A stretch of 42,990 nucleotides of DNA. It comes from a virus. The stretch lies in IMG/VR virus record IMGVR_UViG_3300033388_000826, positions 1 to 42,990 of that record, one strand, 5' to 3'. A program made the position numbers and the translations under genes. Shown one piece after another: positions 1 through 42,990 of this stretch; the stretch's first letter is position 1; each line of letters opens with the position of its first letter. The notes below the pieces were generated by a model, which did not search any database, had not been told where the DNA came from, and saw only the letters and a program-made list of their open reading frames with translations.

Positions 1-98
1 GTGAAGTTTTCACTTCCGCCGAAGATGCGAAAGCATGGATTCAAGCGAAGTATGTAGACTTCGATCAAGATGCAGCAGACGAGGTACCGAGAAAATGA
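1..98 (+). CDS. 3' end of a gene cut by the window edge, unknown function
   Basis: Reading from base 3 gives an open frame of about 31 residues (EVFTSAEDAKAWIQAKYVDF then DQDAADEVPRK) ending in TGA at 96-98. The stop overlaps the next ATG as ATGA, the translational-coupling arrangement seen throughout this genome, which supports this frame. The tail is acidic and helical-looking. No family can be named from so short a fragment. Confidence 0.6.
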   Translation, partial: EVFTSAEDAKAWIQAKYVDFDQDAADEVPRK

Positions 99-286
99 CA
101 TTACGCGAAATGATCGAACAGCATCCCGAATGGGCGGATCTGCCAATTGCGGTAATTGACACTGTTGGCGACTTGCATTATATCGACGGCAGTGGTGCAG
201 CATTCGCTGGCGAAGATTTTCCTGACGATGCAGACGATTACACTGAAGGCACCGGCGACCAAGTGTTGGTCTTCACGGCAAACTAA
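95..286 (+). CDS. small acidic hypothetical protein (63 aa)
   Basis: The start is ATG at 95, overlapping the previous stop (ATGA). An upstream in-frame start at 35 would overlap the preceding gene by 64 bases and is less likely. The protein begins MTLREMIEQHPEWADLPIAV and becomes strongly acidic (several D/E pairs) toward the end. The first 20 residues, 'L.EMIE..PEWADLPI.V.D', resemble a short motif seen in small phage proteins of unknown function. It belongs to a tightly packed run of small genes. No function is assigned. Confidence 0.7.
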   Translation: MTLREMIEQHPEWADLPIAVIDTVGDLHYIDGSGAAFAGEDFPDDADDYTEGTGDQVLVFTAN

Positions 287-287
287 C

Positions 288-464
288 ATGAGCGTATTAC
301 AGCACTTAATTATGTCTTCACTTGGTTGTGTTGTGTTCTTCGGACTGATAGTTCGATCCAACCAAATTGATGATATGAAACGTGTAAAGAAAAAGTTTAT
401 AAACAATCTCAAAAATCCAGGACGAGGCACAGCGCCTCCAACTAGTGAAGAAGTATACCGATGA
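288..464 (+). CDS. small single-pass membrane protein, unknown function (58 aa)
   Basis: I chose ATG at 288, two bases after the preceding TAA. The longer frame from 156 would lie over the preceding gene in a different frame. Residues about 4-24 (LQHLIMSSLGCVVFFGLIVR) form one hydrophobic membrane segment, followed by a basic stretch (KRVKKKF) that should stay in the cytoplasm. The stop overlaps the next ATG (ATGA at 461-464). There is no strong Shine-Dalgarno sequence, so translation may be coupled to the upstream gene. No family recognised. Confidence 0.65.
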   Translation: MSVLQHLIMSSLGCVVFFGLIVRSNQIDDMKRVKKKFINNLKNPGRGTAPPTSEEVYR

Positions 465-781
465 ATGAATTTCACCTTTTAATTGACGATTTCCGCGAGT
501 TCGATGTAGACCACATCGCTAAGAATGCTCGCGATGGACAGAAAGCGTTACTCGCGTTTCCTGTCACGCATCTTTACATGGATCACGATCTTGGCGACGT
601 TGACGAGCCGACAGGTTACGATGTAATCGTGTGGGCGATTGGGCGCGGAGTTGTTCCTGCGCATGTTCAGATGGTAACGTCAAATCCTGTTGGCCGTGAT
701 AACATGGTTGCAGCACTAGAGAATATTGGTTACACACGAAAAGGTAACTGGTACGTACAAGGAATTATAACAGATGTCTAG
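461..781 (+). CDS. cREC-type (cyclic-phosphate processing) receiver-like protein
   Basis: The 106-aa protein has receiver-domain acidic patches: LLIDDFREF near residue 8 and HLYMDHDLGD at about 37-46, followed by TGYDVIVWAI and a VQMVTSNPVGRDNM segment ending the fold. The DHDLG...GYDV..W pattern matches, from memory, the cREC (cyclic-phosphate processing receiver) family. That family is predicted by comparative genomics to act on nucleotide or RNA cyclic phosphates rather than in two-component signalling. Its start overlaps the preceding stop and its end overlaps the next gene by 8 bases, so it is translated within an operon of small genes. The family call rests on motifs seen by eye; the activity is inferred. 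Confidence 0.65.
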   Translation: MNEFHLLIDDFREFDVDHIAKNARDGQKALLAFPVTHLYMDHDLGDVDEPTGYDVIVWAIGRGVVPAHVQMVTSNPVGRDNMVAALENIGYTRKGNWYVQGIITDV

Positions 782-1334
782 ATTACGCATTTCAAAAAAC
801 GGTATGCCTGAACATTACAACAAGGTCGCCGTTATCAAAGCTGTTCGCCAATTGACTGGTATTGGCTTGAAAGAGGCTAAGGATGCAGTCGAGGAAGCTA
901 TGACGGGCATAGTTGTAATCATAAAAGATGGGACACCGCACGAATCAACGATTGCGTCCAACCACGACGCGAACGATAGTATCAACGAGAACGGAATGGA
1001 ACTGTACTCTGGTACTTCTAAAACTCAATTCATTCTGCAAGCAATTCGCGAGTCTGCAAAGTTAGCAGCAGACGAGGAAGAAAACAAGCTTGCAATTTTG
1101 CTACTTGACGTATTACGTCAGCACGAAGTTAATGAAATTGCAAAAGAAGAACGCTACAGAGAAGCGCAGGATCAAATTCGAATTCGTGCGCACGGAGAAC
1201 GAATGCGCAGAGAGGAACAGGACTCCATACGTGAAGCGCAAGAGACACGTTTTCAAGCTAGCCGCAAACGCGAACAAGAACAAGAGCGTGAAGATCGGCA
1301 GCGAGATTACACACAAATGGATAAAAGAATATGA
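774..1334 (+). CDS. protein with ribosomal L7/L12 C-terminal-like domain and a long coiled-coil tail
   Basis: Residues about 14-46 (HYNKVAVIKAVRQLTGIGL, then KEAKDAVEEAMTG) match the helix-rich C-terminal domain of ribosomal protein bL12 (bacterial pattern 'K..VIK.VR..TGLGLKEAK.LVE'). In ribosomes this domain recruits translation factors. Here it sits at the N-terminus of a 186-aa protein. It is followed by a polar linker and, from about residue 115, a highly charged helix (many R, E and Q) likely to be a coiled coil. The bL12 dimerisation domain is absent, so this is not a replacement ribosomal protein. Some marine phages are known to encode bL12 homologs. A role in translation take-over is inference. 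Confidence 0.65.
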   Translation: MSRLRISKNGMPEHYNKVAVIKAVRQLTGIGLKEAKDAVEEAMTGIVVIIKDGTPHESTIASNHDANDSINENGMELYSGTSKTQFILQAIRESAKLAADEEENKLAILLLDVLRQHEVNEIAKEERYREAQDQIRIRAHGERMRREEQDSIREAQETRFQASRKREQEQEREDRQRDYTQMDKRI

Positions 1335-1651
1335 AAGTCTTTTACGTAACAACATTTGGCAATAACGTGTTCTACGTCCACGCTAAAGATGCGGCGGGCG
1401 CAAAAGAACATCTTATCGAGCAAGTAACAAAATATTACTTCAAGCATGAACTCAAGGGCGATGAAGTTGCTACTCCGCCTGAAACTCTCGGTAAGGATAT
1501 TATCGTAGAGCTAGGAATGCACAGAAGCATTATAGAAGATACTGATATTGTTGTCGAGGACATAACTGCAACAGCGTACATCTTCTCCTCAGCAGGAAAG
1601 ACACATTGGAAAGATTGGGACTTGACAGTTACGGATGTAATAGAAGCATAA
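1331..1651 (+). CDS. hypothetical protein (106 aa)
   Basis: ATG at 1331 overlaps the previous stop (ATGA) and the TAA at 1649-1651 overlaps the next ATG (TAATG), so the gene is embedded in a translationally coupled string. It begins MKVFYVTTFGNNVFYVHAKD, a beta-strand pattern followed by 'AAGAKEHLIEQ' helix, which looks like a small alpha/beta fold. No signal peptide or membrane segment. Not recognised. Confidence 0.75.
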   Translation: MKVFYVTTFGNNVFYVHAKDAAGAKEHLIEQVTKYYFKHELKGDEVATPPETLGKDIIVELGMHRSIIEDTDIVVEDITATAYIFSSAGKTHWKDWDLTVTDVIEA

Positions 1652-1911
1652 TGTATATCGTCGGTCAAGCACAGAATCCTAATGATGATAATGACGCGGA
1701 TCGTTGGACGCTAGAGATACACAGGGTATCAGATACAGACATTAACGATATTCAACATTATGCTTGTATACAAATTTATGACGATTCGTTTGACTTGTGT
1801 GTGCTGAAAGCCAAAACTATTTGCAATGCGCTAAATCACAAAGGATTCGTTGGTGCAGAAACAATGGTCAAGAAATTGAATGCGGAGCAGCAACGAACTC
1901 CGATGATGTAG
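1651..1911 (+). CDS. hypothetical protein (86 aa)
   Basis: ATG at 1651 overlaps the preceding stop (TAATG); the longer frame from 1606 would overlap the upstream gene by 45 bases. It begins MYIVGQAQNPNDDNDADRWT with mixed alpha/beta character. It is the last gene before the rIIA promoter at 1926. Function unknown. Confidence 0.65.
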   Translation: MYIVGQAQNPNDDNDADRWTLEIHRVSDTDINDIQHYACIQIYDDSFDLCVLKAKTICNALNHKGFVGAETMVKKLNAEQQRTPMM

Positions 1912-1925
1912 TGGAAATATAGTTG

Positions 1926-1954
1926 TTGACTTCTAGCAGTAGTGGAAGTATAAT
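1926..1954 (+). promoter_or_regulatory. sigma70-type early promoter for rIIA
   Basis: TTGACT at 1926-1931, a 17-bp spacer and TATAAT at 1949-1954, placed 30 bases before the rIIA start. Near-perfect host consensus, as expected for an early phage promoter. Confidence 0.8.
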
Positions 1955-1984
1955 GTATTTTAAATCGAGATAAGTGAGACCCAC

Positions 1985-4327
1985 ATGAAACTTGAGACAC
2001 CAAGCATACCAGTCGAAGTCGGCGGCGTAAAAGCTGAAGGCGACTTTCATATCAAAAACTCCGCGACCGCATTTGCTATTCTATCTAGCGGTCTGTATTC
2101 AAACAAGTACGAAGCAATTTTACGTGAGCTAGGCTGTAACGCATACGACAGTCACGTAGAAGCTGGCAACGCTGAAAAGCCGTTTACAGTTCATCTTCCT
2201 ACCCGACTCAATCCTATTTTCAGCGTCCGTGACTACGGCGTTGGTCTCGATCACGAACAAGTGATGGGACTTTACACAACTTACTTTGAATCGACTAAAG
2301 ACGACAGCAACGATTTCGTTGGCTGTATGGGACTCGGTTCGAAATCTCCTTTCAGTTACACAAAGAATTTCACGATCACAGCGATTAAAAATGGTCGCAA
2401 GGGTACGTACTCTGCCTTCATCGGTGAGAAAGGCGTCCCTGCAATCGTGCAACTCGGTGACGAGGAAACTGACGAGGGCAATGGTGTAGAGGTTTCATTT
2501 GCAGTCGAAGATCGTAACGACATGCGACAGTTTTCGCACGAAGCTAAGAAAGTCTACAAGTGGTTTGCAGTACGTCCAGAATTTACTGGCGCAGAACTAA
2601 CGATTCCTGAATTGAAATATGCAGAAATGGATATTATTCCAGGAACTCATATGAAGGAACAACAAGGTTGGAACAACGAATCATTTGCTATCATGGGCAA
2701 TGTCGCGTATCCGATCGACGTTCCCGATGGTGAAGAACTCCCTAAGGGTGTTCGCGAACTCTTGCACAGTAATAGCTTTGTAATCCGCTTTGACATTGGC
2801 GAGCTTGGCATTGCAGCCTCGCGAGAAGAACTGAGTTACGATCCTCGCACGATTAAGAATCTCATTAGTAAGTCTAAGGAAATCCTCGAAGCACTAGAAA
2901 TCTACGTTGTGAACAAGATCAAGCCTGCTAAGACGAAGTGGGAGCGTAATGTACTTGCTGCTGAATTGATTTCGAGCAACGAAGGATTGTTTGGCGGAAT
3001 AGTAGAGAGCTATCTCAAAAAGCACAAAGCGCAATTCATCAAAGGTACTAATCGACACTACAGCAAATTGCAAGTCAGTGTTCCTATCTCTGAGTTGGAT
3101 ACTGTTCCTAACATGAAGTATACGCTGAAAAGCATCCGCAAAAATTATCAAGATTACAATAAAGCACAGCTTGTCAATATCAAAACGTTGACTGCTGACA
3201 AGCCAAAGCATTTGCGGTCAAAAGCTAATCCGAGCAACGGCGGATATAATCCGAATGATCGTTGGTCAGTTCACAGCTTCAATGCTGCGCAAACGCGAAT
3301 CGTCTTTAATGATGAGAAGGGTAATATCTTAGCGCGTCTTCGTGCAGCATACGTTGATGATGATTACAAGCATCTGTTCAAGGGTGTCTCGGATCTTTTC
3401 ATCTTTCAAGCACAGAACAAAGATGCTGATAAGAAAGTAATGGCGAAATTCCTTAAGACTCGGTTTGGTAACTCTCCGATCTTGCTTGCATCGCAGTTGC
3501 CAGCGAATATCTCAGTTGCTGGAGCAGTTGGCAATACGAACGTGACTGTACAACGATTTGATACTAAGCGGTGTGGTCGCTATCGCGACGGACATACGTT
3601 CAATGCTTTCAATGGCAAGATGAAAGACATTGAGCCAACTGTTGAGAAAGGCAAGAAAAAGACATTCTTGTATTTCAAGCTAACGCACAAGTCAGTCTTG
3701 AAGCCGATGAGCAACGGAACGTGGGACGCATCGACAATCATGGATTTGCTTGAGAACAGCGATATTGCTAACATTACAGGCATTGATCTTAACAAGATTT
3801 ACGGCGTGAACAAGACGAGCTTGAAAACCGTAACCAAAGACAAGCGTTGGGTAGATTTCTTTGACTACGTTGAAAAAGAATTCAACAAAATTGATTGGAA
3901 GTCTGCGCGAAAGGAAACTGAGCATAAGATCATCGGACTAGAATTCAATCGTTCAGATTATCAGATTCCGAAAGTAGCTGACGGCGCTCGTGGCGAGTTG
4001 GCACAAACTGATACACCGATCGGAATAATGTTCAAGCATTGGGAAGACTGGAAAGCTTCAACCCCAGCGAAAGCAAAGAAAGGTATTAAGATCAACTACG
4101 ATATGTTGATCCGCGTAATGCAGGAATTCTTCCCAGACAAAGATTTTACGAAATCATCTGCTAAACTGGATGTATCGAAGATCGAGGAAAAATACGGAAA
4201 AATATTTGATAACGTCGAAAACGCATATCCAATGCTTCGCCACTTGTCGCTTAGTCAGAATTACGACGCAAGCAGCAACTGGAGAGAAGCAATCGAGTAT
4301 ATCAAACTAGTTGACAGCGCAAGCTAA
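1985..4327 (+). CDS. rIIA: RIIA-like membrane-integrity/exclusion protein with GHKL ATPase fold
   Basis: The 780-aa protein has the N-terminal GHKL (Hsp90/MutL-type) ATP-binding signature: N-box RELGCNAYD at about 47-55, G1 box RDYGVGLD at about 82-89 and G2 box CMGLGSKSPF at about 114-123. T4 RIIA (725 aa) shares this layout. Together with RIIB it protects T4 infections from lambda RexAB exclusion and affects membrane energetics; the biochemical activity is not settled. An rIIB-like gene lies directly downstream, which confirms the assignment. Expression comes from a strong sigma70-type promoter 30 bases upstream. The extreme 3' end of the gene carries the promoter for rIIB. Confidence 0.85.
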   Translation: MKLETPSIPVEVGGVKAEGDFHIKNSATAFAILSSGLYSNKYEAILRELGCNAYDSHVEAGNAEKPFTVHLPTRLNPIFSVRDYGVGLDHEQVMGLYTTYFESTKDDSNDFVGCMGLGSKSPFSYTKNFTITAIKNGRKGTYSAFIGEKGVPAIVQLGDEETDEGNGVEVSFAVEDRNDMRQFSHEAKKVYKWFAVRPEFTGAELTIPELKYAEMDIIPGTHMKEQQGWNNESFAIMGNVAYPIDVPDGEELPKGVRELLHSNSFVIRFDIGELGIAASREELSYDPRTIKNLISKSKEILEALEIYVVNKIKPAKTKWERNVLAAELISSNEGLFGGIVESYLKKHKAQFIKGTNRHYSKLQVSVPISELDTVPNMKYTLKSIRKNYQDYNKAQLVNIKTLTADKPKHLRSKANPSNGGYNPNDRWSVHSFNAAQTRIVFNDEKGNILARLRAAYVDDDYKHLFKGVSDLFIFQAQNKDADKKVMAKFLKTRFGNSPILLASQLPANISVAGAVGNTNVTVQRFDTKRCGRYRDGHTFNAFNGKMKDIEPTVEKGKKKTFLYFKLTHKSVLKPMSNGTWDASTIMDLLENSDIANITGIDLNKIYGVNKTSLKTVTKDKRWVDFFDYVEKEFNKIDWKSARKETEHKIIGLEFNRSDYQIPKVADGARGELAQTDTPIGIMFKHWEDWKASTPAKAKKGIKINYDMLIRVMQEFFPDKDFTKSSAKLDVSKIEEKYGKIFDNVENAYPMLRHLSLSQNYDASSNWREAIEYIKLVDSAS

Positions 4328-4339
4328 TTGTGCTAACAT
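4311..4339 (+). promoter_or_regulatory. sigma70-type promoter for rIIB, partly inside rIIA
   Basis: TTGACA at 4311-4316 lies in the last codons of rIIA. A 17-bp spacer leads to TAACAT at 4334-4339, 26 bases before the rIIB start. The -35 is perfect and the -10 weaker, which could set a different rIIA:rIIB ratio. Confidence 0.6.
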
Positions 4340-4365
4340 GTAGTACTAATGAGGAGTATTAGAAA

Positions 4366-5262
4366 ATGAGTTTACCATATACATATCAAGGCGACAGTCT
4401 CGTAATTTTTATCGAGGGCAAATCGCACATAATCAATCGGGAAACACACCCGAACTTCCAGAAAGTAATTGACGCGATCAAGGATCAGGAATGGGATTTA
4501 GTTCCAGACCTCGTTGACATGACTCGCGTACTTGCCAACTTCACTTCTGAGAACAACGAAATTGAAGTTAAAGATGGTGACGTTTATTACAATGGTCGGC
4601 CTTTCCACAACGCAATGACAGATCGTTTGCTTGCGATGCTTGAAGAAGGTTTTCCAGTAGACGCACTCTGCAACTTTCTGTGTCGTTTGAAGCAGAATCC
4701 GTCGAAGCGCGCAGTTGACGAGCTTTACGGTTTTCTTGAGAACAACGACTTGCCAATCACTCCTGAAGGCAACTTCTACGCATACAAGAAAGTACGCGAA
4801 GACTTCAAGGATATTCACAGCGGCACGTTCGACAATTCTCCAGGCTCAGTTTGTTCAATGCCGCGCAACGAAGTAAACGAAGACAAAGATCAAACCTGTT
4901 CTACAGGCTTGCATTTTTGCTCGCTTGAGTATCTTCCGCGTTTTGGTCGCAGTTCAGGTGATCGTGTTATGATCCTTGAGATTGATCCTGCAGACGTAGT
5001 GAGCATTCCATCTGATTACAACAACGCGAAGGGCAGAGCATGTCGTTACACAGTAGTAGGCGAGCATGATGCTAAAGATCGTGATACAACTTCTGCATTT
5101 GACAGCGTAGTTTCAAGCATCAAGTGGACAGACAATCTGCGTGAAGTTCGCGAGTATGGCGACGGCAAGTGGCGGTACACAGATACTGGCACTTACGCCA
5201 CAGCAGAAGATGTCCAGATTTGGCTTGATTATCTAGATAGCGATTTTCTAGATAGCGAGTAA
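4366..5262 (+). CDS. rIIB: RIIB-like protein
   Basis: The 298-aa protein (T4 RIIB is 312 aa) carries the typical RIIB core: 'FLENNDLPITPEGNFYAYKK' at about 124-143, a SGTF..SPGS..SMPRNEV.ED segment, then 'CSTGLHFCSLEYLPRFG' at about 178-194 and ILEIDPADVVSIPSDY. It partners with RIIA at the host membrane in T4. The start has a good GAGGAG-like ribosome site and its own promoter. The 3' end repeats a 12-base unit (TCTAGATAGCGA, twice), giving a repetitive acidic tail (YLDSDFLDSE). Confidence 0.85.
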   Translation: MSLPYTYQGDSLVIFIEGKSHIINRETHPNFQKVIDAIKDQEWDLVPDLVDMTRVLANFTSENNEIEVKDGDVYYNGRPFHNAMTDRLLAMLEEGFPVDALCNFLCRLKQNPSKRAVDELYGFLENNDLPITPEGNFYAYKKVREDFKDIHSGTFDNSPGSVCSMPRNEVNEDKDQTCSTGLHFCSLEYLPRFGRSSGDRVMILEIDPADVVSIPSDYNNAKGRACRYTVVGEHDAKDRDTTSAFDSVVSSIKWTDNLREVREYGDGKWRYTDTGTYATAEDVQIWLDYLDSDFLDSE

Positions 5263-5571
5263 GTACAACGGGATGCGGCTGGCGTCGCAATGATGTGGGT
5301 CCTTGCTTCTTCTCAGCGCCAGTCGTGTCCTTTTTGAATTTGTGTAATCCGTTGGGGATTGGTAGAGCACCTAGACGAAGATTGTGTAGTCACTTCTCGT
5401 TACAATTGTGATGTGAATACTGCCTGTATTCGATTCGACTGGCTTATGAGTCCAACACTTATAATGAACGTCGGGGGATGGCTACGTTTTTAACTAAATA
5501 GTAGTACAGCTAGGATGGGGACTTCAGGAGGGGAATCTGAGGGCACAGACTTACACACACATAAGGAAGCT
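5263..5571 (+). other. non-coding stretch with possible structured RNA between rIIB and the ClpP-like gene
   Basis: No convincing gene lies here. GGCTGGCG (5277-5284) can pair with CGCCAGTC (5317-5324, one G-U), with a possible GCAA/TTGC inner stem and a T5 run at 5331-5335. This could be an rII-operon terminator or part of an RNA. Further on are tRNA-flavoured fragments, a D-loop-like GGTAGAGC (5361-5368) and a T-loop-like TTCGATTC (5429-5436), but they are too far apart and lack matching stems, so I do not call a tRNA. CTAAATAG at 5494-5501 resembles the late promoter box and could serve the ClpP-like gene. Confidence 0.35.
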
Positions 5572-6267
5572 ATGGCATACGCGCAAAAGAAGAAAAAAGT
5601 ACTTGAAGGCGACATTGTAACTCATATCAATGACTACAGCATTGATATTGAACACAGAGAATTATTTTTATTCCCTCGCGAAGAATACTCCTACGGCGGT
5701 GGCGACGAAGCCCTTCCAGAACCAGGCGTCGATTTCAGTCTAGCAAATCAATTCATCCGCAACATCAGAATCCTGTCAAATATCTCAGATCAGCCTATTC
5801 TCATACACCTAAAATCTTGTGGTGGAGAATGGCATGAAGGTCTTGCGATGTATCAAGCAATCAAAGCTTGCAGATGCCACGTAACAATCCTAAACTATGC
5901 AAGCGCACGTAGCATGAGCAGCATTATATTCTCAGCGGCAGATCATCGTGCAATGATGCCATTTTCAACATTTATGATTCACACAGGCACAGGAGTTCTC
6001 ATCGGAACAGGCACACAGATTCATACTGAATACGAAGAATCAAAGAAAGCAGATAAAATTATGCTTGATATTTACGTTGATATGCTTAAAGAATCTGAAC
6101 TAATGAAAGGTTGGACGAACAAGCGCATTAAGACATGGCTTGTTAAGAAAATGAAAGACAAAGAAGAGGTTTACTTCACAGCAGAGGAAGCAGTGGAGCA
6201 TAATTTTGCCGACACCATATTCGGCGCTGACGGCGTTTACGATTGGAGCAATCTCACTAAAGTCTAA
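5572..6267 (+). CDS. ClpP-like serine protease
   Basis: From ATG at 5572 (AAGGA Shine-Dalgarno just upstream) the product is 231 aa. An in-frame ATG at 5515 would add 19 residues but has a poor ribosome site. The ClpP/crotonase fold is seen in PILIHLKSCGGEWHEGLAMY (oxyanion GG at about 84-85), the nucleophile region SARSMSS with Ser114, FMIHTG with His137, and the C-terminal YFTAEEAVEHNFADTIFG. E. coli ClpP has Asp185 just before its FLSA; here that position appears to be Glu199, an unusual substitution. In phages such proteases can mature proheads or act on host proteins. The neighbouring endolysin suggests late expression. I infer a protease; the target is unknown. Confidence 0.75.
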   Translation: MAYAQKKKKVLEGDIVTHINDYSIDIEHRELFLFPREEYSYGGGDEALPEPGVDFSLANQFIRNIRILSNISDQPILIHLKSCGGEWHEGLAMYQAIKACRCHVTILNYASARSMSSIIFSAADHRAMMPFSTFMIHTGTGVLIGTGTQIHTEYEESKKADKIMLDIYVDMLKESELMKGWTNKRIKTWLVKKMKDKEEVYFTAEEAVEHNFADTIFGADGVYDWSNLTKV

Positions 6268-6291
6268 ACCGTACAAATTCTTCCAGTTCTA

Positions 6292-6299
6292 GATAAATA
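6292..6299 (+). promoter_or_regulatory. late promoter box GATAAATA before the endolysin
   Basis: GATAAATA, flanked as A-GATAAATA-C, ends 24 bases before the endolysin ATG. T4 late promoters use TATAAATA about 10 bases upstream of the start. The same motif precedes most virion genes here. Confidence 0.7.
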
Positions 6300-6323
6300 C
6301 TGATATAACTGAGGAGATTACAC

Positions 6324-6938
6324 ATGAGTATGGAAGACTTTCTAGGCTCTGTCAAGAAAGAGAATGATCTTGATAATGACAGCACCGACCATTTCGACAA
6401 AGCAATACTAATCACACTAAAACACGAAGGCGGATTTGTAAACGATCCTGTCGATCCAGGTGGCGCAACAAACTGGGGAATGTCAATTCGATTCCTCACA
6501 AACGACGCTGGCGATTCTGACGGCGATGGCTTCCTAGATGGCGACCTTGACAAAGATGGCGACATTGATGTTGATGACATCAAAAACATGACTGTTGAAC
6601 AAGCACGTAAATTATATCGCATTCACTTTTGGGACAAGTACAGCTATGATACAATCATAGACTTCACTGTAGCTGCAAGAGTGTTTGACATGACAGTGAA
6701 CATGGGACCGAAGCAGACGGGCAAGATCGTCCAACGCGCATTGAACGGATGCGGACAGAACGTAGGTGTCGATGGCGCAATCGGCAAGAACACATTTGCT
6801 GCAATCAATTGTACCGATCCTGAAATACTCATGGCAGAAATTCGTCAGCAACACGCACAATTTTATATTGACCTAATTGCAGCTAAACCTAAATTTGAGA
6901 AATACAGAAAAGGTTGGTTACGGCGTGCCGCAGCGTAG
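6324..6938 (+). CDS. endolysin: GH108 N-acetylmuramidase with an inserted calcium-loop segment
   Basis: The 204-aa protein has the GH108 catalytic motif TLKHEGGFVNDPVDPGGATN at about 31-50, with Glu35 as the expected catalytic acid, followed by WGMSIR. The C-terminal part (VGVDGAIGKNTFAAIN, near 155-170) resembles the peptidoglycan-binding half of the family. It should cut the glycan backbone of host peptidoglycan at lysis. Between the two parts lie residues about 61-86, with tandem acidic loops DSDGDGFLDGD and DKDGDIDVDD of EF-hand/dockerin type. These predict Ca2+ binding, an unusual addition. No signal peptide, so a holin or other export route is needed. Late box 24 bases upstream. Confidence 0.85.
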   Translation: MSMEDFLGSVKKENDLDNDSTDHFDKAILITLKHEGGFVNDPVDPGGATNWGMSIRFLTNDAGDSDGDGFLDGDLDKDGDIDVDDIKNMTVEQARKLYRIHFWDKYSYDTIIDFTVAARVFDMTVNMGPKQTGKIVQRALNGCGQNVGVDGAIGKNTFAAINCTDPEILMAEIRQQHAQFYIDLIAAKPKFEKYRKGWLRRAAA

Positions 6939-6970
6939 TAATGCAACTGTTTAATTATAAGTGCAACACA

Positions 6971-6978
6971 GATAAATA
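6971..6978 (+). promoter_or_regulatory. late promoter box GATAAATA in the gap after the endolysin
   Basis: GATAAATA lies 85 bases before the next ATG. An inverted pair, AACACAG (6965-6971) and CTGTGTT (7016-7022), brackets part of the leader. Longer leader than at the other late boxes. Confidence 0.5.
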
Positions 6979-7063
6979 ACCTTGCATAGAGAAATACTCT
7001 GTGAATACAAAACAACTGTGTTACACATTATGGTAAACTCAAAAATATACTCAGGAATGAACA

Positions 7064-7642
7064 ATGAATAAAGCACTAATTATACTTACAGCATTAATAT
7101 TAATTCCCTGTTCCTCGTTCGCACAAGAACAACAAGAGGAGCAACAGACAGCACTGGATCAGCTATTAGACAAGTACGAAACTAAACAACGAGTAGCAAA
7201 CGCATCATCCAATCCTAACGATTTAGCATCAGAAAATCGTAGATTAAGAAGTCAGATTATTGACCTACGAGTCGAGAAGGATGGTTTAAATGAACAAGTA
7301 GCATATCTACAAGCTACTATTGACAACATGGTTGTATCGGACGATCAACACCCAGGTTGTGCAAATGTAGAATGCGTACCGTTAGAAGACGTAATGAATG
7401 AGAAAATTATTACATACGTTATCTCCTCGTTAGGAATGTACAGGTTAGCAGAACTACTAGACATAGTAGCCCCAGAAGAAAACTTTGAAGCACACGCCAA
7501 AGCACAGAAAATAATGAAAGGTGTGGTAACAGACTTAGATGCGCTAGGCTTCGATACTTCTGATATGTCAAATGTTCCAGAGTTAGATGAACTACTTGAG
7601 GAACTTGAAATAGCTCAAAACTCGTCGCGGATCGCTAGATAA
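7064..7642 (+). CDS. exported coiled-coil protein, possible lysis accessory
   Basis: The 192-aa product starts with a textbook signal peptide (MNKALIILTALILIPCSSFA, then QEQQEE), with likely signal peptidase I cleavage after SFA. The single Cys is preceded by P, so a lipobox is unlikely. A coiled coil follows at about 55-90 (LASENRRLRSQIIDLRVEKD, then GLNEQVAYLQATIDNM), then CANVECVP with two cysteines that could form a disulfide. The protein should lie in the periplasm. Its position after the endolysin and before a small membrane protein suggests a spanin-like or other envelope-disruption role, but I see no diagnostic motif. Confidence 0.7.
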   Translation: MNKALIILTALILIPCSSFAQEQQEEQQTALDQLLDKYETKQRVANASSNPNDLASENRRLRSQIIDLRVEKDGLNEQVAYLQATIDNMVVSDDQHPGCANVECVPLEDVMNEKIITYVISSLGMYRLAELLDIVAPEENFEAHAKAQKIMKGVVTDLDALGFDTSDMSNVPELDELLEELEIAQNSSRIAR

Positions 7643-7678
7643 GTTGCACCAACTAAATAATAAATTAAGGTGTAAATT

Positions 7679-8071
7679 ATGGTAACTAAAACTCAAGAAA
7701 CAAAACTTACGGTAAAAATGTTAGGAACGATAGCAGGTATAATACTGGCGATACTAGGCTCAATCGCTAGTGGCTTTGTCTTTATAGACAATAGATATGT
7801 CAACGAAGATATTTATGCGCTTCACGTAACTCAGAATGATGACGACCTTGCAAAGATGGATGAGAAAACAGCACTAATAATTAGTGCAATGCAATCTCAG
7901 AACGAGCAAGACTTGAATCGTGTCTACAAAGCAATCAAAGACGCATCAGCATTGCCATTAGTTGTTCGTCGTGATCTACTACAGGCGAGAGGCAATACGC
8001 TGACTCCTGTGGAGCGCGATGAGCTTGCAATTCTGAATACGAAATTAGATGAACTGAATATAGAAAACTAA
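7679..8071 (+). CDS. single-pass membrane protein, candidate holin or inner-membrane spanin
   Basis: The 130-aa protein has one N-terminal membrane segment at about 15-35 (MLGTIAGIILAILGSIASGF) after a short basic stretch. The remaining ~95 residues are soluble and helical and should face the periplasm (N-in). That topology fits an i-spanin or a T4 T-type class III holin. It is the last gene before a strong terminator at 8096 and closes the lysis region. CTAAATAA about 20 bases upstream of the start resembles a weak late box. Function inferred from topology and position only. Confidence 0.65.
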   Translation: MVTKTQETKLTVKMLGTIAGIILAILGSIASGFVFIDNRYVNEDIYALHVTQNDDDLAKMDEKTALIISAMQSQNEQDLNRVYKAIKDASALPLVVRRDLLQARGNTLTPVERDELAILNTKLDELNIEN

Positions 8072-8095
8072 TAACATACAACAATCATAAGCTTA

Positions 8096-8119
8096 GGGGC
8101 GTTTATTCGCCCCTTTTTT
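8096..8119 (+). terminator. rho-independent terminator closing the lysis region
   Basis: GGGGCG (8096-8101), loop TTTATT, CGCCCC (8108-8113), then TTTTTT. A six-bp GC stem plus T6 is a clear intrinsic terminator. It separates late lysis genes from the early promoter at 8124. Confidence 0.9.
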
Positions 8120-8123
8120 ACGG

Positions 8124-8152
8124 TTGACAAGTGGTAAACGAGGTGCTACAAT
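8124..8152 (+). promoter_or_regulatory. sigma70-type early promoter directly upstream of the SLOG gene
   Basis: TTGACA at 8124-8129, 17-bp spacer, TACAAT at 8147-8152. The ATG at 8159 begins 7 bases after the -10, where transcription should start, which implies a leaderless or nearly leaderless mRNA. Confidence 0.8.
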
Positions 8153-8158
8153 ATCGCA

Positions 8159-8629
8159 ATGAAAGTCGGATTCACAGGAACGCAAACGGGAATTACGCCA
8201 CCGCAATTTGATTTGCTTGTAGAGGTGTTACAAGAGCTTCACGAAGTTACAGAAGCGCATCATGGTGATTGCATTGGCGCAGACAGAGAATTTTCAGTAA
8301 TCGTTGAAGCTTTGCGTTATGACGGCAAATTGCCAAGTGCGCAATTGCATAGTCATCCTCCAGAGGATAGTAAGAAACGAGCATTTACAAGGTATCAAGA
8401 ATCATATCCAGAGAAGCCGTTTTTAGTTCGCAATCAGGACATCGTAAACGCAACTGATTTATTGATTGCATGTCCTAAGGGACAACACGAGGAACAACGA
8501 TCAGGAACTTGGGCAACGGTGCGATACGCACGAAAACAGAAAGGTGTTATTGTAATTCTCTGGCCTGACGGTAAATATACATATGAGGAACACAAGATTC
8601 CTACTTACGAGAATGTAGATGAGGATTAA
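8159..8629 (+). CDS. SLOG-superfamily (YspA/DprA-like Rossmann) nucleotide-binding protein
   Basis: The 156-aa protein shows the SLOG/LOG pattern: beta-strand MKVGFTGTQTG at the N-terminus, HHGDCIGADREF at about 35-46 (phosphate-binding loop), LVRNQDIVNATDLLIACPKG at about 88-107, and SGTWATVRYARKQKGVIVIL at about 115-134. Standalone phage SLOG proteins are common and are predicted to bind nucleotides or nucleotide-derived ligands; in bacteria, SLOG domains can be sensors or effectors of NAD-related and cyclic nucleotide immunity. It leads an early operon. It may handle a nucleotide signal, and given the NAD+ salvage genes nearby a NAD-derived ligand is an attractive guess, but nothing in the sequence proves it. 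Confidence 0.75.
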   Translation: MKVGFTGTQTGITPPQFDLLVEVLQELHEVTEAHHGDCIGADREFSVIVEALRYDGKLPSAQLHSHPPEDSKKRAFTRYQESYPEKPFLVRNQDIVNATDLLIACPKGQHEEQRSGTWATVRYARKQKGVIVILWPDGKYTYEEHKIPTYENVDED

Positions 8630-8912
8630 AGCAAGAGCTAGTTTAGATCGTTTGAAAGCGATCAAAAACAAGAAGCGAAAGTATGTTTTCGAAACAGAGA
8701 TAGATCGTGCAGTTTGGACACAAATTGATGTATCGGATGCTAGGATCGGACTCAGAAGTGATACAACCGCTACTCGCTATGTTGAACTAGTGGCTTGGGC
8801 AAATGAAAACTGTAAAGGAAGATATTCAAGAGCGGATGGATCGTTTTGGTTTGAAAAAGCAAAAGATGCATTCAGATTTAAGTTGAAGTGGGGCGAACCC
8901 GATGGCAAATAA
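8619..8912 (+). CDS. basic hypothetical protein (97 aa)
   Basis: ATG at 8619 overlaps the end of the SLOG gene by 11 bases. The protein is rich in lysine and arginine at its N-terminus (MRIKARASLDRLKAIKNKKR) and aromatic near its end (GSFWFEKAKDAFRFKLKWG). Its C-terminal half, with 'RYVELVAWANENCKGRYSRA' and 'FWFEKAKDAFRFKLKWG', reads like a small alpha/beta module of phage proteins of unknown function. Second gene of the early operon from 8124. Confidence 0.75.
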   Translation: MRIKARASLDRLKAIKNKKRKYVFETEIDRAVWTQIDVSDARIGLRSDTTATRYVELVAWANENCKGRYSRADGSFWFEKAKDAFRFKLKWGEPDGK

Positions 8913-9261
8913 CAGACGACCACAAGCGCCTAAGCGCAGAAATTATGTAGCGAAGAACGTTGGCAAAGTTCATCGCCCGCAGACGTTCCGTGACCGCTCC
9001 AAGTATGATAGGTACGAGGATTACTTGAAAGATCAACTTGATGGAATGGTTGATGATACTGACGATGAAGAGGCAGAAACAAAGAAGAAATTTGTTGCTG
9101 CTATCTCTGGTGAAGAATACGATCCAGATGGCCGTAAGAATTACGAAGAATGGCTCAACGCAGAAAATGAAGATGATGATTACGAAACATGGGATTATCA
9201 CGATCTGGACGACGACGGTATAGATATTGATTACGACGGTTATGAAGAATATGACGAATAA
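8902..9261 (+). CDS. hypothetical protein, basic head and very acidic tail (119 aa)
   Basis: ATG at 8902 overlaps the previous gene. The first 40 residues are basic (MANNRRPQAPKRRNYVAKNV); the last 45 are dominated by Asp, Glu and Tyr (e.g. DLDDDGIDIDYDGYEEYDE). Such charge-split proteins often bind nucleic acid with one half and mimic it with the other, but there is no recognised domain. Its acidic C-terminus is encoded by repetitive GA-rich codons. Same early operon as the SLOG gene. Confidence 0.75.
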   Translation: MANNRRPQAPKRRNYVAKNVGKVHRPQTFRDRSKYDRYEDYLKDQLDGMVDDTDDEEAETKKKFVAAISGEEYDPDGRKNYEEWLNAENEDDDYETWDYHDLDDDGIDIDYDGYEEYDE

Positions 9262-9532
9262 GCAAAAAATGCTACTGATGTACATGCCCAATGGAGGCCA
9301 AGACGGTCAGATGAACGTCTGGTATCAGGGTGATCGTAGCCACGTTGAGTTCCGTGGACGTCCTTACACGGAATGGGATAGCGAATTTACTGACGATTGG
9401 TTTCAGCGTTCGCACGACGTTCTAGAAGGATGGCATTCATGTGTCCTGCACACAGATCAGACGCTGGCTATACTGCCTACGCATCCTGATTACGCAGACC
9501 TTGTCGCACTGATGGCAGAAGCCCAAGCTTAG
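9251..9532 (+). CDS. hypothetical protein (93 aa)
   Basis: I start at ATG 9251, which overlaps the preceding stop; an ATT/ATG-rich extension to 9227 is possible but runs deeper into the upstream gene. The sequence MYMPNGGQDGQMNVWYQGDR with 'HVEFRGRPYTEWDSEFTDDW' is tryptophan-rich and suggests a small globular protein. Last gene of the early operon; a late box follows. Not recognised. Confidence 0.7.
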   Translation: MTNKQKMLLMYMPNGGQDGQMNVWYQGDRSHVEFRGRPYTEWDSEFTDDWFQRSHDVLEGWHSCVLHTDQTLAILPTHPDYADLVALMAEAQA

Positions 9533-9549
9533 ATATTTCCTCAAAACTA

Positions 9550-9557
9550 GATAAATA
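9550..9557 (+). promoter_or_regulatory. late promoter box GATAAATA before the Hint-domain gene
   Basis: A-GATAAATA-C ends 22 bases before ATG 9580, with GAGGA in between as ribosome site. Marks the Hint-domain gene as late, consistent with a virion or lysis-phase product. Confidence 0.7.
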
Positions 9558-9579
9558 CTAGTACTATGAGGAACCTACT

Positions 9580-10539
9580 ATGACATTCATGCACATCGGA
9601 ACAGTCACCGCAACGGCAAATATACCTATAGTCATTGAGTTGCAAAATCTGACAGCACATGCTGTGCATTCAACCAATCCTTCATCAGGGGTCAATGCTA
9701 GATCAATTGGTGATGTCACAAGCGAAGTTAATGGTGCTACGAATTATTCACACGATTGGATTTCGCCAACGAGTCAAGCACCAGGCAACCCAGTGTATCA
9801 AATAAAGCGCGGCGCCTCTGCACCCTTCGACTTAAACACAGGAGAGGGTGCTGGATATGGCCCTCTTGAAGATGTTTGGACAAATGTTGGCTCGTCCGCT
9901 CGTTGGGCCTGGGCACTTACCCCTGAAACCGTTTCCTCGGCTGTCGCGACTTTCACAGTTTCAATACGGCAAGGAACTGGCCCTGTGTTAGACACAGCAA
10001 CTTGGACTATATCAGTACTCCGCCAAGCAAGCGGCGGCGGAGGCGGCGGCTGCTTCACTGGCAACATGCTTGTGCTAATGGCTGATGGCACTGAGAAACC
10101 GATTGCAGACATTTTCGCAGGTGAGATGGTTATGTCTCTCAACACAGAAACCAACACGCTTGTAAGTGCAAGGGTTGATGACCTTATGGTACCGCGTATC
10201 TGCAATATCTACGAAATAAAATTAAGCAATGGCAAGACAATCGAAACAACCATCGAGCATCCGTTTAGAACAGCAAACGGCAGATGGGCTAACATCGACC
10301 CTGAAGCAACATATCGACCTCGACATGGCGGCAGGGAAGTAAAACCGTATGTTGGTTCGCAGCTACAGCAGTTACATGAAGGTATGTTGCTACATGGCGT
10401 AGAAGGCAACGCTAAGGTTGTGAAAATCATTGACACAGGCCGTCAAGAAACTGTTTACCATCTAGCTCGCGTAGGGATCCACCACAACTTCATCGTTGAA
10501 GGAATGTGTGTCCATAACATTATTGATGAAATCAAGTAA
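9580..10539 (+). CDS. late protein with C-terminal Hint (intein-like) autoprocessing domain
   Basis: The 319-aa protein has two parts. Residues 1-150 are Thr/Ser/Val-rich beta structure of unknown family, ending in a six-glycine linker (152-157). Residues 158-313 form a Hint domain: catalytic Cys158 in CFTGNMLVLMADGTEKPI, the GEMVMSLN strand, block-B TTIEHPF with His227, and the C-terminal HHNFIVEGMCVHN with His312-Asn313. After Asn313 comes Ile, not Cys, Ser or Thr, and only six residues remain. Protein splicing is therefore not expected; N-terminal thioester cleavage or ligation, or Asn cyclisation, is possible, as in bacterial intein-like domains. A late box precedes it. I infer a secreted or virion-surface protein that is cut or attached through the Hint domain. 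Confidence 0.8.
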   Translation: MTFMHIGTVTATANIPIVIELQNLTAHAVHSTNPSSGVNARSIGDVTSEVNGATNYSHDWISPTSQAPGNPVYQIKRGASAPFDLNTGEGAGYGPLEDVWTNVGSSARWAWALTPETVSSAVATFTVSIRQGTGPVLDTATWTISVLRQASGGGGGGCFTGNMLVLMADGTEKPIADIFAGEMVMSLNTETNTLVSARVDDLMVPRICNIYEIKLSNGKTIETTIEHPFRTANGRWANIDPEATYRPRHGGREVKPYVGSQLQQLHEGMLLHGVEGNAKVVKIIDTGRQETVYHLARVGIHHNFIVEGMCVHNIIDEIK

Positions 10540-10568
10540 TGAAACACTAAACAACTGGAGAACGTAAT

Positions 10569-10640
10569 ATGAATCACCCAACACGGCCAAAACCACCGAT
10601 GCCAGAGCCAAAACCGAAACCGAAGACCCCGCCACCGTAA
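10569..10640 (+). CDS. tiny proline/lysine-rich ORF (23 aa)
   Basis: ATG at 10569 follows a GGAGA ribosome site (10557-10561) and encodes MNHPTRPKPPMPEPKPKPKT then PPP. The start signal and extreme composition suggest real translation downstream of the Hint gene. Such Pro-Lys peptides can be extended linkers or bind acidic partners. Too short for homology; coding status uncertain. Confidence 0.45.
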   Translation: MNHPTRPKPPMPEPKPKPKTPPP

Positions 10641-10669
10641 GTCACTGATTTTCGAACAAGTGGAAATGA

Positions 10670-10687
10670 AGTGGTTGACAAACCACT
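10670..10687 (+). promoter_or_regulatory. palindromic operator candidate over the -35 box of the NAD+ cassette
   Basis: AGTGGTT-GACA-AACCACT is a perfect 7-bp inverted repeat with a 4-base centre. It covers the TTGACA -35 hexamer at 10675-10680, so a bound repressor would block RNA polymerase. I did not see this palindrome at the other promoters. No T-run follows, so it is not a terminator. Confidence 0.5.
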
Positions 10688-10703
10688 AGCTTCCATGTAA
10701 TAT
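10675..10703 (+). promoter_or_regulatory. sigma70-type early promoter for the NAD+ cassette
   Basis: TTGACA at 10675-10680, 17-bp spacer, TAATAT at 10698-10703; a TATACT at 10701-10706 overlaps. A late box follows at 10714, so this cassette may be transcribed both early and late. Confidence 0.65.
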
Positions 10704-10713
10704 ACTCATATTA

Positions 10714-10721
10714 GATAAATA
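10714..10721 (+). promoter_or_regulatory. late promoter box GATAAATA for the NAD+ cassette
   Basis: A-GATAAATA-C, 11 bases after the early -10 element and about 76 bases before the GTG start of the NMN adenylyltransferase gene. Same form as at virion genes. Confidence 0.55.
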
Positions 10722-10797
10722 CTTTATATAAGAAAGGTGGACTTTCTTAAGCAGCAAGGGATTCTTGCAGCAAGTAGACGATACGGAGGGTATCGAA

Positions 10798-11910
10798 GTG
10801 AGTGAAAGAAAATACGATCTAGCCGTATTCATCGGCAGAATGCAGCCCTTACATCACGGGCATATTCATAATATCAAACGCGCACTATCTCTAGCAGATC
10901 ACGTTCTTGTAATCGCAGGATCAGCAAATCAACCCCGAACTCCTAAAAACCCGTTCACAGCAGATGAGCGCGGTGCAATGGTCGATTCAATCTTCGGAGA
11001 ATACGGCGACCGCGTACAGGTTGTTGGTGTCGAAGATTACTACCCTGACACGCTATGGCTCAAGAATGTACAGACCGTAGCTCACAAACACCTTATCAAT
11101 AACGGCATTGACACTTTCGATGCTAGCATCGCTATTCTCGGCCATGACAAAGATCACACAAGTTTCTATCTCAAGCAGTTTCCTACTTGGGACTTCGTTG
11201 ACATCGGTCATCGGATTCGCGAAGTTAGAATAGATGCAGACGGCATTGAACGTACTTACTGCGAGGAAGCTGGAAAAATTCTCGACGCATCCATAATCCG
11301 CGATCATTATTTCGCAGGTGAGTTTGAAGATGTTGTAGCAGATGTTCCGCCAGAAGTACTCGCATTTCTCGACAAGTTTTCAAAAACACTTAACTATAAG
11401 GTTCTCGTTGAAGAACAGGAATACGTCGAACGTTATCACAAAATTTGGGAACTAGGACAGCCTGTTCCGTACAATGTCACATTCGTAACGACTGACGCAG
11501 TTGTTGTACAGAGTGGACACGTATTACTTGTTAAAAGGCGTGTCGCACCTGGAAAAGGTCTTTGGGCACTCCCAGGCGGGTTCTTGAATCAGCACGAACG
11601 TTTAGAAGACGGCATGATTCGCGAACTGCGCGAAGAAACTAAATTGAAAGTGCCAGTCCCAGTACTCAAAGGTAGCATCAAGTCTTTCGAAGTTTTCGAT
11701 GCTCCGAACAGAAGTCTTCGTGGCCGCACGATCACAAACGCATTCTTGATTGATCTTGAAGATCAAAACAAACTACCCAAAGTGAAAGGTTCGGATGACG
11801 CACAGGAAGCACGTTGGTTCCCGCTGGACATCGTTGACGCAATGGGGAGCATACTTTTCGAAGATCACAAATCAATCATCCAAACAATGTCAGCAAGGTT
11901 GACGGACTAA
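10798..11910 (+). CDS. nadM: bifunctional NMN adenylyltransferase / Nudix hydrolase (NadM-Nudix)
   Basis: I choose GTG at 10798, eight bases after GGAGG; an in-frame TTG at 10765 lacks such a site. The product is 370 aa. The N-terminal nucleotidyltransferase domain shows FIGRMQPLHHGHIHNIKRAL with the HxGH-type motif (HHGH, about 19-22) and SANQPRTPKNPFTADER. It makes NAD+ from NMN and ATP. The C-terminal Nudix domain has GGFLNQHERLEDGMIRELRE at about 259-278, then ETKL; the box lacks the usual final Gly (Lys instead). The two-domain form is known in cyanobacteria, Francisella and large phages such as KVP40. With the nicotinamide phosphoribosyltransferase downstream it completes a nicotinamide-to-NAD+ route. 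Cytoplasmic. Confidence 0.9.
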   Translation: MSERKYDLAVFIGRMQPLHHGHIHNIKRALSLADHVLVIAGSANQPRTPKNPFTADERGAMVDSIFGEYGDRVQVVGVEDYYPDTLWLKNVQTVAHKHLINNGIDTFDASIAILGHDKDHTSFYLKQFPTWDFVDIGHRIREVRIDADGIERTYCEEAGKILDASIIRDHYFAGEFEDVVADVPPEVLAFLDKFSKTLNYKVLVEEQEYVERYHKIWELGQPVPYNVTFVTTDAVVVQSGHVLLVKRRVAPGKGLWALPGGFLNQHERLEDGMIRELREETKLKVPVPVLKGSIKSFEVFDAPNRSLRGRTITNAFLIDLEDQNKLPKVKGSDDAQEARWFPLDIVDAMGSILFEDHKSIIQTMSARLTD

Positions 11911-11914
11911 GATA

Positions 11915-12202
11915 ATGAACTACGGTGACAAAGTATTTGTAATCTCAACTGGCGATGTTGAAATAGCTGAAATACGATCAGTGATTTCATACAGAGGCAT
12001 GGTCACTGGCTATCATTTACGTACTCCGCATTGTGACTCAGCACCAGTCAAAGTTAGCAAGAAGGATGTTTTTACTGACGAAGAGGAAGCAACGAAAGCA
12101 CTATTCATCAGAAATTTAAAGAAAACAGAAAAAAGCAAACAGCCAGCAGAAGATGTAAGAGGTGATCGGCATTGGATCACAGGACATAAGAGACATAGAT
12201 AA
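11915..12202 (+). CDS. small paralog 1 of 3 in the NAD+ cassette, unknown function
   Basis: The 95-aa protein begins MNYGDKVFVISTGDVEIAEI and carries the segment KDVFTDEEEATKALFIRNLK at about 50-69. The next two genes share the same plan: a beta-rich start (V.VI..... ) and a later 'D(I/V)(F/Y)..(K/D)EEA.K.(I/L)F.R.L' helix. The three look like a tandem gene family. Between NadM and NadV, they probably share expression with NAD+ salvage, but the role is unknown. The stop overlaps the next ATG (TAATG). Confidence 0.75.
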   Translation: MNYGDKVFVISTGDVEIAEIRSVISYRGMVTGYHLRTPHCDSAPVKVSKKDVFTDEEEATKALFIRNLKKTEKSKQPAEDVRGDRHWITGHKRHR

Positions 12203-12456
12203 TGAAAACAGGACAGACAGTATACGTAATTCATCGAACGCAGAACGTTCTATCAGGCGTACTCGGTGACAAGACTACAGCACAGGGGTTCTACACTCGC
12301 TGGGGCAACGGGCATATGATTTATTTCCGCACAGCAGGAATTCAAGCAAAAGAAGTTCCTTATAACGACGAAGACATTTTCTGCACAAAAGAAGAAGCAA
12401 AAAAGGAAATATTCAAGCGACGTTTGCGCTATCCGCAACTGAGAGGTGCAGCATGA
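12202..12456 (+). CDS. small paralog 2 of 3 in the NAD+ cassette, unknown function
   Basis: The 84-aa protein begins MKTGQTVYVIHRTQNVLSGV and ends with DIFCTKEEAKKEIFKRRLRY, aligning by eye with KDVFTDEEEATKALFIRNLK of the preceding gene. Spacing between the two shared blocks is similar. It overlaps both neighbours (TAATG and ATGA), so the three paralogs are translationally coupled. The beta-rich N-terminal half looks like a small SH3-like or KOW-like barrel, an inference from the strand pattern only. Confidence 0.75.
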   Translation: MKTGQTVYVIHRTQNVLSGVLGDKTTAQGFYTRWGNGHMIYFRTAGIQAKEVPYNDEDIFCTKEEAKKEIFKRRLRYPQLRGAA

Positions 12457-12749
12457 GCTATGGCATGAACTTCCCAATGAAATTCCCAATTGACACTAAA
12501 GTATATGCAATCTTCAACGGCACAGTTCATAAGTCATACGTAAGAGCGCAGAGCAGAGTGTACAGAGAATTTTTGAGACTTCATTTGTATGATAAAATGA
12601 AAGTGATTAACGGACACGAAGTTCCGATGATTCTTGACTTGCATCCAGATGATGTATACAAAGACAAAGAAGTAGCACAAAAGATTTTATTCAATCGAAA
12701 GTTAAAAGGATTACCAGAGAATACCCTGTGGGTATCGGAGGAGAAATGA
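12453..12749 (+). CDS. small paralog 3 of 3 in the NAD+ cassette, unknown function
   Basis: The 98-aa protein has 'FPIDTKVYAIFNGTVHKSYV' near the N-terminus and DDVYKDKEVAQKILFNRKLK at about 67-86, matching the shared C-terminal block of its two upstream neighbours. An N-terminal extension (MSYGMNFPMK) distinguishes it. ATG overlaps the previous stop (ATGA). Function unknown; probable duplication product. Confidence 0.75.
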   Translation: MSYGMNFPMKFPIDTKVYAIFNGTVHKSYVRAQSRVYREFLRLHLYDKMKVINGHEVPMILDLHPDDVYKDKEVAQKILFNRKLKGLPENTLWVSEEK

Positions 12750-12949
12750 AAATGAGTAACTTAGAATTTATCAGCAAAGTAGCATACGAGGAGCGCATTC
12801 ATCGCTCACTACACGGAGTCGAACACGCTAAACCGTATTTGGCGGTGTTGCGCAAAGCAGCAACAGTAGCAAAGACTGAAGGCATATTTGACGATGCTAC
12901 ATTTAACAAACACGGATTAGCTGAAGGTGGCCCGTTCGTGAAACACTAA
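12746..12949 (+). CDS. hypothetical protein just upstream of nadV (67 aa)
   Basis: ATG 12746 follows GGAGGAG closely; ATG 12752 is the alternative with more usual spacing. The protein (MKMSNLEFISKVAYEERIHR, later HAKPYLAVLRKAATVAKTEG) is largely helical. It lies between the paralog trio and nadV with small gaps, so it belongs to the NAD+ operon. No domain recognised. Confidence 0.7.
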   Translation: MKMSNLEFISKVAYEERIHRSLHGVEHAKPYLAVLRKAATVAKTEGIFDDATFNKHGLAEGGPFVKH

Positions 12950-12988
12950 GTCCTGCAGTGGAGCGGGCATAATTGTAAGGAGATTACA

Positions 12989-14494
12989 ATGAGCATTATA
13001 CAAGAAATTAGAGAAACATATGGCGCTGCTGGTGACACAGACAGCTACAAATTCTCACACCCAGCACAGTATCCTGCGGGAACTGAGCGGCTGATGAGTC
13101 ACATTTTTAGCAGAGGCAGCGAACAATTCGATGAAGTACAATGGTTCGGTTTGCAGTTAGTTATCAAGGAGCATTTGCTTCGACAGCTAACACACAAACA
13201 AGTTGATAACATCATTGCATTTCAGAGAGCGCATCTGTTCGGCACTGAAATTGACGAGCTAGAAGTTGCACTTCGCGCAGTAGTTGATGATTACGACGGC
13301 TACATGCCCCTCACGATCAGAGCAATTCCTGAGGGCACAGTGATCCCAACCAAGCAATTACTTGCAACGGTTGAATCAGCAGTAGCAGACGAGCGTATCA
13401 TTGCGCTAACAACCTACATGGAAACGCTGATTATGCGAGTATGGGCGCCTACTACGGTAGCGACAACGTCCTATCACATTAAGAAGATCATTTATGACGG
13501 TCTGTTGAAATCGGCTGACGATGCAGATGCAGAAATCGGATTCAAGTTACACGACTTCGGTTCTCGCGGCGTGTCAAGCATGGAGAGTGCAGCGTTTAAC
13601 GGCGCAGCGCACCTTGTAAACTTCTTAGGAAGTGATACGACAGTAGGCATCATGGCTGCTAACATCGGCTATCACGAGGAAATGTCTGGATTCAGCATTC
13701 CTGCTACAGAGCATAGCACGACTACAGCATTTGGCCGCGATGGTGAACCAGAATTCATCGCGCAAATGTTTGACAAGTTTGCAAAACCAGGCGCGATCTT
13801 CGCAACAGTAGCAGACAGTTACGACATTAAGAATTTTGTCGATAACATTACGCCGCAGTTCAAAGATCGTCTACGTAAATCAGGCGCTACGTGGGTGATT
13901 CGTCCAGATAGCGGCGATCCAGTTTTGACTCCTGTAGAACTAGTCAAGCGTCTTGCAAGAGTCTTTGGTTTCACGTACAATGGCAAGGGCTACAAGGTTC
14001 TTGACGGAGTTCGCGTAATTCAAGGTGACGGCATCGACATCGAAGATGTTAGGCAGATTGTTGACTTGCTTATTGAGGACAATTGGAGCATTAGCAACAT
14101 CGCATTCGGAATGGGTGGTGGTCTGTTACAGAAGAACAACAGAGACACCCTGAAGTTTGCAATGAAAGCTTGCGCACGATACACAGATGGTGTTTGGATC
14201 GACATTTACAAAGATCCTACTATTTATAACCCAACAACCTGGGAACCAATTAGCTCAAGCTTCAAGAAATCAATGGCTGGTCGGTTGGAATTGGTGTACA
14301 ACGGCAAAGACTATAAGACAGTCCGCGTCGAAGAGGTTGCAGCAATGATGTCCGCAGGTTATACGCCAATGCTTGAGACAGTTTACGACAATGGTGTTCT
14401 CGTTCGCGATATGACATTTGCAGAGGTGCGTAGCAATGCGCGGATTCCTGCAGAACGAATCGCAGTAGAGGCAACTGAAGTCGAAACTGCTTAA
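12989..14494 (+). CDS. nadV: nicotinamide phosphoribosyltransferase (NAMPT/NadV)
   Basis: The 501-aa protein matches the NAMPT family along its length (human NAMPT is 491 aa). Signatures: DTDSYKFSHPAQYPAGTERL near the N-terminus, FGSRGVSSMESAAFNGAAHL at about 190-209, IPATEHSTTTAFGRDGE with His242 at the position of human catalytic His247, WVIRPDSGDP with Arg305/Asp307, GVRVIQGDGIDIEDV and GMGGGLLQKNNRDTLKFAMK. It converts nicotinamide and PRPP to NMN, which the upstream NMN adenylyltransferase turns into NAD+. It has its own AAGGAG ribosome site. A strong stem-loop follows. In phages this pair can restore NAD+ pools, including after host NAD-depleting defences. Confidence 0.93.
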   Translation: MSIIQEIRETYGAAGDTDSYKFSHPAQYPAGTERLMSHIFSRGSEQFDEVQWFGLQLVIKEHLLRQLTHKQVDNIIAFQRAHLFGTEIDELEVALRAVVDDYDGYMPLTIRAIPEGTVIPTKQLLATVESAVADERIIALTTYMETLIMRVWAPTTVATTSYHIKKIIYDGLLKSADDADAEIGFKLHDFGSRGVSSMESAAFNGAAHLVNFLGSDTTVGIMAANIGYHEEMSGFSIPATEHSTTTAFGRDGEPEFIAQMFDKFAKPGAIFATVADSYDIKNFVDNITPQFKDRLRKSGATWVIRPDSGDPVLTPVELVKRLARVFGFTYNGKGYKVLDGVRVIQGDGIDIEDVRQIVDLLIEDNWSISNIAFGMGGGLLQKNNRDTLKFAMKACARYTDGVWIDIYKDPTIYNPTTWEPISSSFKKSMAGRLELVYNGKDYKTVRVEEVAAMMSAGYTPMLETVYDNGVLVRDMTFAEVRSNARIPAERIAVEATEVETA

Positions 14495-14501
14495 ACTGAA
14501 C

Positions 14502-14528
14502 GGGACGGTGCTCACGCAGCATCGTCCC
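14502..14528 (+). terminator. strong stem-loop after nadV, possible terminator or processing site
   Basis: GGGACGGTGC (14502-14511) pairs with GCATCGTCCC (14519-14528) over 10 bp with one G-U and a 7-base loop. Only a weak T tract (ATTCTT) follows, so termination may be partial and expression could continue into the next genes. Confidence 0.6.
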
Positions 14529-14545
14529 ATTCTTAGGAGAATAGC

Positions 14546-14773
14546 ATGACATTGTATGAATTAATTATCGAAGACATGACTACGTTAGGTGCGATGGGAA
14601 CAAGTCCTACTGTGACAAAACGGAAAATATTTTTAGAGCCGCAAGGTGCTCGCGAGTATGCAGAAGCAGATTACAAAGGCGACATCAAGTGGACAGCAAC
14701 TCGTCAAGGAAATTGGACAAGCGGTGATCTTCGATACGTAATGTATTCGATCAAAAGAGTAGAAGCTGAATAA
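14546..14773 (+). CDS. hypothetical protein (75 aa)
   Basis: A good AGGAGA ribosome site precedes ATG 14546. The protein begins MTLYELIIEDMTTLGAMGTS and has the pattern 'ARE-YAEADYKGDIKWTATR' in the middle; mixed helix and strand. It sits between nadV and the oxygenase-like gene. Not recognised. Confidence 0.7.
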   Translation: MTLYELIIEDMTTLGAMGTSPTVTKRKIFLEPQGAREYAEADYKGDIKWTATRQGNWTSGDLRYVMYSIKRVEAE

Positions 14774-14782
14774 GAGAACGAC

Positions 14783-15445
14783 ATGAAATACACGTTCACG
14801 CCAAATCTCAAGACTGTAGAGCATATCGAGCCTACACGGAATACGAACACGGTCAAAAATGAGCCGATGATATATTCAGGTTGCCCTGACTTTGCGCATA
14901 GCAATGGCGGTGCGCTTACACGCGAAATCACGCGGCTGTTATGGAAGAAACGAGAGTTTACTACGCTGATACATTTTGCACCTGAGGAATATAATGTAGT
15001 TATTGATACGAGAGTAACAATGACCATGGAAGGAATGTACCCCTCGATCCCAGGATGGCACGGCGATGATATTCCTCGAAGCAAAACAACAGGTCAGCCT
15101 GTGCTTCATGGCGTCAATCCGTTTGTGCAGCATTTCATGGTTTTGCTCTCCGATCAGGACTCAACAGTCTCAGCGACAGAATTTGTCTCTAAGGAAATTG
15201 AGTTGGACGTGGATCTCGCAAACGTGTGGGGAAGTGTAGACAAGCAAATCAACGAAATCAAACCTCAGACGGGATTCATAGAACCAGGCGAGATTGTGCA
15301 ATTCAATCAGGAAGCTATTCACAGAGCCTCCCCGACAGCTACCCCAGGATGGCGATTCTTCTATCGCGCCAGCATAACGCACAGAAAGCCCGCTAACGAA
15401 GTCAGAAATCAAGTACAGGTGTACGCATCAAAGAATGGTTGGTGA
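14783..15445 (+). CDS. 2-oxoglutarate/Fe(II) oxygenase-like protein
   Basis: The 220-aa protein shows the facial triad pattern expected of a double-stranded beta-helix dioxygenase: GWHGDD with His93-x-Asp95, a C-terminal FNQEAIHRASPTATPGWRFF with His180, and Arg191 for 2-oxoglutarate binding. The spacing from HxD to H (about 85 residues) is typical. Phages often carry such enzymes, with proposed roles in modifying nucleic acid or protein; the substrate here cannot be read. It lies just after the NAD+ cassette. The assignment rests on the motif layout, so a cupin of another kind is possible. Confidence 0.6.
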   Translation: MKYTFTPNLKTVEHIEPTRNTNTVKNEPMIYSGCPDFAHSNGGALTREITRLLWKKREFTTLIHFAPEEYNVVIDTRVTMTMEGMYPSIPGWHGDDIPRSKTTGQPVLHGVNPFVQHFMVLLSDQDSTVSATEFVSKEIELDVDLANVWGSVDKQINEIKPQTGFIEPGEIVQFNQEAIHRASPTATPGWRFFYRASITHRKPANEVRNQVQVYASKNGW

Positions 15446-15747
15446 GAGCTTAGAGGCGCTCACAGACGGCGTTATAATTTTTGACCCCTCTGCAACCGCT
15501 TGATTTCATTGAGGTTTCTGACACTAAAGAAGCGGAAAAGATCCGTTATTGACTCGCATGTACACTGACCTGCCTCGCATCCAATTAAAACGTAAGTTAT
15601 TGATTGTATTACAGCGAACCCCAATAAAATCAACGACTTAGCTGTGGAAATAAATTCTAAGTTATTGAAATCCTTAGGATTAAAGATTTGACTTTCCTCT
15701 TCCACTTCTGTATAATTTACTTAACAATTAGGAAATAGGAAGAAATC
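15446..15747 (+). other. 300-base non-coding region with repeats and a promoter
   Basis: No convincing gene on either strand. A weak hairpin (TGAGAGC...GCGCTCA, 15443-15462) sits at the stop of the preceding gene. TAAGTTATTGA occurs twice (15593-15603 and 15658-15668). A sigma70-type promoter occupies 15688-15716. A minus-strand frame (15705-15472, GTG start) would have to overlap this promoter and has a hydrophobic middle; I judged it unlikely. The AT-rich repeats could be protein-binding sites or an origin, but nothing decisive is visible. Confidence 0.4.
15688..15716 (+). promoter_or_regulatory. sigma70-type early promoter
   Basis: TTGACT at 15688-15693, 17-bp spacer, TATAAT at 15711-15716, with the next ATG at 15748 behind an AGGAAG ribosome site. 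It should drive the small-gene cluster from 15748 to 18344. Confidence 0.8.
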
Positions 15748-16137
15748 ATGTCGATCACAAAAGCAAGCATCCCAAGCATTCGCAGAGATATTGACAAAGC
15801 TTTAGCAGCAGTTGAAGCCAAGCACAATATCAAATTCAATTTTGGCCGCATCACGTATGAAACAGGCGTGAACTTCCGCGGCAAGCTTGAAGCAGTAGCA
15901 ACTAATGATCGCTGTGGCAACTCAGTAGATCCTGCTCAGGTTAACTTCGAACGAAATGCTATGTTCGTCGGTGTGAAGAAAGATGCATTCGGTCAGAAAT
16001 TCACATCGAATCGTAAGCAATTCACGATCACGGGAATCAACACCCGCGCTAAGAAGTATCCCATTCAGGGCGAGACAGCAAACGGTCGTCGTTACAAGTT
16101 CCCTGTTAGCCAGCTTCCTGCTAGCCTGAGAGCGTAA
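15748..16137 (+). CDS. conserved phage protein of unknown function (129 aa)
   Basis: Its layout, an N-terminal helix IRRDIDKALAAVEAKHNIKF, beta-strands through NFRGKLEAVA, and 'GQKFTSNRKQFTITGINTRA' then KKYPIQGETANGRRYKFPV, matches from memory a family of small conserved phage proteins. In that family 'G..F...G..Y.I.G...R..KYP..A....G..YKFP' is the hallmark. No biochemical function is known to me. It is the first gene of the cluster behind the promoter at 15688. Confidence 0.7.
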   Translation: MSITKASIPSIRRDIDKALAAVEAKHNIKFNFGRITYETGVNFRGKLEAVATNDRCGNSVDPAQVNFERNAMFVGVKKDAFGQKFTSNRKQFTITGINTRAKKYPIQGETANGRRYKFPVSQLPASLRA

Positions 16138-16139
16138 GC

Positions 16140-16628
16140 ATGAATACTTCTAAAGACAACGTACAGCACATGATCGAAGCCTTCACTGATTTTCGTGAAG
16201 GCGACGATCATTCAGAGGAAGCAACAGACAATTTGCTTCGAACTTTGTTAGATCATTCAAAAGTTCCTTCTTACCAACACTTCTTGGAAGAGGATATGGC
16301 CAATCATGGCAAGGGTGTATCTGCCAATGATGTACGTCGCGATTTTGACGCTAATCCGAAGACGGATGCAGAGCAAAACGAAATAACCGAAATGCGGAAA
16401 TTGATAAGCGGTGGCTTGCATGGCACGGCTGACGAAAGCAAACTTTGGAAATCTCACGATGATCTGATGGCGCTAATCACTACGTATCCGCCCGTGATAT
16501 TGGAGCAATTACTTATCACTGGATTTGTGATTTACTTGATGCGGGCTGACGGTGTTGATTTTAATTCAGACACCGAAACATTTGAAGAATTTTACGTCGG
16601 CTGGGGTTCAGTCGTTCGCGGTGGCTAA
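16140..16628 (+). CDS. hypothetical protein (162 aa)
   Basis: ATG at 16140, two bases after the preceding stop. The protein is acidic and helical (MNTSKDNVQHMIEAFTDFRE). A C-terminal stretch (PPVILEQLLITGFVIYLMRA) is hydrophobic and could be a buried helix rather than a membrane segment. No family recognised. Same transcription unit as its neighbours. Confidence 0.7.
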   Translation: MNTSKDNVQHMIEAFTDFREGDDHSEEATDNLLRTLLDHSKVPSYQHFLEEDMANHGKGVSANDVRRDFDANPKTDAEQNEITEMRKLISGGLHGTADESKLWKSHDDLMALITTYPPVILEQLLITGFVIYLMRADGVDFNSDTETFEEFYVGWGSVVRGG

Positions 16629-16639
16629 GAGGATTTAGC

Positions 16640-16915
16640 ATGAAAGTTACAAAAGTGAAAGATTACGCTGAGGACGAGTCAACTACGACGTTGCAAGTCA
16701 TTAGCGCGGTAACACAGGAAGGCTGTGTTATCTCTGAACGCGAGTACGAGTACGAAGTTGAAGATGAAAATGACATTGACTTCGGTGCTACGCTGACAGG
16801 TACTGAAATTACGATGTCAGTGCCTTTCCTCGACACAGATGAACAAGTCTATCGGACTCTTGAAGAATTGGCCGAAGAGGTTGATGCAGAAGAATTGACG
16901 TTAGTTGAGGACTGA
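16640..16915 (+). CDS. acidic hypothetical protein (91 aa)
   Basis: Ribosome site AGAGGA precedes ATG 16640. The product is strongly acidic, with an alternating Glu/Tyr stretch (REYEYEVEDEND) and a beta-rich pattern. Strong negative charge in a small early protein is compatible with DNA mimicry, but there is no motif to support it. Stop lies next to the following start. Confidence 0.7.
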   Translation: MKVTKVKDYAEDESTTTLQVISAVTQEGCVISEREYEYEVEDENDIDFGATLTGTEITMSVPFLDTDEQVYRTLEELAEEVDAEELTLVED

Positions 16916-16916
16916 A

Positions 16917-17132
16917 ATGTCTGATTACGTATCAATCTATGCGCACATTGATGAAAAAGAATACGAGGAAGCGATAGATCCTTCATACTCATATTTTCCT
17001 GTTATTATCAAGGACGGTGCTGTAGATGAAGAAGGTGAAATAATTGATGATGTTAGCTACGCTAAACACAAGTACGTCTACGGACAAGAAATGATGGACT
17101 ATCTTGCTAAAGGCGGAGAAACTAATGACTAA
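16917..17132 (+). CDS. acidic hypothetical protein (71 aa)
   Basis: ATG 16917 fits a GAGG ribosome site at 16906-16909 and lies directly after the previous stop; a TTG four codons upstream (16905) is the alternative. Sequence MSDYVSIYAHIDEKEYEEAI is acidic and Tyr-rich. It overlaps the next gene by 8 bases. Unknown function. Confidence 0.65.
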   Translation: MSDYVSIYAHIDEKEYEEAIDPSYSYFPVIIKDGAVDEEGEIIDDVSYAKHKYVYGQEMMDYLAKGGETND

Positions 17133-17523
17133 AGAGACACCCACATTATCTGATATTGCACTCGCCTATCAACACGGCGAACTCGATAAAGAGAATTTGG
17201 AATGGATTTTTGCTTCCGAAGAAAAACGTAAACATATGAAAAGTGTTTACGAGACTGACGTTCCGCCGCAGCAAATCGCAACGATTCTCATAAATGATTG
17301 GGAACCTGTTCGGATACGGAACGGTCTAGATCACTTTGATGTTCCTGCGTATCAAGTCAGAGATTGCATAAATCAATACGTAAATGATGTAGTCAGTAAG
17401 CAGAACTTGATTGTTTTGTTTGAACATTTCGCTAGTGCAGCAGTAGAGCGTAAACAATTCATAGACGATCATACAGTCGAAGAACTCGCAGATATGGTCA
17501 AAGAACAACGAGGATGGAACTAA
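17125..17523 (+). CDS. hypothetical protein (132 aa)
   Basis: ATG 17125 is preceded by AAGGCGGAG (17110-17118) at good spacing; a TTG at 17104 would extend it further into the upstream gene. The protein is helical throughout (e.g. TLSDIALAYQHGELDKENLE), with no cysteines of note. The stop TAA overlaps the next ATG (TAATG). Not recognised. Confidence 0.7.
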   Translation: MTKETPTLSDIALAYQHGELDKENLEWIFASEEKRKHMKSVYETDVPPQQIATILINDWEPVRIRNGLDHFDVPAYQVRDCINQYVNDVVSKQNLIVLFEHFASAAVERKQFIDDHTVEELADMVKEQRGWN

Positions 17524-17717
17524 TGGCTAACAAAATAATCACAGATTTACGTGGATTTCAAGTTGAAGCAGATCAAGATGTTGCTATCGGTGTTTGGCCT
17601 TCAAGTGTTGAAGTTCGAACAGTTGCTAAAGTAGAGGACGGCAAGATTTTCTTGTATGGTCGAGAGACTAACAGAATGCATAAGATCATGCACACGAACG
17701 TAGTGATTCTGGACTAA
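17523..17717 (+). CDS. small hypothetical protein (64 aa)
   Basis: ATG 17523 overlaps the preceding stop (TAATG) with GAGGATGGA upstream; ATG 17514 is the alternative, nine bases earlier. The sequence MANKIITDLRGFQVEADQDV, then RTVAKVEDGKIFLYGRETNR, is a strand-rich small barrel pattern. No known family. Confidence 0.65.
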   Translation: MANKIITDLRGFQVEADQDVAIGVWPSSVEVRTVAKVEDGKIFLYGRETNRMHKIMHTNVVILD

Positions 17718-17718
17718 C

Positions 17719-17970
17719 ATGAGAATCAGCGTAAACGGTGACGGTTTCGTCGGCGTGTATACTGCGCGCAATACAGCTAAAGGTTGGACGTTCATTAAGA
17801 ATGACGGAACGTTTCTCACGACAGGCTGGGGCACAGCAGTTTGCAGCGGCAAAGCAGCGCATTGCGGCATCGCATCCCCTCTTACACGTAGCACGCCTGA
17901 GCAAATGATTGCAGATGTACGTGCAGCGCGTCCAAAAGTACAGATTACAGAAATGCAGGACGAGGATTAA
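17719..17970 (+). CDS. hypothetical protein (83 aa)
   Basis: ATG 17719, one base after the previous stop. Begins MRISVNGDGFVGVYTARNTA with WTFIKNDGTFLTTGWGTAVC, a beta-rich sequence carrying two cysteines (GTAVCSGKAAHCGIA) seven residues apart. It has no membrane segment. Unknown. Confidence 0.7.
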   Translation: MRISVNGDGFVGVYTARNTAKGWTFIKNDGTFLTTGWGTAVCSGKAAHCGIASPLTRSTPEQMIADVRAARPKVQITEMQDED

Positions 17971-17972
17971 GC

Positions 17973-18344
17973 ATGGATGACTACTACGAAAAGATTGGAC
18001 GTAGGTTCGAAAAGGAAAAGAAAGCTATTGTTCCGAAGCGCGATTACATCGACGGTCATCCGTTTGAGGAGAAGATTCGCAGAATAACATTCAAAGCTGG
18101 ACTCAAGCATCAAGGACACGATGCTGCAAAGCGATTCAATGAAGGGCTGCAAACGCCAATCAGAACAATCGTATCTAAGACGTATTCAGATATATTCAAA
18201 GCTATTCGGTTCACATCAAACGAAGTGTTGAGTGGCGAAGAGGTCGAGCAGCATCTTGAGTATGTTTTCGCAGAACTGGAAAAATATCAACAAGACGCTA
18301 AAGCACTGATTCTCAAGCATCTTAAGGAATTGCAAAGCTTGTAG
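17973..18344 (+). CDS. helical basic hypothetical protein (123 aa)
   Basis: ATG 17973 follows the preceding gene by two bases. The protein is rich in Lys, Arg and Glu and appears helical (MDDYYEKIGRRFEKEKKAIV; the C-terminus LEKYQQDAKALILKHLKELQ is amphipathic, coiled-coil-like). The end of this gene carries the -35 element of the next promoter. Unknown function. Confidence 0.7.
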   Translation: MDDYYEKIGRRFEKEKKAIVPKRDYIDGHPFEEKIRRITFKAGLKHQGHDAAKRFNEGLQTPIRTIVSKTYSDIFKAIRFTSNEVLSGEEVEQHLEYVFAELEKYQQDAKALILKHLKELQSL

Positions 18345-18359
18345 AATCGTGCTATACTA
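18331..18359 (+). promoter_or_regulatory. sigma70-type promoter overlapping a possible late box
   Basis: TTGCAA at 18331-18336, 17-bp spacer, TATACT at 18354-18359. The -10 runs into CTAAATAC, similar to the late box, so this start may be used in more than one phase. Confidence 0.6.
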
Positions 18360-18385
18360 AATACATCCATTGACTGGAGAAGAAC

Positions 18386-19516
18386 ATGGCGAAGGCCAAA
18401 AAGCGGAAAAGTAAATACATTGTAGACATTCCTGATATGAGCATCATTCAGCGGACTCACAAGAATCATGGACATATGGTTTGGCAGGCGCTGCATTATG
18501 CACAGTACGAAATGACTGACAAAGGTCTCAAGAAAGCTGCAATTGAATACGCTAAGAAAAGCAAGCTTGATTTCAAGCTTCTGAATGTCTTGACAGACAA
18601 AGAATTAGCTATGTTCGGAAAGTACGCACTGATTTTGAATCATGGCGGTGAACTGACTGAGGAAATGGATGCAGGTTTTGCACGTATGCTTGACGAGCTT
18701 TTCCAAAAAGCAAAAGTTGAGAGAACAGCACGTAAAGCCGCTGCAAAAATCAAAGCAAAAGAAGAAAACAGCGGTCCTGTTTTGACTGTACAAGATCGAA
18801 TGCGTATTCAGGCCGAGACTGTTGGTGCAGTATTCGATGCGTGGCTTGACGATTTGATCGGCGGCAAGATCAAAGCAGTTACGAATGAAATGGATCCTGC
18901 TAAACAGATGCAACTTGCGAACTTCAAAGCTGGTCAAGCACGTTGGATCAAGAATTTTTACGAGCCAGAGCTTGTAATGCTGCAAGAGGTTGTCGCAGGC
19001 AAGGACAAGGATCTTGTCGAAGGTTATAAGAACGTACAAAAGAGTTCCGCACTCCGTGCAGTCAAACTGCTTAACAAGATCGTTACGTCAGCAGACATGA
19101 TTGCGACAGTTGCGAAAGCACAGCGCAAGACACGCGCAAAGAAAGCGCCGTCTACAGCGAAGCTAGTTGCGAAACTCAAGTACTGTGAACGTCACGATGC
19201 GACAGGTGTTGCGAGTGTGAGCCCTGCGGGAATCATCGGCGCAAGCGAAGTTTGGGTATACAACACGAAGTATCGCAAGCTTGGCAAGTACATCGCACAA
19301 GACGCAGCAGGATTGACTGTGAAGGGTGCTAGCATCAAGGACTTTGCAACGTCAAGTATACAGAAGACGCTACGTAAGCCTGAGAAGCAATTGAAAGAGT
19401 TTATGGGCAGTGGTAAGGTCAAGCTGCGTACATTCTTGTCAGACATTAAAGCTGTTGATACGAAACTGAAAGGTCGAATCAACGCTAACGTCGTAATTTT
19501 GAAGGTAGTGAAATAG
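18386..19516 (+). CDS. large basic helical protein of unknown function (376 aa)
   Basis: The protein begins with a basic patch (MAKAKKRKSKYIVDIPDM). A helix-rich N-terminal half contains 'QALHYAQYEMTDKGLKKAAI', and a C-terminal half contains 'KLKYCERHDATGVASVSPAG' and a basic strand-rich tail. High Lys content suggests nucleic-acid binding. It has its own promoter and a ribosome site (GGAGAAG), and is followed by a late-box unit. I recall similar uncharacterised proteins in T4-like marine phages but cannot name the family. Confidence 0.8.
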   Translation: MAKAKKRKSKYIVDIPDMSIIQRTHKNHGHMVWQALHYAQYEMTDKGLKKAAIEYAKKSKLDFKLLNVLTDKELAMFGKYALILNHGGELTEEMDAGFARMLDELFQKAKVERTARKAAAKIKAKEENSGPVLTVQDRMRIQAETVGAVFDAWLDDLIGGKIKAVTNEMDPAKQMQLANFKAGQARWIKNFYEPELVMLQEVVAGKDKDLVEGYKNVQKSSALRAVKLLNKIVTSADMIATVAKAQRKTRAKKAPSTAKLVAKLKYCERHDATGVASVSPAGIIGASEVWVYNTKYRKLGKYIAQDAAGLTVKGASIKDFATSSIQKTLRKPEKQLKEFMGSGKVKLRTFLSDIKAVDTKLKGRINANVVILKVVK

Positions 19517-19524
19517 GATAAATA
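19517..19524 (+). promoter_or_regulatory. late promoter box GATAAATA with start codon 8 bases downstream
   Basis: GATAAATA ends 8 bases before ATG 19533. With T4-like start-site spacing the mRNA would begin about three bases before ATG (ACTATG), leaving no room for a ribosome site. Confidence 0.6.
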
Positions 19525-19532
19525 GTAGTACT

Positions 19533-19766
19533 ATGACATATGAGGATACTGTCTGCCATCTTGAAGCTGAGTTTATGCGACGGTTCCCTCACGCTGAAAT
19601 AACTGTCACTTCACGAACAGTCAAAGGCAAGAAATTTGTGTACGTTAAGACTGTCGGTATGTACAAAGTAGAAAGCGGCAGATTGATCGAATGTTTTTTT
19701 GAAAATATTGAACGTGTGTATGAAGATTACAGCACACTTACATACAAGTACAAAGGTGATGCATGA
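19533..19766 (+). CDS. hypothetical protein, probably on a leaderless late mRNA (77 aa)
   Basis: ATG 19533 lies 8 bases after a late box and has no Shine-Dalgarno between them. The protein (MTYEDTVCHLEAEFMRRFPH, then 'KFVYVKTVGMYKVESGRLIE') is alpha/beta. The stop overlaps the next ATG (ATGA). First gene of a four-gene unit of unknown function (19533-20464). Confidence 0.7.
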   Translation: MTYEDTVCHLEAEFMRRFPHAEITVTSRTVKGKKFVYVKTVGMYKVESGRLIECFFENIERVYEDYSTLTYKYKGDA

Positions 19767-20071
19767 AATATTCTCCTGAAGATTTTAAAGATAAGCTATC
19801 AGGCTACTTAGACAAGCCAGCAGCAGTCAACGAAATTCAACATGACTTAGCTGGAGCAGGCTTAAACTGTAAAGTTGTTCGTCGCAAACTTGCGACTGGT
19901 GTTAAAATCTATTTCACGATCAGTCCGCCCGATACAGTTAGCATGACGAAATCGTGGTACGATAACGTAGGGTCAGTACGAAATTACTCTGTAGACGTTA
20001 TCGCAAAGCACTTTCCGTTAGCTGGTGTTACAAGTGGCGGCCCCTCAGGTTGGACAGTAGCGGAGTATTAA
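19763..20071 (+). CDS. hypothetical protein (102 aa)
   Basis: ATG 19763 overlaps the preceding stop (ATGA). It begins MKYSPEDFKDKLSGYLDKPA, with an alpha/beta pattern and a Gly-rich end (PLAGVTSGGPSGWTVAEY). Second gene of the unit. Not recognised. Confidence 0.7.
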   Translation: MKYSPEDFKDKLSGYLDKPAAVNEIQHDLAGAGLNCKVVRRKLATGVKIYFTISPPDTVSMTKSWYDNVGSVRNYSVDVIAKHFPLAGVTSGGPSGWTVAEY

Positions 20072-20072
20072 A

Positions 20073-20285
20073 ATGAGCCATCGTAAATTAATCGTAGACG
20101 GCGAAGAATATCAATATCGCGTAGGACGCTCACATGTTGTTATTCGTCACAAAGGTAAGAAAATTGCAGCCCCAGGAATGCACGAGGTTACTGGTGAGGA
20201 ATGGCATGTGATCGAGCATGACCAACACAAGGGAAACTTTCACATTACGCCGAGTCAGGTAGAGGATTACATTCGCGGCCTATGA
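20073..20285 (+). CDS. hypothetical protein (70 aa)
   Basis: ATG 20073, one base after the previous stop. Sequence MSHRKLIVDGEEYQYRVGRS is a short beta-hairpin-rich protein with many His residues. Stop overlaps the next ATG (TATGA). Unknown. Confidence 0.7.
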   Translation: MSHRKLIVDGEEYQYRVGRSHVVIRHKGKKIAAPGMHEVTGEEWHVIEHDQHKGNFHITPSQVEDYIRGL

Positions 20286-20464
20286 GTACTCATTCAGGCA
20301 CAACAAAAGGCAAGCGTGTTCGCATCAAATTGAAGAATGGCGATGTGTTTGTCGATAAGTTTGTAGATTCAAAGAGCGGATATTGTTTTTTCGAGGAGCG
20401 CGGACGAGTAGCAAAGAAGGATATTTCTAATTTTTCTATACATAAATGGAAAGATCAGGGATAA
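20282..20464 (+). CDS. hypothetical protein (60 aa), possible SH3/KOW-like barrel
   Basis: ATG 20282 overlaps the preceding stop. 'KGKRVRIKLKNGDVFVDKFV' then 'KKDISNFSIHKWK' follows the strand and glycine pattern of a small Sm/SH3-like barrel. This is only a fold impression. The end of the gene carries the late box for the next gene. Confidence 0.65.
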   Translation: MSTHSGTTKGKRVRIKLKNGDVFVDKFVDSKSGYCFFEERGRVAKKDISNFSIHKWKDQG

Positions 20465-20467
20465 ATA
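20460..20467 (+). promoter_or_regulatory. late promoter box GATAAATA for lipoprotein 1
   Basis: GATAAATA ends 17 bases before ATG 20485, with AAGGAGG between as ribosome site. Overlaps the stop of the preceding gene. Confidence 0.65.
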
Positions 20468-20484
20468 TTACTAAGGAGGCTATT

Positions 20485-20739
20485 ATGAGAATTTTATTCG
20501 CAATCATAGCACTAGGTACACTGAGCGGGTGTGAATCTCTTGGCGAAGTTATCCGAGAGAAAAAGTACACAGTCAATTTCCATGAGACTGCAAATTCCAA
20601 GCACAAGCTTGGATACAATGATGACCATAATTACGTAGGTTACTACGTAGTTGGCAAATTCGGCGCTACGATCCATAAACATGAGCATTATGCTAATTGC
20701 TCGCACGAAATTGCCGCTGCCGCCGCAGCAGGAAATTAA
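20485..20739 (+). CDS. small outer-membrane-type lipoprotein 1
   Basis: From ATG 20485 (AAGGAGG site) the product is 84 aa. It begins MRILFAIIALGTLSGCESLG, with a lipobox LSGC and lipidated Cys16; Glu at +2 favours sorting to the outer membrane. An earlier in-frame ATG at 20446 would bury the signal. The mature part is His/Tyr/Asn-rich and ends in an Ala-rich stretch. A second lipoprotein gene downstream shares the first residues and the lipobox region. Late lipoproteins of phages may act in lysis (o-spanin) or in superinfection exclusion; neither can be chosen here. Confidence 0.8.
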   Translation: MRILFAIIALGTLSGCESLGEVIREKKYTVNFHETANSKHKLGYNDDHNYVGYYVVGKFGATIHKHEHYANCSHEIAAAAAAGN

Positions 20740-20763
20740 TTTCTAAAAACCACTGATATTAAG

Positions 20764-20791
20764 GTGACATTCAGTTTGAGAATGTTATAAT
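20764..20791 (+). promoter_or_regulatory. sigma70-type promoter upstream of lipoprotein 2
   Basis: GTGACA at 20764-20769, 16-bp spacer, TATAAT at 20786-20791. A late box begins three bases after the -10, so the gene may be expressed both early and late. Confidence 0.55.
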
Positions 20792-20793
20792 AC

Positions 20794-20801
20794 GATAAAT
20801 A
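20794..20801 (+). promoter_or_regulatory. late promoter box GATAAATA for lipoprotein 2
   Basis: C-GATAAATA-A, ending 22 bases before ATG 20824, with AAGGAG between. Juxtaposed to the sigma70-type -10. Confidence 0.6.
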
Positions 20802-20823
20802 ATTAGCAAGAAGGAGATTGTTT

Positions 20824-21429
20824 ATGCGTATTTTATTCATACTGACAGCACTATTTATTCTCGCAGGTTGCGAGTCAATGGAATTCGTTGCAGTGGACTA
20901 TCACAACGGTCATAATTATGGCCCGTACGTTCGACCAGTCGGCCACATCAGTTATACGCTAGGTTACTACAGCGGCAGCTATTATAATGGCTGGGCAGTA
21001 TACGGTTCTCACGGACATAGATATTATTACGCCCCGCAGCATTATTCTTACCACAGACATTTCACTCGTCCCGTAGTTGTGCAGCATGTACATGTTCATG
21101 CCTCATATTGCGAACATAATTACCGACCTCGTAATAATCAGAGACATCGTGATAGTCGCGATAATCATACACAAAATCGTAATAACACGCAAGCCTATGT
21201 ACAGCCACGAGTGCGAACTGAACCACGAGTGCGAACTGAACCACGAGTGCGAATTGAGCCACAAGTACGTAATGAGCCACGAGTGCGAACTGAGCCGCGA
21301 AGTACCCCACCTCGCCGCGAACCAACAAGAGTTACACCGACTAGACAGCGTGAAAATCGTGCAGTTAACAACGAACAGCGTGAAAATCGTGTAGATCGTA
21401 AACGCGAGCCTAAGAGAAAGCGCAAGTAA
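20824..21429 (+). CDS. lipoprotein 2 with His/Tyr-rich region and Arg-Glu repeat tail
   Basis: ATG 20824 follows AAGGAG; a TTG two codons earlier is less likely. The 201-aa product begins MRILFILTALFILAGCESME: lipobox LAGC, Cys16, Glu at +2 (outer-membrane sorting). The signal peptide resembles that of lipoprotein 1. Residues about 20-105 are rich in His, Tyr and Gly (e.g. YYAPQHYSYHRHF). The rest is a basic, low-complexity tail with five six-residue repeats of PRVRTE type and paired QRENR motifs. His/Tyr clusters could bind metal and the basic tail could bind peptidoglycan or nucleic acid; both are inference. Confidence 0.75.
   Translation: MRILFILTALFILAGCESMEFVAVDYHNGHNYGPYVRPVGHISYTLGYYSGSYYNGWAVYGSHGHRYYYAPQHYSYHRHFTRPVVVQHVHVHASYCEHNYRPRNNQRHRDSRDNHTQNRNNTQAYVQPRVRTEPRVRTEPRVRIEPQVRNEPRVRTEPRSTPPRREPTRVTPTRQRENRAVNNEQRENRVDRKREPKRKRK
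21205..21294 (+). repeat. five tandem 18-bp repeats inside the lipoprotein 2 gene
   Basis: Unit CCACGAGTGCGAACTGAA occurs perfectly twice (21205-21240) and then in three slightly diverged copies to 21294, encoding PRVRTE, PRVRTE, PRVRIE, PQVRNE, PRVRTE. The near-identity suggests recent expansion and likely copy-number variation between strains. Confidence 0.9.
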
Positions 21430-21441
21430 TACTTAAAAGCT

Positions 21442-21449
21442 GATAAATA
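21442..21449 (+). promoter_or_regulatory. late promoter box GATAAATA for the neck gene
   Basis: T-GATAAATA-C, ending 26 bases before ATG 21476; an AGAGGA ribosome site lies between. Confidence 0.7.
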
Positions 21450-21475
21450 CTCTGTATATTACAGAGGATTTTTGC

Positions 21476-22228
21476 ATGTCAGCTACCCAAACATATCGTC
21501 ATACGCTAAAGAAAGAGATTCAGCTATTGCTGGGCGATCAAATGGTCGAGGTTGAACTTGATGAAGAACACATGGAACTTGGTATCAAGATAGCAATTGA
21601 GCGTGTTCGTCAACGTACAACAGGTGGTGTAGAGGAATCACACGTATTTCTCACGATGCAACCAGATCAAAACAAGTACACCCTGCCTGAGGAAGTACAA
21701 GAAGTTGAAAAACTTTATCGTAGAGGTGTAGGTGCTAACAGCACTGGTGGTACAAACTTTGATCCGTTCGAAGCTGCATTCTCCAATATCTATCTACTTC
21801 AAGCAGGTCGAACAGGTGGTTTGGCTACATGGGATTTCTTCGCACAATATCAAGAAACAATCGGACGAGTGTTCGGTTCAGAAATCAACTTTATCTGGCG
21901 TCCATCTACACATGAGCTAGAGCTAATCCGTCGTCCAACAACAGAGGAAGATGTGATGTGTAAGGTTTGGATGATTAAACCTGAGGAGCTAATTCTCTCT
22001 GATGCGTACACGGGTCCGTGGATTCGTGACTATGCTCTAGCAAAGTGTAAACAGATGCTAGGTGAAGCTCGCGGTAAATTCCCAGGTGGTCTCCCAGGCC
22101 CAGGTGGATCTGTATTGCTTAACGGCGAACAAATAAAAGCAGATGCAAACACAGACTTAGAAAGACTAGAAATGGAGTTGCAGAACTTCGTAGTAAGCAG
22201 AGACGGCATGCCGTTTAGGATCGGATAA
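21476..22228 (+). CDS. gp13-like neck (head-to-tail connector) protein
   Basis: The 250-aa protein resembles gp13 neck proteins of T4-like phages, especially marine ones. Shared features: the N-terminal 'L..EI..LLGDQMVEVELDEE', a strand-loop core ending FIWRPSTHELELIRRP, an 'MIKPEELILSDAYTGPWIRD' segment, and the diagnostic LPGPGGSVLLNGEQIKADAN near the end, followed by a helix LERLEMEL. gp13 closes the filled head with gp14 and forms the tail-binding neck. Late box upstream. The stop overlaps the next ATG (TAATG). Confidence 0.75.
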   Translation: MSATQTYRHTLKKEIQLLLGDQMVEVELDEEHMELGIKIAIERVRQRTTGGVEESHVFLTMQPDQNKYTLPEEVQEVEKLYRRGVGANSTGGTNFDPFEAAFSNIYLLQAGRTGGLATWDFFAQYQETIGRVFGSEINFIWRPSTHELELIRRPTTEEDVMCKVWMIKPEELILSDAYTGPWIRDYALAKCKQMLGEARGKFPGGLPGPGGSVLLNGEQIKADANTDLERLEMELQNFVVSRDGMPFRIG

Positions 22229-22494
22229 TGAGACTCAATGAACTTATGGTTGAAGCAAGACCTCACGTGCCTATTACTGTCGCGCATGATCCAGGAGAAG
22301 CTGAGAAAAAATTCTTAGATGCTAACAAAGGAAAAGCGGGCAAAGAATATGATGTACGATCAGCACTTAAAAAAGTTCGTGATCGCTACGAGGTAGAAAT
22401 CGTAGGTGACATAGATGATTGTCACAGCAAACACGGTATGAAAATCGGCGACAATAAAGATAGTCTACTAACAAACAGGAAAAAGAAATCTTGA
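22228..22494 (+). CDS. small protein with head-targeting-like N-terminus (88 aa)
   Basis: ATG 22228 overlaps the neck gene stop, so it is probably made with it. It begins MRLNELMVEARPHVPITVAH, similar in form to the T4 capsid-targeting peptide (MKTYQEFIAE, cut after Glu). The rest is basic and ends NRKKKS. This would fit a small DNA-binding internal head protein, but homology cannot be judged from sequence alone. No domain recognised. Confidence 0.65.
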   Translation: MRLNELMVEARPHVPITVAHDPGEAEKKFLDANKGKAGKEYDVRSALKKVRDRYEVEIVGDIDDCHSKHGMKIGDNKDSLLTNRKKKS

Positions 22495-22519
22495 CTTTTG
22501 GAAACATACGCACTATAAT
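22491..22519 (+). promoter_or_regulatory. sigma70-type early promoter
   Basis: TTGACT at 22491-22496 overlaps the preceding stop; 17-bp spacer; TATAAT at 22514-22519. It precedes the basic protein gene at 22553. Confidence 0.8.
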
Positions 22520-22552
22520 GCGTAATACTAACCAACACACAGGAATAGGAAA

Positions 22553-22789
22553 ATGCCAAAAGCAAAATTCAGAGCAGGAAGATACGGTAAAGGAATAGCA
22601 CGTACTTACAAGTACAAGCTAGGAAACAGAAAGAGCAGCACATCAGCGCACACGGTATCGTCTGAGGAATTAATCAAAATGTATTTCTCTGGCAATGCGC
22701 CGAAGAACAAATCGAAGATTGCAAAAGTATTGCAGCTTCGCAACGTTGAACTTGTTGCTCCAGTAGAGGAAGAAATCGCAACAGCATGA
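22553..22789 (+). CDS. small basic hypothetical protein (78 aa)
   Basis: The protein is very basic (MPKAKFRAGRYGKGIARTYK, then YKLGNRKSSTSAH) with 'SEELIKMYFSGNAPKNKSKI' and an acidic end. Net positive charge suggests binding to nucleic acid. It lies behind a perfect sigma70-type promoter, so it is probably early and could act on host transcription or translation. The stop overlaps the next ATG (ATGA). Not recognised. Confidence 0.7.
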   Translation: MPKAKFRAGRYGKGIARTYKYKLGNRKSSTSAHTVSSEELIKMYFSGNAPKNKSKIAKVLQLRNVELVAPVEEEIATA

Positions 22790-23247
22790 AAATAAATGAA
22801 GTAGTTACACAACATCCAGCAGTAGCAAAGGAAGTAGAATTTACTAATTTGCTACAGTCTGGCGAAGACAAGATGGACGAAATGAATGCGTTTGTAATGG
22901 ATGACAGAAACGCAGATGCTCGACGCCTATATATTCTTGCTCGTATAGATGAACTACTCGGTGATCGCGTTGATGGATATATCTACGATGAAAGTGACTT
23001 AGAAGATTTCATGCACGATCAAGGCACTATCTCTCCTGAGGAAGCAGATGAAATTAATCGTGATATGAAACTTCCGCCGTATCACCTTTCGGTTGTTGAC
23101 GAAACAGAAGACGATGAAACCCCAACGGGCGAATATGAAATTTGTCAACGTTGTGGTGGAGAAGGCTGCATCGAATGTGAAGAAGGACTTAAGGACATTA
23201 CTGGAGTACATAAAGCATTGGATTTTGATGACTTTATAAAAGACTAA
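22786..23247 (+). CDS. acidic protein with a DnaJ-type zinc knuckle (153 aa)
   Basis: Starts MKINEVVTQHPAVAKEVEFT, an N-terminus akin to those of its neighbours. The middle is acidic and helical. Near residues 118-132, YEICQRCGGEGCIECEEGL has a CxxCxGxG knuckle plus a second CxxC, a DnaJ-like zinc site. The same knuckle type recurs in the 914-aa and 621-aa virion-locus proteins. The stop overlaps the next start (TAATGA). Possible virion or chaperone-like partner; function unknown. Confidence 0.7.
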   Translation: MKINEVVTQHPAVAKEVEFTNLLQSGEDKMDEMNAFVMDDRNADARRLYILARIDELLGDRVDGYIYDESDLEDFMHDQGTISPEEADEINRDMKLPPYHLSVVDETEDDETPTGEYEICQRCGGEGCIECEEGLKDITGVHKALDFDDFIKD

Positions 23248-24275
23248 TGAGAGCGCATGAACTTTTTGAAGGCGGCTGGGAATCGGTTGCTACACAAAGC
23301 ACAAAAATCACTCCAGAAATAACTCGCGCAGCATTGCAGCAAGTTAAAATATTCACAGATGATTTCAACAAATATCTAGCAGTACAAGGTGAACTTCCCG
23401 TCAAAATGGGAAATCCTACGGGCTCCTCAGCATACTATGACGTAGACGATGAAGACAAAGTTTACGGCGACATTGATCTACAAATGATCGCAAAAGAACA
23501 AAAAGACATGACTACGAATCAGCTTACTGCTTTTTATAACAAGCATATGAATAATTTTATTAAGACTACAAAACCTGATTACATATACGATGAAGGCAAA
23601 GAAATTCGCGGCCACGTAATCTTTATCATCGGCACGCCAGTTTTCGTACAAGTAGATTTCATTTGGGCAATCGAAAAAGAAGCTGATTGGGCGCGTTATC
23701 GCACGACACCAGAGCGCGGCGTGAAAGGTCTTGTATATGGCAGCTTGTATTCTAGTTTTGGTGAAGTCATAAACATGAGCATACAGCTAGCTGGCGCACA
23801 AATGAAAATCAAAGACGGTTCGCCTGTAAATTTTCAAAAGAATCGGAAAGTTGATTCAGTTGAGACTTTGTCCTTAGACATTGAAAACTTTGGAATGGAT
23901 ATTCTGCGTGAACTATATCAGCGCACATACCCCGACACTCCAATCGGTGCAATTCAAATTGATCCTGAGCTAAAAGCAAATCCTGGCCTTATCAAAGACG
24001 ATATTAAAATGTCTTCACTGGTAAGTGTCATTCGAGGATTAGGAAAGAGTTTCAAACTGAATGATATGTACGGCAAATACAATTTAGTTGATATTAAATC
24101 GTATCCTGATCTTATCTCCACATTTATGGCGCACTTCAAAGCAAAAACAGACGCGGCAAAGGTTGCTAAGAAATTTGACAAAGCAGAAACTCCTCAAGCA
24201 ATCGCAAAAGTCAAAGAAATTCGTCAGCAAATTGATTCTGGCGTAGAAACAGTAGAAAAATTAATCTACGCTTGA
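23247..24275 (+). CDS. nucleotidyltransferase-fold protein with a head-targeting-like N-terminus
   Basis: The 342-aa protein begins MRAHELFEGGWESVATQSTK. Its core shows the pol-beta-type nucleotidyltransferase layout: GNPTGSSAYYDVDDEDKVYG followed by DIDLQMI (G-S with D-x-D at about 75-77) and, later, PVFVQVDFIW with the third acidic residue. The C-terminal third is helical and could be a substrate-binding domain. The nucleotide donor and target are unknown; members of this fold add nucleotides to RNA, proteins or antibiotics. If the start is a cut capsid-targeting peptide (LFE followed by G), the enzyme would be packaged and injected, which is speculative. Confidence 0.55.
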   Translation: MRAHELFEGGWESVATQSTKITPEITRAALQQVKIFTDDFNKYLAVQGELPVKMGNPTGSSAYYDVDDEDKVYGDIDLQMIAKEQKDMTTNQLTAFYNKHMNNFIKTTKPDYIYDEGKEIRGHVIFIIGTPVFVQVDFIWAIEKEADWARYRTTPERGVKGLVYGSLYSSFGEVINMSIQLAGAQMKIKDGSPVNFQKNRKVDSVETLSLDIENFGMDILRELYQRTYPDTPIGAIQIDPELKANPGLIKDDIKMSSLVSVIRGLGKSFKLNDMYGKYNLVDIKSYPDLISTFMAHFKAKTDAAKVAKKFDKAETPQAIAKVKEIRQQIDSGVETVEKLIYA

Positions 24276-24300
24276 CACCTCCGCGTTATCCTGATATAAT
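24272..24300 (+). promoter_or_regulatory. perfect sigma70-type early promoter
   Basis: TTGACA at 24272-24277, 17-bp spacer, TATAAT at 24295-24300. Drives the small gene at 24327 and dNMP kinase. Confidence 0.85.
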
Positions 24301-24326
24301 GTCCTAATAGTAACAAAGGACAGGAC

Positions 24327-24491
24327 ATGAACCCAAATAAATTTATTGCCGCAGAACAAAAACTAACAAACGGTAAAAAAGCTCTCCACATTATGCAGTA
24401 TAAACACCTGCCTAAAGACGCGAAACGCATCGGGCGTACTGAGGCTGGACAACCACTATTTCGGCTTCTAGGAGTAGCTAAATGCTCATAG
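24327..24491 (+). CDS. short basic protein (54 aa) ahead of dNMP kinase
   Basis: ATG 24327 sits six bases after AAGGA and 26 bases after a perfect -10. It encodes MNPNKFIAAEQKLTNGKKAL, then HIMQYKHLPKDAKRIGRTEA and GQPLFRLLGVAKCS, a 54-residue basic protein that overlaps the kinase start by ten bases. Its start signals and the tight coupling make it a good gene although it is short. Function unknown. Confidence 0.7.
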   Translation: MNPNKFIAAEQKLTNGKKALHIMQYKHLPKDAKRIGRTEAGQPLFRLLGVAKCS

Positions 24492-25108
24492 GATTACTCG
24501 GTCGGATGAACTCTGGCAAAGATACTGTTGCTAGAGAACTTGTCGAGACATACGGTTTTCGGCAAGACAGCTACGCTTCTACATTAAAAGATATGACTGC
24601 GATACTATTCAATTGGGATCGCGAAATGTTATCAGGCAGTACGCCAGAGAGCAGAGCAGCAAGAGAGCAAGTAGATCCTTGGTGGTCTGAAAAGTTAGGA
24701 ATTCCAAACTTCACTCCTCGTCTAGCACTTCAATTGATAGGCACAGATGTATTTCGTGATAGTTTCCATACAGATATTTGGATGTTAAGTACAATGGCTC
24801 GTTATAGTGCTGACGAGAACGTTGTTATCAGTGATTGTCGTTTTCCGAATGAGGTTAAAGCAATACGGGAAGCTAGCGGTCGCATTATTCAAGTTGATCG
24901 TGGCGAAGAACCTGAGTGGTGGCCGATAGCTAAAGGCGCTGCAAGCGGCGGCGAAGTTGCAATCAAAGCAATGAATGACCACTACAAAATCCATGCAAGC
25001 GAATGGGCATGGGCGAACGAAACACCGGACGAGTTAATTCATAATAACGGTACACTTGAAGAATTGTACGGTATGGTTACGTTACTAAACAACAAGCACA
25101 ACTTTTAA
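24482..25108 (+). CDS. deoxynucleoside monophosphate kinase (T4 gp1-like)
   Basis: The 208-aa protein opens with a P-loop MLIGLLGRMNSGKDTVAREL (Lys13). It then shows YASTLKDMTAILFNWDREML, a lid and substrate region with PRLALQLIGTDVFRDSFHTD, and the Walker-B-like VVISDCRFPNEVKAIREASG. These match T4 gene 1 dNMP kinase, which phosphorylates dTMP, dGMP and (in T4) hydroxymethyl-dCMP to the diphosphates for DNA synthesis. Cytoplasmic. It shares the early promoter at 24272 with the short gene before it and converges on a minus-strand gene with a four-base overlap at their stops. Confidence 0.85.
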   Translation: MLIGLLGRMNSGKDTVARELVETYGFRQDSYASTLKDMTAILFNWDREMLSGSTPESRAAREQVDPWWSEKLGIPNFTPRLALQLIGTDVFRDSFHTDIWMLSTMARYSADENVVISDCRFPNEVKAIREASGRIIQVDRGEEPEWWPIAKGAASGGEVAIKAMNDHYKIHASEWAWANETPDELIHNNGTLEELYGMVTLLNNKHNF

Positions 25109-25359
25109 GTCTTTTTGAATTTATTACGACGAGCTTGACCTTCGGGGCTAGCCCAAAACTTCTTCATTCTTTCCGACCGCACTCTACGCTCCTCGATTCC
25201 TTCTTCTGAGGCGTAATACTTTTTCTTAGCATCACTAATCGCTTCATTATGCTCTTTTGTGCGCAGTTTACGCTTATGCACACCAACTTTGACAGTATGC
25301 ACCTTTACCAAGCCAGGTAGATCAGATAGCGTTCGTTTTTCTTTTCTTAAATCACTCAT
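25105..25359 (-). CDS. NUMOD3-like DNA-binding relic of a homing endonuclease
   Basis: This is the only clear minus-strand gene (84 aa). Lys/Arg/Glu-rich repeats, KLRTKEHNEAISDAKKKYYA then SEEGIEERRVRSERMKKFWA and SPEGQARRNKF, follow the NUMOD3-type pattern ('..S.E...KIS.A.K') that serves as DNA-binding modules in phage GIY-YIG and HNH homing endonucleases. No nuclease domain remains, so it is a fragment or a free-standing DNA-binding protein. A perfect T4-type late box (TATAAATA on the minus strand, 25412-25419) lies about 50 bases before its start. The inverse orientation suggests insertion as a mobile element. Confidence 0.65.
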   Translation of the reverse strand: MSDLRKEKRTLSDLPGLVKVHTVKVGVHKRKLRTKEHNEAISDAKKKYYASEEGIEERRVRSERMKKFWASPEGQARRNKFKKT

Positions 25360-25373
25360 TTATTACTCATTCG

Positions 25374-25381
25374 GATAAATA
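25374..25381 (+). promoter_or_regulatory. late promoter box GATAAATA for the tail sheath gene
   Basis: G-GATAAATA-T lies 55 bases before the sheath ATG. The leader contains GAGGAG as ribosome site and the box for the opposite strand. Confidence 0.65.
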
Positions 25382-25411
25382 TCAATATAGAAAGAACCTA
25401 TATTTAGTTAA

Positions 25412-25419
25412 TATTTATA
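25412..25419 (-). promoter_or_regulatory. minus-strand late promoter box TATAAATA
   Basis: Read on the minus strand this is exactly TATAAATA, the classical T4 late -10. It points at the minus-strand NUMOD3-like gene. A second minus-strand CTAAATAT lies at about 25401-25408. Confidence 0.6.
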
Positions 25420-25436
25420 CTTATGAGGAGATTAAA

Positions 25437-28271
25437 ATGGTTTTAGTGTCACCTGGAGTTCAGGTAACTGTAACAGACGAGAGCTTCTTTAGTTCATCGG
25501 GTCCTGGTACAGTACCTCTAATTTTCATTGCAACAAAACAAGATAAGCTTACCCCAGATGGTACTGCAACTGCACCTGGAACAACAACTGCAACAGCAGA
25601 ACAGTTGTACCTAGTCAGCAGCCAACGTGAGCTTCTACAAACATTCGGCGATCCAGATTTCAACGAGATTGGCGGAACAGCACAACATGGTTATCCTCTT
25701 AACGAGTTTGGCCTACTAGCAGCATACTCTTACTTGGGTGCAGCTAATCGTGCATACGTAATTCGTGCAGACCTTGATCTAGGAGAGCTTGATCCTGCTA
25801 GCATAGCGCCAACATCAGCACCAGCAGATGCAACATACTGGAACAACACAGGCAACTTTATTCCTGGTTTGTTCAGGTGGGTTAGCGCAGGTGTCTGGAA
25901 TGCAGTAAATGTTTCTCACGTATTCACAACTGCATTACTTGGAGAAGTTGCAGAACCTTCAAGTGGTTATCAAGCAGGAGATACTATTGTTAATTTTGAC
26001 GAAGTAGGCAACTTCCAATATATGCAAAGAAAACTCGATAACACAATTTGGGAAGTAATTGGCGGATCTGCTTGGCTCGGCGTTGGCACAAACGATTTTC
26101 AATGGGCTCCGCACAACTTCATTCCTGTGAAACAGAGTGATAACTCAACAGACCCCGACTCTAGTTCATATTGGCTCAAATCATCTACACCAAACAACGG
26201 TCTAAGTGTTGATCTAAGTCACTACGATTCGTCGCTAGGACAATTTGTGAGCGACGGCACAGTACCGATGAATAACAATCACGCATCATATTATAATGAA
26301 GTAGGTGGTTCAAATAACGTAGCAGCAGGCACAGTTGTCGGTTTCGTTGATAGCACAGATTCTTTCATCGGTTCAGATACATTGCCACACACGCCACAGG
26401 TTGGCTCGCAAGCAAACGTTTCATTGGAAGTTCATAACGGCGCAACGTCAACGTCAGTGACAGGCGGTACGGCAGCAACGTTTACTTACGGTGTAGGCTC
26501 AACGTTTACTATTAACGGTTCAGTAGCATCAGCAGACTTGAACACAAATAGCCCATATTCAGACGTTGATGCGCTAATTATTGAACTGAACAGCCTTGCT
26601 GTTATAATAGCAGAGAATATTTCTGTAAGTAAGACATCATTAGATGAACTAACTCTAACAACAACAGATGGCCGTGACATTATCCTTGCAGACTTTTTAG
26701 CTGATTTTGGAAACACTGGTTTAGTAGCAGGTACAACGTCTAACTTTGCTCCAACCACACTGATTGAGCAAGACACAACACAGCCAGTCGGCGCAGTAGC
26801 AGACGGTACATATTGGTATGACCCAAGCTTTACAGTTGATATTCTAGAGAATAAGCTTAACGGTACTAACCAAAATATTTGGGATGACTACAGTGAAATA
26901 CTAACTATCGCTACATTAGCGCCAACATCGACCGCAGCAAATGACTTGTGGCTCGATACAGATGCATCAGGTAGCTATCCTGTACTTTGGAGGCGTAATG
27001 CAGGTGATACTGATTGGGTGTTAGTTGATAACACTGACCAAACAACTGCATTAGGTATTGTTTTTGCAGATGCAAGACCAGTAGCATTGACTCCAGGTGC
27101 TCCGCAAGCAGGTATCAATAACGGGGGCGCCGCTGGCGATCCCGACTTAGATTTTGATGTTGTTGACCCACTTCTATATCCTGTGGGAACATTATTGTTC
27201 AACACTCGCTATAGCGGTCGTAACGTTAAGCAATGGACACTAAATGCAACATTCAGTGATGCAGCAGGTACTGTTGCAGTTGATCGTTGGGTTAGCGCAA
27301 GCGGTAACGCAGTAGACGGTAGCTTGATTGCAGGTGCAGACGCACAACGTAAAGTTGTTGCAGATGCAATTTCATCAGTAATTATTAGCAACGAAGAAGT
27401 ACGTGATGACACAATTTTCTACAACTTGCTATCTGCTCCTGGTTTCCCAGAGCTAATTGACGAACTACTAACTCTAAACTTTGATCGTAAAGAGCAAGCA
27501 TTTGTACTAGGTGATTCACCATTCAACTTGAGTGACAGCACAACAAGTCTTCAAGCATGGAGTTCTAACAGTGCAGGCGCAGCAGGCAACGGCGCAGACG
27601 GTCTTGTAAGTGCAGACTCAAATCTAGGTGTTTACTACCCAAGCGGCCTGTCTACTAACGTAGATGGCAGCGAAGTAGTTGTACCGGCAAGTCACATGCT
27701 TCTACGCACAATGGCATTTAACGATCAAGTCTCTTATCCTTGGTTCGCACCCGCAGGATTCACACGCGGCACAGTAAACAACGCTACGTCAGTCGGCTAT
27801 CTAAATAGCTCAGACGAATTTGTAGCTAGTTCTCTGAATCAAGGTCAACGTGACACGCTACAGCTTAACAATGTCAACCCAATTGCAAGTATTCCTAACA
27901 GAGGTCTAGTTGTATACGGTCAGAAGACACGACAAGGTACAGCTTCAGCGTTAGATCGTGTTAACGTAGCACGCCTAATCAATCACATTCGTTATCAAGC
28001 GGATCTTCTAGGACAACCGTTCTTGTTTGAGCCAAATGATCGAGTAACACGCGATGCAGTCAAGGAAGCGTTTGACGCATTCCTAGCAGAGCTAATAACG
28101 CTACGTGGTCTACAAGACTTCTTGGTTGTAGTTGACGAAAGCAACAACACTCCAGCACGTATTGATCGAAACGAACTTTGGATTGATATAGCTGTACAGC
28201 CAGTGAAATCTATTGAATTCATCTACATCCCAATTCGTATTCAGAATACGGGTGCAGATTTGAACCTATAA
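25437..28271 (+). CDS. contractile tail sheath protein (gp18-like), enlarged by insert modules
   Basis: N-terminus MVLVSPGVQVTVTDESFFSS and the C-terminal domain 'ALDRVNVARLINHIRYQADL', then NDRVTRDAVKEAFDAFLAEL and PVKSIEFIYIPIRIQ, are hallmarks of phage tail sheath proteins. The 944-aa length far exceeds T4 gp18 (659 aa). The extra sequence, roughly residues 120-550, has repeated Trp/Tyr-rich modules: APADATYWNNTGNF..., QPVGAVADGTYWYDPSF..., STAANDLWLDTDASGSYPVL then WRRNAGDTDWVLVDN. These probably decorate the sheath exterior. Each sheath subunit surrounds the tube and contracts to drive DNA delivery. Late box upstream; a terminator follows. Confidence 0.9.
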   Translation: MVLVSPGVQVTVTDESFFSSSGPGTVPLIFIATKQDKLTPDGTATAPGTTTATAEQLYLVSSQRELLQTFGDPDFNEIGGTAQHGYPLNEFGLLAAYSYLGAANRAYVIRADLDLGELDPASIAPTSAPADATYWNNTGNFIPGLFRWVSAGVWNAVNVSHVFTTALLGEVAEPSSGYQAGDTIVNFDEVGNFQYMQRKLDNTIWEVIGGSAWLGVGTNDFQWAPHNFIPVKQSDNSTDPDSSSYWLKSSTPNNGLSVDLSHYDSSLGQFVSDGTVPMNNNHASYYNEVGGSNNVAAGTVVGFVDSTDSFIGSDTLPHTPQVGSQANVSLEVHNGATSTSVTGGTAATFTYGVGSTFTINGSVASADLNTNSPYSDVDALIIELNSLAVIIAENISVSKTSLDELTLTTTDGRDIILADFLADFGNTGLVAGTTSNFAPTTLIEQDTTQPVGAVADGTYWYDPSFTVDILENKLNGTNQNIWDDYSEILTIATLAPTSTAANDLWLDTDASGSYPVLWRRNAGDTDWVLVDNTDQTTALGIVFADARPVALTPGAPQAGINNGGAAGDPDLDFDVVDPLLYPVGTLLFNTRYSGRNVKQWTLNATFSDAAGTVAVDRWVSASGNAVDGSLIAGADAQRKVVADAISSVIISNEEVRDDTIFYNLLSAPGFPELIDELLTLNFDRKEQAFVLGDSPFNLSDSTTSLQAWSSNSAGAAGNGADGLVSADSNLGVYYPSGLSTNVDGSEVVVPASHMLLRTMAFNDQVSYPWFAPAGFTRGTVNNATSVGYLNSSDEFVASSLNQGQRDTLQLNNVNPIASIPNRGLVVYGQKTRQGTASALDRVNVARLINHIRYQADLLGQPFLFEPNDRVTRDAVKEAFDAFLAELITLRGLQDFLVVVDESNNTPARIDRNELWIDIAVQPVKSIEFIYIPIRIQNTGADLNL

Positions 28272-28291
28272 CGAGAAGGGATCCACATGAG

Positions 28292-28320
28292 AAAATACGC
28301 CGTTCGCGGCGTATTTTTTT
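28292..28320 (+). terminator. intrinsic terminator with TTCG loop after the sheath gene
   Basis: AAAATACGCCG (28292-28302), loop TTCG, CGGCGTATTTT (28307-28317), then more T. An 11-bp stem with a four-base loop and T run; clear terminator. A possible 38-residue frame from ATG 28287 runs through it and is probably not a gene. Confidence 0.85.
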
Positions 28321-28348
28321 GGATGCGGAAAATAAAATCAACGAAAGT

Positions 28349-28356
28349 GATAAATA
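28349..28356 (+). promoter_or_regulatory. late promoter box GATAAATA for the tail tube gene
   Basis: T-GATAAATA-A, 34 bases before ATG 28391, with AGAGGAGA as ribosome site. The terminator upstream isolates tube from sheath expression. Confidence 0.7.
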
Positions 28357-28390
28357 AGTGTATCAACTTGTTCAGAGGAGAACATTATAA

Positions 28391-29011
28391 ATGGCAGATT
28401 TAAGTAAATTTGGCGTCCCAGTAGACGGTAATAAGTTAGGAATGCTTCAGCCTAAGCTGATGTATCGCTTCCGTATTATCTTCCAAAACTTCGGCACCAA
28501 CAACAATCTACGTGAATTGACAGCAAATGTTGTATCTGTTCAACGCCCAGGACTAACTTACACAGAAGTTCCTGTACATTCTTACAACTCAATTGCATAC
28601 GCAATGGGCAAGCATGAATGGCAGACGATTGATGTAGTCTTGAGAGATGACATCACTAATGCTACGACTTCGGCGGTTCACTCACAAGTGCAGCGTCAAC
28701 TTAACCACTTTGAGCAAATTGGCCCAGTTGCAGGAACAAACTATAAGTTTGGTATGCAGGTTCACACATTGGATGGAACTAATGGCGAAGAACTAGAAAG
28801 CTGGCAGCTAGATGGTTGTTTCTTGACGAGTGTTGTCAACAATGAATTCAACTATGAGAATGGTGGCGAAATCATGCGTATCAACATGACGGTACGTTAC
28901 GATAACGCAACACTATTAAGCGGACCAAACGATAACGATGGTACAACAGTCGGTGGCGATCCATTCCCTAACATTCTTGACGGGTTCACTGGCGGCACCT
29001 CAGTAGGATAA
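28391..29011 (+). CDS. tail tube protein (gp19-like)
   Basis: The 206-aa protein, just downstream of the sheath, has the gp19 pattern: PKLMYRFRIIFQNFGTNNNL, VVSVQRPGLTYTEVPVHSYN, GKHEWQTIDVVLRDDITNAT, ESWQLDGCFLTSVVNNEFNY and GGEIMRINMTVRYDNATLL. T4 gp19 is 163 aa; the extra residues are mainly at the C-terminus (Gly/Asp-rich). It forms the hexameric rigid tube inside the sheath. It has its own late box and terminator-isolated transcript, allowing a different amount from the sheath. Confidence 0.85.
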   Translation: MADLSKFGVPVDGNKLGMLQPKLMYRFRIIFQNFGTNNNLRELTANVVSVQRPGLTYTEVPVHSYNSIAYAMGKHEWQTIDVVLRDDITNATTSAVHSQVQRQLNHFEQIGPVAGTNYKFGMQVHTLDGTNGEELESWQLDGCFLTSVVNNEFNYENGGEIMRINMTVRYDNATLLSGPNDNDGTTVGGDPFPNILDGFTGGTSVG

Positions 29012-29015
29012 TACA

Positions 29016-30302
29016 TTGGCCAAGAGTTTCGAAGGAATCTTTGGCGGCATATTCGATCAAAACGTACACCTGCGTGATTCTCGACATGCCGCTAACGCCT
29101 ACGGGTTTAATAAGGCAGACCTTAGTAACGGAACTCCTCGGCATAAATTTGAATTTTTCCTACGCTTCAACTTCAATCAGAATCCTGATGTTCGTAGGTT
29201 TGTACAAAAGTTTTTATCAGAAAGCGATAAGGATATGATTTCAACAATGGTCAAGACAGTTACAATGCCGTCTATGTCTATTGAAACAGAAACACTCAAT
29301 CAGTACAACAAGAAACGAATTTCTCAATCACGTATAGACTATAATCCTATCAGCATAACAATGCATGATAGTGTAGAAGGTCGCACATTGCGTTTGTGGG
29401 AAATGTATTACGAGTATTACTTTAAAGATGGTGACGCATTTGAGAAACTAGGCTCAGGTAGTGGACAAAGTGATCCTGGATTCCTCACAGCATTCTTTGA
29501 CGCATTTTCTGGCAATGACGCACCAAAACGAAACTTACGTGAATACGAAAACGACGTAATAAAAGATCGCTTCAATGATAACTACGGCTACAATCTTAAG
29601 CGAGTAGGCAATAACAAATATCTTATTGACAGCATCGAAATTTTCCAAGTACACGGCGGCAGATTTTCACGAACAGAAATTATCCGTCCGCGTGTAACAG
29701 CATTCTCGCATGACACACTTGACTACGAAGCTATGTCAGACTTAGTTCAGATGCAATTTGACTTTGCATATGAAGGTGTTGTCTATGCAAACATTAATGA
29801 TAGATTGAATTCAGACGAGCTAGACCGCTATCGCTATGGCGACTTCAACGAATTAGCAAATCTGATTACTATTCGCACACCAGTTAAAGGAAGAGCGTTA
29901 GGCGGAAATAACAAACCTGCGTATCCTGACACATCTTGCCCGCCAAACTTTCCTGATGCATTTTCAGGGGTAGGCGGATGGCTAAATAATTTTATATCAT
30001 CCCCGATTGGATCAGTTGTGTCAGGTGTCATAGGACAGCAAAACATTCAGCGTGTTGCTGATGGTATTGGTGGTGTTGTTGGCTCGATCCCAAACGCAAT
30101 CGGAACTGTAGCAGCAGCAAGTATATTTGGCGGCACAGTTAGTTTTAATCCTGACCCTATACAAGCACTACGTACAACAGCAAATCAAATTGGTCGTAGC
30201 GCGGTTAATCGCACTCGCGATAATTTTGCTGCTGGTGTTGGTGCCGCAGTTAATACAGTTGTTACAGGCATAGTAGAACCGGAGGGTGCGGATGGCGGTT
30301 AA
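29016..30302 (+). CDS. tail-tube-fold protein, probably tube initiator or baseplate-tube component
   Basis: Translation appears to start at TTG 29016 with AGGATA about 8 bases upstream; no nearby ATG fits. The first 280 residues follow the tail-tube pattern: RHKFEFFLRFNF, 'TVKTVTMPSMSIETETLNQY', 'RISQSRIDYNPISITMHDSV', LWEMYYEYYF, then IDSIEIFQVHGGRFSRTEII and LVQMQFDFAYEGVVY. The C-terminal ~130 residues are Gly/Ala/Val-rich and low complexity, perhaps a membrane-active or flexible tail. Its position after gp19 suggests a gp54-like tube initiator, or a second tube protein. It is longer than T4 gp54 (320 aa). Confidence 0.65.
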   Translation: MAKSFEGIFGGIFDQNVHLRDSRHAANAYGFNKADLSNGTPRHKFEFFLRFNFNQNPDVRRFVQKFLSESDKDMISTMVKTVTMPSMSIETETLNQYNKKRISQSRIDYNPISITMHDSVEGRTLRLWEMYYEYYFKDGDAFEKLGSGSGQSDPGFLTAFFDAFSGNDAPKRNLREYENDVIKDRFNDNYGYNLKRVGNNKYLIDSIEIFQVHGGRFSRTEIIRPRVTAFSHDTLDYEAMSDLVQMQFDFAYEGVVYANINDRLNSDELDRYRYGDFNELANLITIRTPVKGRALGGNNKPAYPDTSCPPNFPDAFSGVGGWLNNFISSPIGSVVSGVIGQQNIQRVADGIGGVVGSIPNAIGTVAAASIFGGTVSFNPDPIQALRTTANQIGRSAVNRTRDNFAAGVGAAVNTVVTGIVEPEGADGG

Positions 30303-30741
30303 TAGACAATCTACGAGCCTAGTTCGGTTCTTAGGCGCAGAAGTATCTGCGAGACAAACCAACGGCAAACTTGCAAACAATGTTGTAAATGGACTTGGCG
30401 GAGAACGCACACGCCCAGCAGATCAACAACGTACAGCAAATACGCTTGAGCCTGATTCAATAAAAATCGCTGACTATCAAGCAGCATTAGCTCACATGCA
30501 AGCGTTAGGTGCTGAACCGCTTACTGCTAAAGCAATGGCAATGGTGATGGTCGATGCAGCAAAAGCGCAAGGCATGGGTGTTATGTCGCTCATAGACTCA
30601 GCAAGTACAACTGAAATGGCGCTTGTATCAAATACCGCATACACGTATATCAATCAACTAAGGGACATTAGTAGCCAACTCGGTGCTTCAGAAGAAATTG
30701 ACAACACTCAGAGTTTACGTAGCCGCTACTTAATAGCATAA
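30292..30741 (+). CDS. virion-locus protein of unknown function (149 aa)
   Basis: ATG 30292 lies six bases after GGAGG and overlaps the preceding stop. The N-terminal 50 residues are polar and likely disordered (QRTANTLEPDSIKIADYQAA follows); the rest is helical and Ala/Met-rich (ALAHMQALGAEPLTAKAMAM). The next start overlaps the stop (TAATG), so it is coupled to the gp4-like gene. The location points to a structural or assembly role. Confidence 0.65.
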   Translation: MAVNRQSTSLVRFLGAEVSARQTNGKLANNVVNGLGGERTRPADQQRTANTLEPDSIKIADYQAALAHMQALGAEPLTAKAMAMVMVDAAKAQGMGVMSLIDSASTTEMALVSNTAYTYINQLRDISSQLGASEEIDNTQSLRSRYLIA

Positions 30742-31211
30742 TGGCTAAATTCAAAAGCGGCGTCTACGCTCCAGCTAATCCAGATAAGTATACCGGCCCT
30801 CGCGCACCACGCTACAGAAGTAGTTGGGAGCTAACATTCATGCGCATGTGTGATCGTCATCCTAACATTGTAAGTTGGGCAAGCGAACCAATTAGAATTC
30901 CTTACATGAACCCGTTGACGCATAAATTATCAGTATATGTTCCTGATTTCTTGATGGTGTACGAAGATAAGAAAGGCAATCGCAAACAAGAAATAATTGA
31001 AGTCAAGCCTGCTAAAGAAACTCACCTGAGTGAATCAAAATCAATAGGCGACAAGCTACGTTACGCAGTTAACATGGCAAAGTGGCAAGCAGCAGCAGTA
31101 TTTTGCAAAAATCATGGACTCGGATTCAAAGTTATCAACGAAAGTGAACTGTTTGGCAAGAAGCCGAAGCCGAAAGGCAAACGAGCCAAGAAGAAAGCAA
31201 AGAAAAAGTAA
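30741..31211 (+). CDS. gp4-like head completion protein (TnsA-type nuclease fold)
   Basis: The 156-aa protein matches T4 gp4 (150 aa) with RYRSSWELTFMRMCDRHPNI, VSWASEPIRIPYMNPLTHKL, SVYVPDFLMVYEDK and QEIIEVKPAKET. Glu of WELTF, Asp of VPDF and the ExK of IEVKP make a TnsA/restriction-type catalytic set. In T4, gp4 (with gp50/65) completes the head after packaging, probably trimming DNA ends. The C-terminus is a Lys-rich tail (about 25 residues). TAATG overlap with the preceding gene. A late box follows for the next gene. Confidence 0.85.
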   Translation: MAKFKSGVYAPANPDKYTGPRAPRYRSSWELTFMRMCDRHPNIVSWASEPIRIPYMNPLTHKLSVYVPDFLMVYEDKKGNRKQEIIEVKPAKETHLSESKSIGDKLRYAVNMAKWQAAAVFCKNHGLGFKVINESELFGKKPKPKGKRAKKKAKKK

Positions 31212-31241
31212 TCAAAACTGATATTATTCATCTGTTTAGGT

Positions 31242-31249
31242 GATAAATA
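31242..31249 (+). promoter_or_regulatory. late promoter box GATAAATA with ATG 8 bases downstream
   Basis: T-GATAAATA-C ends 8 bases before ATG 31258, the same spacing and flank (ACT-ATG) as at 19533. By T4-like start-site rules the mRNA would begin about three bases before ATG. Confidence 0.65.
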
Positions 31250-31257
31250 CAATTACT

Positions 31258-31749
31258 ATGACAAAATCACTTGAAGAAACATTTGACCTACCTCCTATCA
31301 AAGAGGCACTAGCTGCAAAAGACAAACCAACAGCAGTTGTGGAAGTTGCACCAGCAAACGACCCAGTTAAAATTCTAAACGCACTTACTGTCGCTGAAAA
31401 AATTGAACACGCACTAACAACCGTCACTGAGCTTGACAACAACGATGTTGAGATGGATGAGATTGCACAAGAGGCATTAGAATCTTATGCAGAGCTTAAG
31501 GATCTAGCTATGAACATGGCTGATGCACACGCTGGTCGCATGATGGAAGTTGCTGCTTCAATGCTAAAAACTTCACTTGAGGCCAAGGAAGCGAAGATCA
31601 ATCGCAAGCTTAAAACGATTGATCTACAGCTTAAGAAGATGCGAATGGATCGACTATCAGGTGAAGATGGGGACGCGCCGCTAGCTGAAGGTACAGAATT
31701 CGACCGCAACGAGCTACTCAAGCATTTGCACATTCAACGAGAGGAATAA
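31258..31749 (+). CDS. terminase small subunit (gp16-like)
   Basis: I start at ATG 31258 (MTKSLEETFDLPPIKEALAA); an in-frame GTG lies inside the late box. The 163-aa protein matches T4 gp16 (164 aa) in length and layout: a polar N-terminus and the helix pair around 'ALESYAELKDLAMNMADAHA' and 'GRMMEVAASMLKTSLEAKEA', like gp16's RHMEVFATLM region. A charged C-terminus (DRNELLKHLHIQRE) completes it. It forms a ring that recognises DNA and stimulates the gp17 motor. In T4 gp16 and gp17 adjoin; here two virion genes intervene. A leaderless mRNA is predicted. Confidence 0.75.
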   Translation: MTKSLEETFDLPPIKEALAAKDKPTAVVEVAPANDPVKILNALTVAEKIEHALTTVTELDNNDVEMDEIAQEALESYAELKDLAMNMADAHAGRMMEVAASMLKTSLEAKEAKINRKLKTIDLQLKKMRMDRLSGEDGDAPLAEGTEFDRNELLKHLHIQREE

Positions 31750-31772
31750 CCCGACGTTTATTTTCAGTATTT

Positions 31773-31780
31773 GATAAATA
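31773..31780 (+). promoter_or_regulatory. late promoter box GATAAATA for the core-protein gene
   Basis: T-GATAAATA-C, 29 bases before ATG 31810, with GAGGAA as ribosome site in between. Confidence 0.7.
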
Positions 31781-31809
31781 CTAGAAAATAAGCAGAGGAA
31801 TTTCTTACA

Positions 31810-32436
31810 ATGACATCACAATATCGAGACTATTACTTAGCCGAATCCGCGAAGGAATATACGTATCGAATTAAATTTGCAGTAAACGATCTATCAGCAG
31901 ACCAGAAAGGTGCGCTAGAAGATGCACTTGCAAAATTTGATCTACGTTCAATCGGCAAGTTCACAGATTCGCCAATTCAGCAGTCGCCACTAGATTTCCC
32001 TAATGTACGAAACAGCAAAGTTTTTGTAGCTGAGATTGTACTAGGTTATCCAGTAACGGTCGATGAGCTTCGCATGTACATTAGCGATAAAGTAGCTATT
32101 AATCAGCAAGAAATTGCAGTATATAACAACTATGATCCTCGCGATGAATACAATGAACAGCGCATTGCGCAACTAGCAGGCAAAGATGCTGACTATGTTG
32201 CACGACTAGGCACAGAATACGAAGCAGACGAAAAGACAGACTACGGCAAAGACTATAACGATAAGTTTCTAGCAGAGCTAGACGATGAACGCAAAGAGCG
32301 TCCAGTTGTTGAAGTTGAAAACCCGTTGATGCAGCCTACAGCAGTTGATAACACAAGTGTTGCAACACCAGACGTTGGCGAGCAAGGCGGCTACAGTGTC
32401 ATGGGAGGCAAGGGAACAGATGGTCCATCAGCCTAG
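31810..32436 (+). CDS. probable prohead core / internal virion protein
   Basis: The 208-aa protein begins MTSQYRDYYLAESAKEYTYR. YLAE followed by S resembles the T4 gp21 cleavage site (L/I-x-E, cut after Glu) and the whole start resembles capsid-targeting peptides. The folded region (YRIKFAVNDLSADQKGALED, FPNVRNSKVFVAEIVLGYPV, TVDELRMYISDKV) is reminiscent of conserved virion-core proteins of marine T4-like phages. An acidic, disordered tail follows. The next gene starts inside its 3' end. Assignment from motif and position. Confidence 0.6.
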   Translation: MTSQYRDYYLAESAKEYTYRIKFAVNDLSADQKGALEDALAKFDLRSIGKFTDSPIQQSPLDFPNVRNSKVFVAEIVLGYPVTVDELRMYISDKVAINQQEIAVYNNYDPRDEYNEQRIAQLAGKDADYVARLGTEYEADEKTDYGKDYNDKFLAELDDERKERPVVEVENPLMQPTAVDNTSVATPDVGEQGGYSVMGGKGTDGPSA

Positions 32437-35164
32437 CATACGTGAATTAAAGGCGATTGTAGAATCTTACAATCAAGCAATAGAAGAAGCAGACAGAATG
32501 CCTGACGGCTCGCCTGTTCCTGATAGCTTGGAAGTAGACATTAAAGATACAGAAGTATGGAAGAATCGAAACAAGCCGCGTAATGATTTTGAGCCTAAGA
32601 CAAACATGTGTCCTGATTGTGAAGGCACAGGCGATCGGCTAACAGGCTCAGATCACCTGTTTCCAGGTCTCGGTTATGAATGCGAACGTTGCAATGGCGA
32701 AGGCGCAGTATTCGAAAGCACTGATGAGCTTACAGAAGCAGCATCACGCAAAGATTTTCGCATGGTTGCTAATCTAATTTCTAAGATTGAAGATCCTGTA
32801 CTACGTGTTTCTTCAGCGGAAGATCATGCAAAAATGTTTGCACTACAGAATCCGCGCTTTGACAAAGATAAGTTCATGGCAGCATGTAAAGCAGTTGATC
32901 TAGGCGTAGATGAGCTAGGCGAAGACTTTGCTACAGAACCAGAACAAGCTGATGTATGGAACGCACCCCAAGGTGATCCGTTCCGCGATGAATCTCCAGC
33001 GCAACCTATACAGGTTAACGCACTTGCTGATATTCCTGAGCTATACATGAAAGCAGGGGATACATTATATGTTGAACCTACAAATAATGCAGGCGAAATG
33101 TACAGCGAAGAAAACGGCGCAACAATAAGTTGGGATTTTCTTTTGCACATGGATCAAATAGGCAAAGCTAAGTTAGACATTGGCACAGGACAGCAAGACC
33201 CAGGCGAAATGGTTCCGTTTGAAGAAACAGCAGATTTCCCTGCACAAGGATCTGAACAAGAGTGCGCATGGTGGGCAGGATGCTCAAACGATGCGACAAC
33301 AACTGAGCCACATCCAGTACTCGGCAATGTGCCTATTTGTGATAGGTGCGTAGGAAAGCTACGTAAGATTGAGGGGCTAGACGAAGACAGCTTTTCGAAT
33401 CTGTACGATTGTCCTAAATGTGGAGAATACGTGCATACAGAAGATGAATCTTGTCCAGAAGAGGACACAGTTGAGGAAGACAGTAAACCTTACGCAACAA
33501 TGAAAGACGGACCAGATAAGTATTTGTTCCGTAAAGATAACAAACAAAAACTAGTCGGCTCTGCTGACAATGAGCCAGAAGATGGCGAAGAAGAATTGGA
33601 AGAGACTGATATGGATAAAGACATTAGAGAAATGCAAATCGCAGCAGGTATTATCGAAGATTGCGACCAAGACGATGAAAAGAATGACGACGGCGATTGC
33701 AGTCCATTCACTCACGGAGATGAGAACGTTGACATGGTACGTGAAGATGGTGAAAACGGCACCTGGCCTGGCCCGTATGAAGAATCAGAAGCATGGGAAG
33801 GGCAGTCAGTTAAAATTACAGGCGGCAAATATGCAGGCGAGACTGGTAAAGTAATACACGCAGAAGCACCGCACGGAGAAAGCGGTTCAAGACAAGCAGA
33901 ATTTATGGTCAATCTTTACAGCGGTGGAGTTGTTACACTCTATCCTGGAGAATGGGCAGACGATCAACTAGAACTACAGTATGATCCAAACGTTCGTCCA
34001 GAAGGCAAATACGATCCTGCACTTGAAGAAGATGATCTTGCAAAAGCACTAGGTCGTCCAGACGTTCCACGTCCAGACCTCAGTGATCTAGAATATGAAA
34101 TTTGTCCAGAGTGCGGTGTCACTGGTGGACACGATGATGCTTGCGGAGAGCTAGCAAAACTTTATCAGGAAGATGCAGTGGGTGAAGATTTACTTCTAGC
34201 TCCTAAAGACGCACCTGGTCCTGAAGTAGACTCTCCTTACAAAGACATGGCTAGCATTGGCGCGCAGCGCGATCCAGAAGCAGATTATAATGCAGACGAT
34301 TACTATGGTGATGACAGGGTTGAACCTGAGCTAGATCGTCAAACAGATTTCAATGCACCACCTCGTGATGATGGTGATGACAGTTACGATATGAATGAAG
34401 AACCAAACGATGATGAGCGTATTATTGATGTAGGTGACGATGAAGATTATGAGACATATGACTTTGACGATGAGTTCGAACAGATGTTGGGCGGTTCAAG
34501 TGATATGCCAGGAGCGGAGTATAACGGTATGTATGAAATGAATGATCTACGTAGACTTGCAGGTCTTGAGAAAGTCATGGAAGAAGAAGAATGTGACGAG
34601 GAAGAAACTTGTGACGAAGACAAAGAAGAACTAGACGAGATTGCACCAGTCATAGCAGCAGTAGCACGAGGCGCAGGCGCAGCACTAGCTGACAAAGCAG
34701 TAGACTCGCTAAGTGGCGATGTTGAAGAAGGTAGTGCAGCAGGCGCACCAATTACAGATGATTTAGTTGCATACAACATTGCTGACGAGAAAGCGTATTA
34801 CGTAATGGCTGATGTACTAGGCGCAGAACTAGATTTTGGTCCACAAGACGAAGTACTTGTTCCGCTAGCACGAAACGATCAAGTTCTAGTTGCACTAGAT
34901 CAACAAGGCTTTGTGAAGGACGTTGATTTTCGTGTAGCAGGTGAGCAGTATGAAGCTGATTTGCAAAACGGATACAATGATCGTGCATTCTCTGACGGAC
35001 AAGATTACTTTCCTAAGGGTTCACATCAATCTCCAGCAGACGATCTAGGTCCAACTGCAAGCGACCAAGGTGACAACCCAATGTCTAATAGGATGCGTAG
35101 TGTCGAAAAAGATGACGTTTATGAAAGCATGAAGCTTGCATATCGTAGACATCGCAAGGCATAA
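32420..35164 (+). CDS. very large acidic virion-locus protein with DnaJ-type zinc knuckles and a KOW motif (914 aa)
   Basis: ATG 32420 has an AAGGGA site and overlaps the previous gene by 17 bases; an upstream start at 32345 is less likely. A first CxxCxGxG pair lies at about 64-95 (CPDCEGTG ... CERCNGEG). A helical module ends LQNPRFDKDKFMAACKAV. Further CxxC pairs lie near 285-310, 331 (CPKCGEY) and 564 (CPECGVTGG). A KOW/SH3-like segment (EGQSVKITGGKYAGETGKVI) sits near 459. Most of the rest is acidic and disordered. LTE-A at about 104-106 fits a gp21-type cut site. It lies between gp16 and gp17, so a head-internal or assembly role is likely. Function unknown. Confidence 0.75.
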   Translation: MVHQPSIRELKAIVESYNQAIEEADRMPDGSPVPDSLEVDIKDTEVWKNRNKPRNDFEPKTNMCPDCEGTGDRLTGSDHLFPGLGYECERCNGEGAVFESTDELTEAASRKDFRMVANLISKIEDPVLRVSSAEDHAKMFALQNPRFDKDKFMAACKAVDLGVDELGEDFATEPEQADVWNAPQGDPFRDESPAQPIQVNALADIPELYMKAGDTLYVEPTNNAGEMYSEENGATISWDFLLHMDQIGKAKLDIGTGQQDPGEMVPFEETADFPAQGSEQECAWWAGCSNDATTTEPHPVLGNVPICDRCVGKLRKIEGLDEDSFSNLYDCPKCGEYVHTEDESCPEEDTVEEDSKPYATMKDGPDKYLFRKDNKQKLVGSADNEPEDGEEELEETDMDKDIREMQIAAGIIEDCDQDDEKNDDGDCSPFTHGDENVDMVREDGENGTWPGPYEESEAWEGQSVKITGGKYAGETGKVIHAEAPHGESGSRQAEFMVNLYSGGVVTLYPGEWADDQLELQYDPNVRPEGKYDPALEEDDLAKALGRPDVPRPDLSDLEYEICPECGVTGGHDDACGELAKLYQEDAVGEDLLLAPKDAPGPEVDSPYKDMASIGAQRDPEADYNADDYYGDDRVEPELDRQTDFNAPPRDDGDDSYDMNEEPNDDERIIDVGDDEDYETYDFDDEFEQMLGGSSDMPGAEYNGMYEMNDLRRLAGLEKVMEEEECDEEETCDEDKEELDEIAPVIAAVARGAGAALADKAVDSLSGDVEEGSAAGAPITDDLVAYNIADEKAYYVMADVLGAELDFGPQDEVLVPLARNDQVLVALDQQGFVKDVDFRVAGEQYEADLQNGYNDRAFSDGQDYFPKGSHQSPADDLGPTASDQGDNPMSNRMRSVEKDDVYESMKLAYRRHRKA

Positions 35165-35185
35165 GTAGCGAAATAACATAAAAAC

Positions 35186-35205
35186 GGGGCTACGGCCCCT
35201 TTTTT
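35186..35205 (+). terminator. intrinsic terminator before the large terminase gene
   Basis: GGGGC (35186-35190), loop TACG, GCCCC (35195-35199), then T6. A compact GC stem and T run. The large terminase start follows 17 bases later. Confidence 0.9.
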
Positions 35206-35209
35206 ATCC

Positions 35210-35217
35210 GCTAAATA
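35210..35217 (+). promoter_or_regulatory. late-box variant GCTAAATA five bases before the terminase ATG
   Basis: GCTAAATA differs from GATAAATA at two positions and ends five bases before ATG 35223. If used like other late boxes, the first base of the mRNA would be the A of ATG. It sits just after a terminator, so some promoter is required here. Confidence 0.5.
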
Positions 35218-35222
35218 TAAGT

Positions 35223-36800
35223 ATGGCACAGTTAGATTCAGAGTTAATCAAAAAAGCACACGCGAAAGTTCGTTATACGCCAGAAATGGCCGACGAATTA
35301 GTAAAGTGTACTGATCCTATCACGGGGCCGATGTATTTCATGGAAAATTTCATGTACATCCAACATCCTATCAAAGGTAAAATAAAATTTGCGCCGTTTG
35401 ATTATCAGCGGGAACTATGTGTAACTTATAACGAATATATATCTTCTATCGCTATGATTGGCCGTCAACTAGGTAAGACTACACTAGCAGCAGGTTATCT
35501 ATTGTGGTACGCAATGTTCAAACCTGACTCAACAATCTTGATCGCAGCACACAAACGCGAAGGCGCTTCTGAAATAATGCAGAAGATACGATATTGCTAT
35601 GAATATCTCCCCAATCACATCCGTGCTGGTGCGTCAGAGTACAACAAACAGACGCTAACGTTTGATAATGGCTCGCGTATACTTTCACAAGCTACTACAG
35701 CGACTACAGGTCGTGGTCTCGCACTATCATTAGTATATCTTGATGAGTTTGCATTCGTGCCGCCACAAATTGCGCGTGAGTTCTGGACTGCTATCTCTCC
35801 AACACTATCAACTGGCGGTAAGTGTATCATTACTTCTACGCCAAACGTCGATGATGACCAATTTGCAGAGATTTGGTTTGAGTCACAACGTACAATTGAT
35901 GAGTTTGGTAACAAATCAGAGGTTGGATCAAATGGATTTAAGGGTTATCATGCTACTTGGGAAGCGCATCCAGATCGTGATGAACAATGGGCTAAGATTG
36001 AACGAGCTAAGACGAGTGATGATAGATTCAAGCGTGAGCATGAATGTCAGTTTATCTCATTCCAAGAAACACTTATCAATTCTAAGACCCTAACAGAATT
36101 AGGCTTCAACACAATTAAAGCAATAAGAAAATCAGGACAAGTACGTTGGTACGATAAAATTCGCGATGGTCGATCATATTGTGTAGCTCTAGACCCAAGT
36201 ATGGGCACAGGTGGCGATAATGCTGGCATACAAGTACTAGAATTGCCAAGCATGAAACAAATTGCAGAGTGGCAACACAATCATAGCATAATTGAAGATC
36301 AAATAAAAATCTTGCGCGGCATTTTGATGGAGATTCAACACAATGCTCCTAAGTCAGACATCTATTGGACTGTAGAAAACAACACAATGGGCGAAGCTGC
36401 CCTCGTTGTTATTCGCGACACTGGCGAAGACATGTTCCCAGGTACATTTATGCATGATCCCAACCGTCATTTGGGAAAGAAGAATCGAAAAGGCTACAAC
36501 ACGACTCACCGAACCAAACTTGAAGCTTGTTCTAAATTTAAGGGCTTGCTCGAAAGCGGAAAATTGCAACTTTTCAGTGACAACTTAGTACACGAACTCA
36601 AATACTTCATTGCTAAAGGCAACACATATGAAGCAACAATCGGTGAGACTGATGATCTAGTCATGGCAATGCTTCTCAATATACGCATGATTCAGCATAT
36701 CTCTACTTGGGACGATCAGCTTCAAGAGCATATCAATAGTGGCGTAGCGGGTCGGTTTGAGGAAGAGCCTGAGATGCCGCTTCCAATGCTTGTATTATAA
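35223..36800 (+). CDS. terminase large subunit (gp17-like)
   Basis: The 525-aa protein has the packaging ATPase motifs: Walker A GRQLGKTT at about 80-87, Walker B VYLDEF at about 171-176 with catalytic Glu, and the coupling motif IITSTPN near 199-205. The RNase-H-like nuclease follows: VALDPSMGTGGDNAG near 321-335 (Asp324), WTVENNTMG near 381-389, and GETDDLVMAML near 472-482 with the last acidic pair. It drives DNA into proheads and cuts the concatemer. T4 gp17 is 610 aa, so this is somewhat compact. It appears to be leaderless, with no Shine-Dalgarno between the preceding terminator and ATG. Confidence 0.93.
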   Translation: MAQLDSELIKKAHAKVRYTPEMADELVKCTDPITGPMYFMENFMYIQHPIKGKIKFAPFDYQRELCVTYNEYISSIAMIGRQLGKTTLAAGYLLWYAMFKPDSTILIAAHKREGASEIMQKIRYCYEYLPNHIRAGASEYNKQTLTFDNGSRILSQATTATTGRGLALSLVYLDEFAFVPPQIAREFWTAISPTLSTGGKCIITSTPNVDDDQFAEIWFESQRTIDEFGNKSEVGSNGFKGYHATWEAHPDRDEQWAKIERAKTSDDRFKREHECQFISFQETLINSKTLTELGFNTIKAIRKSGQVRWYDKIRDGRSYCVALDPSMGTGGDNAGIQVLELPSMKQIAEWQHNHSIIEDQIKILRGILMEIQHNAPKSDIYWTVENNTMGEAALVVIRDTGEDMFPGTFMHDPNRHLGKKNRKGYNTTHRTKLEACSKFKGLLESGKLQLFSDNLVHELKYFIAKGNTYEATIGETDDLVMAMLLNIRMIQHISTWDDQLQEHINSGVAGRFEEEPEMPLPMLVL

Positions 36801-36809
36801 TTAGTTTTT

Positions 36810-36817
36810 GATAAATA
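36810..36817 (+). promoter_or_regulatory. late promoter box GATAAATA for the 621-aa gene
   Basis: T-GATAAATA-C, 18 bases before ATG 36836, with TAGGAG as ribosome site. Confidence 0.7.
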
Positions 36818-36835
36818 CTGCTATAGGAGTATTTA

Positions 36836-38701
36836 ATGATTAATTACGAACGAGTAGCAGAAAAAATCTTTTCTATTATCAAGGGTCATGGTCACACTTT
36901 GTCTATGTACAAAGAAGATGGCATGGACACTACTGACGCCGCTGAGGCTCGTAGATTCTTCGTAGCAAAGCCTAATTACATGATTACGCTTGACGAAGAA
37001 ACGAATACAATCAAAATCAACAAAAATAGCAGTCTTGAGCTAGAAGACCTCGAAAGTATTATGAAGCAGATGAAAAATCTTGCTAGAGAAAACATGCTCA
37101 ACACGCAAGTTAAGGTATTCGGCAAAGAGATTACCCCTAAAGATTTCGCATATCAAGCTAAAAAATTCAAGGACGCAAACATGGAAAGCATTACTAACGA
37201 AGCTTCACTATCACGTATGAGCGGCAGCAAAAAGACAAGCTACCAGACTCTAGAATCAGTTAAAATGATCGTACGCCATCGCAAAGCAGTTGATGAAGAT
37301 GTGCGAGGTTCGCGCAGCCGCCAGATCAAAGCAATCTTTCTAGAGCAGGCTGGTGAACGTTTCCGTTTCCCACACAATTGCTTGCCATGCGCAAGAGCAA
37401 TGGCTCGACACATGTATGAAGGCGGCAACATGCAAGATACAATCGGTGAATACATCGTTGAATCTTCTGCAAATCTAATCAAATTAAATGAGTTTGTTCG
37501 TTACGCACGTACAAACAAGCTTATGAATGAAGCTAATGAAGATGTTGTAAAGACAGTCAAAGAAAACATTGCAACTATCCGTGGTGAATTTAAAGGACTG
37601 ACTGGTGCGAAGTCATATGCTAGAGTAAGCGAAGCTATTGCTGCGCGAGAAGCTAGCGTATTAGAAGAGGATGACACAACAGACTTGCAGGACATGTTTA
37701 CTGTGCGCAAGTTTGATGAAAAGATCAGCGGTACGCTACCGCTAGTACGTAGACTAATGAACGAAAAACAAATATGGCGTGATGCACTAGTTGAAGCTAG
37801 TCAACAAACGATTTACATGAAGGCTAAAGAAGAACTAGCAGAAGAAGACATCATGGAGTTCGACAGTCCTGTTCAACAAGTCGGCTATAAGATCGGCAAG
37901 CTTGCGAAGCGCATGGTTGAATCAGGCGATTTATCTAACTTTGTTGCTAAGGTCGCCGGCAAGTTGATCGAAGGCAACAAGATTTCTGACTTTGAGAAAA
38001 CGATTGTACGCAACGTAATGGAAAATGCTAAGATTGAAGAAGTAATTGAAGATGACTATTGTGCTAAATGCGGAGAGGACATGTGGGGAGATTGTAAATG
38101 CGAAAATCCTACGCCCGAAAATACAGTTGAGAGCGTTGGCGATGCTTACGAACTCAAGATGAAAATGATTGAGCATGAGGAAATCTTCACAGAAGATGAG
38201 CGTCTACCAGAAATTCCTTACGAATTTAGCGATTGCGAAGCATGTGACCATACAGGCAATGTTGGTGACCTAGAGTGCGGCGAATGCGCTGGCGAAGGCA
38301 TAATTACTACTCGCGTAGCAGAAAGCGAAGGCGAGAAGTGTATCCGTTGTCGTAAAGGCACAATGCAGCTAGGCGATACAATGATGGGTCCTGCAAAGGA
38401 ATGTGATCGTTGCAATTATCAAGTTCAGGTAAACGAAGATGATTGGGACGATAATGTACGTCGTGGAGAATCAGAATCAGGAGCTACAGGCATGGGAATG
38501 CCAACTCCTGACTATGCAGAATGCCCAGGATGTTATGGACTTGGTGATGATGATGACGATGAAATGGGACTATGCGCAATGTGCGATGGCTCAGGACACG
38601 CAGATTACGTCAAGGGCAGTAGGCAAGACCCGTTTGGTGGAAACTACAACGTAGGTGTTGAGGATTACTTAGACGATGGCGGAAACGACGACATTTTCTA
38701 A
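36836..38701 (+). CDS. virion-locus protein with C-terminal DnaJ-type zinc knuckles (621 aa)
   Basis: The N-terminal ~110 residues (MINYERVAEKIFSIIKGHGH, then ARRFFVAKPNYMITLDEETN) resemble a module I recall in marine T4-like phage proteins of unknown function. The middle is helical. The last ~220 residues carry CxxC pairs near 408 (CAKCGED), 467 (CEACDHTG), 481 (CGECAGEG), 502 (CIRCRKG), 523 (CDRCNYQ), 563 (CPGCYGLG) and 580 (CAMCDGSG). Several are exact CxxCxGxG knuckles as in DnaJ. It ends in an acidic tail. It follows the terminase and has a late box, so a packaging or virion role is likely. The number of knuckles is unusual. Confidence 0.75.
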   Translation: MINYERVAEKIFSIIKGHGHTLSMYKEDGMDTTDAAEARRFFVAKPNYMITLDEETNTIKINKNSSLELEDLESIMKQMKNLARENMLNTQVKVFGKEITPKDFAYQAKKFKDANMESITNEASLSRMSGSKKTSYQTLESVKMIVRHRKAVDEDVRGSRSRQIKAIFLEQAGERFRFPHNCLPCARAMARHMYEGGNMQDTIGEYIVESSANLIKLNEFVRYARTNKLMNEANEDVVKTVKENIATIRGEFKGLTGAKSYARVSEAIAAREASVLEEDDTTDLQDMFTVRKFDEKISGTLPLVRRLMNEKQIWRDALVEASQQTIYMKAKEELAEEDIMEFDSPVQQVGYKIGKLAKRMVESGDLSNFVAKVAGKLIEGNKISDFEKTIVRNVMENAKIEEVIEDDYCAKCGEDMWGDCKCENPTPENTVESVGDAYELKMKMIEHEEIFTEDERLPEIPYEFSDCEACDHTGNVGDLECGECAGEGIITTRVAESEGEKCIRCRKGTMQLGDTMMGPAKECDRCNYQVQVNEDDWDDNVRRGESESGATGMGMPTPDYAECPGCYGLGDDDDDEMGLCAMCDGSGHADYVKGSRQDPFGGNYNVGVEDYLDDGGNDDIF

Positions 38702-38733
38702 TTCCTAATAAAGACCTTCCTCTTTACAATTTA

Positions 38734-38741
38734 GATAAATA
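38734..38741 (+). promoter_or_regulatory. late promoter box GATAAATA upstream of gp32
   Basis: A-GATAAATA-A lies 20 bases before the sigma70-type -35 element. gp32 is needed throughout infection, so both promoters make sense. Confidence 0.55.
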
Positions 38742-38761
38742 AAGTTGTCTGTTAATAAAAG

Positions 38762-38790
38762 TTGACAGATGGCTTAGAATGTATTATAAT
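38762..38790 (+). promoter_or_regulatory. perfect sigma70-type early promoter for gp32
   Basis: TTGACA at 38762-38767, 17-bp spacer, TATAAT at 38785-38790. The leader to ATG 38898 is about 100 bases, longer than others. Confidence 0.85.
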
Positions 38791-38897
38791 GTGCAAACAT
38801 AATATGCATTCGACTCAAAATAAGAATAATGCACTTATGGCGAGAAACATGGTATGCATTTTGGCTATTAAAATAATTACATTAAGGAGAATTAATC
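38791..38897 (+). promoter_or_regulatory. structured gp32 leader, candidate autoregulatory RNA
   Basis: TATGCATT occurs twice (38803-38810, 38853-38860). TGCATT (38805-38810) can pair with AATGCA (38828-38833); GTGCA (38791-38795) can pair with TGCAC (38830-38834), mutually exclusive with it. ATTTT/AAAAT (38858-38874) makes a third hairpin just before AAGGAG. In T4, gp32 represses its own mRNA by binding cooperatively from an upstream pseudoknot; a similar role is inferred. Confidence 0.4.
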
Positions 38898-39890
38898 ATG
38901 GCTACGCTACAAGAAATCCGCGCCAAGTTACAGGCGCTTGAAGATAAGAAAGCAGGAAACAAACAATCGTTTGGTTCATCACTAGTTTACCCGTTTTGGA
39001 ATATTGCAGAAAACGAACCAGTATCACTACGTTTTCTACCTAACGCTGTGGAAGACGAAGAAAATCCATATTTCTGGAAAGAGATCCAGATGATTAACTT
39101 GGAATTCCCAGGTGTCAAAGGTGGAGACGAAACAAAGAGGGTATTTGTTAAAGTACCTTGTGTTGAAATGTGGGGAGACACATGCCCAGTTCACGCAGAG
39201 CTTCGTCCTTGGTTCAAGGATTCATCGTTGGAAGCAACAGCACGTAAGTATTGGAAGAAACGTTCGTACATCTTTCAAGGCTTTGTCATTGACAATCCAA
39301 TCGCGGAAGACGCGGCAGAAGCTCCAGAAAATCCAATTCGCAAGTTCAGCATCGGACCTCAAATCTTTAACATTATTAAAGAAGCATTGATGGATCCTGA
39401 GTTGGATACATTGCCTACGGACTATCTGAACGGAATCAACTTCCGCATCATTCGCACTAAAAAGCCAGGCGGCGAGTATAACGATTACAATACGTCTAGC
39501 TGGAGTCGAAAGGAAACTTCTCTTACTGAGGAGCAAGCTGAGGCAATCGAGAAGTACGGTCTATTCAATCTGAATGACTGGGCACCAAAGAAACCTACAG
39601 CAGACGGCGTGAATGCTATCTTTGAGATGTTTGAAGCATCAGTAGAAGGCGAACTTTATGATCCAGAGCGTTGGGCGAATTTCTATCGTCCTTGGGGACT
39701 CGAATACGAAGGCGAAAGCAAAGCCAAGACAACTGAGACAGCACCAGTAGTTGAAGCGGCAGCAACGCCAGCAGTTGAAATTGTAGAAGAAGAAAAGGAG
39801 ACTGTAACAGCATCTCCAAGTGCTTCTGCTCCAACTAGCACATCTGCGCAAGACATTCTTGCTAAGATTCGTAACCGCCCACAAAGCTAA
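38898..39890 (+). CDS. single-stranded DNA-binding protein (gp32-like)
   Basis: The 330-aa protein (T4 gp32 is 301 aa) has a basic N-terminal segment for self-association, then 'SSLVYPFWNIAENEPVSLRF' and an OB-fold core. It includes a zinc-like cluster KVPCVEMWGDTCPVHAE (Cys88, Cys96, His99) and FRIIRTKKPGGEYNDYNTSS at about 191-210. The C-terminus is acidic then Ala/Ser-rich, as expected for partner binding. It coats ssDNA during replication, recombination and repair, with UvsX just downstream. Promoted by a perfect sigma70-type promoter plus a late box, with a terminator behind. Confidence 0.88.
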   Translation: MATLQEIRAKLQALEDKKAGNKQSFGSSLVYPFWNIAENEPVSLRFLPNAVEDEENPYFWKEIQMINLEFPGVKGGDETKRVFVKVPCVEMWGDTCPVHAELRPWFKDSSLEATARKYWKKRSYIFQGFVIDNPIAEDAAEAPENPIRKFSIGPQIFNIIKEALMDPELDTLPTDYLNGINFRIIRTKKPGGEYNDYNTSSWSRKETSLTEEQAEAIEKYGLFNLNDWAPKKPTADGVNAIFEMFEASVEGELYDPERWANFYRPWGLEYEGESKAKTTETAPVVEAAATPAVEIVEEEKETVTASPSASAPTSTSAQDILAKIRNRPQS

Positions 39891-39896
39891 TAATAA

Positions 39897-39920
39897 GGGG
39901 CAGGCAACTGCCCCTTTTAT
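39897..39920 (+). terminator. intrinsic terminator between gp32 and uvsX
   Basis: GGGGCA (39897-39902), loop GGCAAC, TGCCCC (39909-39914), then TTTTAT. It may make gp32 more abundant than UvsX by ending most transcripts here; I see no separate promoter before uvsX. Confidence 0.85.
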
Positions 39921-39937
39921 TTCACTGGAGAATAATT

Positions 39938-41065
39938 ATGGTACGTCCATTTAACCCTGACAAGTTCAGGAAAAGTATTACAAAATCAATTAAAGGAATC
40001 AGCGCGGGCTTCAATGACCCTGATACCTGGATCAGCACAGGCAATCATACGCTCAACTACCTTATATCTGGCGATTTTAACGCAGGTATTCCGTTGGGCA
40101 AAGTCACTTGCTTTGCAGGTGAGTCAGGCTCAGGAAAAAGTTATGTTGCAGCAGGAAATCTCGTAAAGAACGCACAAGATCAAGGCATCTTTGTTGTTCT
40201 ACTAGATTCAGAGAACGCACTTGATGAAGAATGGCTCAAGGCAGTCGGCGTGGACACAAGTCCAGACAAACTACAACGATTCGGCGTTACAATGGTTGAT
40301 GATGTTGCAGGAATTCTGTCTACATTCATTGAAGACTACGAAAAAGAGTATACAGCAGTTGAACCTGAAGATCGTCCGAAGATTCTATTCGTTGTTGATT
40401 CGCTAGGTATGCTATCTACACCTACTGATGTTGCTCAGTTTGATCGAGCAGATATGAAAGGTGACATGGGACGCAAAGCGAAGTCACTTAAGGCACTCGT
40501 ACAGCAAACCGTGAACAGAATTGCACAGTGGAACATCGGTTTCGTTGCAACTAATCACACTTACAAATCACAAAACATGTTCGATCCTGATGATGTTATC
40601 AGTGGCGGCATGGGCGTGATCTTTGCTAGTTCGATTGTTGTTGCAATGGGTAAATTGAAACTTAAGGAAGATGCTGACGGCAACAAGATCACACAAGTAA
40701 CTGGCATTCGTTCAAATTGTAAAGTCGTTAAGACACGATTTGCAAAGCCACAAGAGACAGTAAAGATACACATTCCGTTTGACACAGGCATGGATCCGTA
40801 TTCGGGTCTATTCGATATGTTGCTCGATATGGAAATTCTGACTAAGACTGGCAACAGTTACGTTTACATTTCACCAACTGACGGTGCAGAAATCAAAAAG
40901 TTCAAGAAAGCATGGAACAAGAATGATGAAGGATGTCTTGATCGTGTTATGACAGAATGGGATCAGATCAAAAGGGCTGCGCACACCACTCTTGCTGATA
41001 AAACAAATGTATCAGTGGAAACGCACACGCTAGACATAGATGTAGAAGTCACGGTAGAGGACTGA
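39938..41065 (+). CDS. uvsX: UvsX RecA-like recombinase
   Basis: The 375-aa protein (T4 UvsX is 391 aa) has a RecA core: Walker A GESGSGKSYVAAG at about 61-73, VVLLDSENALDEEWLKAVGV with the catalytic-type Glu, Walker B ILFVVDSLGMLS at about 149-160, and 'NIGFVATNHTYKSQNMFDPD' then VISGGMGVIFASSIVVAMGK with the DNA-binding L2 and RecA-like strands. The C-terminus is acidic. It forms filaments on ssDNA with gp32 and drives strand exchange in recombination-dependent replication. It lies 47 bases after gp32, behind a terminator. Confidence 0.92.
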   Translation: MVRPFNPDKFRKSITKSIKGISAGFNDPDTWISTGNHTLNYLISGDFNAGIPLGKVTCFAGESGSGKSYVAAGNLVKNAQDQGIFVVLLDSENALDEEWLKAVGVDTSPDKLQRFGVTMVDDVAGILSTFIEDYEKEYTAVEPEDRPKILFVVDSLGMLSTPTDVAQFDRADMKGDMGRKAKSLKALVQQTVNRIAQWNIGFVATNHTYKSQNMFDPDDVISGGMGVIFASSIVVAMGKLKLKEDADGNKITQVTGIRSNCKVVKTRFAKPQETVKIHIPFDTGMDPYSGLFDMLLDMEILTKTGNSYVYISPTDGAEIKKFKKAWNKNDEGCLDRVMTEWDQIKRAAHTTLADKTNVSVETHTLDIDVEVTVED

Positions 41066-41069
41066 TACA

Positions 41070-41327
41070 ATGTCACATACACACAGACAAACACTATGTA
41101 TAGAATGCGGCGCTGTCATAGGACAGTGCCGCTGTATGTCTAACGACAAGTCGATCACTTATGATACGTGTAATAAATGCAAAGCTGAAGCTGGCGGGGC
41201 AATAAAAGTAATTCCTAGCGATAAACAACAACTCCGTGAAGCAATGGCAAGAGAAGCGTATCTAAAATCACAGATCAAGCAATTAACACAAAAGATAGAA
41301 GAACTAGAGAAAGATAATGAGAGATGA
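41070..41327 (+). CDS. small zinc-finger plus coiled-coil protein (85 aa)
   Basis: ATG 41070, four bases after uvsX. The N-terminal half has two CxxC-type sites (CIECGAVIGQCRC and CNKCKAEAGG), probably one zinc ribbon. The rest is a strong coiled coil (EAYLKSQIKQLTQKIEELEK). Small zinc proteins of this kind often bind DNA or other proteins. Position next to uvsX suggests a recombination or replication partner, as an inference. It overlaps the next gene by 11 bases. Confidence 0.7.
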   Translation: MSHTHRQTLCIECGAVIGQCRCMSNDKSITYDTCNKCKAEAGGAIKVIPSDKQQLREAMAREAYLKSQIKQLTQKIEELEKDNER

Positions 41328-41538
41328 TTTTATAATTGAAGTATGGTCTAGACTAAAGCCGCTAATTCCAGCTAAAGATAGACTGGATGGCGCAGATGCA
41401 GTTATATCTGTATGCGATGAATTTGGCCTCTTAGAAGAACTAGAACACCACGAAGAACTTGATAACGAACTAAAAGCAGCACTAACAACTCAACTTGATG
41501 AAGAATATTCTGAAGAGGATGAGTACGAGGAATACTAA
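41317..41538 (+). CDS. acidic hypothetical protein (73 aa)
   Basis: ATG 41317 overlaps the end of the preceding coiled-coil gene. Sequence MRDDFIIEVWSRLKPLIPAK, then a run of Glu/Asp with EYSEEDEYEEY at the end. Acidic tails here resemble DNA mimics, but there is no motif to confirm it. Co-translated with neighbours. Confidence 0.7.
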   Translation: MRDDFIIEVWSRLKPLIPAKDRLDGADAVISVCDEFGLLEELEHHEELDNELKAALTTQLDEEYSEEDEYEEY

Positions 41539-41540
41539 TA

Positions 41541-41825
41541 ATGAAAGTTTTACTAGAAAATTTTAAAGAAAAGATCGAAGAAGGCGATGCTGAAAAAGCT
41601 ATTGTCGCAATTGATATGGTGCATGACAAGCTCCAAACTGATCCTGATTTAGTTAAGGAAGTATTGGATCCAGCTATTATCACAGAATTACATGCACTTT
41701 TGATTGAGCATTTGGATGTAGCTCCGAGAGCAATGCAATTAAATCGCCGCTTCCCAAATGCAAATACGCGAGCAGTAATGTTCGTGAAAGCAATGCGCAA
41801 CGGAATAGCACACACGATTAAATAA
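41541..41825 (+). CDS. hypothetical helical protein (94 aa)
   Basis: ATG 41541, two bases after the preceding stop. All-helical appearance (MKVLLENFKEKIEEGDAEKA), ending in a basic, Arg-rich region (APRAMQLNRRFPNANTRAVM). Part of the post-uvsX operon. Not recognised. Confidence 0.7.
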   Translation: MKVLLENFKEKIEEGDAEKAIVAIDMVHDKLQTDPDLVKEVLDPAIITELHALLIEHLDVAPRAMQLNRRFPNANTRAVMFVKAMRNGIAHTIK

Positions 41826-41826
41826 T

Positions 41827-42285
41827 ATGTGGTATAGCAAAGTTGTCAAAGATTTGAGTCATTTACCTGACTGCATGATGCATTTCGATGCCGAACTTGC
41901 AGAAGCACGGAAACAAGACTTAACGCTTAGAGGAAAACGCCTCGAAGAATTCGCTGCGGGAATCCCAGGCATCGTTGAACAACGCTACAACCAACTACAA
42001 GAAATCGAGGCGATTCTTGAGTATCTTAACATTGAATTGCGACGTAAAAAGACAGCAGCATTTCGTAAATACATGGAGCACCATGATCGGGCACTAAGTT
42101 CACGGGATGCAGACAAGTATGCTGAAGGTAATGAGGACGTAGTCGATATGGCTATTCTCATAAATGAATTTGCGCTATTGCGCAATAAATGGATCGGCTT
42201 ACACAAAGCCCTTGAAGCTAAAAACTTTCAGCTAAACAATATTGTCAAACTGCGCGCAGCGGGTATTGATGATGCAACAATTTAA
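41827..42285 (+). CDS. hypothetical coiled-coil-like protein (152 aa)
   Basis: ATG 41827, next to the preceding stop. Long helical protein (e.g. LQEIEAILEYLNIELRRKKT) with heptad-like hydrophobic spacing, so a coiled coil is likely. It looks like proteins of unknown function that follow recombination genes in marine T4-like phages, though I cannot name a family. It overlaps the next gene by 17 bases. Confidence 0.7.
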   Translation: MWYSKVVKDLSHLPDCMMHFDAELAEARKQDLTLRGKRLEEFAAGIPGIVEQRYNQLQEIEAILEYLNIELRRKKTAAFRKYMEHHDRALSSRDADKYAEGNEDVVDMAILINEFALLRNKWIGLHKALEAKNFQLNNIVKLRAAGIDDATI

Positions 42286-42688
42286 CGAATATAAACTCGC
42301 GCTAGAAAATGGCGAAACATATTATCGACCTCATTTTCCGTGCGATTACGGGCACTATCAGCGATATACGAAAAGTAGACAGTGCCAGCCATGCCACAGA
42401 ATAGCAGTTGCGCGGGCTAGAGAAAACGGGCAACACTTCACTGGTCAACCTGGCCCTGCGCCAAATCCCAAAACGCATATAGTCGTAGACAAACCCTGCA
42501 AACGATGCGGCGGGATCGTTCGCTACAAGAAACGTCCAGATATGTGCGTCCCATGCCAGCAAAAACGTGCTATGAAGTGGCTGCATCCTGAAATGGAACT
42601 CCAAAAACCAGCCGATAATGGTGATCGAGACTATTTCCTAACAAAAACAGCAACTTACAGAAAAAATAGTTCCACTATAACTGATTGA
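42269..42688 (+). CDS. zinc-binding protein with two CxxC fingers (139 aa)
   Basis: I start at ATG 42269 (MMQQFNEYKLALENGETYYR); 42272 is an alternative and a TTG at 42242 lies deeper in the upstream gene. Finger 1 spans CDYGHYQRYTKSRQCQPCHR, a Cys/His set, and finger 2 is CKRCGGIVRYKKRPDMCVPC. Finger 1 is of the kind found in phage HNH-like and recombination-endonuclease-VII-type proteins, but no catalytic HNH motif follows, so a nuclease is not claimed. Basic between fingers. Last gene of the uvsX operon. Confidence 0.7.
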   Translation: MMQQFNEYKLALENGETYYRPHFPCDYGHYQRYTKSRQCQPCHRIAVARARENGQHFTGQPGPAPNPKTHIVVDKPCKRCGGIVRYKKRPDMCVPCQQKRAMKWLHPEMELQKPADNGDRDYFLTKTATYRKNSSTITD

Positions 42689-42754
42689 TTCTATTGAATT
42701 TCTCAAATTTCTGCTAAGTCGTTGATTTCCAACGGATTATACCTTGAAAAGCAG

Positions 42755-42783
42755 TTGACAAAGTGGAAAGAATCGCCTATAAT
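42755..42783 (+). promoter_or_regulatory. perfect sigma70-type early promoter
   Basis: TTGACA at 42755-42760, 17-bp spacer, TATAAT at 42778-42783. It drives the gene that begins at 42836. Confidence 0.85.
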
Positions 42784-42835
42784 TATATCTAACAGTTAGG
42801 ACACACTAACTTCTTATAGCAACAGGACTCACACA

Positions 42836-42990
42836 ATGACTGCAAAAGTAACTATCTTAGAAGGCACGTATCGCAACGCTCCTGTCACTCCTCTGAACGG
42901 CGATTTTGAATTAGTCGCTGATTGGAAAGATGGCAAGAAGGGCGGTTTCGTTACGGTTCTGAACAACGGTTCTTTAGACGTTGCCAAGAA
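42836..42990 (+). CDS. 5' part of a gene cut by the window end, unknown function
   Basis: ATG 42836 lies 53 bases after a perfect -10. The visible 51 residues begin MTAKVTILEGTYRNAPVTPL and continue with NGDFELVADWKDGKKGGFVT. This is a strand-rich start of an unknown protein. The ribosome site is weak (AACAGGACTC). Confidence 0.65.
   Translation, partial: MTAKVTILEGTYRNAPVTPLNGDFELVADWKDGKKGGFVTVLNNGSLDVAK

What the first reader, a model, noticed from the sequence alone, without database searches (positions are those of the whole stretch)
10670..14494. Phage-encoded nicotinamide-to-NAD+ salvage cassette under dual early and late control
NMN adenylyltransferase-Nudix and NAMPT/NadV flank four small genes behind both a sigma70-type and a GATAAATA late promoter. 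Together they turn nicotinamide plus PRPP into NAD+. This enzyme pair is the one described as NAD+ reconstitution pathway 2 (NARP2), which counters host defences that deplete NAD+. The unusual part is the interposed small genes and two-phase control.
Basis: partly seen in the sequence, partly recalled or inferred. Interest (0 to 1): 0.75.

Follow-up and report, generated by a model that had tools for sequence, protein, structure and literature searches.

The report
Unlisted RNA switch before NAD-salvage genes
A bacterial virus carries two enzymes that rebuild the cell's NAD+, and in front of each gene sits a conserved two-hairpin RNA element, absent from the Rfam library and present in many bacteria and phages before exactly these two genes, which probably controls how much of the enzymes is made.

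Summary
The cassette is real: NMN adenylyltransferase-Nudix (10798-11910), four small genes, NAMPT (12989-14494). Both enzymes keep their catalytic motifs. The sigma70-like promoter and the overlapping late motif are conserved in relatives at an invariant 10-nt spacing. The enzyme pair is known (NARP2-type); the small genes are lineage-specific.

The new result is in the leaders. Before BOTH enzyme genes lie a hairpin about 30-50 nt upstream of the start codon and a second hairpin showing the Shine-Dalgarno sequence in its loop. The arrangement recurs before both genes in diverse phages and in bacterial nadM-nudix/nadV operons (loop ANAGA at 57/61 and 58/65 starts). Stems differ completely but covary (87.6% paired against 53% shuffled; covariation 0.79 against 0.20). 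Covariance-model searches find strong matches almost only at these two genes. Rfam 15 has no match. Loop variants change together at the two genes of one phage, and in bacteria the element tracks presence of NMNAT-Nudix (59/61 against 1/15).

Most likely it is a translational operator read by a pathway-specific factor, perhaps NMNAT-Nudix itself; a riboswitch is the main rival. Structure and specificity are shown computationally; regulation is inferred. Literature outside the open library was not searchable.

The parts
10675..10703 (+). sigma70-like promoter TTGACA-17-TAATAT
   Evidence: conserved in L002, L004, L005, L012/L024
10714..10721 (+). late-promoter motif GATAAATA (clade consensus RVTAAATA), 10 nt after the -10; predicted late start about 10727, just before hairpin 1
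   Evidence: start site is inferred from the T4 late-promoter geometry
10729..10749 (+). NMNAT leader hairpin 1: TAAGAAAG-GUGGA-CUUUCUUA
   Evidence: folds in all relatives; 95% of cells paired, covariation 0.725 against 0.321 shuffled among 5 orthologs
10751..10771 (+). NMNAT leader hairpin 2 (GCAAG-GGAUU-CUUGC core); present only in the window's clade, absent from other phages and bacteria
10779..10795 (+). NMNAT leader hairpin 3: CGAUAC-GGAGG-GUAUCG, Shine-Dalgarno sequence is the loop
   Evidence: compensatory form CGAUAU-GGAUG-AUAUCG in L004
10798..11910 (+). bifunctional NMN adenylyltransferase-Nudix (NadM-Nudix)
11915..12202 (+). small gene s1, paralog of s2 and s3
12202..12456 (+). small gene s2
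12453..12749 (+). small gene s3
12746..12949 (+). small gene s4 (unrelated to s1-s3), conserved just before NAMPT in the clade
12952..12967 (+). NAMPT leader hairpin 1: CCUGC-AGUGGA-GCGGG
   Evidence: loop GUGGA shared with the NMNAT hairpin 1 of this phage
12972..12990 (+). NAMPT leader hairpin 3: AUUGUAA-GGAGA-UUACAAU, Shine-Dalgarno sequence is the loop and the start codon is in the stem
12989..14494 (+). nicotinamide phosphoribosyltransferase (NAMPT/NadV)

Best explanation
The locus is a phage nicotinamide-to-NAD+ salvage operon (NARP2-type enzyme pair) transcribed early from a sigma70-type promoter and again late from an overlapping phage promoter. Both transcripts carry the same structured leader. 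Each of the two enzyme genes has its own two-hairpin RNA element: an upstream recognition hairpin, and a second hairpin that presents the Shine-Dalgarno sequence in its loop. I propose that this is a translational operator. A pathway-specific RNA-binding protein, most likely NMNAT-Nudix acting on its own operon, docks on hairpin 1, bridges to hairpin 3 and keeps the ribosome off both enzyme genes when NAD+ synthesis is sufficient; low NAD+ or a substrate-bound enzyme would release it. Shown: genes, promoters, both hairpins at both genes, covariation, restriction to these two genes, spread through bacteria and phages. Inferred: that it is bound, that binding represses, and who binds.
For: Hairpin 3 of both genes in the window and in diverse phages. 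In eight whole phages or contigs, of 49-223 SD-bearing ORFs each, stems of 5 bp or more around a GGAG loop single out these two genes. Hairpin 1 with loop ANAGA at 57/61 bacterial NMNAT-Nudix and 58/65 bacterial nadV starts, 29-40 nt before the start codon with one exception. Covariation on 45 sequences: 87.6% of cells paired against 53.2 +- 1.6, score 0.794 against 0.199 +- 0.018, 0/500 shuffles, slid controls 0.12-0.20, all 14 pairs with double changes. Covariance model: all 16 matches at E below 0.1 in 1.15 Mb of phage DNA precede NMNAT or NAMPT, including untrained X1, BUCT608 and phiOC; in 11 of 12 bacterial genomes the matches at E below 0.05 are one or two, and where two they lie 1.1-1.3 kb apart; an untrained gammaproteobacterium shows both sites exactly before NMNAT and NAMPT. 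Trans-acting partner: hairpin-1 loop is the same at both genes of a phage though stems differ (AUAGA; AAAGA in BUCT-ZZ01; GGGGU in phiOC; AAGA in BcepSaruman; GUGGA in the window), 10 of 10 representatives, permutation P 0.00016. NMNAT-Nudix as candidate: nadV has the element in 59/61 bacterial loci with a neighbouring NMNAT-Nudix and 1/15 without, Fisher 2.5e-12. The small genes between are not conserved, so they are not the factor; LucasX has none and keeps both elements.
Against: No binding or expression data. The window's own loop is GUGGA, not ANAGA, and the model does not hit the window; the link rests on position, the SD hairpin and its clade relative L005, which has AUAGA. Concerted loops are not perfect: L002 and L004 have GUGGA at NMNAT but UUGGA and AUGGA at NAMPT. 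Six of the ten representatives share AUAGA, and loops were partly read by eye. Some phages with both genes lack the element (VspSw_1, CcrSwift, V1VFA-S, Erythrobacter L02). The NMNAT association may reflect two operon types inherited whole. Neither NMNAT nor Nudix domains are known to me as translational repressors.
Confidence: 0.42

Rival explanations
1. The element is a riboswitch: the two hairpins together bind a small molecule of the pathway (NAD+, NMN, nicotinamide, ADP-ribose or PRPP) and the bound form hides the Shine-Dalgarno loop. Tandem-hairpin guanidine-II RNAs are a precedent for so small an aptamer.
For: Conserved across distant bacterial phyla and phages with fixed loop nucleotides A-N-A-G-A and G-C closure; sits at translation start; only pathway genes. 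Guanidine-II is two hairpins that meet by their loops (PMC9094411).
Against: Loop variants change together at the two genes of one phage, which a fixed small molecule does not explain; the linker between hairpins has no conserved bases and variable length; the two loops are both purine-rich and cannot kiss by Watson-Crick pairs.
Confidence: 0.25
2. The hairpins are not regulated: they protect the 5' end of the mRNA and hold the Shine-Dalgarno sequence open for strong translation.
For: Shine-Dalgarno is in a loop, not in a stem; the predicted late start is at the foot of hairpin 1.
Against: Other strongly expressed phage genes do not have it; the loop of hairpin 1 is fixed while stems drift; it is repeated inside the operon before NAMPT, far from a 5' end; same two genes in bacteria and phages.
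Confidence: 0.15
3. A global host regulator of the CsrA/RsmA type binds the loops, one site upstream and one on the Shine-Dalgarno sequence, as on glgC.
For: Geometry is the same: hairpin site just upstream plus a site at the SD, bridged by a dimer (PMC7652899). Window loop GUGGA contains GGA and RsmE prefers ANGGAN loops (PMC7652899).
Against: Most hairpin-1 loops are ANAGA without GGA. CsrA was not found in 4 of 11 element-bearing bacterial genomes nor in 4 phage records (some assemblies incomplete). A global regulator would have more than two targets.
Confidence: 0.07
4. One reading: an ordinary NARP2 cassette whose only special feature is small interposed genes and two-phase promoters.
For: Enzymes, genes and both promoters confirmed.
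Against: Does not account for the conserved, covarying leaders at both genes; small interposed genes are common and not conserved.
Confidence: 0.08

Closest known systems
NARP2 (phage NAD+ reconstitution pathway 2; KVP40-type NadV + NadM-Nudix)
   Same: Same two enzymes in one operon, same expected reactions nicotinamide + PRPP to NMN to NAD+; widespread in phages (1909 records with NAMPT: 466 with NMNAT-Nudix)
   Different: Four lineage-specific small genes between; activity and counter-defence not tested here; the leader elements are not part of any description I could find
CsrA/RsmA target leaders such as glgC
   Same: Hairpin with a recognition loop just upstream, second site on the Shine-Dalgarno sequence (PMC7652899)
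   Different: Loop ANAGA not ANGGAN; only two targets per genome; CsrA absent from part of the carriers
T4 gene 43 autogenous operator
   Same: Hairpin about 40 bases before the start codon plus contact with the ribosome-binding site; loop bases drive recognition (PMC3014915)
   Different: One gene, one hairpin, T4-like phages only; here two genes each with two hairpins, in bacteria and many phage families
NAD+-I (nadA) and other NAD riboswitches; guanidine-II riboswitch
   Same: RNA elements at NAD genes; guanidine-II is also two small hairpins near a start codon
   Different: No Rfam 15 match to any family; different loops and architecture

Membership tests
NARP2 | nicotinamide phosphoribosyltransferase of the NadV/NAMPT type | tested here: met
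   catalytic motifs intact
NARP2 | NMN adenylyltransferase encoded with it | tested here: met
   same operon
NARP2 | restores NAD+ and rescues infection against NAD+-depleting defence | not testable with these tools
   needs assays
NAD+-I / NAD+-II or any other Rfam riboswitch family | match to the family's covariance model | tested here: not met
   gathering threshold: none in the window, 13 phage loci only tRNAs, 11 bacterial loci only an unrelated cobalamin riboswitch; relaxed search of both leaders none relevant
CsrA/RsmA-regulated leader | GGA in the loops of the hairpins | tested here: not met
   hairpin 3 yes (SD), hairpin 1 mostly ANAGA; window variant GUGGA has GGA
CsrA/RsmA-regulated leader | CsrA encoded by the carrier | tested here: not met
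   no PF02599 in 4 of 11 bacterial genomes and 4 phage records; a phage could use host CsrA
T4 RegB target | RegB encoded by the phage | tested here: inconclusive
   no PF10715 in 10 phages, but the control found it nowhere either; review says RNA structure protects GGAG from RegB (PMC3014915)
autogenous translational operator | protein product binds the leader and represses | not testable with these tools
   only indirect: one search concerted loops, association with NMNAT-Nudix

The most novel reading that the evidence does not exclude
A new, widespread class of cis-regulatory RNA shared by bacteria and phages, dedicated to nicotinamide salvage and placed before each gene of the pathway, read by NMNAT-Nudix itself as an RNA-binding NAD+ sensor (or by NAD+ pathway metabolites directly), so that phages tune NAD+ rebuilding to the NAD+ level during host defence.
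Probability: 0.3. Interest if true: 0.93.

Novelty: new variant of a known kind. Interest (0 to 1): 0.82.

Why it matters
NAD+ depletion is a central weapon in bacterial immunity and NARP2 is a main phage answer, yet how phages or bacteria control nicotinamide salvage after transcription is, as far as I could find, unknown. A conserved RNA element before exactly the two pathway genes, in Xanthomonadales, Burkholderia, Caulobacter, sulfur-oxidising gamma- and epsilonproteobacteria, some cyanobacteria and phages, makes this directly testable: the ligand or protein can be found by simple binding and reporter assays, and it may be a natural NAD+-pathway sensor.

Tried and rejected
(1) GATAAATA at 10714 first looked unconserved because relatives read GCTAAATA or GGTAAATA; rejected after the clade motif proved to be RVTAAATA, with orthologous promoters swapping these letters. 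(2) The small interposed genes as regulator: not conserved between phages, s2 has no phage match, AF2 model of the s1-s3 family too weak to use (pLDDT 63); no fold search was run. (3) CsrA/RsmA: loop and distribution do not fit. (4) RegB: not found, control uninformative. (5) Known Rfam elements: none. (6) SD-in-loop hairpin as a general habit of these phages: rejected by whole-genome scans. (7) DNA palindrome for a transcription factor: rejected, arms are free and loop is fixed. (8) Loop-to-loop pairing between hairpins 1 and 3: no complementarity. (9) The exact search for the HP3 sequence in viral contigs found only orthologs plus chance matches. (10) No paper on such an element in the open library; the original NARP2 paper is not held, and subscription literature could not be searched.

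Full report
WHAT WAS CLAIMED. A phage nicotinamide salvage cassette at 10670-14494 with two enzymes, four small genes and early plus late promoters.

THE CASSETTE. The window is a 43-kb fragment of a virus record with rIIA, rIIB, UvsX, UvsY, an ssDNA-binding protein, terminase, sheath and tube genes of a T4-like myovirus. NMNAT-Nudix (370 aa, GTG at 10798) and NAMPT (501 aa) are unmistakable and keep their catalytic motifs. In the phage collection 1909 records hold a NAMPT relative and 466 an NMNAT-Nudix relative. A review reports that every NadM phage also has NadV (PMC9503650). The enzyme pair itself is therefore known. Naming it NARP2 rests on the enzymes; function was not tested.

THE SMALL GENES. 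s1, s2 and s3 are tandem paralogs. Relatives keep one to three copies plus s4. Other phages have unrelated small genes or none in this gap. They are not the conserved feature.

THE PROMOTERS. The sigma70-like promoter is kept in all orthologs, and an RVTAAATA late motif follows the -10 hexamer after exactly 10 nt in all five distinct leaders. RVTAAATA is strongly one-stranded in these contigs. Two-phase control is thus supported by conservation, though the starts were not mapped. A late-type motif also lies before the leader in the more distant contigs L029 (GATAAATA) and L032 (TATAAATA).

THE LEADER. Between promoter and NMNAT the RNA folds into hairpins in the window and in three relatives (z -3.4, -5.0, -4.4, -6.4), with stems that change on both sides. 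The third hairpin shows the Shine-Dalgarno sequence as its loop. The same structure stands before NAMPT (12972-12990).

SPREAD AMONG PHAGES. NMNAT leaders of phages only 37-47% identical in protein share the two-part plan: hairpin 1, usually with loop AUAGA, about 30-50 nt upstream of the start, then a hairpin with loop GGAGN. Both genes have it in roseophages MAL1, MD18, DSS3P8, RpAliso and RcXuper, in LucasX, B23, BUCT-ZZ01, phiOC, BcepSaruman, the window clade and contigs L029 and L032. Others show only the SD hairpin (BUCT608, X1, Milchi), and some show none (VspSw_1, CcrSwift, V1VFA-S, Erythrobacter L02).

SPECIFICITY. Among the SD-bearing ORFs of eight phage sets (49-223 each), well-paired GGAG-loop hairpins single out these two genes: in G002 they are the only two of 78, in phiOC both carry the identical TCTAAG-GGAGT-CTTAGA. 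The pair is among the best-scoring in the other sets, with a few unrelated hits of similar stem length. In MAL1 the G-AUAGA-C hairpin occurs twice in 150 kb, before NMNAT and before NAMPT.

BACTERIA. The same element stands before bacterial genes. Of the nadV loci fetched, 58 of 65 testable nadV starts and 57 of 61 NMNAT-Nudix starts have a pentaloop ANAGA hairpin, nearly all 29-40 nt before the start codon. The set is weighted to Xanthomonadales and Burkholderia but includes Caulobacter, Rhodospirillales, epsilonproteobacteria, Thiothrix, Thiofilum and two cyanobacterial bins. Against 4784 candidate starts, 112 had the hairpin; 93 were NMNAT or NAMPT by N-terminal motif, and inspection assigns about a dozen of the other 19 to the same two genes.

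COVARIATION AND MODEL. On 45 sequences all 14 pairs show double changes; 87.6% of cells pair against 53.2% shuffled; score 0.794 against 0.199, none of 500 shuffles. The controls do not fully remove relatedness, and hairpin 1 was chosen for its loop and a paired core, which favours pairing of its inner base pairs; the slid controls (0.12-0.20) and the outer pairs are the better guide. Model R1 found only NMNAT and NAMPT leaders among its 16 best phage matches. In twelve bacterial genomes it found one or two strong sites in eleven, and where two they lie 1.1-1.3 kb apart (candidates scored were capped). In 143 gammaproteobacterial genomes, three had matches: the query genome; one untrained genome with both sites at NMNAT and NAMPT; and one false positive in a repeated sequence. 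In 194 genomes of the cyanobacterial phylum only the query genome matched. The element is therefore sporadic, as the operon is. Rfam has no match.

WHAT READS IT. Two facts point to a factor in trans. First, unusual hairpin-1 loops are shared by the two genes of one phage while stems differ. Second, among bacteria the element before nadV goes with a neighbouring NMNAT-Nudix gene (59/61 against 1/15), also within Pseudoxanthomonas, Lysobacter and Caulobacter. This makes NMNAT-Nudix the first candidate, with the caution that whole operons may move together. Hairpin 1 plus SD hairpin resembles the glgC-CsrA plan and the T4 gene 43 operator (PMC7652899, PMC3014915), but neither family's defining features are met.

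VERDICT. The important content is an unlisted, covarying, pathway-specific RNA element of the nicotinamide salvage genes in bacteria and phages, of which the window holds a diverged form (loop GUGGA and an extra hairpin). Regulation, direction of control and ligand or protein remain to be tested.

Noticed in passing
window 9580-10539: Protein with a C-terminal Hint/intein-like domain (Pfam Intein_splicing 3.9e-13) behind a late motif; in L003 only its N-terminal half is shared, in L004 only the Hint half, so the two halves are exchanged between relatives.
   Followed up: no
window, 14 sites, and L003-L005, L012: Late-promoter motif of this clade is RVTAAATA with GATAAATA preferred; orthologous promoters swap GATAAATA, GCTAAATA, ACTAAATA and GGTAAATA.
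   Followed up: partly
window 4341-4362 and 16624-16639: Two more Shine-Dalgarno-in-loop hairpins, before the rIIB homolog and before the gene at 16640; not followed in relatives.
   Followed up: no
L101 (BcepSaruman) and L045 (phiOC): Element variants: tetraloops AAGA and AGGA at both genes in BcepSaruman; GGGGU loop at both genes in phiOC.
   Followed up: partly
L044 (Mesorhizobium phage Cp1R7A-A1) NMNAT leader: Hairpin 1 and the start-codon hairpin have the same loop GGUGU, as if one protein bound both.
   Followed up: no
L040 2539-3069 (Synechococcus phage B23): The gene between NMNAT and NAMPT looks like a NADAR/DUF1768 protein, and XacN1 has a DUF1768 gene just after NMNAT; fits published NAD+-ADP-ribose neighbourhoods (PMC9503650). 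The B23 assignment is by eye.
   Followed up: no
window 11915-12749: Three tandem paralogs of a small family with a strand-rich N-terminus and a C-terminal helix (AF2 pLDDT 63), number varying between relatives.
   Followed up: partly
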